From a virus, in the IMG/VR virus record IMGVR_UViG_3300021959_000045, positions 1 to 56,998 of that record: a stretch of 56,998 nucleotides of DNA. One strand, written 5' to 3'. The position numbers and the translations under genes are program-made. This document shows, in pieces, positions 1 through 56,998 of this stretch; the first letter of the stretch is position 1; every line of letters starts with the position of its first letter. Below the pieces are notes generated by a model. It saw only the letters and a list, made by a program, of their open reading frames with translations. It did not search any database and was not told the origin of the DNA.

Positions 1-3000
1 TACTACTTCCAACCTGTGAGTCGGGTCTGCGACATTTATTCCCACGTTGCCTGTGGAATCGATGCGCATACGTTCTACTACAGCAGATCCTGAATCCGTC
101 CAGAAGCTCATATCGGCAGTGGCAGTGCCTGCACCAATTACGGCAATGGAGCCGTGTCTTGGATACGGATTTGGACCGTTGTAATAATCAAATGCAAATC
201 CATCACCACTCGTTCCGCTAAAGACTGGTGCAGAAGCTGATCCTCTAAAGTTGCCAGTTTGAAGTCCCCAAGCAGGCGTAGTCGTACCAAGCCCAAGCGC
301 CGATGCCGAAGAATCCCAGAACAAGCCTTGTGCAGCCTCGTCATCGTAGAAGCTGATGTCGCCGTTATCGTCGATTAAAACTCTATCGGCTAATGAACCA
401 GCAAAACCAGTGCCAAACGTAAGCGAACCAGCACCGCCAGTACCCGTCATAACTGAACGGATATAACTGTTTACACCCGGATTTCCTGTATCTGATGTTT
501 CAAACTCAACTGCTCCAGTGTACTGACCAGCACTAACAGTAGTATCTAAATCTTTTATTATTATCGTTGGTGTTCCAGTATTGCCTGAGTTATTAGTAGA
601 ATTAACAGTAAGCCCATCCATCGTGGCTGTGCCAGTTATGTCGATGCCTGTGTTGGTTGTGGTTATCTTGCTTGCACCTGCATAATAAAGTGTGACCCCT
701 TGGTTGGCTATTGCAGCTAAATAGTTTTCATTGTGGGCAGTATTTTGAAGATATAAGTTTTCACCGCCAATCTTAAAGTCGCCTGGACCACTTTCGGTTA
801 TAAAAGAGGTGCCAGCATTATGATAAATCTGTAGGTCGCCGTCAGCTCCGAAGACTAATCTACCATTATCTGGGAAATAAGCATCATGATTGAATATGGC
901 ACTACCAGCATCAGACATATTAAGGGTGAGGGCTGTGATTGCTGAGCCAGCATCGTTACCTTTAAAAATAATATCTTTATCAGAAACTTTAGATTTTATC
1001 TCTAAGTTTTGTCCTGCCATCTCAATGTGACCGACTGATGTGCCACCATCATTAAAATTAATGTTTGCCCCACCTGCATCAAGGGTGATGTCTCCAGAAG
1101 CATCTACTAGATATTCCCCTGTAACATTAGTAGTAAAGTTACCCCCAGATGTTTGGGTAAATGTGGTACCTGAAACAATTTCTATAGAAGTTCCAGCAGA
1201 ATCTTTTAAAGAACCTGTCACATTACGGATAAGATTACCAGTCCAATTTTCAGCATTGTTATTGCCTAGATTATATTGAACTCTTAGACTACCACCATCT
1301 CTTAGGTAGATATCGTTGCCATTCGCATCCAGTGTGATGTCACCCTCTGCATCAATCACAACATCATCAGGTGCTGTAATAGTATAATCAGCATTGTCCG
1401 CCAATGTATGGGTTACAACATCACCACCCGTTCCATTCTTAAAGACGATATCATTACCATCAGCGTCTAAAGTAATATCGCCAGAAGCGTCTACGAGATA
1501 ATTTCCTGTAACATTTGTGGTAAAGTTTCCACCCGTGACAGTCTGAATAAAACCCGTTCTTGCCGTTTGACTAATTGAAGTTCCAGCAACAATTGTATGA
1601 GTTGTTCCGGCAGAATCTTTGATAGCTGCTGAAGCGTCCAATGAATAGTTACCTGAACTTACAACATCGGAAATGCCTAGGCCACCAGTACGAGTTATTG
1701 TGGTACCAGAAGTTTCTTCAATGGTAGTGCCAGTCGTTAAAGTATATGAACCATCGGTTGCCGTTTGTACAAGATTGGTTCCAGCTACAATTGTGTGCGT
1801 TGTACCTGCGGAATCTAGAATAGTTGAACCAGCATTTCTTTCTATAGAGTTGGTTACGTTTTCTGTGGTTGACCCACCAATCGTAGTTGTTAAACTACCT
1901 GCCAATCCAATGTCAGTTGTTGCACCTAATGTATACGTGATGCGTGTACTTCCAGCATCTTTAAAGTAAATGTTATCCCCGGCAGCATCTAGTGTAATAT
2001 CTCCAGATATATCTAATATCAAATCACCTGTTCGGGATACTGTCCCATCTGTGGCAAACTGATATTCAGTTGTTCCACCATCTTTAAAGAAGATATCTCC
2101 ACCGTCAGCATCTAAGATAATATCTCCACCAACATCAACGGTGTAGTCGCCTGTTCCGCTTTGAGTAATAGTATAATTAGCGTCATCTGCTAATGTATGA
2201 GTTACTGTATCGTTACCCTGACCATTAGCGAAAATAATATCATTACCATCAGCGTCTAAAGTAATATCGCCAGAAGCGTCTACTAAGTAATCTCCCGTTA
2301 CGTTGGTTATAAAATCATCGGCAGAAGTTAACGTGAAAACATTTCCGGAAATAATATCTACAGAATCACCTGTAATAGATACTTTATTACCCGCTGTTAA
2401 TGTATACTCTGTTCCTACCGTATCGGTTGTCCTAGTACCCGAAGTTCTAGAAGTAGCGCCTTCCGCATCGAGAGTTATGTCTCCAGAAGCATCTATGAGT
2501 ACATTACCAGTAACAGTAGTGGTAAAGTTTCCACCAGACACCTGATCGAAGGTTGTTCCGGAAGTTTGATTAATAGAAGTTCCAGCAACAAGAGAATATG
2601 TTGTGCCTGCGGAATCTGCAATCGAGCCATCTACATCAACCGTATAATTACCTCCAGCAGTCAACGTGTAATTTGTGCCGACTGTTTGAGTGGTGGTGGT
2701 TCCGGAAGTTTCTGTGATTGAACCATTTAATGCAGTTTGTAAAATATTAGTGTTTGCAGTCAACGTATAATTCGTTGCCGCAGAATCTTTCATATATGTA
2801 CCAGACTTGGTTACATGAAAACCTGAACCTGTTTCAGTATAGTTTCCAGTAATACCAAGAGTCGGTGAAGTTGCTACGCCAAAAATAAATTTATCGGCAG
2901 TAATAGCACGAAGATGAATCTGATCTCCATCAGCTTCAAGAAAAATGTTGTTTGATGCGTCAAGGGTAATATCCGTACCCGTCAATTCTTGTGTAGTAGT

Positions 3001-6000
3001 AGAAGACTGAACAATTGAACCCGTACCTGTTACAGTATAATTACCTGTTACATCGAGTTGCGGTGTCGCATCAAGATTGAATACCATCCTTGTATTGGTG
3101 GCATCCAAGAAATTAATTTGTTGACCAGCTGCATCTAAAGTAATGTCGCCGACCACGTCTACAGTATAATTACCAGGAGCATCAATGTTATAGTTAGTGT
3201 CATCTGCTAACGAATGAGTAACTTGGTCGCCTCCCGCCCCGTTCTTGAAAATAATATCGTTACCATCAGCGTCTAAAGTAATATCGCCGACCACGTCAAC
3301 AGTATAATTGTTTGGAGCAGTAATGGTATAGTTAGCGCCATCCGTTAACGAATGAGTAACCGTATCAACACCAGCTCCATTCTTAAAGATAATATCATTA
3401 CCGTCTGCATCTAAGATAATATCCCCACCGACATCAACAGTATAGTTATTAGGAGCAGTAATGGTATAGTTAGCGCCATCCGTTAACGAATGAGTAACCG
3501 TATCAGCACCAGCTCCATTCTTAAAGATAATATCATTACCGTCTGCATCTAAGATAATATCCCCACCGACATCAACGGTGTAGTCACCCAGTCCGCTTTG
3601 AGTAATTGTATAAGCGCCAGTATCCGCTAATGTATGAGTAACCGTATCAGCACCAGCTCCATTCTTAAAGATAATGTCATTGCCGTCTGCGTCTAAAGTA
3701 ATATCTCCAGATATATCTAATATCAAATCACCTGTTCGGGATACAGTACCGTCTGTAGCGAATCTATAATCTTCTACTCCTCCATCCAGAATAACGACAT
3801 CGCCACCATCTGCATCGAGATTAATATCTCCTGCCACATCGATTGTAAGATCACCAGATGGTACATCGATCTCTTTATTGGTTCCAGCGATAAATTCGAA
3901 CTGAGTAACAGCATTGTCTTTGAAGAACCAATTACCACCATCCGCGTCTAGGGTGATATCAGTTGAGACATCTAGGGTGTAATTATTAGGAACAGTAATG
4001 GTATAGTTAGCGTCATCCGCTAACGAATGAGTAACTTGGTCGCCTCCCGCTCCGTTCTTAAAGATAATGTCATTGCCATCAGCATCAAGAGTAATGTCGC
4101 CAACAACATCAACAGTATAATTGGCAGGTGCAGCAATGACAAAATTACCATCGTTTGCTAAAGTGTGAGTAACAGTATCGCCACCAGCACCATTTTTGAA
4201 TACGATGTCATTGCCGTCTGCGTCTAAAGTAATATCTGTGACAGCATCAACAGTATAGTTATTAGGAGCTGTGATTGTATAATTGGCGTCATCTGCTAAT
4301 GTGTGAGTAACAGTATCGCCGCCTGCTCCATTCTTAAAAACAATATCATTACCATCAGCGTCTAAAGTAATGTCTCCAGAAGCATCTACGAGTACATTAC
4401 CAGTAACTGTTGTAGTGAAGTTCCCTCCGGACACCTGATTAAAGGTTGTTCCAGAAGTTTGGGTAATTGTTCCTGTCGTTGCCGTATCAGATATATTAGT
4501 GCCAGCAACTCTTGTGTAGGTGGTTCCAGCAGAATCTACAATAGAACCATCAACGTTAGTGGTTAAATTGCCAGCTAATGCAATATCAGTTGTGGCGCCA
4601 AGAGTATATGTTACCCGAGTACTACCGGCATCTTTAAATACGATGTTATCGCCAGCAGCATCAAGAGTAATGTCGCCAACAGTATCTACTGTATAATTGG
4701 CGGGGGATGCAATTGTGTAATCGCCAGTATCTGCTAATGTATGAGCGACCTGATCACCTCCAGATCCATTCTTGAAGATAATATCATTACCGTCTGCATC
4801 TAACGTAATGTCACCAACAGTATCTACTGTATAATTGGCAGGAGAGACAATGGTATAATTAGCGTCATCTGCTAATGTATGAGTAACAGTATCTCCACCA
4901 GCACCATTTTTGAATACGATGTCATTGTCATCCGCATCTAACGTAATGTCTCCACCTACATCAACGGTGTAGCCATTTGTTCCACTCAGAGCAATTGTAT
5001 AAGCACCATCGTCTGCTAATGTATGAGTAACAGTATCGCCACCAGCACCATTCTTAAAGATAATGTCATTGCCATCAGCGTCTAAAGTAATGTCACCCAC
5101 AACGTCTAGATCATAATCACCAGGAGCAGTAATTGTATAGTTAGCGTCATCTGCTAATGTGTGAGTGACCGTATCTGCCCCAGCTCCATTCTTGAAGATA
5201 ATATCATTACCGTCTGCGTCTAAAGTAATGTCGCCAACAGTATCTACTGTATAATTGGCAGGGGATGTAATTGTGTAATCGCCAGTATCCGCTAATGTAT
5301 GAGTAACAGTATCTCCACCAGCACCATTCTTAAAGATAATATCATTACCGTCTGCATCTAAAGTAATATCTCCAGAAGCGTCTACAAGATATTCACCAGT
5401 AACATTAGTGGTAAAGTTGCCGCCAGAGGTTTGTGTGAAAGTAGATTCTGATGTTTGTGTGAAAGTAGATTCTGATGTTTGTGTGAAAGTAGATTCTGAT
5501 GTTTGTGTGAAAGTAGATCCTGATGTTTGTGTGAAAGTAGATCCTGATGTTTGCGAAATACTAGTACCAGCAGAATCCGCAATCGAACCATCAACGTTAG
5601 TGGTTAAACTACCGAGCATTGAAATGTCGGTTGTAGCGCCAAGAGTATATGTTACCCGAGTAGTGCCAGCGTCTTTAAAGAAGATGTTATCGCCAGCAGC
5701 ATCTAACGTAATGTCGCCAACAACATCAACAGTATAATTGGCAGGTGCAGCAATGACAAAATTACCATCGTTTGCTAAAGTGTGAGTAACAGTATCGCCA
5801 CCAGCACCATTCTTAAAGATAATGTCATTACCGTCTGCGTCAAGAATAATATCTCCAACCGTGTCGATAGTGAAGTCACCAGACATCGGGGTGATAAGAC
5901 TCAAGTTACCGGCTGCACTATCATATAAGAATTCAGCAGCAATAGTTGAAGTGTTGCCGTTTTGAATATAAAGACTACCTCCGTTTGCACGAAGATACAA

Positions 6001-6210
6001 ATCATTACTTGTTTGATTTATTCGATAATCAAGTTCGATTAAACTGCCGACAAGGTCACTGTCAGACGCAAGAGAGGTTCCCGTATCTGTTAGTAAACGT
6101 CTCTTGTCTCCCAGATCGTCACTGATCTGATTAACTTTACGACGAAAAGTATTGACGTTATCGGTAAGGTCTACTAAAGTAGGACGATCATATCCGTAAG
6201 GGTCTGCCAT
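1..6210 (-). CDS. Giant repetitive tail-fibre-like virion protein (C-terminus beyond window)
   Basis: The minus frame from the ATG at 6210 shows no stop in the stretches I checked and is still open at base 1, giving at least 2070 residues. The start reads MADPYGYDRPTLVDLTDNVN. The N-terminal part is a short charged region. It is followed by about fifteen modules of roughly 46 residues built on GDITLDADGNDIIFKNG and DTVTHTL, then degenerate modules rich in Thr, Gly and Asp. The last visible residues include ERMRIDSTGNVGI and DPTHRLEV, a motif common in marine phage tail fibres just before an intramolecular chaperone domain. I infer a long beta-structured fibre or adhesin; receptor binding is plausible but not shown. 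Its ATG overlaps the stop of the upstream 74-aa gene (TAATG), so translation is probably coupled. Confidence 0.85.
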   Translation of the reverse strand, partial: MADPYGYDRPTLVDLTDNVNTFRRKVNQISDDLGDKRRLLTDTGTSLASDSDLVGSLIELDYRINQTSNDLYLRANGGSLYIQNGNTSTIAAEFLYDSAAGNLSLITPMSGDFTIDTVGDIILDADGNDIIFKNGAGGDTVTHTLANDGNFVIAAPANYTVDVVGDITLDAAGDNIFFKDAGTTRVTYTLGATTDISMLGSLTTNVDGSIADSAGTSISQTSGSTFTQTSGSTFTQTSESTFTQTSESTFTQTSESTFTQTSGGNFTTNVTGEYLVDASGDITLDADGNDIIFKNGAGGDTVTHTLADTGDYTITSPANYTVDTVGDITLDADGNDIIFKNGAGADTVTHTLADDANYTITAPGDYDLDVVGDITLDADGNDIIFKNGAGGDTVTHTLADDGAYTIALSGTNGYTVDVGGDITLDADDNDIVFKNGAGGDTVTHTLADDANYTIVSPANYTVDTVGDITLDADGNDIIFKNGSGGDQVAHTLADTGDYTIASPANYTVDTVGDITLDAAGDNIVFKDAGSTRVTYTLGATTDIALAGNLTTNVDGSIVDSAGTTYTRVAGTNISDTATTGTITQTSGTTFNQVSGGNFTTTVTGNVLVDASGDITLDADGNDIVFKNGAGGDTVTHTLADDANYTITAPNNYTVDAVTDITLDADGNDIVFKNGAGGDTVTHTLANDGNFVIAAPANYTVDVVGDITLDADGNDIIFKNGAGGDQVTHSLADDANYTITVPNNYTLDVSTDITLDADGGNWFFKDNAVTQFEFIAGTNKEIDVPSGDLTIDVAGDINLDADGGDVVILDGGVEDYRFATDGTVSRTGDLILDISGDITLDADGNDIIFKNGAGADTVTHTLADTGAYTITQSGLGDYTVDVGGDIILDADGNDIIFKNGAGADTVTHSLTDGANYTITAPNNYTVDVGGDIILDADGNDIIFKNGAGVDTVTHSLTDGANYTITAPNNYTVDVVGDITLDADGNDIIFKNGAGGDQVTHSLADDTNYNIDAPGNYTVDVVGDITLDAAGQQINFLDATNTRMVFNLDATPQLDVTGNYTVTGTGSIVQSSTTTQELTGTDITLDASNNIFLEADGDQIHLRAITADKFIFGVATSPTLGITGNYTETGSGFHVTKSGTYMKDSAATNYTLTANTNILQTALNGSITETSGTTTTQTVGTNYTLTAGGNYTVDVDGSIADSAGTTYSLVAGTSINQTSGTTFDQVSGGNFTTTVTGNVLIDASGDITLDAEGATSRTSGTRTTDTVGTEYTLTAGNKVSITGDSVDIISGNVFTLTSADDFITNVTGDYLVDASGDITLDADGNDIIFANGQGNDTVTHTLADDANYTITQSGTGDYTVDVGGDIILDADGGDIFFKDGGTTEYQFATDGTVSRTGDLILDISGDITLDAAGDNIYFKDAGSTRITYTLGATTDIGLAGSLTTTIGGSTTENVTNSIERNAGSTILDSAGTTHTIVAGTNLVQTATDGSYTLTTGTTIEETSGTTITRTGGLGISDVVSSGNYSLDASAAIKDSAGTTHTIVAGTSISQTARTGFIQTVTGGNFTTNVTGNYLVDASGDITLDADGNDIVFKNGTGGDVVTHTLADNADYTITAPDDVVIDAEGDITLDANGNDIYLRDGGSLRVQYNLGNNNAENWTGNLIRNVTGSLKDSAGTSIEIVSGTTFTQTSGGNFTTNVTGEYLVDASGDITLDAGGANINFNDGGTSVGHIEMAGQNLEIKSKVSDKDIIFKGNDAGSAITALTLNMSDAGSAIFNHDAYFPDNGRLVFGADGDLQIYHNAGTSFITESGPGDFKIGGENLYLQNTAHNENYLAAIANQGVTLYYAGASKITTTNTGIDITGTATMDGLTVNSTNNSGNTGTPTIIIKDLDTTVSAGQYTGAVEFETSDTGNPGVNSYIRSVMTGTGGAGSLTFGTGFAGSLADRVLIDDNGDISFYDDEAAQGLFWDSSASALGLGTTTPAWGLQTGNFRGSASAPVFSGTSGDGFAFDYYNGPNPYPRHGSIAVIGAGTATADMSFWTDSGSAVVERMRIDSTGNVGINVADPTHRLEVV
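1300..5860 (-). repeat. About fifteen ~138-bp modular repeats inside the fibre gene
   Basis: The module encoding DGNDIIFKNG...DTVTHTL recurs near 1432, 2223, 3238, 3378, 3513, 3655, 4054, 4192, 4330, 4768, 4902, 5045, 5183, 5321 and 5806. Adjacent copies are 135-144 bp apart, always a multiple of three, so the frame is kept. Other stretches hold related but diverged modules. Such arrays usually change length by recombination. Confidence 0.85.
5431..5550 (-). repeat. Five 24-bp tandem repeats encoding TFTQTS(E/G)S
   Basis: Copies start at 5431, 5455, 5479, 5503 and 5527. They differ only at one base (ttctg or tcctg), which alternates Glu and Gly. The unit is eight codons and in frame. Confidence 0.95.
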
Positions 6211-6434
6211 TATAGTTTCTCTAATATCTGGGTTAACATGTGTTTGATATCGGCAACTTCATTTTCTAAATGGTCGACCTGAGATTCAAGTTTTAGTTTT
6301 TCTTCTCGAACTTCTTGCCTGCGTTTCTTTCTTTCGCGTGCCGTCTCAACTTCTTTTTTATTTATATTAATGATTGCACCAGTTTTAGAATCCCTTCCGA
6401 GACCCGTATGGCCATCTACTTTTACTAATTTCAT
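6210..6434 (-). CDS. Small coiled-coil virion-associated protein (74 aa)
   Basis: The N-terminal half (KLVKVDGHTGLGRDSKTGAI) is a compact polar segment. Residues 28-74 are a charged heptad-like coiled coil rich in Lys, Glu and Leu. The gene is translationally coupled on both sides: its ATG overlaps the stop of the 2045-aa gene (TAATG) and its stop overlaps the start of the giant fibre gene (TAATG). The position suggests an adaptor or assembly factor linking the DUF4815-type protein to the fibre. That role is inferred from context; I do not recognise a named T4 orthologue. A T4 late promoter lies within the gene at 6359-6366. Confidence 0.8.
   Translation of the reverse strand: MKLVKVDGHTGLGRDSKTGAIININKKEVETARERKKRRQEVREEKLKLESQVDHLENEVADIKHMLTQILEKL
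6359..6366 (-). promoter_or_regulatory. T4-type late promoter (TATAAATA), internal
   Basis: Exact TATAAATA on the minus strand, about 150 nt upstream of the giant fibre gene and inside the 74-aa gene. It could give the fibre extra late transcription. The octamer may also occur by chance in AT-rich coding sequence. Confidence 0.5.
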
Positions 6435-9400
6435 TAATCCACCAAAGCAATTGCTCTTAAATCCCTAATCACTGGAACTTTAGATGAGTTCTTAGAACGG
6501 AAAACCATTTTTAATTGGAATTCGTTAAACGCATCCAGAGATCCACCTTCACCACCCATTAAGTTTGTATACTCTCTGAAAATCGTGGGATTTTCGTCAG
6601 TAGGCAAAGTATTTTCTGGAGCATCATAAATCCAATTTTTGGTGGTAATGTCCTCGCCATCTACTGACGTTCTGTAATACAACAAGATTTCAGTATTTGG
6701 AGGAATGTTCGCAGCATATAAAACTTTTAAACCAACCGCATCTTCAGCTAAAGAAATCGGTTTAGTAATATGTTTCGCAGGATGCGAACCACTATATGGA
6801 TCTGTTTCAGAAGTATATCTTATTGGAATGTTCTTAAAGTCTGAGACATCAGCAGAGTCTTGAAAATCAACAATATTTTCGATCAAAGTCAATGAACATC
6901 TTTGGAGATCTAACATAGGTGAAATAAATTCATGACTACTCTTTAGATCAACTTTAATCTCACAAGACCTTTGTTGAAAACCAACAGTAGCATCTGTTTC
7001 GTTATAACGATTTGCAATCTGTCTTGGAGCATCAAAGGAAGTGTTTATTTTGGGAGTTATCCTCTGCCATTGAGTATTTTTATTGTAAGAGGTTTGATTA
7101 CCAGCAATAGAACTACCCGTTGTAAATTTATATCCAGCAGAAATCGAGGTTGCATCTGGGTTAGCAGTTTCAATATTTAAATTAGCAATATTGAACTGTA
7201 TATTTCTATCAGAAGTAATTCCGGTTCCACCAAAAGTACTGGTTGTTGGTGCAGCACTATCAGCATTAAAAACATATCCAAATGTATCGGCTTTAGTAAC
7301 TGTTCTACGAACACCATTAATTGTCAACATAGAACTGCCCAAAACACCAGTCCCTCCACCATATTTTGCTGATGAATCGAGACCCAGAAGTTCAGCTTTA
7401 TCACCGACTCTTAATCCATGATCATAATGATTAACATAAACTTCAGTAGAACCTGCTGTCGTGTTAATGGGGTCTGGATCTAAAAGTTCTCTCGGTACAT
7501 CAGCGTTACGGAAGACAGCCTTACCACCATAACGGAATTGTGCACGATATAACTTATACATCATATCTACCTGTTGATCAGGTTCCCAAAGCTGAGAGTT
7601 TTGAGATCTGAAGAACGAACCCAATGAAGGTTGTGTTAGAATTCTTTCTGAAGTTGAACCCAACACCCACTGTTCCATTTCTGAAACATATACCGTATAA
7701 TATGGTGTATTGGATGCAAGTACACAAATTGCATATTCGGTGAATGGACTGAGAAAAACTGGTTCATCAAATTCAAATACGGTTTCGGTGCTCTTAACAG
7801 TCGCGAAGTTTTTAAAATCCACTCTTGCGGGAACCTGAACCTGAGAAGATGCAACAAACTTACTTGCAATAATTTTAGAAGATGACGGCACCCCATTTAC
7901 GGTAGGTCTAATCTGAACCTGTACAGGAATAGTTGGATCTTTAGTAGCAAAGAACAACCCGACTTTAGTAATGAAAGTACCATATTCATTATCTACCATG
8001 AAAGTTTGTGCGATAGGGTCGTGATACCTACACCGCCTGACCTGCTCAGAATTATCGCCTGTTCTATGTGCACTAGAAACTTTAGTAGCGTCGGGTTCAT
8101 CGACATTATAAACATAAAGGGTCTCACCCCCGGCATTGGTATAAGTAGTCTGATCATTGGTTGCGGCCGCCGTCTTACCCCCTTCAGTTGCCGTTAGATT
8201 ATTGGGAATCGCTCGGGTATACCCAAAACTTGCAGCTGTATCATTCCCACTAGTTGTATCCGGTCGCACTCCAGCAGATACCACAACGATCTGGTCCAGT
8301 TCGTTAAACGATCCGTCAGTTATGCTAACAGTCGCAACTTCGTTTGACCCAGAACCTTCATAGGTAACATCGATAGCATTAGCGGTTCCAATGACTGCCT
8401 CACCACCATTGTTAACATTGAACACTGTGGTGGCAACAGCTTGAGTCCCAGAACTTGAACCACCAACTCCTGATACTTCTTCTTCAATAACCACAGATTG
8501 TACAGTTGTTGTTCCTTGAGCAATTACACCAGAACCCTGATCATTGGCATTACCAGTATCTTGGCCAACTCCACTATTTTCAGTAGTTACAATAGTTTCA
8601 AGGGTTGCCCTATTATTGGCAACAGCATCACTAAGGTTTTGGTATTCGTTATTTAGAGCGGTAACTTCAAGTTCTGTATTATCAAGTTCTTCTTGAATAA
8701 TATCAATTTGACTTCCGAGCTCGGCAATTTCACTCGACATATCTTCTACTGTGGACAACAATTCTGTGAATTGATTAGCGGTAGTTTCGTTTTGTACCAA
8801 CGAAGTGGCAGATGTTGTAGAAACGTGGAAACTTTCACTATAAAAATCTGATGAAGCTTCATGAAGAACACGTGTACTCAGAACATCTTTTTGTCTTTGA
8901 TTCAAGACACCCTTAGCACTGTAAACTGTAAACGCTCTTGAAGTTGCTGCATCATCCAGTGGTTGCGTGATATCTAAAAGTTTAAACTCTAAAGAACCCG
9001 CAGGGAACCTATCAACATCTTGTGCTGGATCATATGTTTCAATTCCAAGGATAGTTTTGTAATAAAGATCCGCATTGATAACCCGTGGAATTAGGAATGA
9101 ACCGGACACTTCTCCAAATTGATTGGTTATCAGAGTAGTTGGACCGTCTGGGTGCTGAGTATATTGTGTGTTAATATTTCCTTCATCTTCTTCTCTGTCG
9201 GAGAAAAGAACAAAACTTTCTTGTCTACACCATTTAGAGACCTTCTTGTTATTAAAAAACGGAAAAACTCTGACACTTGGTCGCAACCCTTCAGCCTTGA
9301 AATAAATTTTTCTGGAACGCATCCAAGGAATACTATAAACCTGAACTATTCTGTCACCAACAACTTCTTCGATGGTTTCTTCACTCACGATCTTGGTGAC

Positions 9401-12400
9401 AGTATGTTTGGTAGTAGTTGTGGTGTTAGTAGTAGTCGTATCTGTTGTGATACTTTCAACAAACAAACCATCGCCATCGGTAGTCGTTGAGTTTGTTACA
9501 TCATAAGAATTTGAATTGGATATTGTCGAGTTAACACCAGTTACCTGTCCGACTTCCAAATCATCGGGATTTTGACCAGACCAGTTGGTTTCGTGCTCGT
9601 TCCAAATAAACCCAACATCGGTACTTTCAATTCGAGTACCATTAGGAATAATTTTAGGTGCTTTATACTTGGTGTCTTTCCACTCATCAGATGCGGGAGA
9701 CAGACTCATAAACCCGTCAAAAATATTGATGATAAATGGGTTTACTGGTTCATTACGAGAAGCTATTAGAATAGATTTCCAATTAACCTCGGCATAATCA
9801 AGATATAACATATCTCCTTTTTTAATAACACCAGAAGAGTTTGCTTGATCCCAAATTAATCGGATATTATCTGAGGAAAATTTAGGTCTAGCAACATTAC
9901 TTTGGAAGTCTAATGAAGCACGATAATCTTTAGATTTCGTAGCAGAGAGAGTTTGATCTTTAAAATTCTCTACAAAAAATCCAGATTTTGTTCTGATATT
10001 ACCATCTGCATCTAATAGACTAAGATTTTTAGTATCAACTTCTAAAAGACTTAAAGCTGTCACCTCTTCTAATCGATCAAGTTTTTTCTCTAACTTACCG
10101 ATATCTTTCATAGTATAAAGTTTGTGTTCAACTTTAGTGAGCGACAAATCTTCTGGCGTCAGAGTATTAGCGTTCATCACAACTTTATACAATTCTAGTG
10201 ATTTGTCTGGCGTCTTTTTGAACTGTGGATTTCTATCTGGAACTCCACGAATATACATTAACTTACCCTCTTGAGACATGACCAATTTGTCAGCTCTTGG
10301 TAAGTAGTAAGAGTTGTCGCCAGTTATTAAGGTTGCCCGTTTAGGTAAATGGAAAGTTTCCGTTCCATTATCATAGGTTCCGGAAACACTATCAAAATCC
10401 GGTCTAAAATCTAGGACATTGAATAAACGTGTGGCGGCATCATTAGTAGGTTTATAAGTTGGAATATCATTATATGTTATAGAAATACTAGGTCCATCAA
10501 TATAAGAATTTTTTGAATAGTAATATCCCCCTGATGGAAGTGTTACCCTTTCCCAATGTTCAAATTTAGTATAAATTGGTCCAGAATATGGAAAGGTCTG
10601 AACTAAACGTCCCTTAGCATAATGAGTATCACGTTGACCATTGTCTAATGTGAAATATGAAAAAATACTGTTTCCGTTAGCACTATCTTTAATTTCCGAA
10701 ACTGTTTTGATATCATACTGTTGTAAATTAAAGGGAGTACCAGATACTACAGTTCCCGTTATTGTCGTTTCAACGGGTCTTTTCTGTTTTGGCGTTGCGT
10801 TAGTAATTCTTTTGTAAAGTGTTGCTGTATATTGTAGGTTTGGAGTTAAATTGGTAAAATCAGCTTGGGTTCCGACAGGAGCACCTTGAGTTGCATCAAC
10901 AATGAAAGATACCGAACCTGAATCTTGACTAGAAACAATCCAGCTCGATGTGTCTGTATAAGTATCACCACTGGTTGTTATTGATGCTTCACCAGATCCA
11001 TTGGTGGTAAATGTTTGTTGTGTAATAAAGTTGTAATCTAACTCTCCATTTATCCCGCCCACAAGGGAAGGTCTGGGACGAGGTAAAGTGAATAATAAAT
11101 CTTTATTTTTTATGTCCCCTTTGATAACAGCTCGAAGAGGATTACCTTCCAACACTAAATTAAAATAATTAGTTGTTCCTGTGCCAATACTCTTAGCACT
11201 TCGGATGCTTGAAGAAATGTCACCGGAACTAGAAATGTAAACACGAGTCACTGAGTTTACGCCGCCAACAGAACCCGTAGTGCGTTCTATAGAACGTACT
11301 TTAACATTTCCTATAACCGAACCAGTTCCTCCAGGATCAGCATAAAGATTAACAGTTGAACCTAAAGTTAAAGTTCCTCTGTGCGTGGTGTTGTCAGTTG
11401 AATTGACATTAAAATACCTGTCATAAACTACGGGAACAACATCCCCAGAAATCGTTTCTGTTGCGGTTGGTTTGGGAATAACAAGTTTTTTAAGAGTAGG
11501 GTTTTCTGTTCGATAACCGTTAATATAAGAAACACCCTTAGATACTTCCAGATACAATCTGTCTTCAATAGCTGCAGAATCTATTTCAACGAAACGAATT
11601 TTATATGGTTCTACGATGTAATTACCAGATTCTTCAGCGGTTCTTTGTGCTAAGACATCATTAATTTTATTATATTCGTTTAATCCAGTTGTTGCCTGAG
11701 CAATAACGCCGTCTGCAATACGTGCCAAAAATATAAAGTTTTCTGAAGGAAGAGTGTCTTCTCGTTTCATTAACTTTAAACGAATTCTATAACGATCAGC
11801 GCCTGGTGATGTTAGGTTAGGAACAGAACCCTGATTATCGTAAAGGAGATTACTGTCCGTTGCCGTGACAATATCTTGATAGACTACAAAACCGATATCG
11901 CCAGTAAAACCACCAAAATATTTTGATAAAATTACTGCTTGTTTAGGAACCTCTACAAAATGACCCAAAACAAAATAATGTCCAGCGCCAACGCCCAATT
12001 TACTACCAAAACCAACTGGCCAAATTAAATTGTTATAATTTGAATTTTCTACAATAACAGGATCGCCACCGTTAACTGTTAGTATTTCACCCGGACTGAA
12101 TTTGACGGGCGCTGGACCAGAATTGTCAGCGCCCTCGGCGAGTGTAAGATCTGTTTCAGATGTGGGGTTACCGTTTTTATATCTTACATAAATGGTCGGT
12201 ACATTAGTCAAATCCCCTGCATCTTCTGTGCCAGGAACAAATTGAATAACTTGTGCAACCACACCTGAAGTAGAACCAGTAACATCTCTACCCACTAAGT
12301 TTGCACTAGTAGTAAATGCACTCGACTGTAAACGAACATATTCGTAAGCATTATTGACATAGATGCCGCCCGGTTTTACTGCCGCACCTTGTTTAAAAAG

Positions 12401-12571
12401 GTGACCACCCAAACGAGAAAGTTCTCTTTGGATTATTGTTTGTAATTCGTTAAGCTCTCTTGCTTGAAGGGGTCTTCCAGAATTAAACAATACCTTATGA
12501 TAACCACGATTGGGACTGTAGTCATCTTTATATGTGGTATATTCAATATTACTATTGTAAGTAGTAGGCAT
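6434..12571 (-). CDS. DUF4815-type giant virion/baseplate structural protein (2045 aa)
   Basis: The N-terminus (YSPNRGYHKVLFNSGRPLQA and RELNELQTIIQRE) is the signature of the DUF4815 structural proteins of marine T4-like phages. A long beta-rich middle follows, then a segment with Thr/Ser repeats (TTTTNTTTTT) and a coiled coil at about residues 1260-1320. A Gly/Ser/Thr-rich linker comes next, and a C-terminal domain begins near DPIAQTFMVDNEYGTF. The family sits with baseplate wedge genes in related phages and is thought to be a baseplate periphery or fibre-base component; that is family knowledge, not visible here. It is preceded by the gp8-like gene with a 12-nt gap and its stop overlaps the next start. 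Confidence 0.85.
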   Translation of the reverse strand: MPTTYNSNIEYTTYKDDYSPNRGYHKVLFNSGRPLQARELNELQTIIQRELSRLGGHLFKQGAAVKPGGIYVNNAYEYVRLQSSAFTTSANLVGRDVTGSTSGVVAQVIQFVPGTEDAGDLTNVPTIYVRYKNGNPTSETDLTLAEGADNSGPAPVKFSPGEILTVNGGDPVIVENSNYNNLIWPVGFGSKLGVGAGHYFVLGHFVEVPKQAVILSKYFGGFTGDIGFVVYQDIVTATDSNLLYDNQGSVPNLTSPGADRYRIRLKLMKREDTLPSENFIFLARIADGVIAQATTGLNEYNKINDVLAQRTAEESGNYIVEPYKIRFVEIDSAAIEDRLYLEVSKGVSYINGYRTENPTLKKLVIPKPTATETISGDVVPVVYDRYFNVNSTDNTTHRGTLTLGSTVNLYADPGGTGSVIGNVKVRSIERTTGSVGGVNSVTRVYISSSGDISSSIRSAKSIGTGTTNYFNLVLEGNPLRAVIKGDIKNKDLLFTLPRPRPSLVGGINGELDYNFITQQTFTTNGSGEASITTSGDTYTDTSSWIVSSQDSGSVSFIVDATQGAPVGTQADFTNLTPNLQYTATLYKRITNATPKQKRPVETTITGTVVSGTPFNLQQYDIKTVSEIKDSANGNSIFSYFTLDNGQRDTHYAKGRLVQTFPYSGPIYTKFEHWERVTLPSGGYYYSKNSYIDGPSISITYNDIPTYKPTNDAATRLFNVLDFRPDFDSVSGTYDNGTETFHLPKRATLITGDNSYYLPRADKLVMSQEGKLMYIRGVPDRNPQFKKTPDKSLELYKVVMNANTLTPEDLSLTKVEHKLYTMKDIGKLEKKLDRLEEVTALSLLEVDTKNLSLLDADGNIRTKSGFFVENFKDQTLSATKSKDYRASLDFQSNVARPKFSSDNIRLIWDQANSSGVIKKGDMLYLDYAEVNWKSILIASRNEPVNPFIINIFDGFMSLSPASDEWKDTKYKAPKIIPNGTRIESTDVGFIWNEHETNWSGQNPDDLEVGQVTGVNSTISNSNSYDVTNSTTTDGDGLFVESITTDTTTTNTTTTTKHTVTKIVSEETIEEVVGDRIVQVYSIPWMRSRKIYFKAEGLRPSVRVFPFFNNKKVSKWCRQESFVLFSDREEDEGNINTQYTQHPDGPTTLITNQFGEVSGSFLIPRVINADLYYKTILGIETYDPAQDVDRFPAGSLEFKLLDITQPLDDAATSRAFTVYSAKGVLNQRQKDVLSTRVLHEASSDFYSESFHVSTTSATSLVQNETTANQFTELLSTVEDMSSEIAELGSQIDIIQEELDNTELEVTALNNEYQNLSDAVANNRATLETIVTTENSGVGQDTGNANDQGSGVIAQGTTTVQSVVIEEEVSGVGGSSSGTQAVATTVFNVNNGGEAVIGTANAIDVTYEGSGSNEVATVSITDGSFNELDQIVVVSAGVRPDTTSGNDTAASFGYTRAIPNNLTATEGGKTAAATNDQTTYTNAGGETLYVYNVDEPDATKVSSAHRTGDNSEQVRRCRYHDPIAQTFMVDNEYGTFITKVGLFFATKDPTIPVQVQIRPTVNGVPSSSKIIASKFVASSQVQVPARVDFKNFATVKSTETVFEFDEPVFLSPFTEYAICVLASNTPYYTVYVSEMEQWVLGSTSERILTQPSLGSFFRSQNSQLWEPDQQVDMMYKLYRAQFRYGGKAVFRNADVPRELLDPDPINTTAGSTEVYVNHYDHGLRVGDKAELLGLDSSAKYGGGTGVLGSSMLTINGVRRTVTKADTFGYVFNADSAAPTTSTFGGTGITSDRNIQFNIANLNIETANPDATSISAGYKFTTGSSIAGNQTSYNKNTQWQRITPKINTSFDAPRQIANRYNETDATVGFQQRSCEIKVDLKSSHEFISPMLDLQRCSLTLIENIVDFQDSADVSDFKNIPIRYTSETDPYSGSHPAKHITKPISLAEDAVGLKVLYAANIPPNTEILLYYRTSVDGEDITTKNWIYDAPENTLPTDENPTIFREYTNLMGGEGGSLDAFNEFQLKMVFRSKNSSKVPVIRDLRAIALVD

Positions 12572-12583
12572 TTTAAATAATCC

Positions 12584-14026
12584 TTAGAATGTAATTACTA
12601 TTTTTAAATCTTGACGCGACTCATCATCTCTCGGAATTTCAGAACGATTGTCAACATACATGAGTTCACCAGAATAGTTATCTATATCTGGCGATACGAA
12701 GGTCGCGATGGTTGCCGCTGCGCCACCTTGGATTCTAGATAGAACATCACCTATCTGAAAGGTTCCATACCCAGAGGAATCGTTTTGATGATACCACATA
12801 TATCCTGTAGTGGTAATACCATCACTACTGTCATAATAGTGATCTACAATTGCAGAAGCGTTGCTGGTGCCTCCTGTAATAAAATCTCCGGGACTAAAAA
12901 ACCCTGATGGAGATGAAGTAGTCAATGAGTTTAAATTGTTTCCAGTTAAGCTTGTAAAATAATCACTATCATTTACAGTAGTGGTTGGATTTTTCAATAA
13001 TGAAATCTGTCTAAAAGATGTAGATAGTCCGGACCGAAAAGGTATGATTGTATCAGTTTCGTTACCAGCCAACTGAACATTAAACATTAATTGAGTAGCG
13101 CGTAAGTCAATAGTTGGATCAGCACCAATACCGTTTTTAGGAGAAAAAATTGGTCTAACAATTCCTGATGCACCATTAATCGAAACACTAGCGTTATCAT
13201 ATCCAGAACCGAATTGCCAACCCGTACCAACACCATTACTATCAATTTCAACGCTGATTAGATATCCGCTGCCGTCTATTCTTGCAACACCTGCCGCTGG
13301 TACTTGATTCGCCCCTGTAATTGTAACGGTTGGTGTTGAACTATAATTACCACTACCCGCATCAAGAACTTCAAATCCTACAATTGATTTTGGAACTGCA
13401 TTATCTTGCACATTTTTTTGTTGAATGTCTGTTGCGACATCATTTACGCCAGCTGAGTCAACAAATTTAACAGGAATAAATTTAGAAGTTACATAATTAT
13501 CGGTGTCAGCAACACTAATGGTATACATAAACTTCCAGAAATAACCATCGCCGGTTTTAAAAGGAACCCCGTTCAGTCCTCCGGTAGGTTGAACAGTAGA
13601 AATTGACGGATTCGGAAGAGTTTTTCCACTAATAGGATCAAGAAATACTCCGCCAGCAACACCAGCCCTCAGACACATGTAGACTTGATTCTGGTCATTA
13701 AGGACATAATATTTTTTCGAATCGTCATCGTGGTCGGTATGATCATCGTTATACTCATGATAAATCGTACCTGAAGTCCAGTTATAACGAGGGATAACAT
13801 AACTTAAATTCGTAACCAGTTTTGAAGCTTGAAAAGCGTTTCTAGTCGATTTAGACCAAGAAGGTGACTGTAGGTAGTCAACTTGTGAAACATCAGGCGG
13901 AGTATCTACTGCACCCCATTGTTCTGTTCTACCGATAACAATATAGTAGTTATCGCCAGAATCATAATCTCGTCGGAGTTCCTGAGTTAATTCCCGTTTG
14001 AATTGATCAGTTATTGTTGCTGTCAT
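12584..14026 (-). CDS. 8: Baseplate wedge protein, gp8-like
   Basis: 480 residues. The N-terminus (ITDQFKRELTQELRRDYDSG, then NYYIVIGRTEQW) resembles gp8-type wedge proteins of marine T4-like phages. Those proteins begin with a helix and the 'YYI..GR...W' strand. The rest is beta-rich with several Gly/Ser loops. It lies between gp9-like and DUF4815 genes, where gp8 is expected. It is longer than T4 gp8 (334 aa), as is usual in marine relatives. The gp8 name rests on motif memory and synteny rather than alignment. Confidence 0.6.
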   Translation of the reverse strand: MTATITDQFKRELTQELRRDYDSGDNYYIVIGRTEQWGAVDTPPDVSQVDYLQSPSWSKSTRNAFQASKLVTNLSYVIPRYNWTSGTIYHEYNDDHTDHDDDSKKYYVLNDQNQVYMCLRAGVAGGVFLDPISGKTLPNPSISTVQPTGGLNGVPFKTGDGYFWKFMYTISVADTDNYVTSKFIPVKFVDSAGVNDVATDIQQKNVQDNAVPKSIVGFEVLDAGSGNYSSTPTVTITGANQVPAAGVARIDGSGYLISVEIDSNGVGTGWQFGSGYDNASVSINGASGIVRPIFSPKNGIGADPTIDLRATQLMFNVQLAGNETDTIIPFRSGLSTSFRQISLLKNPTTTVNDSDYFTSLTGNNLNSLTTSSPSGFFSPGDFITGGTSNASAIVDHYYDSSDGITTTGYMWYHQNDSSGYGTFQIGDVLSRIQGGAAATIATFVSPDIDNYSGELMYVDNRSEIPRDDESRQDLKIVITF

Positions 14027-14044
14027 TTCTTTTTAACCTTTATA

Positions 14045-15055
14045 TTATGGTGTTATTGTTACATCACTTTTGTTGATTACATACCAGTTACTACCGTCCC
14101 ATATAAGATGTGCTACAGTACCAGTGGTTAACGTAAAATTAGTACCCTGTCCAAAATTAGTAGGTACAATTGCAAAATTATTACTTGCGCCTACATTTGT
14201 TACGTATTTAACTTCACCCTTTTCATCACCGTCTGGTAAAGTCCAATTATCGGTCCCTGAAGCATTGATAAAAACCGCAGGTTGGTTGGCCAAGACGGTA
14301 CCACCATTACTGGTTTGTGTTGCATACTGTCCGTCACCAAACATAACTTTAGTAGAAAGTTCAACTGCTCCTGAACCTTTCGGTAGAAGTCGTATACTAA
14401 CATCTGTATCGGTACCGTCTGCACTAATATCAACTGGACTATTAGTCAAGGCGTTACTTAATTTTAAATAGTTAACTGCTGTTCCAACAACGGCCTCAAA
14501 TTCTAAAATACCTTCGTTGCCTGCATCGACCCAAACGGTATCAGAGATAATCGCATTGTTAATAGTACAGGAATCAACTGACTTATTTTTTAAATTTTGG
14601 GTCGCATTCGCAAACACAAACGAATCATCAGATGTTAAAACCGGCAACTGAATACTAATATTTGATGCGAGTTCCGAACTATGTACCCGATAATAATGAT
14701 CTGCACTTAGATCATTTATTAATAAGTCACCATAAGAACATGAATCAAGGGTCTTATTCGTCAAAGTTTGTGTTGCGGAATCCAAGACAACGAAGGCCGA
14801 GTAATCAGGAAATTTAATAGAGTTGTTTTGTGATGGACCTACTGCACCCACATTTGTTTTATATGTCAGTGTGGGATCTTTAAAATTAATACTAGCACTA
14901 TCAAAATCAACGAAAGTTCCAATAATAAACCCATCTGGGCCAAAAGTATCATAGATCTCTTGAAAATTTTCGTTTATTTTAGACGCACCCGCTCGCAGAG
15001 TATCCCCTGTCCCGTCATTTGCAGTCGAACCAATATTAACAATTTGCCTTGTCAT
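14045..15055 (-). CDS. 9: gp9-like baseplate-to-fibre connector protein
   Basis: 336 residues. The N-terminus (IVNIGSTANDGTGDTLRAG and KINENFQEIYDTFG) matches the start of T4 gp9, where a similar 'G..STGD....G..KINS.F..IY..FG' segment forms the coiled coil that enters the wedge. The middle has two 'TLTNKTLDSC' / 'NLKNKSVDSC' strands typical of fibre shafts. The C-terminus is a compact beta domain ending LIWDGSNWYVINKSDVTITP. It probably connects long fibres to the baseplate. It has its own late promoter 27 nt upstream. Confidence 0.6.
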   Translation of the reverse strand: MTRQIVNIGSTANDGTGDTLRAGASKINENFQEIYDTFGPDGFIIGTFVDFDSASINFKDPTLTYKTNVGAVGPSQNNSIKFPDYSAFVVLDSATQTLTNKTLDSCSYGDLLINDLSADHYYRVHSSELASNISIQLPVLTSDDSFVFANATQNLKNKSVDSCTINNAIISDTVWVDAGNEGILEFEAVVGTAVNYLKLSNALTNSPVDISADGTDTDVSIRLLPKGSGAVELSTKVMFGDGQYATQTSNGGTVLANQPAVFINASGTDNWTLPDGDEKGEVKYVTNVGASNNFAIVPTNFGQGTNFTLTTGTVAHLIWDGSNWYVINKSDVTITP

Positions 15056-15081
15056 CGTTTAATCCATTTTACCTTAATGTT

Positions 15082-15089
15082 TATTTATA
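15082..15089 (-). promoter_or_regulatory. T4-type late promoter for gp9-like gene
   Basis: Exact TATAAATA on the minus strand in the 36-nt gap between two baseplate genes, 27 nt before the ATG at 15055. Intergenic position and spacing fit a late promoter. Confidence 0.8.
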
Positions 15090-15091
15090 CC

Positions 15092-16198
15092 TTATTTCCT
15101 ATCGAAGGTTCCGAAAGTTCCCATAAAGGTTGTCAGAGACACATCCGAATCAATAGAGAAGTCGATGTTACTATTGCCGACTCGATCAACATCTGTACTA
15201 CTATCCATATCGAACGAAGCAATCTTCGGAGTTACATAAGAAGAATCATAATCGACACCGATAGTTCCTATTAATGCATTATTTCCATCCACACCAGCAT
15301 ATGCGTCTCTTTCGCCCGGAACCACAAAACCACCAAGAGTCTTTAATGTAGTTGGTGTGAATCTTGCCAATGGGTCAAGTGAAAATTCTTCAAACTGGTC
15401 TACATGATATCTGTCTAAGTGAACTTTGATCTTTCCGAGACCCCCAGTATATGTAGAGTCGTAAATAGCATAATGACTCGTTTCACTTTGATCAGCGGCT
15501 AACTTAGTGAAAGATGCCGAATCTATGCTGATCACAACAGGCGTAGCAATTCGACCAGCACTATCCATCAAATCATAACCATCATAAGGAATGCCGCCAA
15601 ACGCAGCTTCTCCAACTGCTTGGATTTGTCCAGCAAGATAAAATCCTGCTGGGTGTGCGAACAACTTATATACTTCTCTCCATACCGTAATAGGAATACC
15701 AATTTTAATGAGAATAGCAAACGTCTGATATAATTTATCGTCCGTTATAAAACGATTACTTAAAGGTCCTATTTCTGAACTGTTTAGATTAAACACCTTT
15801 TCACTAGTATATTCAATATCCGGATCTTCACCGAAGAAAGAACGAAAAAATTGTTGAATTGCAAGTTTAGATCCTTTCGATTTATAAAGATTACTTGCAA
15901 TTTGAGCAGCACCTCTTTTATCTACAAATCCTTGAAAGTAACTTTCACCCAATAGAAGTTCGTCTTCCAAGAAACCCAAAAGAGATAAATCGGTTTCGAC
16001 TATATCTTTGGTCTCAAAAAGATGGTGAATTAGTTCAGCTGGTGATTCCTCGGATTCTATCCACTCATAATATTTCTCTAAAAATGTAATAAACTGAGGA
16101 TAGTCCTGTATAAAATGATCAGGAAGAACTTCTTTGATCTTCCTGTCATACAAGGTCAATTCACGTCTGTTATTTTCTTTGTAACCGAAATGAGCCAT
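15092..16198 (-). CDS. Baseplate wedge protein at the gp7 position
   Basis: 368 residues. The N-terminal 150 are helical (REVYKLF, YPQFITFLEKYYEWIESEES, GAAQIASNLYKSKGSKLAIQ). The C-terminal half is Asp/Ser-rich and beta-like. This architecture is conserved next to gp6 in marine T4-like phages, where the protein is called a structural or gp7-type wedge component. It is far shorter than T4 gp7 (1032 aa), so one-to-one orthology is doubtful. It lies 4 nt downstream of gp6, implying co-translation. Confidence 0.55.
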   Translation of the reverse strand: MAHFGYKENNRRELTLYDRKIKEVLPDHFIQDYPQFITFLEKYYEWIESEESPAELIHHLFETKDIVETDLSLLGFLEDELLLGESYFQGFVDKRGAAQIASNLYKSKGSKLAIQQFFRSFFGEDPDIEYTSEKVFNLNSSEIGPLSNRFITDDKLYQTFAILIKIGIPITVWREVYKLFAHPAGFYLAGQIQAVGEAAFGGIPYDGYDLMDSAGRIATPVVISIDSASFTKLAADQSETSHYAIYDSTYTGGLGKIKVHLDRYHVDQFEEFSLDPLARFTPTTLKTLGGFVVPGERDAYAGVDGNNALIGTIGVDYDSSYVTPKIASFDMDSSTDVDRVGNSNIDFSIDSDVSLTTFMGTFGTFDRK

Positions 16199-16202
16199 GG
16201 GA

Positions 16203-18071
16203 TTATATACTTGTTACCGAAACTGGAGTTTCGAATGAGACATCATTATCATACAACAGAATATTATTTCTCGATGGAGATACTGCACTTTGATTGCCTG
16301 GAATTACTGATATTTTAATAAAATCATCACCCCCAAGAACAGTTTCGGGGGCAAACGAAATCAAACGTACACGACCGTCTAAGAAAAATTCTCCAACATT
16401 GTCGACTAAGGCAACACCAGCGCCCTGTTGTATAACTTGTATAGTTCTTGAACCTAAACGGTTTCTTAAAAAACAGGTTTTACCTTGAAATCTAAACAAA
16501 CCAGATGTTAGTATATACTCTGAATTATTCGGTTGTTGGATAGTTTGTGGGAAAAAGAAATTATAATTTGTTTTTTTACCAAGAAGACTAATTGAATTTC
16601 CATTGTTGTCTAGTCCTGTCGGTGTAAGTCTTTGTTGCATTTTCACGTCTGCTCTACTTGATAAAACAGAGGGGTCAACATTGTCAACAAACGCCAACAG
16701 ATTAGAACGTCTAAAAGATTGTCCAAACTTCCCGATAGAGTTAGTAAAATAATTATTGACAGCGTTTCCAACCAAGGTTTTAATAGTGTTCAAACCAAGC
16801 GTTGTAAATCTAGGGTTGTATTGGTAGTATACCAAAGTTTCTATAAATGTTGTAACAGGATCTAAGAACCTAAGTTTCCACGACACTATCGATAGTCTGT
16901 TGACATAAAGTTCAATATTAACTTTTAGATCGTTAATATCGCTCTGGGATAGACCTGTTTTCCAACGAATACTCATGTATACTGCACCATACTCTGGCGG
17001 ATCATTATCTTCGCCACCCCACGAATTAATTTCTTCGATATATTCTCTAAACCTTGCAAGAACGAGAGTGGAGTAATCTCCAGCCACGACCATACGATTT
17101 TGTGTAGTATACTGAAACGGTGCGTTTCTTTTGATTGATGTGTTAGTTTCTTTTTCTGCCCCACCAATCGAGTTTGAAATAGTAGAGACAGTAATGTCAA
17201 CTTTTACGATATCGTCGTTGGTTAGTGTGACTGATAATTGTTCTGCCGCAGTAAAAACTTTACCCCCATTAGCAATACTACCAGAACAACTAATATATTC
17301 CACAGTAATTTTGTTTCCCGCTTCTGGCGTTGGCCCTAAAGTGTTACCGTTACCAAAAGAAAGTTCGAAGAAACCATTGGGAGATTCTTTGAGAACATAT
17401 ATTAATGAGTTTTCATTGATTTCAGTAGCTTCATTGATTGGTGAATAAATTTGAAAATTCGTAGATGACGGTGTATCAAAAACACGTACCGTTACCGTTG
17501 TACGATCAAGATTTTTATCAGGAATTACGAATATCTCATCTTCTTCAGAAGAACCGACAATAAAAGTTTTTGTTTTAATCACACCTTCAGAGATTGATAT
17601 TATTTCCGGATTATCGCCAGACGGAAGTTTAAAGGAATAGTTGCCCACATTGTTTGTAGCGGTTGTTGCCTCAGTAGTAATAAAAGAATATGAAATGTCA
17701 TTAATAGTAGAGTTAAACTTAAAACCTTTGGGTATGGTAATTGAAGGTGGTTCGTTTCCACCACCAATAGATGCGCTAAATTGTACCTTTGCTTTTGAGG
17801 TTGTGCGTGAACCCGGTATATAACCAATAGCAGACGCAAGAGATACAATAGAACTTCTTAATTGTGCTGTTCCAAGGAAAGATTCGTTGAGAGCATAGTT
17901 TGCAGTTAAAGCGTTATAGTGTGTATTATAAGCAAGAACATCAAGAAGATTGGATAAACCAGATGCTTCGAAATCGAAATCAGTAAATTCGTTTTGTGCT
18001 TCAAAGAACGTCTTCAGATTGTTTTTGATCGTGTCAAAATCTAAAGCTGTTGACTTAATTGTAGTTGACAT
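16203..18071 (-). CDS. 6: Baseplate wedge subunit gp6 (baseplate J family)
   Basis: 622 residues, close to T4 gp6 (660). The N-terminal motif DFDTIKNNLKTFFEAQNEF, the run SGLSNLLDVLAYNTHYNAL and LNESFLGTAQLRSS are diagnostic of gp6. The core dimer domain (about residues 300-480) contains FQYTTQNRMVVAGDYSTLVL. gp6 forms the inner iris of the baseplate that clamps the hub and transmits the contraction signal. Its ATG abuts the gp25 stop with no gap. Confidence 0.9.
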   Translation of the reverse strand: MSTTIKSTALDFDTIKNNLKTFFEAQNEFTDFDFEASGLSNLLDVLAYNTHYNALTANYALNESFLGTAQLRSSIVSLASAIGYIPGSRTTSKAKVQFSASIGGGNEPPSITIPKGFKFNSTINDISYSFITTEATTATNNVGNYSFKLPSGDNPEIISISEGVIKTKTFIVGSSEEDEIFVIPDKNLDRTTVTVRVFDTPSSTNFQIYSPINEATEINENSLIYVLKESPNGFFELSFGNGNTLGPTPEAGNKITVEYISCSGSIANGGKVFTAAEQLSVTLTNDDIVKVDITVSTISNSIGGAEKETNTSIKRNAPFQYTTQNRMVVAGDYSTLVLARFREYIEEINSWGGEDNDPPEYGAVYMSIRWKTGLSQSDINDLKVNIELYVNRLSIVSWKLRFLDPVTTFIETLVYYQYNPRFTTLGLNTIKTLVGNAVNNYFTNSIGKFGQSFRRSNLLAFVDNVDPSVLSSRADVKMQQRLTPTGLDNNGNSISLLGKKTNYNFFFPQTIQQPNNSEYILTSGLFRFQGKTCFLRNRLGSRTIQVIQQGAGVALVDNVGEFFLDGRVRLISFAPETVLGGDDFIKISVIPGNQSAVSPSRNNILLYDNDVSFETPVSVTSI

Positions 18072-18512
18072 TTATCTTAACCTCGAAATTGTAGTTTCAA
18101 CTGTTATTGTTTGGTCTGTATTTCTTACCGAAAAACTGAGAAGGATATTTACAGCATTAATATCTTCTTGTACACCCACTCTTATGTTTCTTACCGATGC
18201 TCTGGGTTCGTAAGTTTCAATGGTACTCTTGATTTTTTCTACAATTCTACCACCAGTTTGTTCGTCTGCAAGTTCAAAAAAATAACTTTGCAAATCGATA
18301 CCAAAACCTGGTTCAAAAGGTTTATCAAATTTGTTCGAATTTAATAAGGTTTTTACGGCCTGTTTAACTGCAGCGGTTTCGGTTTTCTTAAAAATGTTTC
18401 CGATATCGCTTGCAGTAAAAGTCAGATCAATATCCTTATAGGGTCTAGTTCTAGTACTAGACGCACTAATCTTAGATATATTTGCATCTTCTTGTGAAAA
18501 AACTCTTGCCAT
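18072..18512 (-). CDS. 25: Baseplate wedge subunit gp25
   Basis: 146 residues, close to T4 gp25 (132). It has the conserved YKDIDLTF start, the AVKQAVKTLLNSNKFDKPFEPGFG segment with the EPGFG turn of the gp25/lysozyme-like wedge family, and the C-terminal beta strands. The protein starts sheath polymerisation and binds gp6 and gp53; despite the old family name it has no lysozyme activity. A late promoter lies 25 nt upstream and gp6 follows immediately. Confidence 0.9.
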   Translation of the reverse strand: MARVFSQEDANISKISASSTRTRPYKDIDLTFTASDIGNIFKKTETAAVKQAVKTLLNSNKFDKPFEPGFGIDLQSYFFELADEQTGGRIVEKIKSTIETYEPRASVRNIRVGVQEDINAVNILLSFSVRNTDQTITVETTISRLR

Positions 18513-18536
18513 TTTTAGTACTCGAAAAGTTATTTT

Positions 18537-18544
18537 TATTTATA
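18537..18544 (-). promoter_or_regulatory. T4-type late promoter for gp25-gp6
   Basis: Exact TATAAATA on the minus strand, 25 nt before the gp25 ATG at 18512 and 3 bp from the end of a 47-bp duplicated block. The 56-nt gap here is one of few in the tail operon. Confidence 0.8.
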
Positions 18545-18546
18545 TG

Positions 18547-18593
18547 GGTTTGTAAACCCCCTCTGAAACTATGAGACGGTTTTTTTTAAAAGT
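18547..18593. repeat. 47-bp direct repeat, copy 1 (block B)
   Basis: Identical over 47 bp to 18945-18991 and in the same orientation. This copy spans the C-terminal codons and stop of the 210-aa gene and reaches the gp25 promoter. Confidence 0.95.
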
Positions 18594-19201
18594 GAAGTTC
18601 CGGTTTCTGTTGACGATGGAATGAGTACCTCAACAACCTCATTTATCGATAAAGTAACACCGTTAAAAGTAGTTTTGAGGTTTTTAGTATAATTTAAGTC
18701 AAAATTATAGTTTGCTTCGGGCATGACCAATACAATTTGACAGCTAAGTTCACCAGAAGGGTCATAAGTATCATAATCGAGAATAAGTTCCTGATACTTT
18801 AAAAAGTCTTTCCAATATACGGACAGTTCGAATGTGTTTTCAAAATCTATCTTGCCGTTTTCGGCGAGTAATTGATAAACAATTGCACGTCCAGTTTGTT
18901 TGTAATCGTTGATTGACCAAGAAGTTACGGTTTCTGTTGACGATGGTTTGTAAACCCCCTCTGAAACTATGAGACGGTTTTTTTTAAAAGTTTTGTTGGT
19001 AAAAACTGTTCTCATTGCTTCTGCTTGAAGATACAATTGCCTTGCTACCAATTGTTTGTCAACATCCAATTGTTCAAACTGAACCCGTGAACCACGAGAT
19101 CCTAAAAACTTAGCAATCGTTATGCCAGGCGCAAGGGGTGTCGCAGAAGTAATCTCCGACTGAAAATTTGGATTATATACGGGATCAACAAGATATATCA
19201 T
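18569..19201 (-). CDS. Conserved tail/baseplate protein of unknown function
   Basis: 210 residues lying between the gp5 spike gene and gp25. No Walker motif, signal peptide or membrane segment is seen. The sequence is a mixed alpha/beta soluble protein (DKQLVARQLYLQAEAMRTVF helix; KIDFENTFELSVYWKDFLKY). Its ATG overlaps the stop of the spike gene (both at 19201). The C-terminus is odd: the last residues (PSSTETGTS then LLKKTVS and stop) are encoded by a duplication of internal codons 71-95. The 47-bp half of the copy is read in another frame and ends at once. The original C-terminus may therefore have been replaced. Confidence 0.75.
   Translation of the reverse strand: MIYLVDPVYNPNFQSEITSATPLAPGITIAKFLGSRGSRVQFEQLDVDKQLVARQLYLQAEAMRTVFTNKTFKKNRLIVSEGVYKPSSTETVTSWSINDYKQTGRAIVYQLLAENGKIDFENTFELSVYWKDFLKYQELILDYDTYDPSGELSCQIVLVMPEANYNFDLNYTKNLKTTFNGVTLSINEVVEVLIPSSTETGTSLLKKTVS
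18594..18619. repeat. 26-bp direct repeat, copy 1 (block A)
   Basis: Matches 18921-18946 with one mismatch. On the plus strand the order here is B-A, while at the other site it is A-B. Confidence 0.95.
18921..18946. repeat. 26-bp direct repeat, copy 2 (block A)
   Basis: Second copy of block A, inside the 210-aa gene and read in frame as PSSTETVTS. It overlaps block B by 2 bp. Confidence 0.95.
18945..18991. repeat. 47-bp direct repeat, copy 2 (block B)
   Basis: Second copy of block B, inside the 210-aa gene and read in frame as TFKKNRLIVSEGVYKP. Confidence 0.95.
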
Positions 19202-20643
19202 TACGGAGTAAACCTCTTACTTCTATTTTCTGCCGGGTTGTTACCCAACAGAGTCCTACCAAATTGTAAACTTGGATTTTTATTATATGCTCGACCAATA
19301 TATTGAGGACGAACATCAGCATATTTACTGGATAACCGTCCTTCACCTATTAACGCACCAATCAAAGTTGCGTTCTGAAGATTTGCAGGGTCTCTTAATT
19401 TAGAACGTATTTCGTGAATACTGGGTTCTCTATTAAATAAACCATCATAATCGTCAGTCTTTAGAATTTCTAGCTTCAATTCATCGCCTGGGTCAACATT
19501 TACATTTCGTATACCGTAGTTGCCAGACGATAATAAAGGTGTCATGATTGCGGTTGTTGGCATATCTGCTGTGGGTTTAATTTGAATATAAGGCATTTCC
19601 GTTGGATACTTCTCAGTATCCCTCACAGCAGAAGCTCCAGTAGCTGTGTTCACCTCAGCAGGAGCTGAGAAGGCAAAGCCGGCTTTGTTGGCAAAGTCTG
19701 ATGTGATCGCTTCTGTCGCTTTACCGATAAAGGTCCCATAATGTGTTGTAGCACCTAATCCAGAACCGCCTGGTGGTCCTGAGAAGACTTTACCATAGTG
19801 GTCAATTAACTGTCCACCAATTGTTCCTGTCACACCAATAACGGAAACAGTGTCACCTGATATGTTTGTGATTTGAGAGGAAGCAACCCATTCATCAACA
19901 GCGGTGGTAATTAGTTTTTTACCACTGGTGAATTCAACATTACCTTCAACAAAGTTGTTTTGTTCTCCCTTGACAAATACGTTTCTGTCTGATAACATAG
20001 TTTCAGTGTTAACATCAACCACTCGAAGAGACCTAGAACCTTTTACCACATGGTTTTGATTTTCGTCTACGGTCTTAGTGTGATTGCGATGTATCTTTTC
20101 GGTTTTATTACCAGCAGTAGTAACGTTAATGTTACCTTCGACTTCTAAATTATAATCCCCAGCAATTTTAACATTGACGTTGCCTTTGTATACGAGGTCC
20201 GCTTGACCTTCCACAATCACAACATCATCACCGCCTGTTACAGAAACCTTTTTGTTTACTGACGAAAATAAAACACTTCCATCGGCTCTCAATTCTAGTC
20301 CCGCTCCTGTCCTATGTTTGATTAGAATTCTTTCACCGCCTGGTGTATCATCCACATGAATAGCATGACCAGAAGTAGTTTCTTGTACTTGATTGTAAGG
20401 AAACTGTGAGGGGTTTTGGTCAGAAAACTCAACGGATACATCATAATCACCACCACCCGCAAATAGAGATTCTATTGTTTCTCCCCGAGCGGATTTATTA
20501 ATAGACGAACCGAAGAAGTAGTCTCTCTTGGGAAACTCTCCTGAGGCCTCATTAAAACCTTCTCTAGGAACACCTTTCGTGTTCTCTTGTCCTGCCCCTA
20601 AAGTTTTGATCCGGTTTGAAAAGTTGTCTAATGTAGTTGTCAT
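19201..20643 (-). CDS. 5: gp5 C-terminal spike (beta-helix needle) as separate protein
   Basis: 480 residues. Residues about 90-290 contain the short alternating strands typical of the gp5/VgrG triple-stranded beta-helix (VNVKIAGDYNLEVEGNINVT, AGNKTEKIHRNHTKTVDEN). The preceding part has GHAIHVDDTPGGERILIKHR, the usual entry to this fold. No lysozyme or OB domain is present. The protein should form the membrane-puncturing spike below the hub. Its start overlaps the stop of the amidase gene by 4 nt, and its stop overlaps the next ATG. In T4 this domain is part of one gp5 polypeptide; here it is a separate gene. Confidence 0.8.
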   Translation of the reverse strand: MTTTLDNFSNRIKTLGAGQENTKGVPREGFNEASGEFPKRDYFFGSSINKSARGETIESLFAGGGDYDVSVEFSDQNPSQFPYNQVQETTSGHAIHVDDTPGGERILIKHRTGAGLELRADGSVLFSSVNKKVSVTGGDDVVIVEGQADLVYKGNVNVKIAGDYNLEVEGNINVTTAGNKTEKIHRNHTKTVDENQNHVVKGSRSLRVVDVNTETMLSDRNVFVKGEQNNFVEGNVEFTSGKKLITTAVDEWVASSQITNISGDTVSVIGVTGTIGGQLIDHYGKVFSGPPGGSGLGATTHYGTFIGKATEAITSDFANKAGFAFSAPAEVNTATGASAVRDTEKYPTEMPYIQIKPTADMPTTAIMTPLLSSGNYGIRNVNVDPGDELKLEILKTDDYDGLFNREPSIHEIRSKLRDPANLQNATLIGALIGEGRLSSKYADVRPQYIGRAYNKNPSLQFGRTLLGNNPAENRSKRFTP

Positions 20644-22382
20644 AATATTTTACTTTCGTTTATTTCTTTACTAGTAAACGGCGATTGAGAAGATGGATCA
20701 GAAAATAATGATTTCTTTCCAAACACATCTTCACAAAAATCTCTTACATCAAATCCTGGGTCATCCTCCAACGAGTTCAAATCATTATGTCCTAAAATCT
20801 GACCGCCTGGAAAAGTACGATAAAACGCTTTACATATCTCTTGAAATGATGTGAACTGACTTCGGGTCAAAGAACTTGATGACTTATATTCTAAAGGGTC
20901 GGGTGTTCCTGTAGGCGCATTAATACCTCCTACAAATACAACTCCTATACTCCTTTCGTTGTGACCGTTTACATCAACATGTTCACCTTGTATATTTACA
21001 GGTCGACCTCTTTGTACAGAACCATCTCTTCTTATAACATAGTGATAACCGATGCCTTTTAGACCCAAAGATATCTGTGTTTTATTTATTTCCTCACTAC
21101 CGATGTTAGAGTTAGAATAAGTTTCTGTCCAATGCACAACCATTTCGGTCACTTCTCTTGTGATTGATCTAAACTCAGCATCTAATTCTTCTAATGAGGA
21201 TATAAAAGAAAACGTAAAGTTTTCTGCGCCGACACCATTATTCCAAGGTGTTTGACCTTTAATGTCAAACGGATCGTCAAAAACACTATTAGTATTATCA
21301 ACGATAATTGAACCCGCTATTGTAGAATCTAAAGCATTAAGAAGATCTTTAGCCTCTTTAGGTGTCTTACTATATTTTTTTTGCAAAATTCTTCGGGCTT
21401 CGGCTTTTTGGACCTGAGTTCCTTGTGATAAACGAATGATTTCATCCCGATCTTCTTTAGTTGTTATAATTTTGTTAGCAACAAAAACATTATCTAAACT
21501 ATTAGTATCAAGTTTACGAACCAAGTTTTGTGCAAATCCAAGTTTTCCTATTGGAAAACTTCGCTCCAAAGATGATATGAATTTGTTTCTCTCATTCACA
21601 ACACCGGCTCTAGTATTTTTATAATTACGAACCTCTTTAATAACATCCTGACCTTTTCTACCAGTTACCGCACCCAACACACCACCAACATCAGGAGATA
21701 TTGCAGTAACCACAGTATTTGCAACATCAGTAATAGCGGAACTTCCTTCATTTTGAAAAGCTGTTAACCTATTGGTCGAACCTGTTTTACCATCCGTAAC
21801 TGCATTAGTTACGACATCGTTAATAATACTTTGAGTCCTTGATGATAGATTGTTTACTGCACCAATACTAGAAAAAGCCCCAACATTTCCAGCAACAGAG
21901 TTAATCGATGTATTAAGTCCCTTTGAATTAGCATTTGAAATCATTTTTTGTAGATAACCAGGCGCAACCCCCAGGCCAGTTATTCCACTCAAGATTGAAG
22001 ATAATGAACCACTTTCTTTTTTAGCGTATGATATTCCAGTGTTACGCCCACTGTCATTATATGTTATTGAAACACCAACTCCAATCTCGGAAGACAGACT
22101 ACTGATATCTGTATTAAGTGCTGGATTAATAGAACCATCCAGAGCTCCTGAAGTTAAAACCCCTTCAGTTGGAGTGAAATTTTCTGCACCAATAATATCA
22201 GTTTTACTTGTGACAGATTTAACTCCGCCTATAACCTGATTTGTTTCTTTACCCACTTCCGTTGATTTTACAACATCAAAGGTTTCTTGTACTTGAGATG
22301 AAGCATTATCCACACCACTATAAGAAACTGTTGTTTTCGTTGAGTTTAATTCGTTGTCAAAACTTTCTTTACTAATAGCCAT
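20640..22382 (-). CDS. Tail-associated N-acetylmuramoyl-L-alanine amidase
   Basis: 580 residues. The N-terminal 300 are low-complexity, rich in Ser, Asn, Thr and Gly. A helical stretch (about 300-360) follows, then a C-terminal Amidase_2/PGRP domain (about 410-550). Predicted zinc ligands are His417 in VVHWTETY, His532 in ILGHNDL and the Asp of DDPGFD. The family tyrosine is in GIGYHYVIRRDG. The Lys that often precedes the DPG motif is not there (EDDPG). It should cleave the peptide from glycan strands in peptidoglycan at injection. It lies inside the split gp5 module, coupled by a 4-nt overlap to the spike gene, so it is probably carried at the tail tip. Confidence 0.8.
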   Translation of the reverse strand: MAISKESFDNELNSTKTTVSYSGVDNASSQVQETFDVVKSTEVGKETNQVIGGVKSVTSKTDIIGAENFTPTEGVLTSGALDGSINPALNTDISSLSSEIGVGVSITYNDSGRNTGISYAKKESGSLSSILSGITGLGVAPGYLQKMISNANSKGLNTSINSVAGNVGAFSSIGAVNNLSSRTQSIINDVVTNAVTDGKTGSTNRLTAFQNEGSSAITDVANTVVTAISPDVGGVLGAVTGRKGQDVIKEVRNYKNTRAGVVNERNKFISSLERSFPIGKLGFAQNLVRKLDTNSLDNVFVANKIITTKEDRDEIIRLSQGTQVQKAEARRILQKKYSKTPKEAKDLLNALDSTIAGSIIVDNTNSVFDDPFDIKGQTPWNNGVGAENFTFSFISSLEELDAEFRSITREVTEMVVHWTETYSNSNIGSEEINKTQISLGLKGIGYHYVIRRDGSVQRGRPVNIQGEHVDVNGHNERSIGVVFVGGINAPTGTPDPLEYKSSSSLTRSQFTSFQEICKAFYRTFPGGQILGHNDLNSLEDDPGFDVRDFCEDVFGKKSLFSDPSSQSPFTSKEINESKIL

Positions 22383-22387
22383 TTAAT

Positions 22388-23314
22388 TCACACCGTAACT
22401 TCATTATATGCTTTGGTAGCATTTTTGATTGCTGTATTTATTCTTCGGTCATTCCTCATAAAGAAAGTTGTTTCTACACCAGCAATGAAACGATTTTTCA
22501 GATACAATCTACTAATAATATCCACCGAACCACCAGTCCCATCGATTAGTTCTGATTTTAAAAGTTTTGCGTTTGCATTAGAAAATCGTGTTCTTAATTC
22601 GTAAAGCACATATTGTAATTGCACCGAATAACGGTTTATTGTTGTTCTTGTTTGAATTTGTGTTGCGAAAGTTATGAGGTTTTTATACCTTGTCCCATTC
22701 TTATCCCATTTGGCTATACCGAAAAATTGACTATCGGGTTCGTCCGGTGTTGATGTTACGAAACGAGAAACCGCCTCCAAACATCCAGTAATACCCGCAG
22801 CTTGGCGAGCGGTATAACCGTTGTTTATGAAAAATTTCATACTTTGACTTCTTCGGGTTCCCAGGTTTCCTTCCGACAAACTATCATCTACCATTTCTTC
22901 CGAAACGATATCAACCTTTCTGTCGGGATTATATTCCGATTTAAAACGACTTAATGTTTTGTCTTTGGATGATCTTGCCTGAACATCTGTTGGAAATTCT
23001 ATTTTATTTAACGAACCTAATATTAACGGTGTTTGAGATGATTTGCCATCCATAAAAATACCGTACACAAAGGCCCCCGGCAATACTTGAGGCACTCTAC
23101 CGATTCCAGAACTACCACCTTCTGTCAAAGGTAACACAACGGTTGCCCACGGTAAATCAGATTCGGAGACATTACCAGTATATGGGTCATGTATTCCGTG
23201 AATACGAACACGAACTCTTCCTTCTAAACCTGGAGGAGGAGATGAACTAATCACCGTACCAACAAACCATCGGGTTTGATCACCATAATATTCTGTTTCT
23301 ATTGATCTAAGCAA
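22388..23314 (-). CDS. 5: gp5-like hub protein: OB-fold plus phage tail lysozyme domain
   Basis: 308 residues. Residues 1-105 form a gp5/VgrG-type OB-fold (WFVGTVISSSPPPGLEGRVR, VRIHGIHDPYTG, PLILGSLNKIEFP). Residues about 155-300 resemble the Phage_lysozyme2 (tail lysozyme) family: KFFINNGYTARQAAGITGCL, FFGIAKWD, SVQLQYVLYELRTRF. The Glu of ITGCLEAV is a candidate catalytic acid. The protein should bind the hub trimer and digest peptidoglycan. It overlaps the hub gene by 8 nt and lies 5 nt upstream of the amidase. It lacks the C-terminal beta-helix of T4 gp5, which is encoded separately at 19201-20643. Confidence 0.8.
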   Translation of the reverse strand: MLRSIETEYYGDQTRWFVGTVISSSPPPGLEGRVRVRIHGIHDPYTGNVSESDLPWATVVLPLTEGGSSGIGRVPQVLPGAFVYGIFMDGKSSQTPLILGSLNKIEFPTDVQARSSKDKTLSRFKSEYNPDRKVDIVSEEMVDDSLSEGNLGTRRSQSMKFFINNGYTARQAAGITGCLEAVSRFVTSTPDEPDSQFFGIAKWDKNGTRYKNLITFATQIQTRTTINRYSVQLQYVLYELRTRFSNANAKLLKSELIDGTGGSVDIISRLYLKNRFIAGVETTFFMRNDRRINTAIKNATKAYNEVTV

Positions 23315-24689
23315 AATCAGTTACTCCCGTTCTCGCCTGTACAGGGAAGTCCTTTGTTATTTTGGTTGCATTGATAGAGACCGAATGTTTCGAGTCTCTA
23401 AACATATGACGAGTAGCATAGATTAAATAATTACCAGATTTTTGTTTGTCTATCAATTCTTCAGCATTTTTGACATTAGGATCTGCTGCACTGGAGTTAA
23501 ATACACACCTCATAATATCTCCAACGCTTGCTTTGGAATACATAAACGCAACTCCAGGCACAACAACATTAACCATATTTCTATACAAAGCATTTCTCAG
23601 TGCTGAATTTTTTAATTTTAATGTATTGTCAAGACTATCAACAACATCATGATATCCCAAAAAGGTATCGTAAGTTCCGGAGGACGATATTTGATGATAT
23701 ACTTTGGAATCATATTCGTCAATAAATTTATTTCCAATGGACTGTGTTTCATCGAATACTGTTTGTGTTGATGTATCCGGCAATAAATCTTTACTTCTCA
23801 TATCTAGGAGAACATCTCTGATGTTAAAACGGTTTCTTGTGGTGATACCATTACCAATGTCGGTGTTAGTATAGAGAGAACCCAATGCGCCTTTAGAAAC
23901 CATCATTAACGAATCTTCTGATGATTCTTGTTTATATTTTTCAATGAGAAAACTTCTCTGGTCTTCAGATAATGCTTCAGCATTACCAGCAAGACTTGCT
24001 GAATAAATGAAAGGAACCTTTGTATTAAATGCCTTCTGTGACAAAAAACCTTCCAGACTGGAGATACGAATATTATTATCATAAAGTGATGAATGAACAA
24101 AATAAGGCGCACCAATTTCAGTGGTCATTCGGTCTCGTAACCAATCAACAGCTTCGAGAGGATTCATATAAGGTATATTTATTTTCCGAACACCCTGTGC
24201 AGATTTAGTGAGGTAGGATTGGTCAACATTTCTTTTTAGATATCCCACGATAATTTCAGTAATGGTTGTTTCCAAGTTAGCTGTAAAAGACTTGCTAACT
24301 TTGATTAGTCTATTTAAAAAGAAATGTTCTTCTACCAAAGACACCAACATTACATCTGTTCTATCGTTGGTTCGAACCGTTCTCTCAATCTTGGTCATAA
24401 TAAATGTTTTTTGTTTGTTATCGTTACCGCCTATCTCAGGTTCTAATGAATTTCCTACTCCAGCTATTTCAAATGTAATTTTTTCTGTGCCTCGAAAGTT
24501 TAAAGAATCAAAAACGGCATTATCGTCTACTAATATCATTTTTCCGGTGATATAAGGATATTCTAGATTTTCATAAAAAACAAGTTCAGGAATGAGAGAA
24601 CGAACATCAATCGTTCTCTCCCCCAGTTTATCAGCAGAAATTTCTGCCTTTAACAGTTTGTATTGTTGCGAAATATTTTGTTCTGTCAT
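23307..24689 (-). CDS. 27: Baseplate hub protein, gp27-like
   Basis: 460 residues versus 391 in T4 gp27. The N-terminus (LLKAEISADKLGERTIDVRS followed by LVFYENLEYPYITGKMILVD) is the first tube-like domain typical of hub proteins of this group. A second such domain spans the middle (PLEAVDWLRDRM..GAPYFVHS). The hub forms the trimer between the tail tube and the gp5 spike. The neighbours support this: gp53 upstream with a 4-nt overlap, gp5 OB-lysozyme downstream with an 8-nt overlap. Assignment is by domain appearance and synteny. Confidence 0.7.
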   Translation of the reverse strand: MTEQNISQQYKLLKAEISADKLGERTIDVRSLIPELVFYENLEYPYITGKMILVDDNAVFDSLNFRGTEKITFEIAGVGNSLEPEIGGNDNKQKTFIMTKIERTVRTNDRTDVMLVSLVEEHFFLNRLIKVSKSFTANLETTITEIIVGYLKRNVDQSYLTKSAQGVRKINIPYMNPLEAVDWLRDRMTTEIGAPYFVHSSLYDNNIRISSLEGFLSQKAFNTKVPFIYSASLAGNAEALSEDQRSFLIEKYKQESSEDSLMMVSKGALGSLYTNTDIGNGITTRNRFNIRDVLLDMRSKDLLPDTSTQTVFDETQSIGNKFIDEYDSKVYHQISSSGTYDTFLGYHDVVDSLDNTLKLKNSALRNALYRNMVNVVVPGVAFMYSKASVGDIMRCVFNSSAADPNVKNAEELIDKQKSGNYLIYATRHMFRDSKHSVSINATKITKDFPVQARTGVTDFA

Positions 24690-25501
24690 GTCTTTATCAG
24701 TTTTTGGAACTCGCCGACAATCTGATTAATTATCCCAGGTCGGACTACTGCAATTTCTCTGAGCGATTGATTTTTGGCTTGGAAATTATCTTTAAAGGTA
24801 ACTCTGGTCAATCCTGTGGTATCTTGAGTTAATGGGTCGATGTCTTGATATTCGCCATCTGAATTTTCCCAGTGGTGAACACCTAAATATTCTTTAGTAT
24901 TTGAATTTAAACCAAAAGCACCAGTTAAATTATATGTTACATTAGCAGTTTCGAATTGTATGCCTGTCACTGATGGAAACGCACCTTCTACTTGCGCTAC
25001 AGAGACCGATATGGGGTTAGCATCTAAATCCGCAGGATTTTGTCTTAAAAACGTCGAACGTAATATAATTTGTCCCGTAGTTGGTTCTGCCCGAACAACT
25101 TTAGCGTAGTAACCAGCCGCACCAACCCCTGTCAAAACAAGGTCTTGTCCTTCAGTTAAAAGACCAGCAAAAAACCCATTTGTAATAAAAGACCAGTGTC
25201 GATATCTTTCTTGTATAACTTCAAACTCTCTATCGACATCTAAAGGCCAACCAGACTCTCTCAATTTATCATTCATTAAAAAGAATGTCCAGTAATAATC
25301 AGTGGTATTATAAAGTTTGTAAGAAAATGTGTCTGGTCTTTCGAAATCAAGTACTTCTTTCTTAATAACAAAGGATACATCCTGTTTAATTTCATCGAAC
25401 AAATCTATTGCGGCAGACAATTTCTGAAAATAGACTTCAGGTTCATTGTCACCAAAAGAATATTTGATAAAAGGGAAATTTCTAAAATAAAATTGTGACA
25501 T
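24686..25501 (-). CDS. 53: Baseplate wedge subunit gp53
   Basis: 271 residues. The N-terminal 120 carry the gp53 pattern: FYFRNFPFIKYSFGDNEPEV, a helix, then RPDTFSYKLYNTTDYYWTFF and LMNDKLRESGWPLD, matching the 'P..ly.nP.lYWvll..Nd' segment of T4 gp53. A C-terminal beta extension of about 130 residues is absent from T4 gp53 (196 aa) but usual in marine relatives. gp53 clamps gp6, gp25 and the hub together. Overlaps of 4 nt with the hub gene suggest coupling. Confidence 0.8.
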   Translation of the reverse strand: MSQFYFRNFPFIKYSFGDNEPEVYFQKLSAAIDLFDEIKQDVSFVIKKEVLDFERPDTFSYKLYNTTDYYWTFFLMNDKLRESGWPLDVDREFEVIQERYRHWSFITNGFFAGLLTEGQDLVLTGVGAAGYYAKVVRAEPTTGQIILRSTFLRQNPADLDANPISVSVAQVEGAFPSVTGIQFETANVTYNLTGAFGLNSNTKEYLGVHHWENSDGEYQDIDPLTQDTTGLTRVTFKDNFQAKNQSLREIAVVRPGIINQIVGEFQKLIKT

Positions 25502-25503
25502 TT

Positions 25504-26580
25504 TTAATAACCGCCGTTTATAATATCTTTTCTGTGAAGAGTTCTAGCCTCTCTAAAGTTTAAAGTAATATCCACTTCTTGGAAACTACCATCGCTGTGC
25601 ATACCCATAGAAGTGTTGTTATACACAGTCTGAACACTTTCAAGGTAACATGGAAGAATTTTAGTAGCGACCCCCCTTTCATTATAAAACATTTCTATGT
25701 TAATCTTATTGGGAAATTTGTACCCTAGAGGAACTGACCCAGATTGATCTTGTTCCTCTCCTAGTAATATCTGTTCCGGATAGAGCTCTCTACGAAAAAA
25801 ATTAACCACTTTCTTTATCTCTAAACTTTCCGCCGCAGATAGTGGGATAAGTTTAAAAGAAAAAGTAAAGGCACGCATATTGACTGACTTAAAGAGCGCA
25901 CGTGTGTTTGGATTAACTGTAACTCTATTTGCAGAACGAACTCCCGCAGCGGCCGCATCCCCTCCAAGACCCGCAACTGAGTTTGCGGCGAGTTTTGCAG
26001 AACCTTCGGCTGGGCCGCCAGTAAAGGAACCTATAAGAGAACTAATCCCAGCGCCTGTGCTGGCAAGAAAACCACCACCTGTACTAACAGCCCCCTTTCC
26101 ACCCTGTTCTGCTAATCCACCGACCATTCCCAAATCAACGTTTTCATACTGAACACCATCTGCAAAGGTGATTGCTTGTGGTAAGAAAAGAATACACTGT
26201 TTACTGCCAGGGGGTGGGGATTTATTTTGTGCCGAACGATTAATTGTGCTGGTTCTTTGAGCTTGTCGAGAGGCCTCAACTTTTCGCTTAAGATCTTCAA
26301 CGTATTCTTCTGAATTCTTTCTTAACCTTTCTCCACGTTCATCAGTTGCGTTGCCATTTTCCGTTAAAGACTCCTGTTTGGTCGACATTGCCTGTTTGAT
26401 TTCATCGATATTGGTTTCTTCATCTTCGATGACGCTAAATATAACTTTACCCTGATAATCCTGTCTGTAGGTTAATGGAAAGACGGGGTTAATATCACCC
26501 TTTTCAGAAAAGGTCGTATCAGCGATGGTTTTCGCTGCAACGAGAGTGGTCTTACTAGTGTTTAGGTTTGTTTCGGCCAT
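25504..26580 (-). CDS. 48: Baseplate tail-tube cap, gp48-like
   Basis: 358 residues, near T4 gp48 (364). It has an N-terminal helical, charged region (about 45-110), a Gly/Ala-rich flexible middle (about 150-215), and a C-terminal tail-tube fold: FTFSFKLIPLSAAESLEIKK, VNFFRRELYPEQ, then CYLESVQTVYNNTSMGMHSD and VDITLNFREARTLHRKDI. The C-terminal 'T.e.T.re...l.R' pattern also ends T4 gp48. It should cap the hub and seed the tube. The upstream gap to gp4 holds divergent late promoters. Confidence 0.75.
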   Translation of the reverse strand: MAETNLNTSKTTLVAAKTIADTTFSEKGDINPVFPLTYRQDYQGKVIFSVIEDEETNIDEIKQAMSTKQESLTENGNATDERGERLRKNSEEYVEDLKRKVEASRQAQRTSTINRSAQNKSPPPGSKQCILFLPQAITFADGVQYENVDLGMVGGLAEQGGKGAVSTGGGFLASTGAGISSLIGSFTGGPAEGSAKLAANSVAGLGGDAAAAGVRSANRVTVNPNTRALFKSVNMRAFTFSFKLIPLSAAESLEIKKVVNFFRRELYPEQILLGEEQDQSGSVPLGYKFPNKINIEMFYNERGVATKILPCYLESVQTVYNNTSMGMHSDGSFQEVDITLNFREARTLHRKDIINGGY

Positions 26581-26592
26581 TGATAGAAACTC

Positions 26593-26600
26593 GATAAATA
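26593..26600 (+). promoter_or_regulatory. Late-promoter-like octamer for gp4 operon
   Basis: GATAAATA, a 7/8 match to the T4 late motif, 29 nt before the gp4 ATG at 26630. With the exact motif on the other strand at 26614-26621 it makes a divergent pair in a 49-nt gap. Confidence 0.6.
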
Positions 26601-26613
26601 GATTTACTGGTTT

Positions 26614-26621
26614 TATTTATA
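26614..26621 (-). promoter_or_regulatory. T4-type late promoter for gp48 operon
   Basis: Exact TATAAATA on the minus strand, 33 nt before the gp48-like ATG at 26580. It probably starts the leftward baseplate operon gp48-gp53-hub-gp5. Confidence 0.8.
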
Positions 26622-26629
26622 GTGAAAAT

Positions 26630-27118
26630 ATGGCATATTCTGGCAGATATACAGTTAAAAACAAATCCAAATATAAAGGGGATTATACAAAGGTTTTTTA
26701 TAGAAGTCATTGGGAAAAACACTGTATGCAGTTTTTTGACCAAACCGACGCCATCAAAGAGTGGTCTTCAGAAGAAATTGTTATACCATATCTTTATGAA
26801 GTGGACAAGAGATACCATCGTTATTTTATGGATTTCAAGGTCGTATGGGAAAACAATACAACGACTTTGATTGAAGTCAAACCTAACAAAGAAACAAAAC
26901 CTCCCACTGGCAACCGTAGAACAAAACGGTATATTACTGAAGGATATACTTTTGTTAAAAATCAAAATAAGTGGGAAGCCGCAAACGAATATGCAAAAGA
27001 CAGGGGATGGGATTTCCAAATATGGACTGAAATAGAATTAAGACGAATGGGAATTCTCCCTAAATCTACCAGACCGCTCAAGAAAATGAAACCTTTCTCT
27101 AGAAAAAAGACTAAATAA
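26630..27118 (+). CDS. 4: Head completion protein gp4
   Basis: 162 residues from the ATG at 26630 (MAYSGRYTVKNKSKYKGDYT), close to T4 gp4 (150). The in-frame upstream extension to 26525 overlaps the gp48 start and both late promoters, so it is rejected. Diagnostic segments are VFYRSHWEKHCMQFFD, IKEWSSEEIVIPYLYEVDKR, HRYFMDFKVVWEN and LIEVKPNKETKPP. The pattern of Glu, Asp and E-x-K resembles a TnsA/PD-(D/E)XK-like fold. gp4 finishes the DNA-filled head before tail joining. A basic C-terminal tail (KKMKPFSRKKTK) follows. Confidence 0.9.
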   Translation: MAYSGRYTVKNKSKYKGDYTKVFYRSHWEKHCMQFFDQTDAIKEWSSEEIVIPYLYEVDKRYHRYFMDFKVVWENNTTTLIEVKPNKETKPPTGNRRTKRYITEGYTFVKNQNKWEAANEYAKDRGWDFQIWTEIELRRMGILPKSTRPLKKMKPFSRKKTK

Positions 27119-27122
27119 AAAC

Positions 27123-27731
27123 ATGGCAAATCTTTTTCAGAAAGTAGAACAACAAGCATTCAGAGCGGGGATTACTCCTCGTTCACGGGAATCTCGTGAG
27201 TGGTTCCGCAAGAAAGTGCAGAATATGTCGATAAATAGGCGCAGTTTAATGCGCGACGATCCTATCGAACAGAAAGCTGCGGGAGCGGGGCGCCAAAGAA
27301 ATGTGATTGGTAAGATGGCGATGTTTTTCTATGATGCGAAACATAAGGACACTCTGCCCTATTGGGATGCGTTTCCTCTCATAATTATTGTGGGACCAGC
27401 AGCCAAAGGATTCTATGGATTGAATTTGCATTATTTACCAATCGCATTAAGGGCAAAATTTCTTGATTCGTTGATGGACTATACTTCTGACAATACTTAT
27501 GATGAGAACACAAGGCTTTTAATTACATATAAAAGGTTACAGAAAACTTCGAAAATGAAATATTTTAAACCTTGTTTTAAACACTACTTGACATCTCAGG
27601 TAGAACAGAAATTAGCATTTGTTCCGTCCCCCGAATGGGAGATTGCAACCTTTTTGCCAACGGCACAATGGAAAGGAGCAGGACAATCAGTTGTTTACAG
27701 AAACTCAAGAGAAAGTATAAGTGGCTTATAG
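27123..27731 (+). CDS. Conserved T4-like phage protein, function unassigned
   Basis: 202 residues starting 4 nt after gp4. A basic N-terminal helix (FRKKVQNMSINRRSLMRD) is followed by a conserved core, DTLPYWDAFPLIIIVGPAAK and FYGLNLHYLPIALRAKFLDS, then FKPCFKHYLTSQVEQ. This core is widespread in marine T4-like phages. Position beside gp4 raises the DNA-end protector gp2 as a possibility, but I see no motif that proves it. No catalytic motif or membrane segment is evident. The 3' end overlaps the next gene by 11 nt. Confidence 0.75.
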   Translation: MANLFQKVEQQAFRAGITPRSRESREWFRKKVQNMSINRRSLMRDDPIEQKAAGAGRQRNVIGKMAMFFYDAKHKDTLPYWDAFPLIIIVGPAAKGFYGLNLHYLPIALRAKFLDSLMDYTSDNTYDENTRLLITYKRLQKTSKMKYFKPCFKHYLTSQVEQKLAFVPSPEWEIATFLPTAQWKGAGQSVVYRNSRESISGL

Positions 27732-28395
27732 TATAGAACAATTAAAAGATACTGTCAATCGAGCGGGTGGGATTGCGAAAAGTAACCTATTTCGTATCAT
27801 CTTGCCAGCACAAGAACAGGCCCGAAATCTCGATTTACTATGCCGGTCTACGACTATGCCCAGCAGATCTATACTGACTAATGATAGGACAATTGGTATT
27901 ACTAAGAACACAGTAGCATATGGTTATGATAAATCTAATGTAACTATGACCTTTCTGGTACTTAATGAACCTTATGTTAGGTACTTTTTTGAAGAGTGGA
28001 TGAATTTAATCGTTGACAACCAAACTTATCAGTTAGGATATTATTCTGACTATACTCGTAATATTAATATACAACAACTAAAACCAACTACCGACATAGA
28101 AACTTTGGCAACAAAAATAACATCGGGCAGTGATCCCACAGCAAGTACTTCGGGGAATAAACAAGATGTCAACATTCCCTACAAAGTAATTTATAATTGT
28201 TTATTAGAGGATGCTTATCCGATTGCAATGTCGGGTCCACAACTTAATGACAATCCAGACCAGTTAGTAGAAATCTCAGTTGATTTTGTCTATAAAAACT
28301 GGAGAGAAGTAAACTCTGCCAACAGTTTAAGTTCCGATTTGTCAAGAAACCAACAAAAGAACCTGATCACCAACAGCAAACCACCAGATATTTAA
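27721..28395 (+). CDS. 54: Tail-tube fold protein, gp54/gp19-like (tube initiator)
   Basis: 224 residues with a GTG start, since the reading frame begins VAYSIEQLKDTVNRAGGI within the end of the previous gene. The pattern 'AKSNLFRIILP...LLCRSTTMPSR', VTMTFLVLNEPYVRYFFEEW and a final strand VEISVDFVYKNW is that of T4 gp19/gp54 tube proteins (F.v.i...l..C..t.lP; v..tf.v.nd...r..fe.W). Location among baseplate genes favours gp54, the protein that starts tube polymerisation on gp48. The major tube protein gp19 would be elsewhere. Confidence in fold is higher than in the gp54 name. Confidence 0.65.
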   Translation: MAYSIEQLKDTVNRAGGIAKSNLFRIILPAQEQARNLDLLCRSTTMPSRSILTNDRTIGITKNTVAYGYDKSNVTMTFLVLNEPYVRYFFEEWMNLIVDNQTYQLGYYSDYTRNINIQQLKPTTDIETLATKITSGSDPTASTSGNKQDVNIPYKVIYNCLLEDAYPIAMSGPQLNDNPDQLVEISVDFVYKNWREVNSANSLSSDLSRNQQKNLITNSKPPDI

Positions 28396-28430
28396 TTAGT
28401 GTTATGATTTTATTATAAACGGAGAATGAA

Positions 28431-29138
28431 ATGGCGTTACCTAAACTCAATGACTCACCCAAATATTCATTAGTTATACCATCAACCCAACAAACGGTTC
28501 ACTTCCGTCCTTATCTTGTAAAAGAAGAAAAAGTATTATTGATGGCTTTTGAATCGGGCGATGAACAATCAACTTTACGTGCCGTATTGGATACGATTGA
28601 ATCTTGTATACAAGACAAGTTCAATAAAAATAAATTGACAACTTTTGATGTCGAGTATATGTTTACTCAAATACGAGCTAAGTCAGTTGGCGAGAAAACT
28701 AAGATCGGTGTTAAATGTGAACATTGTGGAATACAAAATGAAATTGAAATAAATTTAGAAGAGGTTCAGGTCAGTCACCCAGAAAAGAAGTCTAATATCA
28801 TTAAACTTACTGATGATATTTCTTTGGAAATGCGATACCCATCTTATAGACATCTTGCTGAAGGAAATGTGGAATTAAACAATTCGCCCAAAAACGCATT
28901 CACATTAATTACTAAATGTATTGATGCGATTCGCACAGAAGACGAACGAATTAGTTTAGATGATGAACCCCAAGAATCTGTTGATGAATTTTTAGAATCA
29001 ATGACAGGGGGCCAGTTCGCAATGTTGGCAGAGTTTCTACAGGACATGCCAAAAACAACTTATCATTTACAATTCACATGTACAGACTGTAAAGAGGAAA
29101 ACGATAGAACAATTGAGGGTATGCAGAATTTTTTTTGA
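28431..29138 (+). CDS. 26: gp26-type baseplate/tail assembly protein (predicted G-like chaperone)
   Basis: 235 residues (T4 gp26: 208). It contains the T4_baseplate family core (FRPYLVKEEKVLLMAFES, VEYMFTQIRAKSVGEKTKIG) and two Cys pairs, Cys96-Cys99 (CEHC) and Cys217-Cys220 (CTDC), that could bind one zinc. It starts after a good Shine-Dalgarno (CGGAG). It ends with AAT TTT TTT TGA: the slippery UUUUUUU at 29129-29135 sits directly before the stop. A -1 shift would continue into the next ORF and give a 298-aa fusion. The gene lies directly before the tape measure, as G does in lambda. Confidence 0.8.
   Translation: MALPKLNDSPKYSLVIPSTQQTVHFRPYLVKEEKVLLMAFESGDEQSTLRAVLDTIESCIQDKFNKNKLTTFDVEYMFTQIRAKSVGEKTKIGVKCEHCGIQNEIEINLEEVQVSHPEKKSNIIKLTDDISLEMRYPSYRHLAEGNVELNNSPKNAFTLITKCIDAIRTEDERISLDDEPQESVDEFLESMTGGQFAMLAEFLQDMPKTTYHLQFTCTDCKEENDRTIEGMQNFF
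29129..29135 (+). promoter_or_regulatory. Predicted -1 ribosomal frameshift site (UUUUUUU) at the gp26 stop
   Basis: The heptamer fits X XXY YYZ exactly in the gp26 frame (AAT TTT TTT), followed at once by TGA. The -1 frame runs TTG ATG TGC... through the downstream ORF to 29326. Confidence 0.6.
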
Positions 29139-29326
29139 TGTGCCTCTCTCATGATAACTTAGTTAATCATTATCAATTGAATTTTCAATTGATGCAACAC
29201 CATAAATACTCTTTGACAGAGTTGAATGAGATGTTGCCTTGGGAGAGGGAAATTTACGTCATGATGTTGATACAACACGTTAAGGAAGAAAACGAAAGGA
29301 TTAAACGAGCAAATGGCGGAAGATAA
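29138..29326 (+). CDS. Small T-like tail chaperone extension (gp51 position)
   Basis: 62 residues from the ATG at 29138, which overlaps the gp26 stop (TGATG). The sequence includes LVNHYQLNFQLMQHHKYSLT, then ELNEMLPWEREIYVMMLIQH and a charged helical tail. The 'L..M.PWE...y' pattern resembles the T part of GT tail chaperones. It can be made alone from the overlapping ATG or as a -1 fusion to gp26. It overlaps the tape-measure start by 14 nt. In T4 the equivalent place in the hub cluster is held by gp51; I cannot prove that relation. Confidence 0.7.
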   Translation: MCLSHDNLVNHYQLNFQLMQHHKYSLTELNEMLPWEREIYVMMLIQHVKEENERIKRANGGR

Positions 29327-31517
29327 TAACATAACACGAATAGACGGAGAGTTGTTGCCGGCTACTTCTAATCTGATGGAAGTGACCAAAGCGTTACAGA
29401 TAGCAAACTCCAGTTTCGAAAAAAGTGTTGTCAGTGTAGAAAAAGTTCTCCCCACGGAAGACCTTGTCGTCCAAATGGACGATCCTTTCCGTAACATTCT
29501 TGAGTCAATGGACCAAACTCTTAAACAAATTTCTAATCATATTAGAATGTTTATGGACGGTCTTCTGAATACATTTTTTGATATAAATGAAAACCAAGTT
29601 CGGACTATAATTATCCAAGAAAAACAACTAGAACTTGATGACGAAAAGTTTACATATCAGAAAGATAAAGACCAAGATGAAAGACAAACCGAAAGTAAAG
29701 GAACCGAAAGTGAAGGATTCGGATCAGAACCCAAAGAACGTGAGGGGTTTTTGGGTGAAGTAGATAAGGCTCAAAAGGATTTTGAAGAGAAAGGTTTTTT
29801 AAATTATGTTTCTGAATTAACGGGGATTGATGGCACTATTAAGATGATTACAGATAAAATAGCAAGGTTCGCACCGTTAGTTATGCCACTTTTGACTGGT
29901 CTTGGTGCCGCCTTCAGTTCACTTTTCGCTGGCATTGTTGCTACTATGTCTGCCATTGGTGCGGCCCTTGGTACACTTGTCACTGGCATTGTTGCTGCTT
30001 TGAGCCCAATTATTGCGGCCGTGGGTGCAGTTCTTTTGCCGGTTGCTTTAATTGTTGCCGCGGCAGTGGCAACAATCGCGTTAATCAAAGGGTTTGTTGA
30101 TGGATTTACTGCTAACGCAGACGATGGGTTTGCCACAAAAATTCTAAGAGGATATACTCGGGCCATTGAGACACTGCTTGATCTGTTTATCATGTGGCCG
30201 CTGGATCAATTAAAGAACCTTGTTTCTTGGATCGCCGGAGCACTTGGGTTTGCTGATGTCGAGAAGGCACTGGACAGCTTTAGTTATCAAGAATCGTTTG
30301 CCGAAATAATGGATAGTTTCGAAGAATGGATAACTTCTATACCCACTGCTATTTCTGAATTTTTCTCCGACATGATCGACTCCCTCGACATTGGATCGAT
30401 CATAGATACTATTGGGGAAAAACTATCTAATTTCATAGAAACTATTGGGGAAAAACTATCTAATTTCTTCGAACCAGTCTTCGAACCAGTCATATCAATC
30501 ATAAAAACTATTGGGGAAAAACTATCTAATTTCTTCGAACCAGTCATATCAATCATAAAAACTATTGGGGAAAAACTATCTAATTTCTTCGAACCAGTCA
30601 TATCAATGTTCTCCTTTATTGGTGATATCCTAGATGATGCCGGTAATGCGATCGCAGAGTTTTTTTCGGGCGATTTCTTTGACCTATCAAAAATCAAGAG
30701 CATGTTGACTAACCTGTTCGCTGAGATTGGTGTACCCCGTATAGAGTTTGATGTTCCTGTTATTGGTAAGGTGGGGTTTGGTCCTTTCTATCCGTTTATG
30801 CCTGATCAAGTTACTGATCCTGACAGTGGGAAAACACTTAACACTACCGTTGTGAGTGCAACAGAATCAGCAGATACCGAGTACACAACTACTATGGATT
30901 CTGCTGGAAATGTTGTGGAATCGGGCAACGAGAGAATCACAACGGCGATCACTTCATTAGATTCTGGATCTGTTGGAAACCCATACTCAGAAGGTATGAG
31001 TTCGAGTTTCCAACAGCAAGAATTGGTTACAGAGAATGGTGGTGACGCGAAGTTCAAAAACTCGTTAGGTGCTTTTGATTTTGAAAAAGGCGAGGGAACT
31101 ATTAGTATATCTCAGACCGACCCTTCTAACGAACTTAATGAAATTATGCAAGAGTATAAGGTAAGCGGTATTACTTTTGGTCAAGTGAGACGATTGATTG
31201 ATGACGGTGCCTCACCAGATGAAGTTGAAATGTTTTTAAAAAATAAACAGAAATCCATCTTCGATAAGCTTAGTGATTTTTTATCAGCACCAGCAGAGAC
31301 TACACCCATTGATGTTGCGGCCGTTGAAACTAACCGAATGGATACCGCAAACGAACTTGCTGTTCAAACCGCAGAAAGAGAAGAAACCAAAGCGACACAA
31401 TCACAACAACCTATTAATGTTGTCAATGCGCCCACATCTAATGTGAGTAATGTCAGTCAAAGCACTGCATTCTTTGATACCCCATCGGCTGTCGATGGTC
31501 TTTCAATGAGTTACTAA
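29313..31517 (+). CDS. 29: Tail tape-measure / hub protein (gp29-like)
   Basis: 734 residues. Residues about 1-150 are helical and charged. Residues about 185-265 are strongly hydrophobic and Ala/Gly-rich (LFAGIVATMSAIGAALGTLV; VGAVLLPVALIVAAAVATIA), as in tape measures that insert in the host membrane. Near 365-430 there are four imperfect repeats of TIGEKLSNFFEPVISIIK. The C-terminal region is Ser/Thr/Gln-rich and ends at a terminator. It follows the gp26/T-like pair, the conserved order chaperone-tape measure. It is longer than T4 gp29 (590). A gp28-like function cannot be excluded. Confidence 0.75.
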   Translation: MAEDNNITRIDGELLPATSNLMEVTKALQIANSSFEKSVVSVEKVLPTEDLVVQMDDPFRNILESMDQTLKQISNHIRMFMDGLLNTFFDINENQVRTIIIQEKQLELDDEKFTYQKDKDQDERQTESKGTESEGFGSEPKEREGFLGEVDKAQKDFEEKGFLNYVSELTGIDGTIKMITDKIARFAPLVMPLLTGLGAAFSSLFAGIVATMSAIGAALGTLVTGIVAALSPIIAAVGAVLLPVALIVAAAVATIALIKGFVDGFTANADDGFATKILRGYTRAIETLLDLFIMWPLDQLKNLVSWIAGALGFADVEKALDSFSYQESFAEIMDSFEEWITSIPTAISEFFSDMIDSLDIGSIIDTIGEKLSNFIETIGEKLSNFFEPVFEPVISIIKTIGEKLSNFFEPVISIIKTIGEKLSNFFEPVISMFSFIGDILDDAGNAIAEFFSGDFFDLSKIKSMLTNLFAEIGVPRIEFDVPVIGKVGFGPFYPFMPDQVTDPDSGKTLNTTVVSATESADTEYTTTMDSAGNVVESGNERITTAITSLDSGSVGNPYSEGMSSSFQQQELVTENGGDAKFKNSLGAFDFEKGEGTISISQTDPSNELNEIMQEYKVSGITFGQVRRLIDDGASPDEVEMFLKNKQKSIFDKLSDFLSAPAETTPIDVAAVETNRMDTANELAVQTAEREETKATQSQQPINVVNAPTSNVSNVSQSTAFFDTPSAVDGLSMSY
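30408..30608 (+). repeat. In-frame tape-measure repeats (TIGEKLSNF units)
   Basis: The 27-bp core ACTATTGGGGAAAAACTATC... starts at 30408, 30441, 30507 and 30561. Intervals are 33, 66 and 54 bp, all multiples of three. The last two units are nearly identical over 54 bp. Each encodes an amphipathic helix. Confidence 0.9.
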
Positions 31518-31528
31518 CACAAATAAAA

Positions 31529-31548
31529 AGGGGACTGTAAAGTCCCCT
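31529..31548. terminator. Bidirectional rho-independent terminator
   Basis: A 7-bp stem AGGGGAC / GTCCCCT with loop TGTAAA, 12 nt after the tape-measure stop. The plus side is followed by AGTAATTGTTTT and the minus side by TTTTTATTTG. It separates the rightward tail operon from the leftward gp32 operon. About 120 nt between it and the gp32 stop holds a second weak hairpin (GACTTT GGT AAAGTC at 31613-31627) and no ORF. Confidence 0.85.
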
Positions 31549-31668
31549 AGTAATTGTTTTGGTGATTTTAAGTGTTTATCTCAACACGACACAACACTCC
31601 CGTCTTATTTGTGACTTTGGTAAAGTCGCCGCAGGATACCCAAGGTAATCAACCAACGTGTGTATTTT

Positions 31669-32565
31669 TTATTCCTCTGCAGCCAACTTGGCGAAGTATG
31701 ACATGGTGTCATCATCATCATCATCGTCATCATCTGTAGATGATTTGATTTCTGGAGCGGGTGCAACCTTCATTGCAGGCGCCGGTTCTGCTTTAAACTC
31801 TGGAAAATCAGACTGAACCGCCTGACCAAGTACCAGATGTAACCTTGCTTCTAGTTCAGCATAAGTCTTGTAGTTTTCAGGATCAGAGAACTCGTTCAGG
31901 TCATATAACTTATTGTAAATAGATTCGAGTTCTTCTTCACTTTCAGAGAGAGGTGAAGGTGAAGCAAACTCTGACTTATCATAATTACGATATCCTTCCA
32001 CATTACGAATCTTCAACTTGAACGAAGCGCCTTCCCAAAAATCATAAGGGTTCATTGGTTGTTCATCTTGAAATTGGGGTTGCATTACATCCATAATCTT
32101 GTCAAAGATTTTTTTACCGAAAACAAAGAGCATTACCTTGCCTTCGTTTGCTGGGTTTGCTGGGTCAGACTCGACAAGAACATTGGAGACGTAATGTAAA
32201 CGGCGCTTACGCTCACGAGCAACATCTTTGTCGCGGTCGTTACCAGAGTTCCACAATTTGCTGTTAGATTCTGATACAGGATCTTGTTGACCAATCGAAG
32301 TCAAAGACTTCTCGATATACCACTGACCAGTAGGTCCCTTAAAGCCATGATCCCAGTATCTTACCCATGGCAGTTCGTTACCTTCGGGTGCGGGTAAAAA
32401 ACGAAGAACAGCATAACCGTTTCCTGCTTTATCAACGGAAGGTTTCCATTGACGTTCATCAACGTAAGACTTGGTTGTCTTTTGTTGTGAACCGGCATCA
32501 CCGGCAGCTTCGACTAGTTTAGAGATAGAGTTAGCACGATTGCGCTTAAGATTTTCAAACGACAT
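31669..32565 (-). CDS. 32: ssDNA-binding protein gp32
   Basis: 298 residues from the ATG at 32565 (MSFENLKRNRANSISKLVEA), preceded by AAGGAAAT; the longer frame to 32619 is rejected. The N-terminal basic LAST-like motif (KRNRANS) supports cooperative binding. The core matches gp32: LPWVRYWDHGFKGPTGQWYI, VSNVLVESDPANPANEGKVM, FGKKIFDKIMDVMQPQF. The C-terminus is acidic, with nine consecutive Asp, used to recruit replication partners. No cysteine is present, so the zinc knuckle of T4 gp32 is missing. An exact late-type promoter lies 71 nt upstream. Confidence 0.92.
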   Translation of the reverse strand: MSFENLKRNRANSISKLVEAAGDAGSQQKTTKSYVDERQWKPSVDKAGNGYAVLRFLPAPEGNELPWVRYWDHGFKGPTGQWYIEKSLTSIGQQDPVSESNSKLWNSGNDRDKDVARERKRRLHYVSNVLVESDPANPANEGKVMLFVFGKKIFDKIMDVMQPQFQDEQPMNPYDFWEGASFKLKIRNVEGYRNYDKSEFASPSPLSESEEELESIYNKLYDLNEFSDPENYKTYAELEARLHLVLGQAVQSDFPEFKAEPAPAMKVAPAPEIKSSTDDDDDDDDDTMSYFAKLAAEE

Positions 32566-32635
32566 ATTTATTTCCTTGTATGTACAGTGTATTTTTAGTA
32601 TATTTAAGTTTATCCACAAAATTCATAATATAGAC

Positions 32636-32643
32636 TATTTATA
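32636..32643 (-). promoter_or_regulatory. T4-type late promoter for gp32
   Basis: Exact TATAAATA on the minus strand in the gap between gp33 and gp32, giving a leader of about 60 nt before the gp32 ATG. T4 gp32 mRNA has a long regulated leader; whether this one forms an autoregulatory structure is not visible. Confidence 0.7.
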
Positions 32644-32677
32644 TTACCAAAAAAGACATCGAATGTCAAGTGGTAAT

Positions 32678-32914
32678 TTACTCAAGTGGTGAAGCATCAC
32701 CGTCCTTCTCAAGGAAGTTTAGGTTTTGTGCTTCTACCGCAAGTTTGTTCTTGACGATTGGTGTGACATATTTTTTTATATCTTCAATCTCAAGGTTGTT
32801 TTTTTCACAAAGGTGAACGATAGCATCCATATAGGACAAACCATCGTATAATACAGCATCTTCAACCATCTTTGTAAATTTGTTTTTTGTTAACATTAAT
32901 CCTTCAAGATCCAT
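32678..32914 (-). CDS. 33: Late transcription co-activator gp33
   Basis: 78 residues from the ATG at 32914 (preceded by GGAG with 9-nt spacing); alternative in-frame starts lie at 32929 and 32938. The segment FTKMVEDAV..GLSYMDAIV, then HLCEKNNLEIEDIKKYVTPI and VKNKLAVEAQNLNFLE aligns by eye with T4 gp33 (MVEEFGMSYLEATTAFLEEN...). gp33 binds the beta-flap of RNA polymerase in place of sigma region 4 and links the polymerase to the sliding clamp at late promoters. This agrees with the TATAAATA promoters in this window. The clamp-binding hydrophobic C-terminus of T4 gp33 (LDFLL) is not seen in the same form. Confidence 0.75.
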   Translation of the reverse strand: MDLEGLMLTKNKFTKMVEDAVLYDGLSYMDAIVHLCEKNNLEIEDIKKYVTPIVKNKLAVEAQNLNFLEKDGDASPLE

Positions 32915-33398
32915 TTTCTTTTGCTCCATAAAATCCAATATCGTCGTAAAAATGCCCTTGGGTTCTTTTTATCTCGCCATTTTCATAAGCGTTAGCCACA
33001 ACTCTCCAGACTGTTTTGTGTTCTCGATTTTCACCATATCGAAAATCAGACCAGATCCCTGTACTCAAATAGTTTTGCATATTTTTCACATATGTTTCTG
33101 TTATCTGATACTCGTTCCTTTGAGACCTATCCTTTGAATCTTTCCAATATTTCATCCCATTAAGTTTTGTTTTCCAGATTTTTAACCAGTCCTTTACTTT
33201 TTTGGGTGACAAATAGTGATCATCGGGCAAATCACGGAGATTTTCTGGCAACGATAAGTTTTTAGACGGACCTTTGGCCTCTCTTGCCAGTTTAAGTCTT
33301 TCAACGGCTGCAGCCTTTTGTTCTGCTGACATTGGTTTACGTTTACTTCGGATTTTTTTACGTTTCGTTTCGTTATTAGGTTCTTCCCATTTGCTCAT
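32904..33398 (-). CDS. Conserved phage hypothetical upstream of gp33
   Basis: 164 residues. The N-terminal 45 are very basic (KRKKIRSKRKP; AEQKAAAVERLKLAREAKG), which suggests nucleic-acid contact. The C-terminal two thirds are conserved-looking and globular (LPDDHYLSPKKVKDWLKIWK; YVKNMQNYLSTGIWSDFRYG). No catalytic motif is seen. It overlaps gp33 (11 nt with the preferred gp33 start) and the upstream ORF (4 nt), so it belongs to the gp33-gp32 transcription unit and may act in late transcription or replication. Function is unknown. Confidence 0.75.
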   Translation of the reverse strand: MSKWEEPNNETKRKKIRSKRKPMSAEQKAAAVERLKLAREAKGPSKNLSLPENLRDLPDDHYLSPKKVKDWLKIWKTKLNGMKYWKDSKDRSQRNEYQITETYVKNMQNYLSTGIWSDFRYGENREHKTVWRVVANAYENGEIKRTQGHFYDDIGFYGAKENGS

Positions 33399-33595
33399 AG
33401 ATTATCCAACCATTCTTTTTCCCCTACGTGAGTGGGGAGAGTGTCATCATCTAAAAGTTCGTTTACCAATTTTTGTACCCGATAAAGTTTTTGTTTTTGA
33501 TACCAAGTAGAAAAACCATCCATGTTTGGATCTTTAATATACGAGATCCAATTTAATATATTTTCTTCTACTGATTCATAACTTGCACTAATCAT
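33395..33595 (-). CDS. Small conserved phage protein (66 aa)
   Basis: 66 residues, helical, with an aromatic-rich centre (ILNWISYIKDPNMDGFSTWY) and an acidic C-terminus (LLDDDTLPTHVGEKEWLDNL). It is tied to both neighbours by short overlaps (4 and 8 nt), which supports it as a real gene. I do not recognise a family. Confidence 0.7.
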   Translation of the reverse strand: MISASYESVEENILNWISYIKDPNMDGFSTWYQKQKLYRVQKLVNELLDDDTLPTHVGEKEWLDNL

Positions 33596-34364
33596 TTCTA
33601 TGCTCCTCGTTTATATCCACTATTGCGTCTAGAAGTGGTGATTCAATTGATATGTATCTTAAAGCTGCGATATCTTTAGGCAAACAGTGACCGCCAAACC
33701 CAAACTTACCATCAGGACCGGGCACTTGCGTGTGAGATCTGCCTATGCGAGGATCAATTGTGATCGCATCAACCATCTGATCAAAACCCTCAAACCCAAG
33801 GTCCTTATATATCTGATACATCTCATTGAAGAATGACACTTTTGTTGCGAGAAATGTATTCTCAACATATTTGGCAAACGCTGCTTGTTGCAATGAACAG
33901 TACTTAACCTCTTTTAATTCTGGTAATACAGGTTTAAACAGTTCATCCCAGAATCTAGGATCGTGACCACCATAAATTGCATAGGTTTGTTTCTCAAACT
34001 CTTCTAACGTGTTGCGGTTGATATTTGAACTACCTAGAAACTCGGGCGAAACAGTGAAACTACCTTCTCGGACACCAGCTTCCCAGTCTATCCATACGGG
34101 ATCAACCGCAGACTTGATGAGGTATTTAGTTGTTCCATACTTATCAAACACTTCTTCGACATGATCTGTGTTGCAAGAACCGTCTTCTCTCATAGGAGTC
34201 GCAACACAGACAACCACAGCGTCTGGTGGATCAACATGTTCATCACGGTAATAGTGGAAACCTTTAGCTGAATCATCAACAAAAACATCGACGCCATGAT
34301 GTTTGGTCAGCACATATTCTACCGCTTGACCAACAGGACCATAACCAGCTATTATAACTTTCAC
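33588..34364 (-). CDS. Short nucleotide-sugar (UDP-glucose/GDP-mannose type) 6-dehydrogenase
   Basis: 258 residues. An N-terminal NAD-binding fold has GYGPVG at 7-12. The central helical domain has YVENTFLATKVSFFNEMYQI. The catalytic cysteine is Cys227 in GFGGHCLPKD. These are the family signatures of UDP-glucose/GDP-mannose dehydrogenases, which oxidise the sugar C6 to a carboxylate. The usual proteins exceed 380 residues. This one ends 31 residues after the catalytic Cys, so the C-terminal UDP-binding domain is missing. Such short forms occur in marine T4-like phages. Substrate is unknown. It may supply a uronic-acid sugar to the glycan island 5 kb away. Confidence 0.85.
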   Translation of the reverse strand: MKVIIAGYGPVGQAVEYVLTKHHGVDVFVDDSAKGFHYYRDEHVDPPDAVVVCVATPMREDGSCNTDHVEEVFDKYGTTKYLIKSAVDPVWIDWEAGVREGSFTVSPEFLGSSNINRNTLEEFEKQTYAIYGGHDPRFWDELFKPVLPELKEVKYCSLQQAAFAKYVENTFLATKVSFFNEMYQIYKDLGFEGFDQMVDAITIDPRIGRSHTQVPGPDGKFGFGGHCLPKDIAALRYISIESPLLDAIVDINEEHRND

Positions 34365-34636
34365 AGAATAATTCCACTACAAGATTTTCGATACTCTTTC
34401 GCTACAGCAACGGCCGTTGGGACCACTACAATAACACCGAATTTATAAAAATTGACTTTATCAATTTTGGGTTCGCCGGTCATGGCGACAGTAGGCATAA
34501 ATCCGAGGTTGTTTCCGTCAGGAGAAACAATGTGGGGGTCTTTTATAGTGATATGTTCCGGTGTTTCTTTCACAAATTTGCCTACATATTCAGCACCAGT
34601 TACGGCTACTATTGTAACGATATCATTTAATTTCAT
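34361..34636 (-). CDS. Small beta-barrel (possibly Sm-like) phage protein
   Basis: 91 residues from the ATG at 34636 (MKLNDIVTIVAVTGAEYVGK). The in-frame ATG at 34645 leaves only 1 nt to AGGA, while 34636 has 10, so 34636 is preferred. The order of strands with 'G.EYVGKFVKETPEHITIKDP' resembles an Sm/Hfq-type barrel, conserved in marine T4-like phages. This is a weak fold inference and RNA binding is untested. The C-terminus is hydrophobic (FGVIVVVPTAVAVA). It overlaps the dehydrogenase by 4 nt. Confidence 0.7.
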   Translation of the reverse strand: MKLNDIVTIVAVTGAEYVGKFVKETPEHITIKDPHIVSPDGNNLGFMPTVAMTGEPKIDKVNFYKFGVIVVVPTAVAVAKEYRKSCSGIIL

Positions 34637-34653
34637 ATTATACATTTCCTAAA

Positions 34654-34661
34654 TATAAGTA
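34654..34661 (+). promoter_or_regulatory. Late-promoter-like octamer for 92-aa gene
   Basis: TATAAGTA, 7/8 match to the late motif on the plus strand, 25 nt before the ATG at 34687, with GGAG at 34678 as ribosome binding site. Confidence 0.6.
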
Positions 34662-34686
34662 CTATTTTACCATAAATGGAGTTAAC

Positions 34687-34965
34687 ATGTCAACCTCTGA
34701 CATTTTTGATTTTGGTTTTACTGCTGTAACAGAAGAAGAATTGGACGCAGTACAACAGGCAAATCAAACAATACAATCAGTTTCTACTGAAGCGAGTTCA
34801 ACGCAAGAAAGACTTGATAAACTCTTTAATGCTATTCAACCGTTGTTAAGTAACCTAAAGAAGAATCCTGAGAAAGATTACATTTATTGGCCTAAACGTT
34901 TGGAAAAGGTTGAACAGTTTGAAGATTATATTCAAACAATTTATAAGGGAACCCCTAGTATATAA
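34687..34965 (+). CDS. Conserved phage protein (92 aa), lone plus-strand gene
   Basis: 92 residues, mostly helical: an N-terminal motif STSDIFDFGFTAVTEEELDA, a coiled-coil-like middle and KNPEKDYIYWPKRLEKVEQF. The motif is familiar from marine T4-like phages, where its function is unknown. It is the only rightward gene between 31.5 kb and the right edge, with its own late-like promoter. Its last 25 nt overlap the 3' end of the convergent gene. Confidence 0.8.
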   Translation: MSTSDIFDFGFTAVTEEELDAVQQANQTIQSVSTEASSTQERLDKLFNAIQPLLSNLKKNPEKDYIYWPKRLEKVEQFEDYIQTIYKGTPSI

Positions 34966-35249
34966 TTTTCTGCGATATCTTCGGCATAATTAAGACTATG
35001 ATTGTTAGCATCTACGGTACGAACATAACGACTTTTTTCATATAGTTCTACCATATATCCTTTCGCTGTCTTTATTATTATAGCCTCTTTTCTACCATCA
35101 GCCGAGAAGTGATTACTGATCTTCACGTTTATGATATCTCTGTCGTTTTCATGCTTCAAGTTTTTTCCTCCGAAAATAATGTCCCAATTATGATCAACCA
35201 ATTCTGATTCTACTTGGGTGGGTCTTCTCTTTGAACCTTTACCAGCCAT
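34941..35249 (-). CDS. Conserved small phage protein with MAGKGSKRRP start
   Basis: 102 residues. The start MAGKGSKRRPTQVESELVDH and the NWDIIFG segment belong to a small protein family common in tailed phages. The C-terminal part is a mixed alpha/beta region (AIIIKTAKGYMVELYEKSRY). No function is known. It converges with the 92-aa gene and overlaps its 3' end. Confidence 0.75.
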   Translation of the reverse strand: MAGKGSKRRPTQVESELVDHNWDIIFGGKNLKHENDRDIINVKISNHFSADGRKEAIIIKTAKGYMVELYEKSRYVRTVDANNHSLNYAEDIAENYILGVPL

Positions 35250-35254
35250 TTGTA

Positions 35255-35872
35255 TTACTCCAATATTAAACTATTGTTATTGTTTAGTGCACCTAGAGTT
35301 TTATTTTTTTCCTTTGACTCAAACTCTGTCCACCAAATCGGTTTATCACGTTTGGTCCACTTTGCAAAAGACCTCTTTGCTTTCCAATAGTAATTTCTGT
35401 ACGAAGCAACAATATTGTTTTCTACAATACATTCAACATAGTTACTCATCGCAGCTGGAGGTTCTGTCATACTCTCCTGTTCAATGTTCATAGGTGGGGT
35501 AGATAAAGCATCAGCCAACTTGGAAATTGATTTGTGTGTCCTACCATATCTATAAGAATACTCTTGGCCTAGACACCTCCACATCTTGTACAACCAGTTA
35601 TAGTTTTCTACTGACTCACGCAACCAAATATTGCAGGGGTGGTTGATGTGACTAGCAAGGTATAACTTATGATTCATATACGAATCTTCGAGGTAGTATC
35701 GTTTGACTTTTCTACCTGTTTGAGTTCTTCCTATCCACAACTCACCGTCCACAACTCTGTGTGCTGTAGATAATAACTGAGCATATTCAGTACACATTTT
35801 GCAAACATGTTTGTCGATGTGTTCTTTAGCACATTGTACTGGATTTTTATCCAACACGAATACATTCATCAT
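35255..35872 (-). CDS. Conserved phage protein downstream of ThyX
   Basis: 205 residues; GAGGA lies before the double ATG at 35872/35869. The sequence has conserved polar and aromatic motifs: FVLDKNPVQCAKEHIDKHVC, YAQLLSTAHRV, HPCNIWLRESVENYNWLYKM, RYGRTHKS. The family is frequent in marine phages and often near nucleotide-metabolism genes; its function is unknown. The many conserved His, Cys, Asp and Arg suggest an enzyme or metal site. It overlaps thyX by 26 nt. Confidence 0.8.
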   Translation of the reverse strand: MMNVFVLDKNPVQCAKEHIDKHVCKMCTEYAQLLSTAHRVVDGELWIGRTQTGRKVKRYYLEDSYMNHKLYLASHINHPCNIWLRESVENYNWLYKMWRCLGQEYSYRYGRTHKSISKLADALSTPPMNIEQESMTEPPAAMSNYVECIVENNIVASYRNYYWKAKRSFAKWTKRDKPIWWTEFESKEKNKTLGALNNNNSLILE

Positions 35873-36545
35873 TTAAATCCTCTACCGCTTTAACCACATC
35901 AGGAAAATGTGTTCCTAAAATATCCCAACATCTATCAGCTACGTCTATATGTTCTATCTGGGTGCCGTGACCTCGACGAAGTTCACAATAATGAATCCAA
36001 GAACGAAGAGTACCAGACATATACAAAGTAGTTTTTGTAAGTCCTTCCGGAAGAAGAGCACGTGCCTGTTCTTTAGCAATACCCGTGTTCAACGCCATCT
36101 CGTAGTAATCTTTGGCTACCTTTGCAACCTCCGCCTGCATCTCATTAAAGACCTCCTGCGCCTTTTTCTGTCTAGGTAGGTCTTCATCTACCATAGACAA
36201 TTGTCGGTTTGTGGGGTGTTGTTTACGCGCCTGGCGAGTGGTATAGAACCCTTCACTGACAGCATAACGCTGAGAAAATTCTTGAAACGAGAAAGAACGG
36301 TGACGCAAAATTTGGCGAGAAATATCACGAGTCGTTTTGATTTCCATCGTGACACTCACCATCTCAAAAGGAGACCAGTGACCTTCTTTAATGAGATACC
36401 GCAGCAACTTGGGTGCAGTCTTCTCATTGTTCTGATTATTGGGATTGCTTACCCTTGCGGCATACGCAATTAATTCATTTGCAGTGTTACACCCAGTTGT
36501 GGCACTTGGCATCGTCATACCAACTAAACTCACTTCACTTGTCAT
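35847..36545 (-). CDS. thyX: FAD-dependent thymidylate synthase ThyX
   Basis: 232 residues from the ATG at 36545, preceded by AGGAAGGA; the extension to 36587 lacks such a site and overlaps the upstream gene. The ThyX motif is RHRSFSFQEFSQR at 81-93 (RHRxxSxxxxSxR). Other hallmarks are HWSPFEMVSVTMEIK and LRSWIHYCELR. It makes dTMP from dUMP with methylenetetrahydrofolate and FADH2, supplying thymidine for phage DNA together with nrdJ. Confidence 0.95.
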   Translation of the reverse strand: MTSEVSLVGMTMPSATTGCNTANELIAYAARVSNPNNQNNEKTAPKLLRYLIKEGHWSPFEMVSVTMEIKTTRDISRQILRHRSFSFQEFSQRYAVSEGFYTTRQARKQHPTNRQLSMVDEDLPRQKKAQEVFNEMQAEVAKVAKDYYEMALNTGIAKEQARALLPEGLTKTTLYMSGTLRSWIHYCELRRGHGTQIEHIDVADRCWDILGTHFPDVVKAVEDLNDECIRVG

Positions 36546-36732
36546 ATTTTCCTTCCTCATAGGTTCCGGGCACACTATTGTATGCAATCACTTGTTTAAA
36601 TGCTTCAACCAAAGTAGTATCACGAATACTATCTTTGTCCATAGTACTTTCAAAATCCACAAGTTGTTCAATTAATTCGTCACGAAAAAATTGTTCAAAT
36701 GCATGTTCATCAAAATCGCTTCTTTGTATCAT
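36535..36732 (-). CDS. Small conserved phage protein (65 aa)
   Basis: 65 residues, acidic and helical, ending LVEAFKQVIAYNSVPGTYEE plus a short charged tail. The C-terminal 'VPG.YE.GKYD' pattern recurs in small phage proteins, function unknown. It overlaps the thyX start by 11 nt and supplies its ribosome binding site. Confidence 0.7.
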   Translation of the reverse strand: MIQRSDFDEHAFEQFFRDELIEQLVDFESTMDKDSIRDTTLVEAFKQVIAYNSVPGTYEEGKYDK

Positions 36733-36743
36733 TATATTTTTTC

Positions 36744-37142
36744 CTAAAAAATGATCGTTACTAAATTCATCAATACAGCAGTACCAGACACGGCACTACC
36801 AATCATAATTGCTTTATCATTCCAAACACCTCCGACAAAGATCCAGCTACACGCTGCTATCAAATATGCTAATTGCCCAGCTGTTCCAAATCCTGCACTC
36901 ATTAGAAACACTCCGACGACGCCTGTTATAGTTGCAATCCACTTTACATAGCTGTCAATTGTGCCGGTAGGTGTAACCGGAGTCATGTCATCAACTTGAG
37001 ACTGTAGATCTTCCATCTCTTCTTTGAGACGTTTTTTCTCAGCGTTGAGTTCCATTGCCAAACGACCCGCTTTGGACATAGTACTTTCTTTATACTGTTC
37101 TTTTGCTTCGTCTCTAATTTCTAATGTTTTTTCTTTAACCAT
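36744..37142 (-). CDS. Membrane protein with N-terminal coiled coil
   Basis: 132 residues. Residues 1-52 are a charged helix (EKKRLKEEMEDLQSQVDDMT). Three hydrophobic segments follow at about 67-84, 88-106 and 110-132. No signal peptide. The topology suggests an inner-membrane protein with a cytoplasmic coiled coil. A role in lysis control or superinfection exclusion is possible but not shown. Confidence 0.75.
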   Translation of the reverse strand: MVKEKTLEIRDEAKEQYKESTMSKAGRLAMELNAEKKRLKEEMEDLQSQVDDMTPVTPTGTIDSYVKWIATITGVVGVFLMSAGFGTAGQLAYLIAACSWIFVGGVWNDKAIMIGSAVSGTAVLMNLVTIIF

Positions 37143-37268
37143 AATAATTCCAAAACAATACAGCTGCCCTCCTCAGTATCCACTACCACCCCGCACTGTA
37201 TCCGACGATTCATTAGTAATGCAGAAACATATAATCGTCTTAGCCACTAAAATATATAGGAAGTACCG
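37143..37268. other. 126-nt gap with no confident feature
   Basis: A GTG-started 24-residue frame on the minus strand (MAKTIICFCITNESSDTVRG...) is visible but has no good ribosome binding site. No hairpin or clear promoter was seen. Confidence 0.4.
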
Positions 37269-37439
37269 CTAATCCTTTTTTTCTTCTGCTTTGAAAGTAA
37301 TATCAAAATCAGGAACATTGTTTAATACAGAAATCACTTCTTCCATATGAGACTTGTATCCTAGTTCTCTACCAACATAGTAACTAATAGAACTAATCAT
37401 CATGATGAGTAAAGTCAACTCTAACGGATTAAAGAGCAT
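37269..37439 (-). CDS. Small single-pass membrane protein (56 aa)
   Basis: The frame starts MLFNPLEL with ATG at 37439 and ends at TAG 37269. Residues 7-22 (ELTLLIMMISSISYYVG) are a membrane segment, then a charged helix and a Lys/Glu-rich tail. The ATG immediately follows the stop of the upstream gene (TAAATG). Similar tiny membrane proteins are common in marine T4-like phages. Function is unknown. Confidence 0.75.
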   Translation of the reverse strand: MLFNPLELTLLIMMISSISYYVGRELGYKSHMEEVISVLNNVPDFDITFKAEEKKD

Positions 37440-37817
37440 TTAGAACGGCCTCCCAAAATCAACATTAGACCAACCTTCACCATCGACCATCCAAGCAGTA
37501 CCACACTTCTCGTTGACGACAATATCACCAACAGAAACCGAATGCATTCGAGTGAACTTCTGAATGCAAGACCCTTCAGGACCATATCCGTTACCTACAT
37601 GGAACACGTCTTCGAGGGTATCAACACCAGTAACACGAGCAACCGAAGCGAAGTGATCTGACATCCACGATTCATAGTTCTTAGAACCACCCATGAACTT
37701 GACATCACGGTGGATAACAATCTCAGGAAAATCTCCAAAGTCGCCATCCCAACCAACTGAATTCAAGTGGTCTCGGGCTTCTTCTGATAAGTGAAACTGG
37801 TGAATTAAATATGACAT
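37440..37817 (-). CDS. Conserved phage hypothetical (125 aa)
   Basis: 125 residues with a globular, Gly- and aromatic-rich sequence: GWDGDFGDFPEIVIHRDVKF, YESWMSDHFASVARVTGVDT, GDIVVNEKCGTAWMVDGEGW. The C-terminal half looks like a small beta domain. It is coupled to both neighbours (its ATG at 37817 overlaps the previous stop). No known function. Confidence 0.75.
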   Translation of the reverse strand: MSYLIHQFHLSEEARDHLNSVGWDGDFGDFPEIVIHRDVKFMGGSKNYESWMSDHFASVARVTGVDTLEDVFHVGNGYGPEGSCIQKFTRMHSVSVGDIVVNEKCGTAWMVDGEGWSNVDFGRPF

Positions 37818-38008
37818 TATACAGTCCTCACAATGTAAGCGGGTTTAGTTGGATCAATTTTGATCTCAGGATTAGTCACTTCTGTCACTTCATCCCAGAT
37901 TTCTGCATTCTTCAATGCGTCAAACAGAAACTCTGAAACGGCGGCGTGACGCCCACGATTAGCAACATACTCAGCGTAGGTGTCAAAGTCAGTGATTAAG
38001 TCAGTCAT
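37817..38008 (-). CDS. Small conserved phage protein (63 aa)
   Basis: 63 residues from the ATG at 38008, preceded by AGAAGAGAT. The frame could extend upstream to 38164, but that would be AT-rich leader containing the promoter. The N-terminal half is helical (YAEYVANRGRHAAVSEFLFD) and the C-terminus is a short strand region ending PAYIVRTV. First gene of a unit with a host-type promoter at 38094-38122. Confidence 0.7.
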   Translation of the reverse strand: MTDLITDFDTYAEYVANRGRHAAVSEFLFDALKNAEIWDEVTEVTNPEIKIDPTKPAYIVRTV

Positions 38009-38093
38009 ATCTCTTCTCTCATTCATTAAAAACATATTATCGCATATATCTGAACATTTGTAAAGTGCTAAGTTATTGATTTTAAAGGGGTAA

Positions 38094-38122
38094 ATATTAA
38101 AGAAAAAACCTTGTATAATCAA
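38094..38122 (-). promoter_or_regulatory. Sigma-70-type promoter upstream of 63-aa gene
   Basis: TTGATT (-35, 38117-38122), 17-bp spacer, TAATAT (-10, 38094-38099) on the minus strand. The 17-bp palindrome at 38156-38172 lies 33 bp upstream. Confidence 0.55.
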
Positions 38123-38155
38123 TGACTTACAATCGAATTTTTTACATGAATTTTG

Positions 38156-38172
38156 GGAATACATTATATTCC
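38156..38172. repeat. 17-bp palindrome GGAATA-N5-TATTCC, copy 1
   Basis: GGAATA CATTA TATTCC, perfect 6-bp arms. It overlaps the stop codon of the 71-aa gene and lies upstream of the promoter at 38094-38122. The same box occurs at 38830-38846, and the flank (catgaa 7 nt away) is also shared. Confidence 0.85.
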
Positions 38173-38379
38173 AGATATTCCTCTAATCTCGGCTTTGGTG
38201 AGGTCTCGGAACTTACGACGAGACACGGACCACTGTTTCTTAGGAGACGAGAAGATTAACGCCTCATTAGAACCCTCTGGCACGTAGCCGATGAGGTTTG
38301 TGCCCTCGGTTAGGTATATGTGTGAGGGTACCCGATACTCGCACTTGTCCCACACAGTGATCTCCTGGCGCACTCTCAT
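38164..38379 (-). CDS. Small conserved phage protein (71 aa)
   Basis: 71 residues: a beta-rich N-terminus (EITVWDKCEYRVPSHIYLTE) and a basic C-terminus (KKQWSVSRRKFRDLTKAEIR). It overlaps the sigma region 4 gene by 4 nt, so the two are probably co-expressed. I see no known domain. It could be a partner of the sigma-like protein; this is inferred from coupling only. Confidence 0.75.
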   Translation of the reverse strand: MRVRQEITVWDKCEYRVPSHIYLTEGTNLIGYVPEGSNEALIFSSPKKQWSVSRRKFRDLTKAEIRGISGI

Positions 38380-38756
38380 ACAAAAGCCTCCAATAGTCCA
38401 GAACGAGAGGGATGACGTAACTTACGCAACGCTTTTGCTTCGATTTCCCGAATGCGTTGTCCGTTTACGGAGAACTGCCGCCCGACTTCCTCAAGAGTTT
38501 GGTCGCTTGGAACACCTATTCCGAAACGTGATCGAAGGATTTTAGCTTCTCGTGGAGTTAACATACCTAACATTTTTTCAACCACATCTTTGAGTTCTTC
38601 GGTATCGAAGTTTTCCTCGTAGGTAAGTCCATGATTTTCTTCATAAAAATCACAAGATACAGCCGTGTCCAAAACTTGAGGAGTAGTTGGTTCATCTAAA
38701 AGGCGAACGCCGCGATAGGTTTTTCTATCTGGGTTATATGGTCTCATGTGATTCAT
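38376..38756 (-). CDS. Stand-alone sigma-70 region 4 protein
   Basis: 126 residues. The C-terminal 65 match region 4 of primary sigma factors: LTPREAKILRSRFGIG (4.1), TLEEVGRQFSVNGQRIREIE and AKALRKLRHPSRSG (4.2). Regions 1-3 are absent; the N-terminal 60 residues are unrelated and acidic (YEENFDTEELKDVVEKM). The flap-binding 4.1 surface and the helix scaffold are well kept. In the -35 recognition helix the E. coli residues R584, E585 and Q589 are replaced (G, Q, E), while R588 is kept. It may redirect, or compete for, host RNA polymerase. A host-type promoter and two palindromes precede it. Confidence 0.85.
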   Translation of the reverse strand: MNHMRPYNPDRKTYRGVRLLDEPTTPQVLDTAVSCDFYEENHGLTYEENFDTEELKDVVEKMLGMLTPREAKILRSRFGIGVPSDQTLEEVGRQFSVNGQRIREIEAKALRKLRHPSRSGLLEAFV

Positions 38757-38779
38757 TCCTTATCGTTAATTACAAAGTA

Positions 38780-38808
38780 ATTTTCGCACAGAATGACGAG
38801 TTTGTCAA
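38780..38808 (-). promoter_or_regulatory. Sigma-70-type promoter of the sigma region 4 gene
   Basis: TTGACA (-35, 38803-38808), 17-bp spacer, GAAAAT (-10, 38780-38785) with TGC before it (extended -10) on the minus strand. Two palindromes lie directly upstream. Confidence 0.75.
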
Positions 38809-38821
38809 TGGTTTAAACCAT
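38808..38821. repeat. 14-bp palindrome next to the -35 box
   Basis: ATGGTTTAAACCAT, a perfect palindrome touching the TTGACA box. A possible operator. Confidence 0.7.
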
Positions 38822-38829
38822 GAAATCTA

Positions 38830-38846
38830 GGAATACGTTATATTCC
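38830..38846. repeat. 17-bp palindrome GGAATA-N5-TATTCC, copy 2
   Basis: GGAATA CGTTA TATTCC, identical to copy 1 except one loop base, 21 bp upstream of the -35 box of the sigma region 4 gene. Confidence 0.85.
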
Positions 38847-38855
38847 GCTTTTTCA

Positions 38856-39521
38856 TTAATTGGGGGAGCTCTCATAGAGTTCTACAGTTTCGATTAACTT
38901 ACCAATCCACTTATCTCTCGTTTCGATAAAGATTTGGGGGTCTTCATCGTCTACAGCGATGATGGTAACGAGTTGTTCAATGGGCATTCCAGTTCGCTCT
39001 TCCCACATGACAGCATATCCAGCCTCTTGACAGAAGTAGTTTTCGACATACTCTATTCGTTTGAGTTTTTTGGAGGTTTTAAAGTCAATGATTGATATCT
39101 TACCATCAAATTCAGCAACACAATCAACACGACCAGCAAGACGTAAATGATCGGAATAAAGTGGACATTCCTGACCATATACTTTTCCAATCCGTTCATC
39201 TAAAATATCTTTGACGGATAGGAAGTTTGAGATGATGTTTGGCATATACCCCGAAAGATACCCAGAATCGTTGTTTATATATTTTTCAATCAACTCGTGG
39301 ACAGCGGTTCCTCTCTGAGAGGCACGAAAAGAGATTTGATTAGCTTTCTCTTCACCAATTCTTTTTTTCCATTTCGCAATCGAATCTTTTGAAAGAATAC
39401 TAAGAACTGTAGTTATTGATGGGTATCGTGTGCCATCAGGTGTGGAGTACTTACGACCAGATTCTTCTGTAACCGCATTGAGATCATCATAACCAAGATC
39501 AATTTTTATATGTTCAAACAT
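38856..39521 (-). CDS. PD-(D/E)XK (RecB/Cas4-like) nuclease
   Basis: 221 residues. Nuclease motifs: RGTAVHELIEKY (71-81, His75), GRVDCVAEFDGK with Asp133, IIDFKTSKK with Asp146 and Lys148, and a Q-x3-Y-type segment CQEAGYAVMW. This order is that of RecB-family exonucleases of phages. It probably processes DNA ends in recombination or degrades host DNA. It lies at the edge of the glycan island and overlaps its first gene by 8 nt. Confidence 0.85.
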   Translation of the reverse strand: MFEHIKIDLGYDDLNAVTEESGRKYSTPDGTRYPSITTVLSILSKDSIAKWKKRIGEEKANQISFRASQRGTAVHELIEKYINNDSGYLSGYMPNIISNFLSVKDILDERIGKVYGQECPLYSDHLRLAGRVDCVAEFDGKISIIDFKTSKKLKRIEYVENYFCQEAGYAVMWEERTGMPIEQLVTIIAVDDEDPQIFIETRDKWIGKLIETVELYESSPN

Positions 39522-40302
39522 TTTTTAATTTGCCCTTTCGAAGTCTTGCTTCGTAGGATCTCCTTTGTTTACGGTTAAGTTTAGAGAGTTCTTCTGATGA
39601 AAGAACTCTAGTTTGTATTGCTTCGTCAAGTTTCTTTTTTTCTAGTTTTTCTTGTTTTTTACTTTTATGAACAGCAATAGTTACATTTTTCCCTTGAGGA
39701 ATTTTTATTTCATCATGGTCATGATGTAGGATAAATTGTACTTCATTTTCAAACTCTTTAAATAAATGATACCATATTGGACGCCAGTTATTCAAGAGCC
39801 TATAATTATTTGAGTGAGACCTATCACTATTTAAGTAAACATCTGTAATAGAACGCATGTTGAAATCTAATATAGTATCGAATCCATACATGTGAATTTC
39901 TTTAGGTTTAAACTTCGTTGCAGCAAAGTGTGTAGCCATATGACCACAATTGAAGTTTGTGGCAGACATCGGGTCTCCTTCTGGTCCACAATACTTCGGA
40001 ACAGTCAGATAGAAATCTCGAATATTCTGAGCGTACTTTAAATAAAATACTGATTGACCAGGATCGTTCATCCAGATTTTAGGACGGTTACCCAAAACCC
40101 AACGAAACATGTCAAGATTTACATGACCTTCCGTTAGGGCCAGCATCATCTTAAAATCTACCATACATGTTGCATAAACATTTTCAATATGGAATGGGGG
40201 CATATTACAAACGAGCCTTGTTCCTGAAGGTTCGTTCATATCATCCCAAAAAACGGATTTATCTCCGTTACCTATAATGTGGACAACATCATTACTTCTC
40301 AT
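39514..40302 (-). CDS. DUF115/sialyltransferase-like glycan enzyme
   Basis: 262 residues. The N-terminus VVHIIGNGDKSVFW resembles the 'vGNGPS' loop of DUF115/Maf and sialyltransferase-like enzymes. CGHMATHFAATKFKPKEIHM plus YGFDT matches the 'sG..A...A...g.k.IyllGfD' signature of that group. The C-terminal 60 residues are very basic (KKQEKLEKKKLDEA; LNRKQRRSYEARLRKGK). It may transfer a sugar acid to a protein or glycan. Substrate is unknown. First of the island's sugar genes, overlapping the next by 11 nt. Confidence 0.6.
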   Translation of the reverse strand: MRSNDVVHIIGNGDKSVFWDDMNEPSGTRLVCNMPPFHIENVYATCMVDFKMMLALTEGHVNLDMFRWVLGNRPKIWMNDPGQSVFYLKYAQNIRDFYLTVPKYCGPEGDPMSATNFNCGHMATHFAATKFKPKEIHMYGFDTILDFNMRSITDVYLNSDRSHSNNYRLLNNWRPIWYHLFKEFENEVQFILHHDHDEIKIPQGKNVTIAVHKSKKQEKLEKKKLDEAIQTRVLSSEELSKLNRKQRRSYEARLRKGKLKNV

Positions 40303-40957
40303 TATACATCAATTTCCGTATCATTAACTTGCCTTTATATCCGGTCCAGTGCATCGCCAACTTGTTTGGATTATCGTGTCCGTCGTTTTCCAACTGAACC
40401 CTTAACCAGTTGTATATATTAGGTAACGAAACAATAGTTCCGATACGCAATATCGGATTATCACGTATTAGTGAATGAAGAGTTTCTTGATCTCCTTGTA
40501 TGGGGTTGTCAATACACGCTTGGGCCCAACTCGTTAAAATTTGAGGTTTATTCTTTATCGCAACCACACCACTGTTATGCCAAGTCTCGCCGGTTCGTAT
40601 TGACCAAGGTTTATCTTCAACCATCGCTAATGTTTTTTCTTCTGCATATCTAAACACTCCCGACATGTCACCTAAAATTTGAATATCAGTATCTAACCAA
40701 CACGCATATTCACTTTTTATTTTTAGAAGAGCTGCTGGTTTTAAAAACCAAGCCACTTTTTGTCCTTTTTTAATAGGAATGACATCGTCAAATCCACTAA
40801 CTTGATATGCCCAAGCACGTGTTTCTTCTGTTAATCCAAAGTCCATAAGAACAATGGGTGTGTCGTTATGTTTGAGGTAGTTTTTTAGAAACCAAGGCAA
40901 CATCCATTCTGTTTTATCGTCACAACCAGTAATAAAACATTTACTGTAAGATTTCAT
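40292..40957 (-). CDS. GT-A glycosyltransferase (GT8-like)
   Basis: 221 residues. Typical retaining GT8-like features: N-terminal strand (CFITGCDDKTEW), LKPAALLKIKSEYACWLDTD with the metal-binding DxD (DTD), WHNSGVVAIKN, GDQETLHSLI and AMHWTGYKGK. It should transfer a sugar from a nucleotide donor. Acceptor unknown. Overlaps both neighbours (11 and 17 nt). Confidence 0.75.
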   Translation of the reverse strand: MKSYSKCFITGCDDKTEWMLPWFLKNYLKHNDTPIVLMDFGLTEETRAWAYQVSGFDDVIPIKKGQKVAWFLKPAALLKIKSEYACWLDTDIQILGDMSGVFRYAEEKTLAMVEDKPWSIRTGETWHNSGVVAIKNKPQILTSWAQACIDNPIQGDQETLHSLIRDNPILRIGTIVSLPNIYNWLRVQLENDGHDNPNKLAMHWTGYKGKLMIRKLMYNEK

Positions 40958-41588
40958 AGTTCCTTCCCCCTTTCCAATTGTGTTTTGCTAGACACCCAGC
41001 TTCTTTTTGTAATGTCGTAAATGAATCGTTTGCCATAACCGGCCATGGGTAAAATTCCTGTAAAAAAGGAAATAATTGCCTTCGTAGAAAAATATCAGTC
41101 GGACCGGCCATTTCTTTAGCTGTTTCGATAAGAAGTTTTGCACCATCAGGTTTAAGTCGGTAGGCGTGTGCTCCTGGAAAGTATGGTTTAGAAGTTAACG
41201 GACCTACACCAATAAACATTGGTGTATTGTATTTTCCGTAACTAGGTTGACCCAAAGATATTATCTTATCATAATTTATATGTAAAGGCAAGTTATTTAT
41301 TGCAACAGCATCGTGTTCGAATATTTGATATTCAACATTGTCTTCGACGCATTTTTCCCAAAGAGTGTAGTGAGAAAGGAATGCTGATAAACCAGATTCG
41401 AAATATGAAAACTTTTCAATAAAATTTTTTGTAGGCAAACCCTTCTCTTTAAATAATTTTTGTGGATCGTCTTTGGGGGTAAACGCATCAAACATTTTAA
41501 CATTGTGACCGGGCATAGATTTAATACAACGTTCAGCCACTGCAACTGATTTTGGGTTCGACTTAATTGTTATAACAAATGATTTCAT
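40941..41588 (-). CDS. Glycosyltransferase family 25 (LPS-type)
   Basis: 215 residues. The pattern FVITIKSNPKSVAVAERCIK, GLSAFLSHYTLWEKCVEDNV, YQIFEHDAV and PGAHAYRLKPDGAKLLIE, PTDIFL is that of GT25 lipooligosaccharide galactosyltransferases. The protein lacks a signal or membrane segment, so it is cytoplasmic. It probably extends a glycan on a lipid or protein acceptor. Confidence 0.75.
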   Translation of the reverse strand: MKSFVITIKSNPKSVAVAERCIKSMPGHNVKMFDAFTPKDDPQKLFKEKGLPTKNFIEKFSYFESGLSAFLSHYTLWEKCVEDNVEYQIFEHDAVAINNLPLHINYDKIISLGQPSYGKYNTPMFIGVGPLTSKPYFPGAHAYRLKPDGAKLLIETAKEMAGPTDIFLRRQLFPFLQEFYPWPVMANDSFTTLQKEAGCLAKHNWKGGRNYEILQ

Positions 41589-41592
41589 GTGA

Positions 41593-42177
41593 TTACGTGT
41601 TTAATGTATTTTCTAAAATAGTATAACCGACATTTGCTTTTTCTCGAAAATTTATTCGCCACGGAGTTATACCAGAACAAAAACTTTCTGCGACACGATA
41701 TAATCTATCATCCGCTCTTCCAAACAATCTAGAAGTATCATGAAGAACAATGTACTTTTTAATAGTACTTTTATGTACTTCTAGTTCTTGTATCAGGTGA
41801 GCTGGTTGATGATTACTATCAATCAAAAGTAAATCGGTTGGACTCAAAGTTTTGGTATCAGTGGAAGACATTTCTTTAACAGTTAGTCGTATATTATTTT
41901 CTTTACAGTAATCATTAAATAAGTTTTCGAAGGGTCTCCATCGGTGCATATCTATATCGACTAAAGTTACAGACTTGGGATTAGTCAAACAGGCCGCGGC
42001 TGCACTTGCACCTTGATGTGTTCCAAGTTCTTTATAACTATCACACGACTTCATTAATCTTTGCATGGCATCATGTTGCCAACAATAGTCGATCCCGTGA
42101 GCCTCTTCGTGTTGTTTTCGTATTTCAGTATAAAATTCAGGTAATGTTTTTACATGGTCTAATTTGGCATTTATCAT
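41593..42177 (-). CDS. Class I SAM methyltransferase (Methyltransf_24 type)
   Basis: 194 residues. The SAM-binding core reads YKELGTHQGASAAAACL then VTLVDIDMHRWRP (motif I and the acidic end of strand 2), with LLLIDSNHQPAHLIQELEVH and YIVLHDTS later. This resembles methyltransferases that modify sugars or cephalosporin-hydroxylase-like proteins. It may methylate a sugar of the island's product. It overlaps the next gene by 4 nt. Confidence 0.7.
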   Translation of the reverse strand: MINAKLDHVKTLPEFYTEIRKQHEEAHGIDYCWQHDAMQRLMKSCDSYKELGTHQGASAAAACLTNPKSVTLVDIDMHRWRPFENLFNDYCKENNIRLTVKEMSSTDTKTLSPTDLLLIDSNHQPAHLIQELEVHKSTIKKYIVLHDTSRLFGRADDRLYRVAESFCSGITPWRINFREKANVGYTILENTLNT

Positions 42178-42737
42178 TGATTGTTTCTCCTACAAACTAA
42201 AACTGTGCTTGTTTTACTTCCTAAAAATTTTTCAATAATAGTCATACCTTTACTTGTAATAAGACTTTCAATTTCATTTTGAGTAGCTAAAAGTGGATCG
42301 GCGGCTTCACAAACCGAATCTGATTCACTATATTCTAAATAAAGTACTCCGGAAGGAGATAATTGATCTTTCCACGTCATTATAGTTTTTTCTGGTTCTA
42401 TTGTATGATCAAAAGAATTTGAATACAATATGTCAGCTTTTCCTATCCATTCTTCTTTGGGAATAGTAAAATCATGTTGAATAGTCATTTCAAACTGAGA
42501 AGCCGTATCACTAATTTCGGTTCCGATAATGTATGCTTCAGGAAATCTTTTCTTAAAGAATTTTTGTTCAGCGCCATTTCTCGTTCCATGACATATAATA
42601 AAACCCGCAAAGGCACTTTTTTTACAGATAATTTCAATTACATTTTCTCGAACATAAACCCAATCTAATTTAATTTTATTAACCTTTGTTTGCCATTCTA
42701 CATAATCTTCGTAATTTTTATATTCATAAATTTTCAT
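42174..42737 (-). CDS. SAM-methyltransferase-like protein
   Basis: 187 residues from the ATG at 42737, which has AAGGTGGGG upstream and overlaps the previous stop by 1 nt. The fold motifs are FAGFIICHGTRNGAEQKFF, AYIIGTEISDTA, HDFTIPKEEWIGKADILYSN and SGVLYLEYSES. This is a diverged Rossmann methyltransferase; motif I is unusual (HGTRNG). Very AT-rich codon use. Probably modifies a sugar; target unknown. Confidence 0.6.
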   Translation of the reverse strand: MKIYEYKNYEDYVEWQTKVNKIKLDWVYVRENVIEIICKKSAFAGFIICHGTRNGAEQKFFKKRFPEAYIIGTEISDTASQFEMTIQHDFTIPKEEWIGKADILYSNSFDHTIEPEKTIMTWKDQLSPSGVLYLEYSESDSVCEAADPLLATQNEIESLITSKGMTIIEKFLGSKTSTVLVCRRNNQ

Positions 42738-43552
42738 TAATATATTCCCCACCTTGTCTCTTCTAGATTGGTGATTCTCCACAACTTATCATAATCGTAG
42801 TCATCAGCACCACGCAATTGTATATGCACAAATTTTGTATTTTCTGTTCTAGTATCTATAACAGGTCTTCGGGGACCAGTAGTTTCCGGCAAGTAATGCA
42901 CATAACTATTCCATCCAGAATCAAGGGCAGTCCATTCTAAATTAGCAACTTCTAACATAGCATGAAGATAACCTTGGTCGGACGCATAAAAACTATCAAT
43001 TCCAGCGGAGATAATGAATTTATAAAAGGTTTCAAATTTTACGAAATTCTTTCTGCAATATTCTCTCCCTTCTTTTGTGTACAACACAACACCAGAATTA
43101 TAAACTTTCATTAACCCATCTTTACGACGAGGCAACTCTTTATTGTATATGTTTTTTATTAAGGTGCCGAACCGTTCATCCGAAACATTGTTAATCCTGC
43201 CAACCGTATACTTCTTCCTCATATCGGGTTGTAACTTTTCTTCACAAAGTCCGATGTGTTTTATGGGTATGTCAAATATGTTTTCATCTAATCCGTCAAC
43301 TGGAAATATATCTGTGTCTAAGAAAAGTACATTATCATACTGTTCAAAGTATTCGTCATAAACCACTTTGAATTGTCCATAGTGTGGGGTAAACTTACCT
43401 AGATTTCTATTTTGTTTAATTAACCATTTGGAATCTTGTTCGAAGAGGTGTTCTGCTCCAATTTTTTTGGCATATTCCTTCATTGATTTCACTGAAGCTC
43501 GTGTTCCGGGCAAATCTTTGCCGTCATAATATTGGTATATTAGATTTTTCAT
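42737..43552 (-). CDS. GT-A glycosyltransferase (DxD, phage surface-glycan type)
   Basis: 271 residues. The start KNLIYQYYDGKDLPGTRASV, the line YDNVLFLDTDIFPVDGL with DTD, and MKVYNSGVVLYTKEGREY define a GT8-like fold. The sequence is a paralogue of the proteins at 44448 and 48961 (all start with M-(K)-N-(L/I)-I-(F/L/Y)-Q-x-Y). Three copies in one island suggest stepwise addition of different sugars. Confidence 0.75.
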   Translation of the reverse strand: MKNLIYQYYDGKDLPGTRASVKSMKEYAKKIGAEHLFEQDSKWLIKQNRNLGKFTPHYGQFKVVYDEYFEQYDNVLFLDTDIFPVDGLDENIFDIPIKHIGLCEEKLQPDMRKKYTVGRINNVSDERFGTLIKNIYNKELPRRKDGLMKVYNSGVVLYTKEGREYCRKNFVKFETFYKFIISAGIDSFYASDQGYLHAMLEVANLEWTALDSGWNSYVHYLPETTGPRRPVIDTRTENTKFVHIQLRGADDYDYDKLWRITNLEETRWGIY

Positions 43553-44451
43553 GCGAAATAACTATCGTAGGTTTCTTTAATGGCCGTTTCAAATGGTGTG
43601 AATTCATACCCAAACTCTTGATTGAATCTGGTTCCATCAATGGATTGATAAGGAATTTCTTTATAGTTTCCGGGCTTTTTAACTGTAATAGGTCCAACGT
43701 CATGTTTCAAAATTTTAGTTATATTTTTAGCAAGGTTACTAATAGATATAGAAGAATTGGAACTTAAATTATAAGCCTGATGTTTGGTCTTTTCAGTTGC
43801 TAAAATATAAATCATTTCAGCGACATCTTTTACATAGATGAAATCTCGAAATATATTATCACCTTCTTCGTGTACAGGAATACCTTTACCTTCCCGAATA
43901 CATTTCATAGCTTTAGGAATAATTCTACTATAAGAATAATCTCCCGCACCAAATATGTTAACTGGGCGCACACTTACAATGTCCATAAGATACTGTTTTC
44001 TATAAAAATCACAGAACTGTGCCGCCAAGACTTTAGAAAATTCGTAGGGTGAGTTAGGATTTAGTGTAGCATTTTCCTTGGTAGGCACCTCTTCTTGAAA
44101 ACCATATACCTTGTCGGTTTCAATCACGATAGTTTTTTCACATCCAGCAAACTTTGCTGCTTCTAAAATAGAAGCAGTACCTAACCCATTAATCATAAAA
44201 GAATTAAAGGGGTCTTTTGCACAATCAGCAACAATAGGTTTACCTGCAATGTGAATTATTTGTCCAATGAATTTTTCACTGACAATTTGAGAAACTTTAT
44301 TTTTATCCAGAATGTCACAAGCATATTGTTGATATTCGCAGTTCTGTCTAATAGACCTTGAAAGACCAAATACTTTGTGACCTTTATTAATAAAATACTT
44401 TGCGGTGTGGTCGCCTAAAAAACCAGAGTGCCCAGTAATAAGAACATTCAT
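43549..44451 (-). CDS. NDP-sugar epimerase/dehydratase (SDR)
   Basis: 300 residues. NAD-binding GHSGFLG at 7-13, TDKVYG at 112-117, catalytic Tyr136-x3-Lys140 in SPYEFSK, and DFIYVKDVAEMI later. TDKVYG is typical of CDP-glucose 4,6-dehydratase-like and related enzymes. It should convert an NDP-sugar to a 4-keto or epimerised form, feeding the transferases. It overlaps both neighbours by 4 nt. Confidence 0.85.
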   Translation of the reverse strand: MNVLITGHSGFLGDHTAKYFINKGHKVFGLSRSIRQNCEYQQYACDILDKNKVSQIVSEKFIGQIIHIAGKPIVADCAKDPFNSFMINGLGTASILEAAKFAGCEKTIVIETDKVYGFQEEVPTKENATLNPNSPYEFSKVLAAQFCDFYRKQYLMDIVSVRPVNIFGAGDYSYSRIIPKAMKCIREGKGIPVHEEGDNIFRDFIYVKDVAEMIYILATEKTKHQAYNLSSNSSISISNLAKNITKILKHDVGPITVKKPGNYKEIPYQSIDGTRFNQEFGYEFTPFETAIKETYDSYFA

Positions 44452-45107
44452 ATTAAACCCCTTCTCACTAATTCGTTATAATTTTCTATTTTCTTTCTTT
44501 TTGGTCCGGTTGGTGTTACCTTTGTTCGAATATGAATAAGAGCAGCGTTTTCTATTCCTTCTCTATAAGAACAATGACACCATTTATATTCATCAGGCAG
44601 CGTTGAGAATTTTAGGCCTGATAAATGCGCTAATCGATGCATACACCCCTCATCATAGTACGATGAGTTAAATTTTGCCAGTTCATTTATATCAATATTT
44701 TTACGCAATCTTTTCCTTTCTTCTTTGTTAAATCTGTATATTGCACCGCCCCAATATGGGTATGACATACTACCCAAAAGTGGGAATTTTCTAACCAAAC
44801 TGCGGTGTAACGATTGTTGTATGCTTGCATACATTCCAATGCCTTCAACATCAGTAAAGATGTTTTCTTTTTGGTTTTTTCTTTCGAACATATCAATGTC
44901 TAACATAACAACCATATCATAATCATCATACTTATCGGAGAGTGCACACAATTTTTGAGACTGAACAGAAAGTTCTTTTCCCATTGGTTGTCCTAACACC
45001 AATTCATATTCACCACCACATTTCTTAGCATAGTTAGAAATGTTATCGACAGATAGTTTTTCTAGTTCACCAAGTTCACCATGATAGTGTTGTAAAATTA
45101 TATTCAT
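44448..45107 (-). CDS. GT-A glycosyltransferase, second paralogue
   Basis: 219 residues. NIILQHYHGELGELEKLSVD, DMVVMLDIDMFERKN (DxD is DID) and PYWGGAIYRFNKEERKRLRK identify the same fold as 42737-43552, shorter in the C-terminus. The C-terminal segment is Lys-rich. A conserved His-Cys pair (KWCHCSY) may bind a metal. Confidence 0.7.
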   Translation of the reverse strand: MNIILQHYHGELGELEKLSVDNISNYAKKCGGEYELVLGQPMGKELSVQSQKLCALSDKYDDYDMVVMLDIDMFERKNQKENIFTDVEGIGMYASIQQSLHRSLVRKFPLLGSMSYPYWGGAIYRFNKEERKRLRKNIDINELAKFNSSYYDEGCMHRLAHLSGLKFSTLPDEYKWCHCSYREGIENAALIHIRTKVTPTGPKRKKIENYNELVRRGLI

Positions 45108-45112
45108 GTATT

Positions 45113-45847
45113 TTAACCTTCTTTAATAAATTCAACCATCACATTTTTATCGTGATTAACCCATCCATGCCAATTTCTATGATTGTTGCCGAAGGGTTCA
45201 CTTATGATTTGATGCCAACCATATTCAGCCGCTCGCAATCTTTTTTCTGTATGAAGTTTTGTTACATCATCATGATTGAAAAATGAACGAGGATGAATAA
45301 TCAATTGGTCTAGTATCCACTTTCTCATTTTTGGATTGTTAACATAGTTTGATTCATAAAGTTTTTTAAACTGTGGTTTTATGGTTACTGCAAAACAATT
45401 CGCTCTATTGTTTTCATAAGAATCTACAAGATAGGGTGTAAAATCTACTCTATTATTATTCCATATAAAAGCATCAAATCTTGTTCTGACTATTATATCA
45501 TATTTTTCTTTTAGAGTGTTTACTAACATTGAATGAATTAAAATTTGTTTTGTGTGATGTTTAGTCCATTCTATTTTATTAGCTCTAATGACCCAAGCTT
45601 TTGTTTCTTCCCAATCTTTAGATGAAAAATCTTTAATATCCATATAAGGGTGGTATAACATTACTGGCTCTTGAAAAGTTTCACACTTATCGTCTGGAAA
45701 ATGTTTATAGAATAGTTCTTCCCTACCTTTCCAAGTGGCGTAATAAAAATCCGCATCAGGAAATTTTTCTTTTAAAACCCGATTGTTTCTTACCTGAAGA
45801 TTATATCTACTTTCAGGAACACCAGATACGCACACCGCTACTTTCAT
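45113..45847 (-). CDS. Putative glycosyltransferase (RTRFD type)
   Basis: 244 residues. An opening CVSGVPESRYNLQVRNNRVL, DADFYYATWKG and a centre YDIIVRTRFDAFIWNNN fit cytoplasmic transferases that act on surface polysaccharide ('RTR.D' family). No DxD motif is clear. AT-rich, like the neighbouring genes. The exact family is uncertain. Confidence 0.55.
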   Translation of the reverse strand: MKVAVCVSGVPESRYNLQVRNNRVLKEKFPDADFYYATWKGREELFYKHFPDDKCETFQEPVMLYHPYMDIKDFSSKDWEETKAWVIRANKIEWTKHHTKQILIHSMLVNTLKEKYDIIVRTRFDAFIWNNNRVDFTPYLVDSYENNRANCFAVTIKPQFKKLYESNYVNNPKMRKWILDQLIIHPRSFFNHDDVTKLHTEKRLRAAEYGWHQIISEPFGNNHRNWHGWVNHDKNVMVEFIKEG

Positions 45848-46582
45848 TTATTTTGTTCCCTGAAAGTATATCCATTGTTTGTGGCTACACCCAGGCCCGG
45901 TGGGTCTTAAATCAGTAAGAATATCTTTGAACCCAATCTTTTCTAGATCTCCAATCACTTGTTTTTCATTAGTAACACTAACATCATGAAATCCATTTGT
46001 AGTTCTCGCTGAGAAATCGTTATCATAATAACCAGCCGTCATTATAATGTTGTTCCTAATATAGGTCATATAATTTGAACTTGTCACATCTCTTCCACCA
46101 TATCCCATCTGGAAACAGATATGACCGCCTGGTTTGAGAACTCTGTAAGCATCTTCTAAAATAGAATACCTAATATCGTAACTGGCGATGTGTTGTAAAC
46201 AGATAACACTAAACCAAACGTCATAAGATTCATCATCAACTGGCGTGGTTTTTCCATCACATACGTATAAGTTACTGTCCTCTATACCAGCACCTTTTAA
46301 ATTTATCTTTGCGTTTTCTATATTTGTTTTTCCAATATCAACACCATCAATTCTTTTAAATCTATTATTAAACTTAATGATGTTTCTTCCTGGGCCAGTT
46401 CCGTAATCTAAAGCAACCAAATCGTTAGTGATAAAATTTTTAAACAGAAAAGTATCATAATCTTCCCATAAATTATGTTTATCATATCCACCAACAACCG
46501 GATTTTTATTTTTTAAAGACCATTTAGAAGCCGCATTTTCATAATGATCGAATTGCATTTTTAGATATTTGTCTATCGACAT
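45848..46582 (-). CDS. SAM-dependent methyltransferase (Methyltransf_11 type)
   Basis: 244 residues. SAM motif I is VALDYGTGPGRNIIKF; then IDGVDIGKTNIENAK, the motif IV region YDVWFSVICLQHIA, and RVLKPGGHICFQMGYGG. A clear class I methyltransferase. It could methylate an O- or N-position of a sugar. Its ATG lies 2 nt after the upstream stop region, so it is co-translated with the HAD-NTase. Confidence 0.8.
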   Translation of the reverse strand: MSIDKYLKMQFDHYENAASKWSLKNKNPVVGGYDKHNLWEDYDTFLFKNFITNDLVALDYGTGPGRNIIKFNNRFKRIDGVDIGKTNIENAKINLKGAGIEDSNLYVCDGKTTPVDDESYDVWFSVICLQHIASYDIRYSILEDAYRVLKPGGHICFQMGYGGRDVTSSNYMTYIRNNIIMTAGYYDNDFSARTTNGFHDVSVTNEKQVIGDLEKIGFKDILTDLRPTGPGCSHKQWIYFQGTK

Positions 46583-46584
46583 TT

Positions 46585-47940
46585 TTATTTTTCCTTTATA
46601 AAATATTCTAAATCTTCAGGTGTTCCCAATCCCCACATTTCTTTCGCAGTACTTGTTCGAATCTTTTTACCGTCTGCAATTGCTTCGTTGAACACAGGAC
46701 ACACATAGAACTCATTGTTGACACGAATATCTTTCTCGATCATCTGTTCTGCATACTTGACAAAATCGGAACCGTGTTTCCAATAATAATAACCTACGGT
46801 TGCACAATCACTGATCGGATTCTTCTCTGCAACTTCTGTTACTAAACCCGTTTTCATATCTACGGCAGCATAAGACCACTTAGGATGTGTTGCTTTAAAT
46901 ATAACGATACCACCATCAGCATCAGACTCTTGCATATCGTACATGAACTGAACTGGATCCCAATCAACCCATTGATCACTATTGGCAAAGAATAAAGGTG
47001 AATCGTTGTCAATATATTCTTTTGCTAGTAATGCGGTACATGCGGCACCTTGAGTCATCTCATCCACTTCTATTATCTTACAGTCACGACCATCAGGAGA
47101 AATCAGGGGCAACATGTTTTCGAGGTGAAACTTTTCACGGTGTTCTTTCTGCACTACGAAGATATAATTGGCATCAAGTCCTAAGTTTTCGACTACAACC
47201 TGAATCATAGGTTCGCCGTTAACATCAATTAAAGGTTTGGGAAATGTGTATCCTGCTTGTTGAAATCGAGAACCCGCACCAGCCATCGGTATGAGTACAT
47301 TTAATTTTTCATCACTCCAGTAGTTTTTAATTTTTTCTGATTTTAATTTAGGCATAATATTTTCTCTAGTCACTTCTTTAGGACTCTGTACTCTTATATA
47401 TGAAGCTCTTGATCGTTCTGCGGCAAGAAGGCCGGGTGGAGAGTCTTCAATGATTACTGTTTCTTCGGGAAGACAACCCATCATCGACATCGCTTTCCAG
47501 TAAATTTCCGGATGAGGTTTTGAGTTCTTTACATCTTCATTCGATAGAATCACTGAACAATATTCTATAATACCAGATTTCGCAAGCGCTGTCAAGACAG
47601 TTCTGCGGATACTGTTGGAACACACACCAATAACATATCCTTGATTTTCCAACTCTTTGAAAAGTCCTAAGGCATGTGTGTTGATTGGCAGGGTGTGCAT
47701 CATTTTAACCGTTTCTTTTTGTTTACGGTCAAAAATAGATTCATGGAGTTCTATAGGAAGGCCTTTAGATTCCGTTAACATCTGAAGTTTTTCTTTGGTC
47801 TTTCTACCATCATAAATGTTACGGTGTTCTTCGAGAGTGATAACATATTCTTCAGGAAGAGCTTTGTTCAAAGACACGTAGTGAATATTTTTTGCGTCGA
47901 CTAAAACACCATCCAAATCAAATAAAACTAATTTAATCAT
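46585..47940 (-). CDS. Bifunctional HAD phosphatase / sugar nucleotidyltransferase fusion
   Basis: 451 residues. The N-terminal domain (1-200) is a beta-phosphoglucomutase-like HAD: FDLDGVLVD (D8, D10), CSNS at 107-110, Lys141 in KPHPE, EDSPPG at 165-170. The C-terminal domain (213-451) is a nucleotidyltransferase with LIPMAGAGSRF at 216-226, FPKPLIDVNGEPMI and FFANSDQWVDWDP. The natural reading is that one domain handles a sugar phosphate and the other activates it to an NDP-sugar. The first gene of this size in the island, it is a good candidate for donor synthesis. Confidence 0.85.
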   Translation of the reverse strand: MIKLVLFDLDGVLVDAKNIHYVSLNKALPEEYVITLEEHRNIYDGRKTKEKLQMLTESKGLPIELHESIFDRKQKETVKMMHTLPINTHALGLFKELENQGYVIGVCSNSIRRTVLTALAKSGIIEYCSVILSNEDVKNSKPHPEIYWKAMSMMGCLPEETVIIEDSPPGLLAAERSRASYIRVQSPKEVTRENIMPKLKSEKIKNYWSDEKLNVLIPMAGAGSRFQQAGYTFPKPLIDVNGEPMIQVVVENLGLDANYIFVVQKEHREKFHLENMLPLISPDGRDCKIIEVDEMTQGAACTALLAKEYIDNDSPLFFANSDQWVDWDPVQFMYDMQESDADGGIVIFKATHPKWSYAAVDMKTGLVTEVAEKNPISDCATVGYYYWKHGSDFVKYAEQMIEKDIRVNNEFYVCPVFNEAIADGKKIRTSTAKEMWGLGTPEDLEYFIKEK

Positions 47941-47963
47941 TTTGAAAGGATATTCTTCATTTA

Positions 47964-48362
47964 TTATTCCCCTGTTAAATAATACATTTTTCCCTTTTTA
48001 ATCACTTCAGGGTTTCTTTTTCTAATATATTCGTTTTTCGATTCACCTTTATATAGGTCACGATTAACAGAGAAAGAATTTTCACATTCAGCACCTTCAA
48101 AATCATTAGGCATATACTCATGCCATGAGGGACATATCATCTGACCCTTTTTTAATTCTAAAAATTCGGTCATCATTCTGTAGGTTGGAATAGCGTTATA
48201 ATTTGTTACAAACACGTTGGGAAATCTTGCGTGATTAATACCGTTCATCACGTTCTTTGCAAAAACAATTTGGTACTTGGGGTCATCTTTATATTTAAAA
48301 TACAGTGGGTGCCAAAACGGTTTTAAAGTGTTATCACCTGTAACTACTATGGTTACTTCCAT
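47964..48362 (-). CDS. Unknown protein inside the glycan island
   Basis: 132 residues. No family recognised. The N-terminus is a Rossmann-like strand (VTIVVTGDNTLKPFWHPLYF), followed by NHARFPNVFVTNYNAIPTYR and a polar tail. It overlaps the methyltransferase gene by 10 nt and so belongs to the same unit. It could be a reduced transferase or sugar-binding factor. Confidence 0.6.
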   Translation of the reverse strand: MEVTIVVTGDNTLKPFWHPLYFKYKDDPKYQIVFAKNVMNGINHARFPNVFVTNYNAIPTYRMMTEFLELKKGQMICPSWHEYMPNDFEGAECENSFSVNRDLYKGESKNEYIRKRNPEVIKKGKMYYLTGE

Positions 48363-48970
48363 AATTTTTTAGCCTCAACTACGGTAGAATGCATCGCACG
48401 AATTTGACCAGGCGTATCGATATTATTAAAATCTGCCAAGGAACTTTTGCCATATTCATACTCTTTTACATTCTGAAAACCAAGAGATGATAAAGTGTCA
48501 ATCATTTCTTGTTTGCCCCAGAGATATAAATGTTCGCCCTTCTGATAAAGAAGACCTAACGCAACCTGTTCTTGAATTCTTTTGTTTTTATGACCAGCAG
48601 CACAGAACCTTTCTTGAACAATGTATCTTTGATAGTAATGTTTAACAAACGGATGATTAGATAAATCTTCTTCCCCAATCAACCACTCAACAACATCATA
48701 TGATGGCCACACAGTTCGAATCACACCGCCCGGTTTCAACACCCTCATAACTTCTTTGAATATGTTCACGCCTTGATACTTGTATAGGTGTTCAATAAAA
48801 TGTTCTGAATACACTCCATCATAAAAATTATCGGGAATTCCTTTGATGGGTAGGTTAGTTAGGTCATGAAGTTTTACCGATTTGTCACCATAATTACTAC
48901 TGACGTTTACAGCGTCCCAATTCAAACCACGCTTACGATTCGCGGCCAATTCTAAGAACATCATATACAC
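48353..48970 (-). CDS. Predicted SAM-dependent methyltransferase (COG4627-like)
   Basis: 205 residues. The start FLELAANRKRGLNWDAVNVS, VKLHDLTNLPI, DGVYSEHFIEHLYKYQG and VMRVLKPGGVIRTVWPSYD match COG4627-type methyltransferases, which often sit in glycan clusters. The N-terminal SAM loop is shortened. Overlaps both neighbours by 10 nt. Confidence 0.7.
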   Translation of the reverse strand: MYMMFLELAANRKRGLNWDAVNVSSNYGDKSVKLHDLTNLPIKGIPDNFYDGVYSEHFIEHLYKYQGVNIFKEVMRVLKPGGVIRTVWPSYDVVEWLIGEEDLSNHPFVKHYYQRYIVQERFCAAGHKNKRIQEQVALGLLYQKGEHLYLWGKQEMIDTLSSLGFQNVKEYEYGKSSLADFNNIDTPGQIRAMHSTVVEAKKLWK

Positions 48971-49710
48971 ATTCCTCTTTTTTCCAGTTTAGGCATATTA
49001 AATTTATGACGTGCCAAGAAGTGATTGATATATCCATCAGGTTGACCTGGCCATTGATAGGGAAGTCGATTCCATTTATTGTCTAACTCTGTCACTTTAA
49101 AAACAGATTGTGATAACTGAAGATTGATATACATCTGTTCAGTGTATCTTGTGTGTATTACATAATCATCTAGCGAAGTAAAATGTTCTCGGGCCTTCTC
49201 CCTTCCCTGTTTTGACCAAAGTTGTAAACCGCCGTTCATATATCTCCACCTTTCCTGTGGGTATAATGATGACTTAGGGAACATCCAATCGTCACCAAAA
49301 AGTTTTTTACCATAGGCGATAATACCTCTTTGGTCAAGGGGTACATACATTACCTTCGACAACCATCCACCCATCTTTTGATGAACACCAACTTCATGTA
49401 CCATTGCGACATCTTCGATTGGTATATCAAAAATATTTTCTCGGGTGGTGATAAGCATATCAAGGTCAAGAACCAAAATATTATCGTACTTGGAGAATTG
49501 TGAGTCGTAGTGAATCCTACTGGAGTCTAGTCTGGGGTCAAGGTCCGGAAAGAACCTATCGTGAAGCAACATGTAATCAGCACCACAAAGTTCTGCATAC
49601 TTTTTAGTACACCTAGAACCTGTCTTAGCCCATTCAGGCATTTCAACACCGCCTAGATGAGTATCATTCGCCTCATAGGGAATGTAGTACTGAAATATTA
49701 AATTTTTCAT
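48961..49710 (-). CDS. GT-A glycosyltransferase, third paralogue
   Basis: 249 residues. KNLIFQYYIPYEANDTHLGG, NILVLDLDMLITTREN (DxD is DLD), and RYMNGGLQLWSKQGREKARE show a GT8-like fold. First gene of the island in the direction of transcription. The C-terminus is basic. It is a paralogue of 42737-43552 and 44448-45107. Confidence 0.75.
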   Translation of the reverse strand: MKNLIFQYYIPYEANDTHLGGVEMPEWAKTGSRCTKKYAELCGADYMLLHDRFFPDLDPRLDSSRIHYDSQFSKYDNILVLDLDMLITTRENIFDIPIEDVAMVHEVGVHQKMGGWLSKVMYVPLDQRGIIAYGKKLFGDDWMFPKSSLYPQERWRYMNGGLQLWSKQGREKAREHFTSLDDYVIHTRYTEQMYINLQLSQSVFKVTELDNKWNRLPYQWPGQPDGYINHFLARHKFNMPKLEKRGMCI

Positions 49711-49725
49711 AACAAAGTTCAGTGT

Positions 49726-49881
49726 TTAACGATAATTATATTTTTGTAATAAACGTTCGGTTTCTTCGTTCCAATCGTTTTTAGATGACGGATCATTTTT
49801 ATTCTTTTTATTCTTTTCCGCCCTGTACTTATCGTTTCTCTTCTTCTTGTTTTTGGGATCGAATCTAGAGTACTTAGCCAT
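49726..49881 (-). CDS. Small basic phage protein (51 aa)
   Basis: ATG at 49881 preceded by GGAAAAAATA; stop at 49726. The N-terminal half is Lys/Asn-rich (FDPKNKKKRNDKYRAEKNKK), the C-terminal half acidic (SKNDWNEETERLLQKYNYR). A charged, possibly unstructured protein; related small basic ORFs are common in marine T4-like phages. Function unknown. Confidence 0.65.
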   Translation of the reverse strand: MAKYSRFDPKNKKKRNDKYRAEKNKKNKNDPSSKNDWNEETERLLQKYNYR

Positions 49882-50028
49882 TATTTTTTCCAAAATTTTC
49901 CTTGTATTAGTTTTTTACACACCATAGTCCAGTGATAGTAGTATCTAAACTTCCATCCATACTAGGCATAGTCTTGTTCATATTGCCAACGATAACACCA
50001 CTTTCTTGCGGCAAATTCTTTAAAGAAT
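49882..50028. other. 147-nt gap with possible gene remnant
   Basis: The minus strand carries a protein-like frame without a standard start (DAEKCRFFKEFAARKWCYRW...) overlapping the end of the NTase-like gene, and a 24-residue ATG frame from 49981. Neither has a good ribosome site. Perhaps a degraded small gene. Confidence 0.35.
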
Positions 50029-50523
50029 CTACACTTTTCTGCGTCTATTATTCCTTATTTTGTTGATCAAAGGTACGAAGGGTATCGCCTCTGCTATCCT
50101 ACCTCTTTGATATATTTTCTCAGGTAACCCCTTCGACCTTTTTATTTGCCATAAGTTTTCTGAAATAAACGCATACTCCGTATCACTACTTATATCAACA
50201 CCATTTTTATATATTTCTTTACCATGAGGTTTAAACCATCTAGTGTTGTTTGGTATAAAATCTCCAGTCTTATTAAACCATTCGGTCTGTTCTCGATGTT
50301 TTTCGAATGTCTCTGATGTTATGATAGAGATGTCAAGCAACTGCCCAACTCTATGAGCGGAATTGCATAAACCAACGCAATGATCTCCGACTTCAGGCAT
50401 TATTTCAGTAACCACCATTAAGTCGACATCCCATGTGTCGGGGGTTTGCAAAAATCCACCATAAACAAAACACGGATAATCTCTAAAAAATCCGATGTTG
50501 CGTATAATGACTTCATGTAACAA
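50029..50523 (-). CDS. Nucleotidyltransferase-like protein (non-ATG or truncated start)
   Basis: 164 residues with the TTG at 50523 as the only usual start codon. YPCFVYGGFLQTPDTWDVDL matches the minimal NTase pattern (GG...D-x-D). The C-terminus is basic (IRNNRRRKV). The frame stays open upstream to 50604 with sensible residues (NVSWSKPNVDLL), but there is no ATG or GTG there and no ribosome site before the TTG. A lost start or 5' truncation is possible. Role unknown. Confidence 0.6.
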   Translation of the reverse strand: MLHEVIIRNIGFFRDYPCFVYGGFLQTPDTWDVDLMVVTEIMPEVGDHCVGLCNSAHRVGQLLDISIITSETFEKHREQTEWFNKTGDFIPNNTRWFKPHGKEIYKNGVDISSDTEYAFISENLWQIKRSKGLPEKIYQRGRIAEAIPFVPLINKIRNNRRRKV

Positions 50524-50588
50524 ATCAACGTTTGGTTTAGACCAACTAACATTAGTAGATATGTTACTTTTAACATAACTAAAGTTTT

Positions 50589-50732
50589 CTATCTTCCTTG
50601 TCCTCTATATTTCTTGAAAGACGCTTTCTTTCGTTTGTTCAACGAAGATCTTTTAAAATGTCCGTTACCAATCGATGTTCCTTTAGGTTTACTATCAGGT
50701 TTTGTTGAATTGGAACTAAGGGATTTTGCCAT
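50589..50732 (-). CDS. Small basic phage protein (47 aa)
   Basis: ATG at 50732 to TAG at 50589. The composition is Ser/Lys/Arg-rich with KGTSIGNGHFKRSS and SFKKYRGQGR. This short motif pair is familiar from tiny basic proteins of marine T4-like phages. Probably nucleic-acid binding, but no function known. Confidence 0.75.
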   Translation of the reverse strand: MAKSLSSNSTKPDSKPKGTSIGNGHFKRSSLNKRKKASFKKYRGQGR

Positions 50733-50735
50733 GAG

Positions 50736-50930
50736 TTATCGCTCCTCTTTTTCAGTCATAAAACAATTTTCATTGCCTAATTTAGCCCAATGCAACTCAC
50801 TAATAATTTTATTAAACCAAAGTCTATCGTATTGACTGTTGCATTTTGAAGCTTCATCAGATAGTTGTTCCATACGCATATCAATATACGATAGGTACTT
50901 TTCTATTGTTATAGGAACGTCTTTTCTCAT
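50736..50930 (-). CDS. Small conserved phage protein (64 aa)
   Basis: 64 residues, helical: TIEKYLSYIDMRMEQLSDEA and LWFNKIISELHWAKLGNEN. Its start overlaps the stop of the holin-like gene by 1 nt. Could be a lysis-unit accessory; no family recognised. Confidence 0.65.
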   Translation of the reverse strand: MRKDVPITIEKYLSYIDMRMEQLSDEASKCNSQYDRLWFNKIISELHWAKLGNENCFMTEKEER

Positions 50931-51091
50931 CAGTCTTCAGTCTTTAAGAATGTCCAAATGCCGTATGCCAAACCACCCCACGCCAACATCTTCGCAATAC
51001 CACCAAATAAAATTACTGCAACGCAAACACTGATTAACATTGCGCCATCGAGTGTTGTTCTTTCTCCTAAAAGTTTTCTTACATATTTCAT
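50930..51091 (-). CDS. Putative holin (53-aa membrane protein)
   Basis: ATG at 51091 overlaps the endolysin stop (TAATG), stop at 50930. Basic N-terminus (MKYVRKLLGERTTLDG), then a hydrophobic stretch MLISVCVAVILFGGIAKM plus LAWGGLAYGIWTF, and a short charged end. This size and topology, and the coupling to an endolysin, fit a small holin. Not proven; it could also be an unrelated membrane protein. Confidence 0.65.
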   Translation of the reverse strand: MKYVRKLLGERTTLDGAMLISVCVAVILFGGIAKMLAWGGLAYGIWTFLKTED

Positions 51092-51531
51092 TAGATTGCC
51101 TCCAATCGACTCATGAGCCGTTCTGCTCGGTTAGTTACTTGACGATACCATTTTGAATCACGTCCTTCTAATGCGGCAGTCTTCCAATCACCTTCGTTAG
51201 CTGCTGCACAGAATTTCTTAAAACCGGACAAACGAGGTCTGCCCATATTGAACATCATATTGACAATAACTTGTTGTGATTCTTCGGGGAAGTCATCAAA
51301 CTCATCAAATAATACTTTGCACTCACTAATAGCAGTATCAAGATCTTTGTCAAATGCTTCCCACACACGTTCTTCTGACACAGGGGTTTCAAAGGATTGA
51401 CCCCACTCAGGATCATCAGATGTAATCAAATGACCTACACCAAATGTATGAAGACCAAGATGGTCAGCGTATACTTTATATTCCACACCCTCGTCAATCT
51501 TGAGTGTTTCGAATACTTCTTCTCTGTTCAT
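51091..51531 (-). CDS. e: T4-type endolysin (lysozyme, GH24)
   Basis: 146 residues. The catalytic triad of T4 lysozyme (E11, D20, T26) appears at E14, D23 and T29, with the same spacing, in KIDEGVEYKVYADHLGLHTF then GVGHL. The C-terminal lobe has NMMFNMGRPRLSGFKKFCAA and WYRQVTNRAERLM, as in T4 E. It cleaves the MurNAc-GlcNAc bond of peptidoglycan. No signal peptide, so a holin is needed. An AT-rich 160-nt leader precedes it. Confidence 0.92.
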   Translation of the reverse strand: MNREEVFETLKIDEGVEYKVYADHLGLHTFGVGHLITSDDPEWGQSFETPVSEERVWEAFDKDLDTAISECKVLFDEFDDFPEESQQVIVNMMFNMGRPRLSGFKKFCAAANEGDWKTAALEGRDSKWYRQVTNRAERLMSRLEAI

Positions 51532-51554
51532 GTTCCGTACCTTTCTTTTCTACG

Positions 51555-51585
51555 TTTATAGAATATATATAATCTACAGTGCCAA
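51555..51585 (-). promoter_or_regulatory. Weak sigma-70-like promoter before endolysin
   Basis: TTGGCA (51580-51585), 19-bp spacer, TATAAA (51555-51560) on the minus strand. The rest of the 51532-51692 gap holds a poly-G stretch but no ORF. Confidence 0.4.
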
Positions 51586-51692
51586 TAAAATACTTTTGGA
51601 TATTGATTGGGGGTGGGGACATTGAGGAAAAACTCTTCTCACCTCCGCAATCAAATCATCACCATTATCGAAAACCGACAGGTCTACAAACT

Positions 51693-51932
51693 TCACTTAC
51701 TACCTTCAGTCAAAATGTTTGGTAAATTGCCTGGCGTCCCACTGACGTAATCTAAAGCGTCTAATAACTCTCTGTATCGTGCTACATTATCCAGTTCTTT
51801 TTCTAATGTTTCCATAAAGTCACCATGTTCAGCCACACCAACCGGATTGTTGATAAAAGCGTGCCAGTTCGCAATATGGTATTGCATTCGTCCTTCGAGA
51901 TAACTTCTCATTGCTTTTGAAATGTGTTCCAT
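51693..51932 (-). CDS. Conserved phage protein downstream of phoH (79 aa)
   Basis: 79 residues from the ATG at 51932, which overlaps the phoH stop (TAATG) and has GGGAATAAAATA before it. The in-frame start 18 nt upstream is less likely. Helical: MEHISKAMRSYLEGRMQYHI, VGVAEHGDFMETLEKELDNV. A family found near phoH in marine T4-like phages; function unknown. Confidence 0.75.
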   Translation of the reverse strand: MEHISKAMRSYLEGRMQYHIANWHAFINNPVGVAEHGDFMETLEKELDNVARYRELLDALDYVSGTPGNLPNILTEGSK

Positions 51933-52627
51933 TATTTTATTCCCATCCATTCTTTTGTCATTATGTAGTCACGCACAAAGTCGCTGCGTACAATATCTTC
52001 CCATCCAAATGATATTATACTAAAATGCCTCATATTGTCAAGTATTTGTAAAAAAGTATTTACGCCCTGTTTATCTTTCTCTTGTTTAAAATCCGATTGA
52101 TGATAATCACCACACAAAATAATTTTGGTGGCTTGACCAATTCTTGTAATTACAGAATCTAATTCGTGGAAGTTTAGATTTTGCATTTCATCAACGATGA
52201 TAATGCAGTTGTCATATGTGACACCACGGATATAAGAAGTGGAGTCAAATGCGATGTAGTTATTGTGAGATAGTTTTTCATATGCTTTCATATCATCAAA
52301 CAACTCTGAACATATTGCACGATACGGGCCGGTGAACGCATCAAGTTTGTCTTCTAATGTGCCTGGCAAATATCCCACTTCTCTCGTAGGAACGACACTG
52401 CGGATGATTTGTACTTTATCGTAAGGTGTGGATTTGTCCATAACCTCTTCGAGGGCGAGGTATAGTGCGATGAAGGTTTTTCCTGTTCCAGCGGTACCTG
52501 TGAGAGCAAGATGGTCACCTTCCCTCCAGGCAGAAAATACTTTTTTTTGTTTTTCGGTTATTGGATCAACAGTAATTAGATTGTCCAACCGAATATTCAT
52601 TTGTTCAGTTTGCTTCTGTTGTTTCAT
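51932..52627 (-). CDS. phoH: PhoH-like P-loop ATPase
   Basis: 231 residues. Walker A GTAGTGKT at 44-51, Walker B IIIVDEMQN at 142-150, and the family motifs VVPTREVGYLPG and GDYHQSD. PhoH proteins are RNA-associated ATPases/helicases of unclear role in phages; the gene is a common marker of marine T4-like phages. It overlaps its neighbours (4 nt and 1 nt), in one operon. Confidence 0.92.
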   Translation of the reverse strand: MKQQKQTEQMNIRLDNLITVDPITEKQKKVFSAWREGDHLALTGTAGTGKTFIALYLALEEVMDKSTPYDKVQIIRSVVPTREVGYLPGTLEDKLDAFTGPYRAICSELFDDMKAYEKLSHNNYIAFDSTSYIRGVTYDNCIIIVDEMQNLNFHELDSVITRIGQATKIILCGDYHQSDFKQEKDKQGVNTFLQILDNMRHFSIISFGWEDIVRSDFVRDYIMTKEWMGIK

Positions 52628-52857
52628 GTTTTAATTGTATTGTTCTTACCAGAATTCTTCTTGATAGCTTTTAAATGGTCTTTCCAACTGTCTGGAGTTT
52701 TAGATAGTGACGATGTTGTGGTACGAACAATTTTCATAGCTTGAAGGTGGACTTGTTCCCATTCTCCCAATTTAACCAGTTCTTCTTTCTCAGCAATTTT
52801 AAGAAACATTTCTTTAATCTCGCCGGTCTTCATATTTTTCATATCGTATGTTGGCAT
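52624..52857 (-). CDS. FmdB-like small protein lacking the zinc site
   Basis: 77 residues. The N-terminus MPTYDMKNMKTGEIKEMF has the FmdB/zinc-ribbon outline (MPTYxxx..C..CG), but none of the cysteines remain. The C-terminal half is helical and basic (SLSKTPDSWKDHLKAIKKNS), as in related phage proteins. It overlaps phoH by 4 nt. Function unknown; perhaps a PhoH partner. Confidence 0.65.
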   Translation of the reverse strand: MPTYDMKNMKTGEIKEMFLKIAEKEELVKLGEWEQVHLQAMKIVRTTTSSLSKTPDSWKDHLKAIKKNSGKNNTIKT

Positions 52858-52873
52858 AATAATTTCCTAATAA

Positions 52874-52891
52874 GGCACCCCGTAGGGTGCC
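52874..52891 (-). terminator. Hairpin GGCACCC-CGTA-GGGTGCC
   Basis: Perfect 7-bp stem in the gap after the 52-aa gene on the minus strand. Only a weak T-rich tail follows (TTATTAGG), so it may be an attenuator or processing hairpin before the FmdB-phoH unit. Confidence 0.5.
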
Positions 52892-52903
52892 CGATAGATA
52901 GGA

Positions 52904-53062
52904 TCACCCCCTAATAACTTGTTGTATAGCAGCTTCTAAAAATGCTTGTTTTTTTTGCATCTTATATGCTGCTTCTGATTTCCCTTTTTTGTTTAACTTA
53001 TGGATATAATGTCCAAGGTCTCTAGAATCTTTTTTAAGTCTTTCAATTTGATTTGCTACCAT
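52904..53062 (-). CDS. Small helical basic protein (52 aa)
   Basis: ATG at 53062 with a strong AAGGAG ribosome site, stop at 52904. The sequence is Lys-rich and helical: MVANQIERLKKDSRDLGHYI, then AAYKMQKKQAFLEAAIQQVI. Probably a nucleic-acid- or protein-binding small factor. Confidence 0.7.
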   Translation of the reverse strand: MVANQIERLKKDSRDLGHYIHKLNKKGKSEAAYKMQKKQAFLEAAIQQVIRG

Positions 53063-53098
53063 AGGCAGTCTCCTTTATCTAGTTGTTGGGAAACATAA

Positions 53099-53536
53099 CT
53101 AAGTTGAGATTAAATCTGGTAAGGCCTCCTTAATTAAATTTTCTGTTAATCCTTTCACAAGTGGTTTTTTATTGATCATAGACACCAAGAGTTTGGCATC
53201 TTCTGGGTGTACTGATTCACAAAGTTCAATGAACATCTTTTCTCTTCTTAACGCATTAAGAGTTTCACTTTCTCTCAAACCTTTTACAAAATATTTTAAT
53301 TTTCTATGTTGTTTGAGTAAAGTGGAAGGAACGGATTCTTCTTTATTTGGAGTGTAAGGCACACTGCCAGCTGGAAGATTCCATTGAATTTTAGGATCAA
53401 ATGTGCCTTGTAAAATATCTCTTACAGGCACTATATTATTTTCTTGCAAGACTTTGATTTTGTCTTTTCGTGTTTTAGCAGAAGATACCTTACTCAATAT
53501 CTCAAATACTTCTAGTTTTTTCATAGTAATTGCCAT
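53099..53536 (-). CDS. Conserved phage hypothetical (DUF6433-like)
   Basis: 145 residues. EVFEILSKVSSAKTRKDKIK, ILQGTFDPKIQWNLPAG and the start of the C-terminal helices (FVKGLRESETLNALRREKMF) resemble the DUF6433 family of marine T4-like phages, whose function is unknown. Its promoter is a perfect sigma-70 consensus (see 53566-53594), which suggests early, strong expression. Confidence 0.75.
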   Translation of the reverse strand: MAITMKKLEVFEILSKVSSAKTRKDKIKVLQENNIVPVRDILQGTFDPKIQWNLPAGSVPYTPNKEESVPSTLLKQHRKLKYFVKGLRESETLNALRREKMFIELCESVHPEDAKLLVSMINKKPLVKGLTENLIKEALPDLIST

Positions 53537-53565
53537 ATACTATTATCCCTGGCCAGTTAAGCTTC

Positions 53566-53594
53566 ATTATACACATAATAAACTTGATTGTCAA
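53566..53594 (-). promoter_or_regulatory. Consensus sigma-70 promoter (TTGACA-17-TATAAT)
   Basis: TTGACA at 53589-53594, a 17-bp spacer and TATAAT at 53566-53571 on the minus strand, between two genes. Transcription would begin near 53559, 23 nt before the ATG at 53536. Confidence 0.9.
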
Positions 53595-53598
53595 GTTA

Positions 53599-54261
53599 TC
53601 ATGATGTTTCTCTTTTAATCCATTTTTTAGCGACTGGTTTGGTTGGTTCCTTTTCAGTAAACTTTTTAGCCCACTTATACCCTTGTTGGGTACCAGCCTT
53701 CCAATTTGCACCGTCACTATTATCTAGGACAATAAAATTCTTACCAAAATGCCCCTGAAACTTTCCAATATTGTTCTGAACTGCGCCCCACATTTTTGCG
53801 ACTTCATCATCAGGAAGTGACCTAGAACGGGCCCTATTCCTCGCCAAGGCGGTTTCTTTGTCAGTGTTGACGAATATCATTGCGGTGTCGTAACCAAGTC
53901 TCTGTAACTCCACAGACTGTTTCTTAATCTTGTCATAATCTCTACCAGTACCGTCGATCACGATACCCAAACGACCTTTAAGGTAGAGTTCTTGTTTCTT
54001 ACCAGTGAGTGTTTTTGCTCGGCCACGCAGTTCTTGACCTTGGACAGAAAAGATGTTTTCGGGGTCCATTTCTAGACCTGCTTTTTTCATAGCGTTCTCG
54101 AAAGCATCATCGGAGTTCACTACACGCATACCCAATGCCGTGAGTGCGGTCTGACCGACGATAAAAGATTTGCCTGAACCAGGCCCGCCTGCGAGAAAGA
54201 TTGCTTTGAAGATTGCGGGGTCATTAACCCCTTCGTCGAGGAATTGTTTAAATTTGATCAT
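53599..54261 (-). CDS. P-loop kinase (zeta/polynucleotide-kinase-like)
   Basis: 220 residues. Walker A GGPGSGKS at 25-32, a short lid, VIDGTGRDYDKIKKQSVELQ and the Arg-rich RNRARSRSLPDDEV segment. It is close to the AAA_33/zeta-type kinases of phages. The substrate could be a nucleotide, RNA end or sugar. The C-terminus is Lys-rich. It overlaps the GIY-YIG-like gene by 14 nt. Confidence 0.75.
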   Translation of the reverse strand: MIKFKQFLDEGVNDPAIFKAIFLAGGPGSGKSFIVGQTALTALGMRVVNSDDAFENAMKKAGLEMDPENIFSVQGQELRGRAKTLTGKKQELYLKGRLGIVIDGTGRDYDKIKKQSVELQRLGYDTAMIFVNTDKETALARNRARSRSLPDDEVAKMWGAVQNNIGKFQGHFGKNFIVLDNSDGANWKAGTQQGYKWAKKFTEKEPTKPVAKKWIKRETS

Positions 54262-54670
54262 GTGTTAAATGTTTTGCGTGAATCTTGCAACCTATGAAAC
54301 TGTTATAGTATTTATCATTTAATAGAACATCATATTCGAATTGAAGTTTAGCTTCGTAATAAGAACAGTCGCCCTTTGTTCTACATAATTTTAAAATTAC
54401 TCTATTATATATGTCTTCTCCGTTCTTAACAACGTTTTCTTTTAAAAGGTCGTTAGACCCATAGTAGGAGCGCCAATCACTCTCTACGAGCGTTCTCTTG
54501 CGCCTCCTGCGGGTTTTAGTCACCGGCAGTATCTTAGACCTCCAAAAAAACTTTTTACCGATATACTTCATGCCAGTGGTTTTTTCTTCTATTTCATACA
54601 CAAAACCCACCAAAGAGTTGAGTTCCTCTTCGGTGGGTTCATAAGATTTGTTCTGAAAATACCAAGTCAT
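54248..54670 (-). CDS. GIY-YIG-like endonuclease protein
   Basis: 140 residues from the ATG at 54670; a GTG in the same frame at 54700 is weaker and would overlap the zinc-ribbon gene. FVYEIEEKTTGMKYIGKKFF resembles the 'Y.....tg.kYIGk' core of GIY-YIG proteins; ESDWRSYYGSNDLLKENVVK and DCSYYEAKLQFEYDVL follow. The catalytic site is not fully clear. Such proteins in phages can be DNA-cleaving or modified enzymes; a homing role is possible. Confidence 0.6.
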   Translation of the reverse strand: MTWYFQNKSYEPTEEELNSLVGFVYEIEEKTTGMKYIGKKFFWRSKILPVTKTRRRRKRTLVESDWRSYYGSNDLLKENVVKNGEDIYNRVILKLCRTKGDCSYYEAKLQFEYDVLLNDKYYNSFIGCKIHAKHLTHDQI

Positions 54671-54681
54671 GGTATTATATA

Positions 54682-54822
54682 TCAGTCTGCTATAGTCCAC
54701 TCTTCATTAACATCTTCCCCGCACATAGGACAATTGCATGGAAGTTCGTCTTCACCGAAAACTTTCAATTCGCAGACACATTCGCAAGACGGACATTCTA
54801 GAGTATAGTTATACTCTTCCAT
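54682..54822 (-). CDS. Mini zinc-ribbon protein coupled to nrdJ (46 aa)
   Basis: ATG at 54822 overlaps the nrdJ stop (TAATG), stop at 54682. Six Cys: CPSCECVC in the N-terminal half and CNCPMC in the C-terminal half, so two C-x2-C sites that could bind zinc or form a redox pair. Very acidic. Coupling to nrdJ suggests a small electron donor or regulator of the reductase, but this is inference. Confidence 0.7.
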   Translation of the reverse strand: MEEYNYTLECPSCECVCELKVFGEDELPCNCPMCGEDVNEEWTIAD

Positions 54823-56756
54823 TATGCGATCTCACAGAAACCAGCTGCGCAAGCTAGTTCTTGAGATCCTACCGTCATATCACTCATTTCATATTCTGAA
54901 AGTTCTAACCAATTAATATTTTTAGGCATACGAGATAACATGTCTTTATACTCTGGTTCAGAACAGTCCTGATATGGAGCCTGTTTGTAAGTGTGTTCAG
55001 AGAAAGGTAAGAATGACACGCCAGACATATAATCAAAATTAGCATAAACCCAAGCACCCACTTCCATCCACTCGTTTTCTTTCACAGAGATCGTCACAGA
55101 TGGTTTGTGCTCACACCAGTGTTTCTGATAGACCAACCACATTTCCAGTTGTTCGATAGCAGTCATATCGGTGCGGAACACGGCACTCTTGTCTACCTTG
55201 ACAGGAAACGAAAACACAGAAGTGTGTGAGGGATTCATCTGATCGTCTTCAACAGGGAATCCTTTGTCAATCATAAACATCGTCAATGGATCTTTTTTGT
55301 CGCCTCGTACAGTGCGAATGTAGAACGGATTGTGTCTAGCATGAATACCTGATGCGGCATCAACTAACTGTGATACCGTACCTGACGGTTTGACACAGGT
55401 GATAGCAACACTCTGATTGATACCGAGTTTCTTAGCCATCTCAGCATTGACCTTGACTGCTTCTGCTTTCAGTTCTTCTAACAGATCTGGCAGGTTGCCC
55501 AGTTTACCATTGGTGTATTTGTTGTCCATGATACCAGTCATAGACACACCAAGCAAACGTTCCTCTTCACAGTTCTTTTTCCAAGCTTTGGAGATATACT
55601 TGAAGTTCACTAGAGAGGATTGGAACGTTCCTAGAATAGTTGCGAGACGGACTTTCTCAAGTAGCGTCTCGCGGTTATCACTCGCACGAACCACAACCTC
55701 TGATAGGTTACAGAATTCACGAGAGCGAAGAATGATCTCAGAACAAGGGTTGGTGCCAAACTCGTGGTCACCCACCTCCCTTCGACCAGACTTGATTGCT
55801 GCCATATTAGCAGACTCACGATTGAAAATACCACGTTCCCCCGATTTGGAATCGTAAAGTGCTTTCCATTCGTCCATAAAAATACCAATATCAGGTTTCT
55901 CAGTGTATGCAGCAGAGTTATTTGCGAGTGCACGATGCCCATAATCGTTCCACCACTGCCCTGCCTTAGCGTGTCTCATACGGTCATCAGAGAGGTTTGA
56001 GAGGGATATGAGGGCGCTTCTACGTACACCCCCTACTACTACTATCTCCGCAATCTTACAAACAATATCATGACACTCTACGGAAGTAAGTCTTCTCCCT
56101 GCCGCAAGTTTAAATGTCTCAACACAAAAAGTAAACAAATTCTCCAAAGGTTCAGGTCCACTCGCACGACCACCAAAGGTCTTGAGAGGAGCCCCTGATG
56201 GACGAACTTTGCTCATATCCCACTGAGGAATTTGCCCTGCATACAACAGACCAACCAATTCCTTCATTGCCTTTGCCCAACCGAGTTTGCTGTCACCTAC
56301 CACAATCGTAGTGTCGGTATCATGAAACTCATCTGCTACACTTGGCAACTGTGAGATGTGCTGGCGTTCTACCGAGAACCCAACACCAGTACCGTTCATC
56401 AGCACATAGAGGATCTCATCAAACGATGAAGGTTTGTCAACTGCGATGTATGAACAGTTATAACCAGCAATGTTCTCGCGCTTGAGTGCCTCACCCGCAG
56501 TCATCAGACAACGCATAGATGGCATGACTTTCTGTGTCAGTACTGCTTCTTCTAGTTCATTGCGGAGTTTAGCGGGTAGTTTGTATTCACAAGTATCCCA
56601 GAGATGTTCGGTAAAGAAATCAAAGTAACGCCCGATTGTTTCTTCCCACGTTTCACGCCTCCCCTTTTCTGGTAACCACCTTGAGTAACGTGACAGGTGG
56701 ATAAATTCTTGATAACTGGTTGGCAAATAATTACTGGGCATACGGGGAGACTCCAT
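54822..56756 (-). CDS. nrdJ: B12-dependent class II ribonucleoside-triphosphate reductase
   Basis: 644 residues. The thiyl-radical Cys338 lies in TNPCSEIILRS with Glu340; Cys101 and Cys349 form the redox pair. The Cys338-Cys349 distance of 11 and the C-terminal pair Cys636/Cys641 (CAAGFC) match the monomeric adenosylcobalamin enzyme of Lactobacillus. It makes dNTPs without NrdB or oxygen and depends on host or environmental B12. This is a marker of marine phages of heterotrophs. A host-type promoter at 56791-56819 drives it. Confidence 0.95.
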   Translation of the reverse strand: MESPRMPSNYLPTSYQEFIHLSRYSRWLPEKGRRETWEETIGRYFDFFTEHLWDTCEYKLPAKLRNELEEAVLTQKVMPSMRCLMTAGEALKRENIAGYNCSYIAVDKPSSFDEILYVLMNGTGVGFSVERQHISQLPSVADEFHDTDTTIVVGDSKLGWAKAMKELVGLLYAGQIPQWDMSKVRPSGAPLKTFGGRASGPEPLENLFTFCVETFKLAAGRRLTSVECHDIVCKIAEIVVVGGVRRSALISLSNLSDDRMRHAKAGQWWNDYGHRALANNSAAYTEKPDIGIFMDEWKALYDSKSGERGIFNRESANMAAIKSGRREVGDHEFGTNPCSEIILRSREFCNLSEVVVRASDNRETLLEKVRLATILGTFQSSLVNFKYISKAWKKNCEEERLLGVSMTGIMDNKYTNGKLGNLPDLLEELKAEAVKVNAEMAKKLGINQSVAITCVKPSGTVSQLVDAASGIHARHNPFYIRTVRGDKKDPLTMFMIDKGFPVEDDQMNPSHTSVFSFPVKVDKSAVFRTDMTAIEQLEMWLVYQKHWCEHKPSVTISVKENEWMEVGAWVYANFDYMSGVSFLPFSEHTYKQAPYQDCSEPEYKDMLSRMPKNINWLELSEYEMSDMTVGSQELACAAGFCEIA

Positions 56757-56790
56757 TGACTAATATGGTTTATTTTTTTATAGAGGAACT

Positions 56791-56819
56791 ATTATATATT
56801 ATTATTACAAATCAAGCAA
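56791..56819 (-). promoter_or_regulatory. Sigma-70-type promoter of nrdJ
   Basis: TTGCTT at 56814-56819, 17-bp spacer, exact TATAAT at 56791-56796 on the minus strand, in the 71-nt gap before nrdJ. Confidence 0.8.
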
Positions 56820-56827
56820 GAGATGTT

Positions 56828-56998
56828 TTAGTTATTTTCTTGCCATTCTTTTGCCGTAGTCCCTTCGGACTCGGTGGTTGCTTCACGGTAGTAGATGATC
56901 AACTCTTTCTGTTGTCTCACATACCGTCGAACCTCTTGGAAGTTCTCTGCCATCTTCTCGTATCCATCAGGAGTGAGTGCGAACACGACGAACTGTCC
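56828..56998 (-). CDS. Conserved phage hypothetical (N-terminus beyond window)
   Basis: 56 C-terminal residues are visible, entering at the right edge and ending with TAA at 56828. VVFALTPDGYEKMAENFQEV and RRYVRQQKELIIYYREATTE resemble small proteins found in marine T4-like phages. No start is in the window. Function unknown. Confidence 0.75.
   Translation of the reverse strand, partial: GQFVVFALTPDGYEKMAENFQEVRRYVRQQKELIIYYREATTESEGTTAKEWQENN

Follow-up and report, generated by a model that had tools for sequence, protein, structure and literature searches.

The gp26 gene of a marine T4-like phage, read here in IMG/VR virus record IMGVR_UViG_3300021959_000045 (56,998 bases, the whole of which is called the window below), very probably encodes a tail assembly chaperone that has a long form made by a −1 ribosomal slip at U_UUU_UUU, and we put the probability of this reading at about 0.92. 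From the sequence signals, their conservation, the coding −1 frame and the homology to T4 gp26 and gp51, we infer that slippage occurs at this site. In the proposed mechanism, most ribosomes would halt at UGA to give a short form of 235 aa, and a minority would go back one base on the heptamer to give a 298-aa form with a T-like domain, a low-efficiency event that may be aided by the Shine-Dalgarno (SD)-like GAGGG, which lies about 10 nt before the heptamer, and possibly by RNA structure beyond it. If the two forms act as lambda G and GT do, the tape measure protein, the product of the next gene, would be coated by many short-form copies, and a few long-form copies would recruit tail tube subunits.

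The gene order by profile match is phrog_45 (tail tube), phrog_150 (gp26), phrog_634 (extension) and phrog_58 (tape measure), so that the chaperone gene sits between the tail tube and tape measure genes, as required for the lambda G/GT type (Table 1). The match of gp26 to PF12322 covers residues 10-235 with an E-value of 6e-59 and 199.8 bits (curated cutoff, 24.5), and that to phrog_150 has an E-value of 1e-61. The phrog_150 profile runs about 47 columns beyond the end of gp26, which matches the extension and hints at fused members within this family. The extension itself matches phrog_634 ("baseplate hub assembly catalyst", the T4 gp51 family) with an E-value of 3.4e-27. The first-pass annotation, made from the window sequence only, had equated the order of chaperone, extension and tape measure with lambda G-GT-H, and this is borne out by the gene families together with the conserved site and frame, the scarcity of extension starts, T4 gp51 and the HK97 neighbour described below. 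The tape measure gene was also found to contain direct repeats of 54 nt at 30412-30585, encoding IGEKLSNFFEPV..., of which those at 30478-30531 and 30532-30585 are identical to each other; changes in their copy number could alter tail length.

Table 1. Coordinates of the features at the gp26 locus in the window.
Feature	Position	Strand	Evidence
Tail tube protein gene (upstream neighbour, lambda V position)	27721..28395	+	phrog_45 tail tube, E 4.5e-28
gp26, putative short tail assembly chaperone (TAC-N / G-like), 235 aa	28431..29138	+	PF12322, phrog_150, AlphaFold, Foldseek
SD-like GAGGG, putative dnaX-like frameshift stimulator	29115..29119	+	about 9-10 nt upstream of heptamer
Slippery heptamer U_UUU_UUU, in gp26 frame	29129..29135	+	sequence; same aligned codon in 183/183 loci of this arrangement
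−1 frame extension: T-like domain (TAC-C, "gp51" family), 63 aa; predicted fusion 298 aa	29135..29326	+	phrog_634; open in 73/73 clusters
gp26 stop codon UGA, directly 3' of heptamer	29136..29138	+	sequence; stop 0-1 codons past heptamer in 70/73 clusters
ATG overlapping gp26 stop (TGATG), possible separate start of small ORF here	29138..29140	+	sequence
Two adjacent predicted RNA hairpins downstream of slip site	29151..29194	+	−11.1 kcal/mol, z −2.5 for 29141-29200
Tape measure protein gene, 734 aa; 14 nt overlap with extension	29313..31517	+	phrog_58 and other tape measure families, E 2e-15

The fold of gp26 was consistent with the assignment. The AlphaFold model, built in a structure run that included sequences from the window and the IMG/VR loci only, had a pLDDT of 88, and a Foldseek comparison with the PDB returned the HK97 tail assembly chaperone (2OB9) as the sole high-probability entry (0.97), although with an E-value of 0.17. 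This match, with a TM-score of 0.52 on the target and 12% identity, covers about 100 residues of the gp26 model, and it agrees with a TAC fold for gp26 without proving it. A sequence search of the PDB found no solved relative of gp26.

The last codons of gp26 are ATG CAG AAT TTT TTT TGA, in which a run of eight T occupies 29129-29136, so the in-frame UUUUUUU directly before the stop codon, as read in the first-pass annotation, is confirmed. The open −1 frame spans 29117-29326, and a slip on the heptamer would add 63 aa to the 235 aa of gp26 ahead of the tape measure gene, in agreement with the 298-aa fusion through the next ORF that had been predicted. Among the 68 ORFs of at least 90 aa in the window, gp26 alone has, close to its end, an in-frame heptamer of U or A only together with an extension open in the −1 frame. 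Nevertheless, TTTTTTY heptamers are common within the window (65 observed compared with about 90 expected by shuffling), which makes the argument from a single genome weak, and it is conservation across relatives that rescues it.

Loci from GenBank phages and IMG/VR were compared, and the extension domain was present in 207 sequences, counting that of the window. T_TTT_TT[C/T/A] was found in frame at the exactly aligned codon in 183 of them, and these comprise every locus with the split gp26/extension arrangement (183/183), so that the slippery site proved conserved when the gp26 stop region was aligned across relatives, as the first-pass annotation had proposed to do. Chance as an explanation of the heptamer is rejected on the strength of this conservation. 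The remaining 24 sequences come from 20 Ackermannviridae loci, from Vibrio phage K369 and from three single-ORF fusions of the domain, namely T4 gp51, phiAS4 gp51 and the protein of Campylobacter phage WX1. When grouped at 85% nucleotide identity, the 183 loci fall into 73 clusters, which represent Kyanoviridae, schizo-T4, Aeh1-like, Rhizobiales, Pseudomonas, Stenotrophomonas and Acidovorax phages, and the heptamer is TTTTTTC in 60, TTTTTTT in 11 and TTTTTTA in 2 of them. The GAT_TTT_TTY site is present in Schizotequatrovirus, Cinqassovirus, Pootjesviridae, Chakrabartyvirus, Menderavirus and Busanvirus phages. Seven kinds of codon precede the heptamer (AGT, GAT, AAT, TCT, GGT, CAT and GCT), differing in the amino acid encoded and sharing the final T. 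TTT encodes the first Phe in all 73 clusters, compared with 436/722 elsewhere in the same genes (p 1e-15, this and the p-value given below being descriptive only, because the codon statistics treat kindred clusters as independent). The two clusters with TTA encode F-L in place of F-F in the zero frame, and the slippery heptamer and the FF of the −1 frame are still kept. Apart from the shift site, Phe-Phe pairs in the gp26 genes of the 73 clusters are encoded by TTT TTC in 0 of 47 cases (TTC TTT, 28; TTT TTT, 11; TTC TTC, 8), a pattern that would suit avoidance of slippery pairs, although many of the 47 are probably homologous to one another.

An SD-like tetramer (GAGG or AAGG) starting 13 nt upstream of the heptamer was found in 68 of the 73 clusters (93%) compared with 13% of control sites, a raw contrast that is inflated because Glu-Gly residues are conserved at this position, and the codon-choice test was relied on instead. 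At the SD-like site, GAG accounts for 35 of 47 Glu codons, compared with 8 of 37 for Glu before Gly elsewhere (p 2e-6), and its share among all Glu codons is 32%. Judging by this codon bias, selection appears to act on the SD-like sequence that lies about 10 nt before the heptamer. The folding downstream of the heptamer across relatives had a mean z of −1.6 compared with +0.2 in a control region. In the window, the z-score of the hairpins is about −1.5 for neighbouring frames and the predicted structure depends on the stretch chosen. RNAalifold over 62 sequences gave no consensus RNA structure downstream of the slip site, and the stems there differ from clade to clade; a common downstream structure was dropped on these grounds. 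Downstream RNA structure may thus be regarded as a candidate stimulator, with its role unproven. S-SM2-like loci (L003, L101-L180) carry a short hairpin, GATCC-ATAT-GGATC, 10 nt past the heptamer, which varies to GGTCC-ATAT-GGACC with G-C and A-U at one pair, and this hairpin is a possible lineage-specific stimulator.

The usual database annotation holds that the small ORF (gp51) is an independent gene, which would be expressed by stop-start coupling at TGATG with the U-run being incidental. The window genome itself allows this on paper, since its ATG overlaps the gp26 stop and coupled reinitiation there could also yield a small protein of 62 aa, and a separate "baseplate hub assembly catalyst" is annotated in many records. 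However, ATG is absent from the first 12 codons of the −1 frame in 46 of the 73 clusters, and ATG, GTG and TTG are all absent from the first nine in 44, so that independent initiation is rejected as the main route because most relatives are without a start. The conserved peptide begins instead at the heptamer, which is invariant. No −1 stop occurs within the first 49 codons in any of the 73 clusters, and in codons 3-12 of this frame, which precede any ATG in most relatives, third positions vary most (1.54 bits compared with 0.75 at second positions). Homology reaches up to the heptamer in Pelagibacter phage Mosig and in phage C48C1, where the annotated starts lie 30-75 nt past the gp26 stop, inside the conserved domain. 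The SD-like element, at about 20 nt from the ATG at 29138, is too distant to serve initiation, and T4 gp51 holds a gp26-like part within the same ORF. We consider an independent small gene improbable on this evidence, and translation of the −1 frame as a fusion with gp26 is strongly supported by the pattern of conservation. In cyanophage records, the names given to features overlapping the T-like extension are inconsistent, for example endolysin or lysozyme (features that are possibly the next gene, which overlaps the extension), and some records, such as that of S-WAM1, are without any extension gene.

The fusion could also arise if RNA polymerase, and not the ribosome, slipped on the T run and inserted or deleted a U. 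Transcriptional slippage is known to occur on runs as long as the eight T of the window, whereas most relatives have six T followed by C (TTTTTTC, 60/73 clusters), and the frame-specific heptamer, the adjoining stop and the upstream SD-like element suit ribosomal −1 slippage; we judge the transcriptional route a poor candidate, about as improbable as the independent gene. It has further to be considered that a homopolymer indel, whether by chance or as a sequencing artefact, broke one continuous gene, as homopolymer runs are prone to assembly errors. However, the same break occurs in 73 clusters, including isolate genomes such as P-SSM2, S-SM2, Aeh1, pf16 and ValKK3, and the zero-frame stop follows the heptamer within 0-1 codons in 70 of them. 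Because independent isolate genomes share the break, the artefact reading is already refuted, and we give it hardly any weight.

Ribosomal −1 slippage at the heptamer, the preferred reading, was further compared with the arrangement in T4, in which gp26 (208 aa) and gp51 (249 aa) are separate divergent genes. Frameshifting is reportedly conserved in several T4-like groups, with T4 using genes 26 and 51, as the abstract of a 2022 study is said to state. By hhalign, the first 200 residues of T4-type gp51 correspond to gp26 of the frameshift group as far as the junction (E 4.3e-12), and its last 50 residues correspond to the −1 extension (E 2.8e-12); T4 gp51 alone spans phrog_150 through to the profile end. 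Thus, T4 gp51 and the frameshift product can be aligned over their full lengths, indicating that T4 has the long form as a gene of its own. The C-terminus of T4 gp26 is still ...KEFFELL. In the window, only the T-like part lies downstream of gp26, in the −1 frame, and the separate complete long ORF of the T4 arrangement is absent. Campylobacter phage WX1 (L090, 1156-1896), which belongs to a distant phage group, has gp26 and the T-domain fused in a single ORF, like T4 gp51.

Relatives that keep both ORFs and lack a slippery run, which the first-pass annotation had regarded as a danger to its prediction, are confined, among the loci compared, to Ackermannviridae and one related Vibrio phage, all with a different U-rich site. 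That Ackermannviridae keep both frames without the UUUUUUY heptamer counts against the frameshift reading. At the end of their gp26 (2188-2247 in L097 and about 1480-1530 in each of L188-L206), an invariant ATTTTCAT[TC]TAA replaces the heptamer, and the −1 frame is open and conserved, with no start at the junction; this is probably a different shift site, and its UUUUC recalls that of T7 gene 10. Similarly, gp26 of Vibrio phage K369 (L096, 2190-2408) ends TCA CTT TTC AAG TAA without a canonical heptamer, and its −1 extension is open. A broader proposal, on which we are evenly divided, is that the SD-like GAGG, U_UUU_UUY and the adjacent stop may form a fixed cassette shared by T4-like phages other than those of the T4 and Ackermannviridae groups, perhaps ancestral, in which case the T4 26/51 pair would be a later hard-wired replacement and the SD would be an unreported stimulator setting the ratio of short to long forms.

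These results have a bearing on annotation and on tail-length control. In hundreds of cyanophage records, the extension is annotated separately ("baseplate hub assembly catalyst" or hypothetical) or missed, and its proper annotation would be a joined frameshift product. The long-puzzling T4 gp51 would be explained as the long form of the gp26 chaperone. Furthermore, the locus points to a mechanism of tail-length control that can be tested in ocean phages of very high abundance, and it provides a small natural shift site with a U-heptamer that may be stimulated by an SD.

A 2016 review described G-T frameshifting as widely conserved, with T4 as an exception, and the lambda long form as made at a low level (PMC5009743). 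Chaperone genes of T4-like phages were then identified by Vladimirov, Gautam and Davidson (Virology 2022, doi 10.1016/j.virol.2021.11.003), in a paper that by its title suggests a mechanism other than frameshifting; a later article credits it with poly-T −1 signals in T4-like TAC-N genes (PMC12846349), and another states that some T4-like phages have a short gene and a fused longer gene (PMC10274946). The first-pass annotation had taken the mechanism as not established for T4-type phages. That stands as far as experiment is concerned, because we found no experimental proof of the frameshift in T4-like phages in the literature, but not as prediction, because a frameshift chaperone in these phages was predicted in print in 2022, and the novelty of the present finding is limited. 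As far as the articles citing that work indicate, its T4-like chaperones belong to the same gene family, with two forms (TAC-N and TAC-NC) and a poly-T shift signal, and the present analysis differs in its new genome and wider survey. No mention of a conserved SD-like element was found in the portions consulted of the literature on T4-like chaperones; this element, like the size of the survey, may be new.

Among known systems, T4 has a gp26 homologous to that of the window (PF12322) and a gp51 homologous to the whole frameshift product, the difference being that T4 encodes the long form as a complete separate ORF without a frameshift. The likeness to the HK97 tail assembly chaperone is structural, with the weak E-value given above. 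With lambda gpG/gpGT, the locus shares the order of tail tube, chaperone, extension and tape measure and a predicted −1 shift close to where the short form ends. The lambda slippery sequence is GGGAAAG, whereas the heptamer here is U_UUU_UUY; gp26 is larger, with zinc-ribbon-like CxxC pairs, and the comparison with lambda G or T rests on arrangement rather than on any sequence homology shown for gp26 or the extension. Escherichia coli dnaX, which has an A AAA AAG heptamer, a strong hairpin and a stimulatory SD at 9-10 nt from the heptamer, resembles the present site in the placement of the SD-like sequence and differs from it in that the heptamer here consists of U and the hairpins are lineage-specific only.
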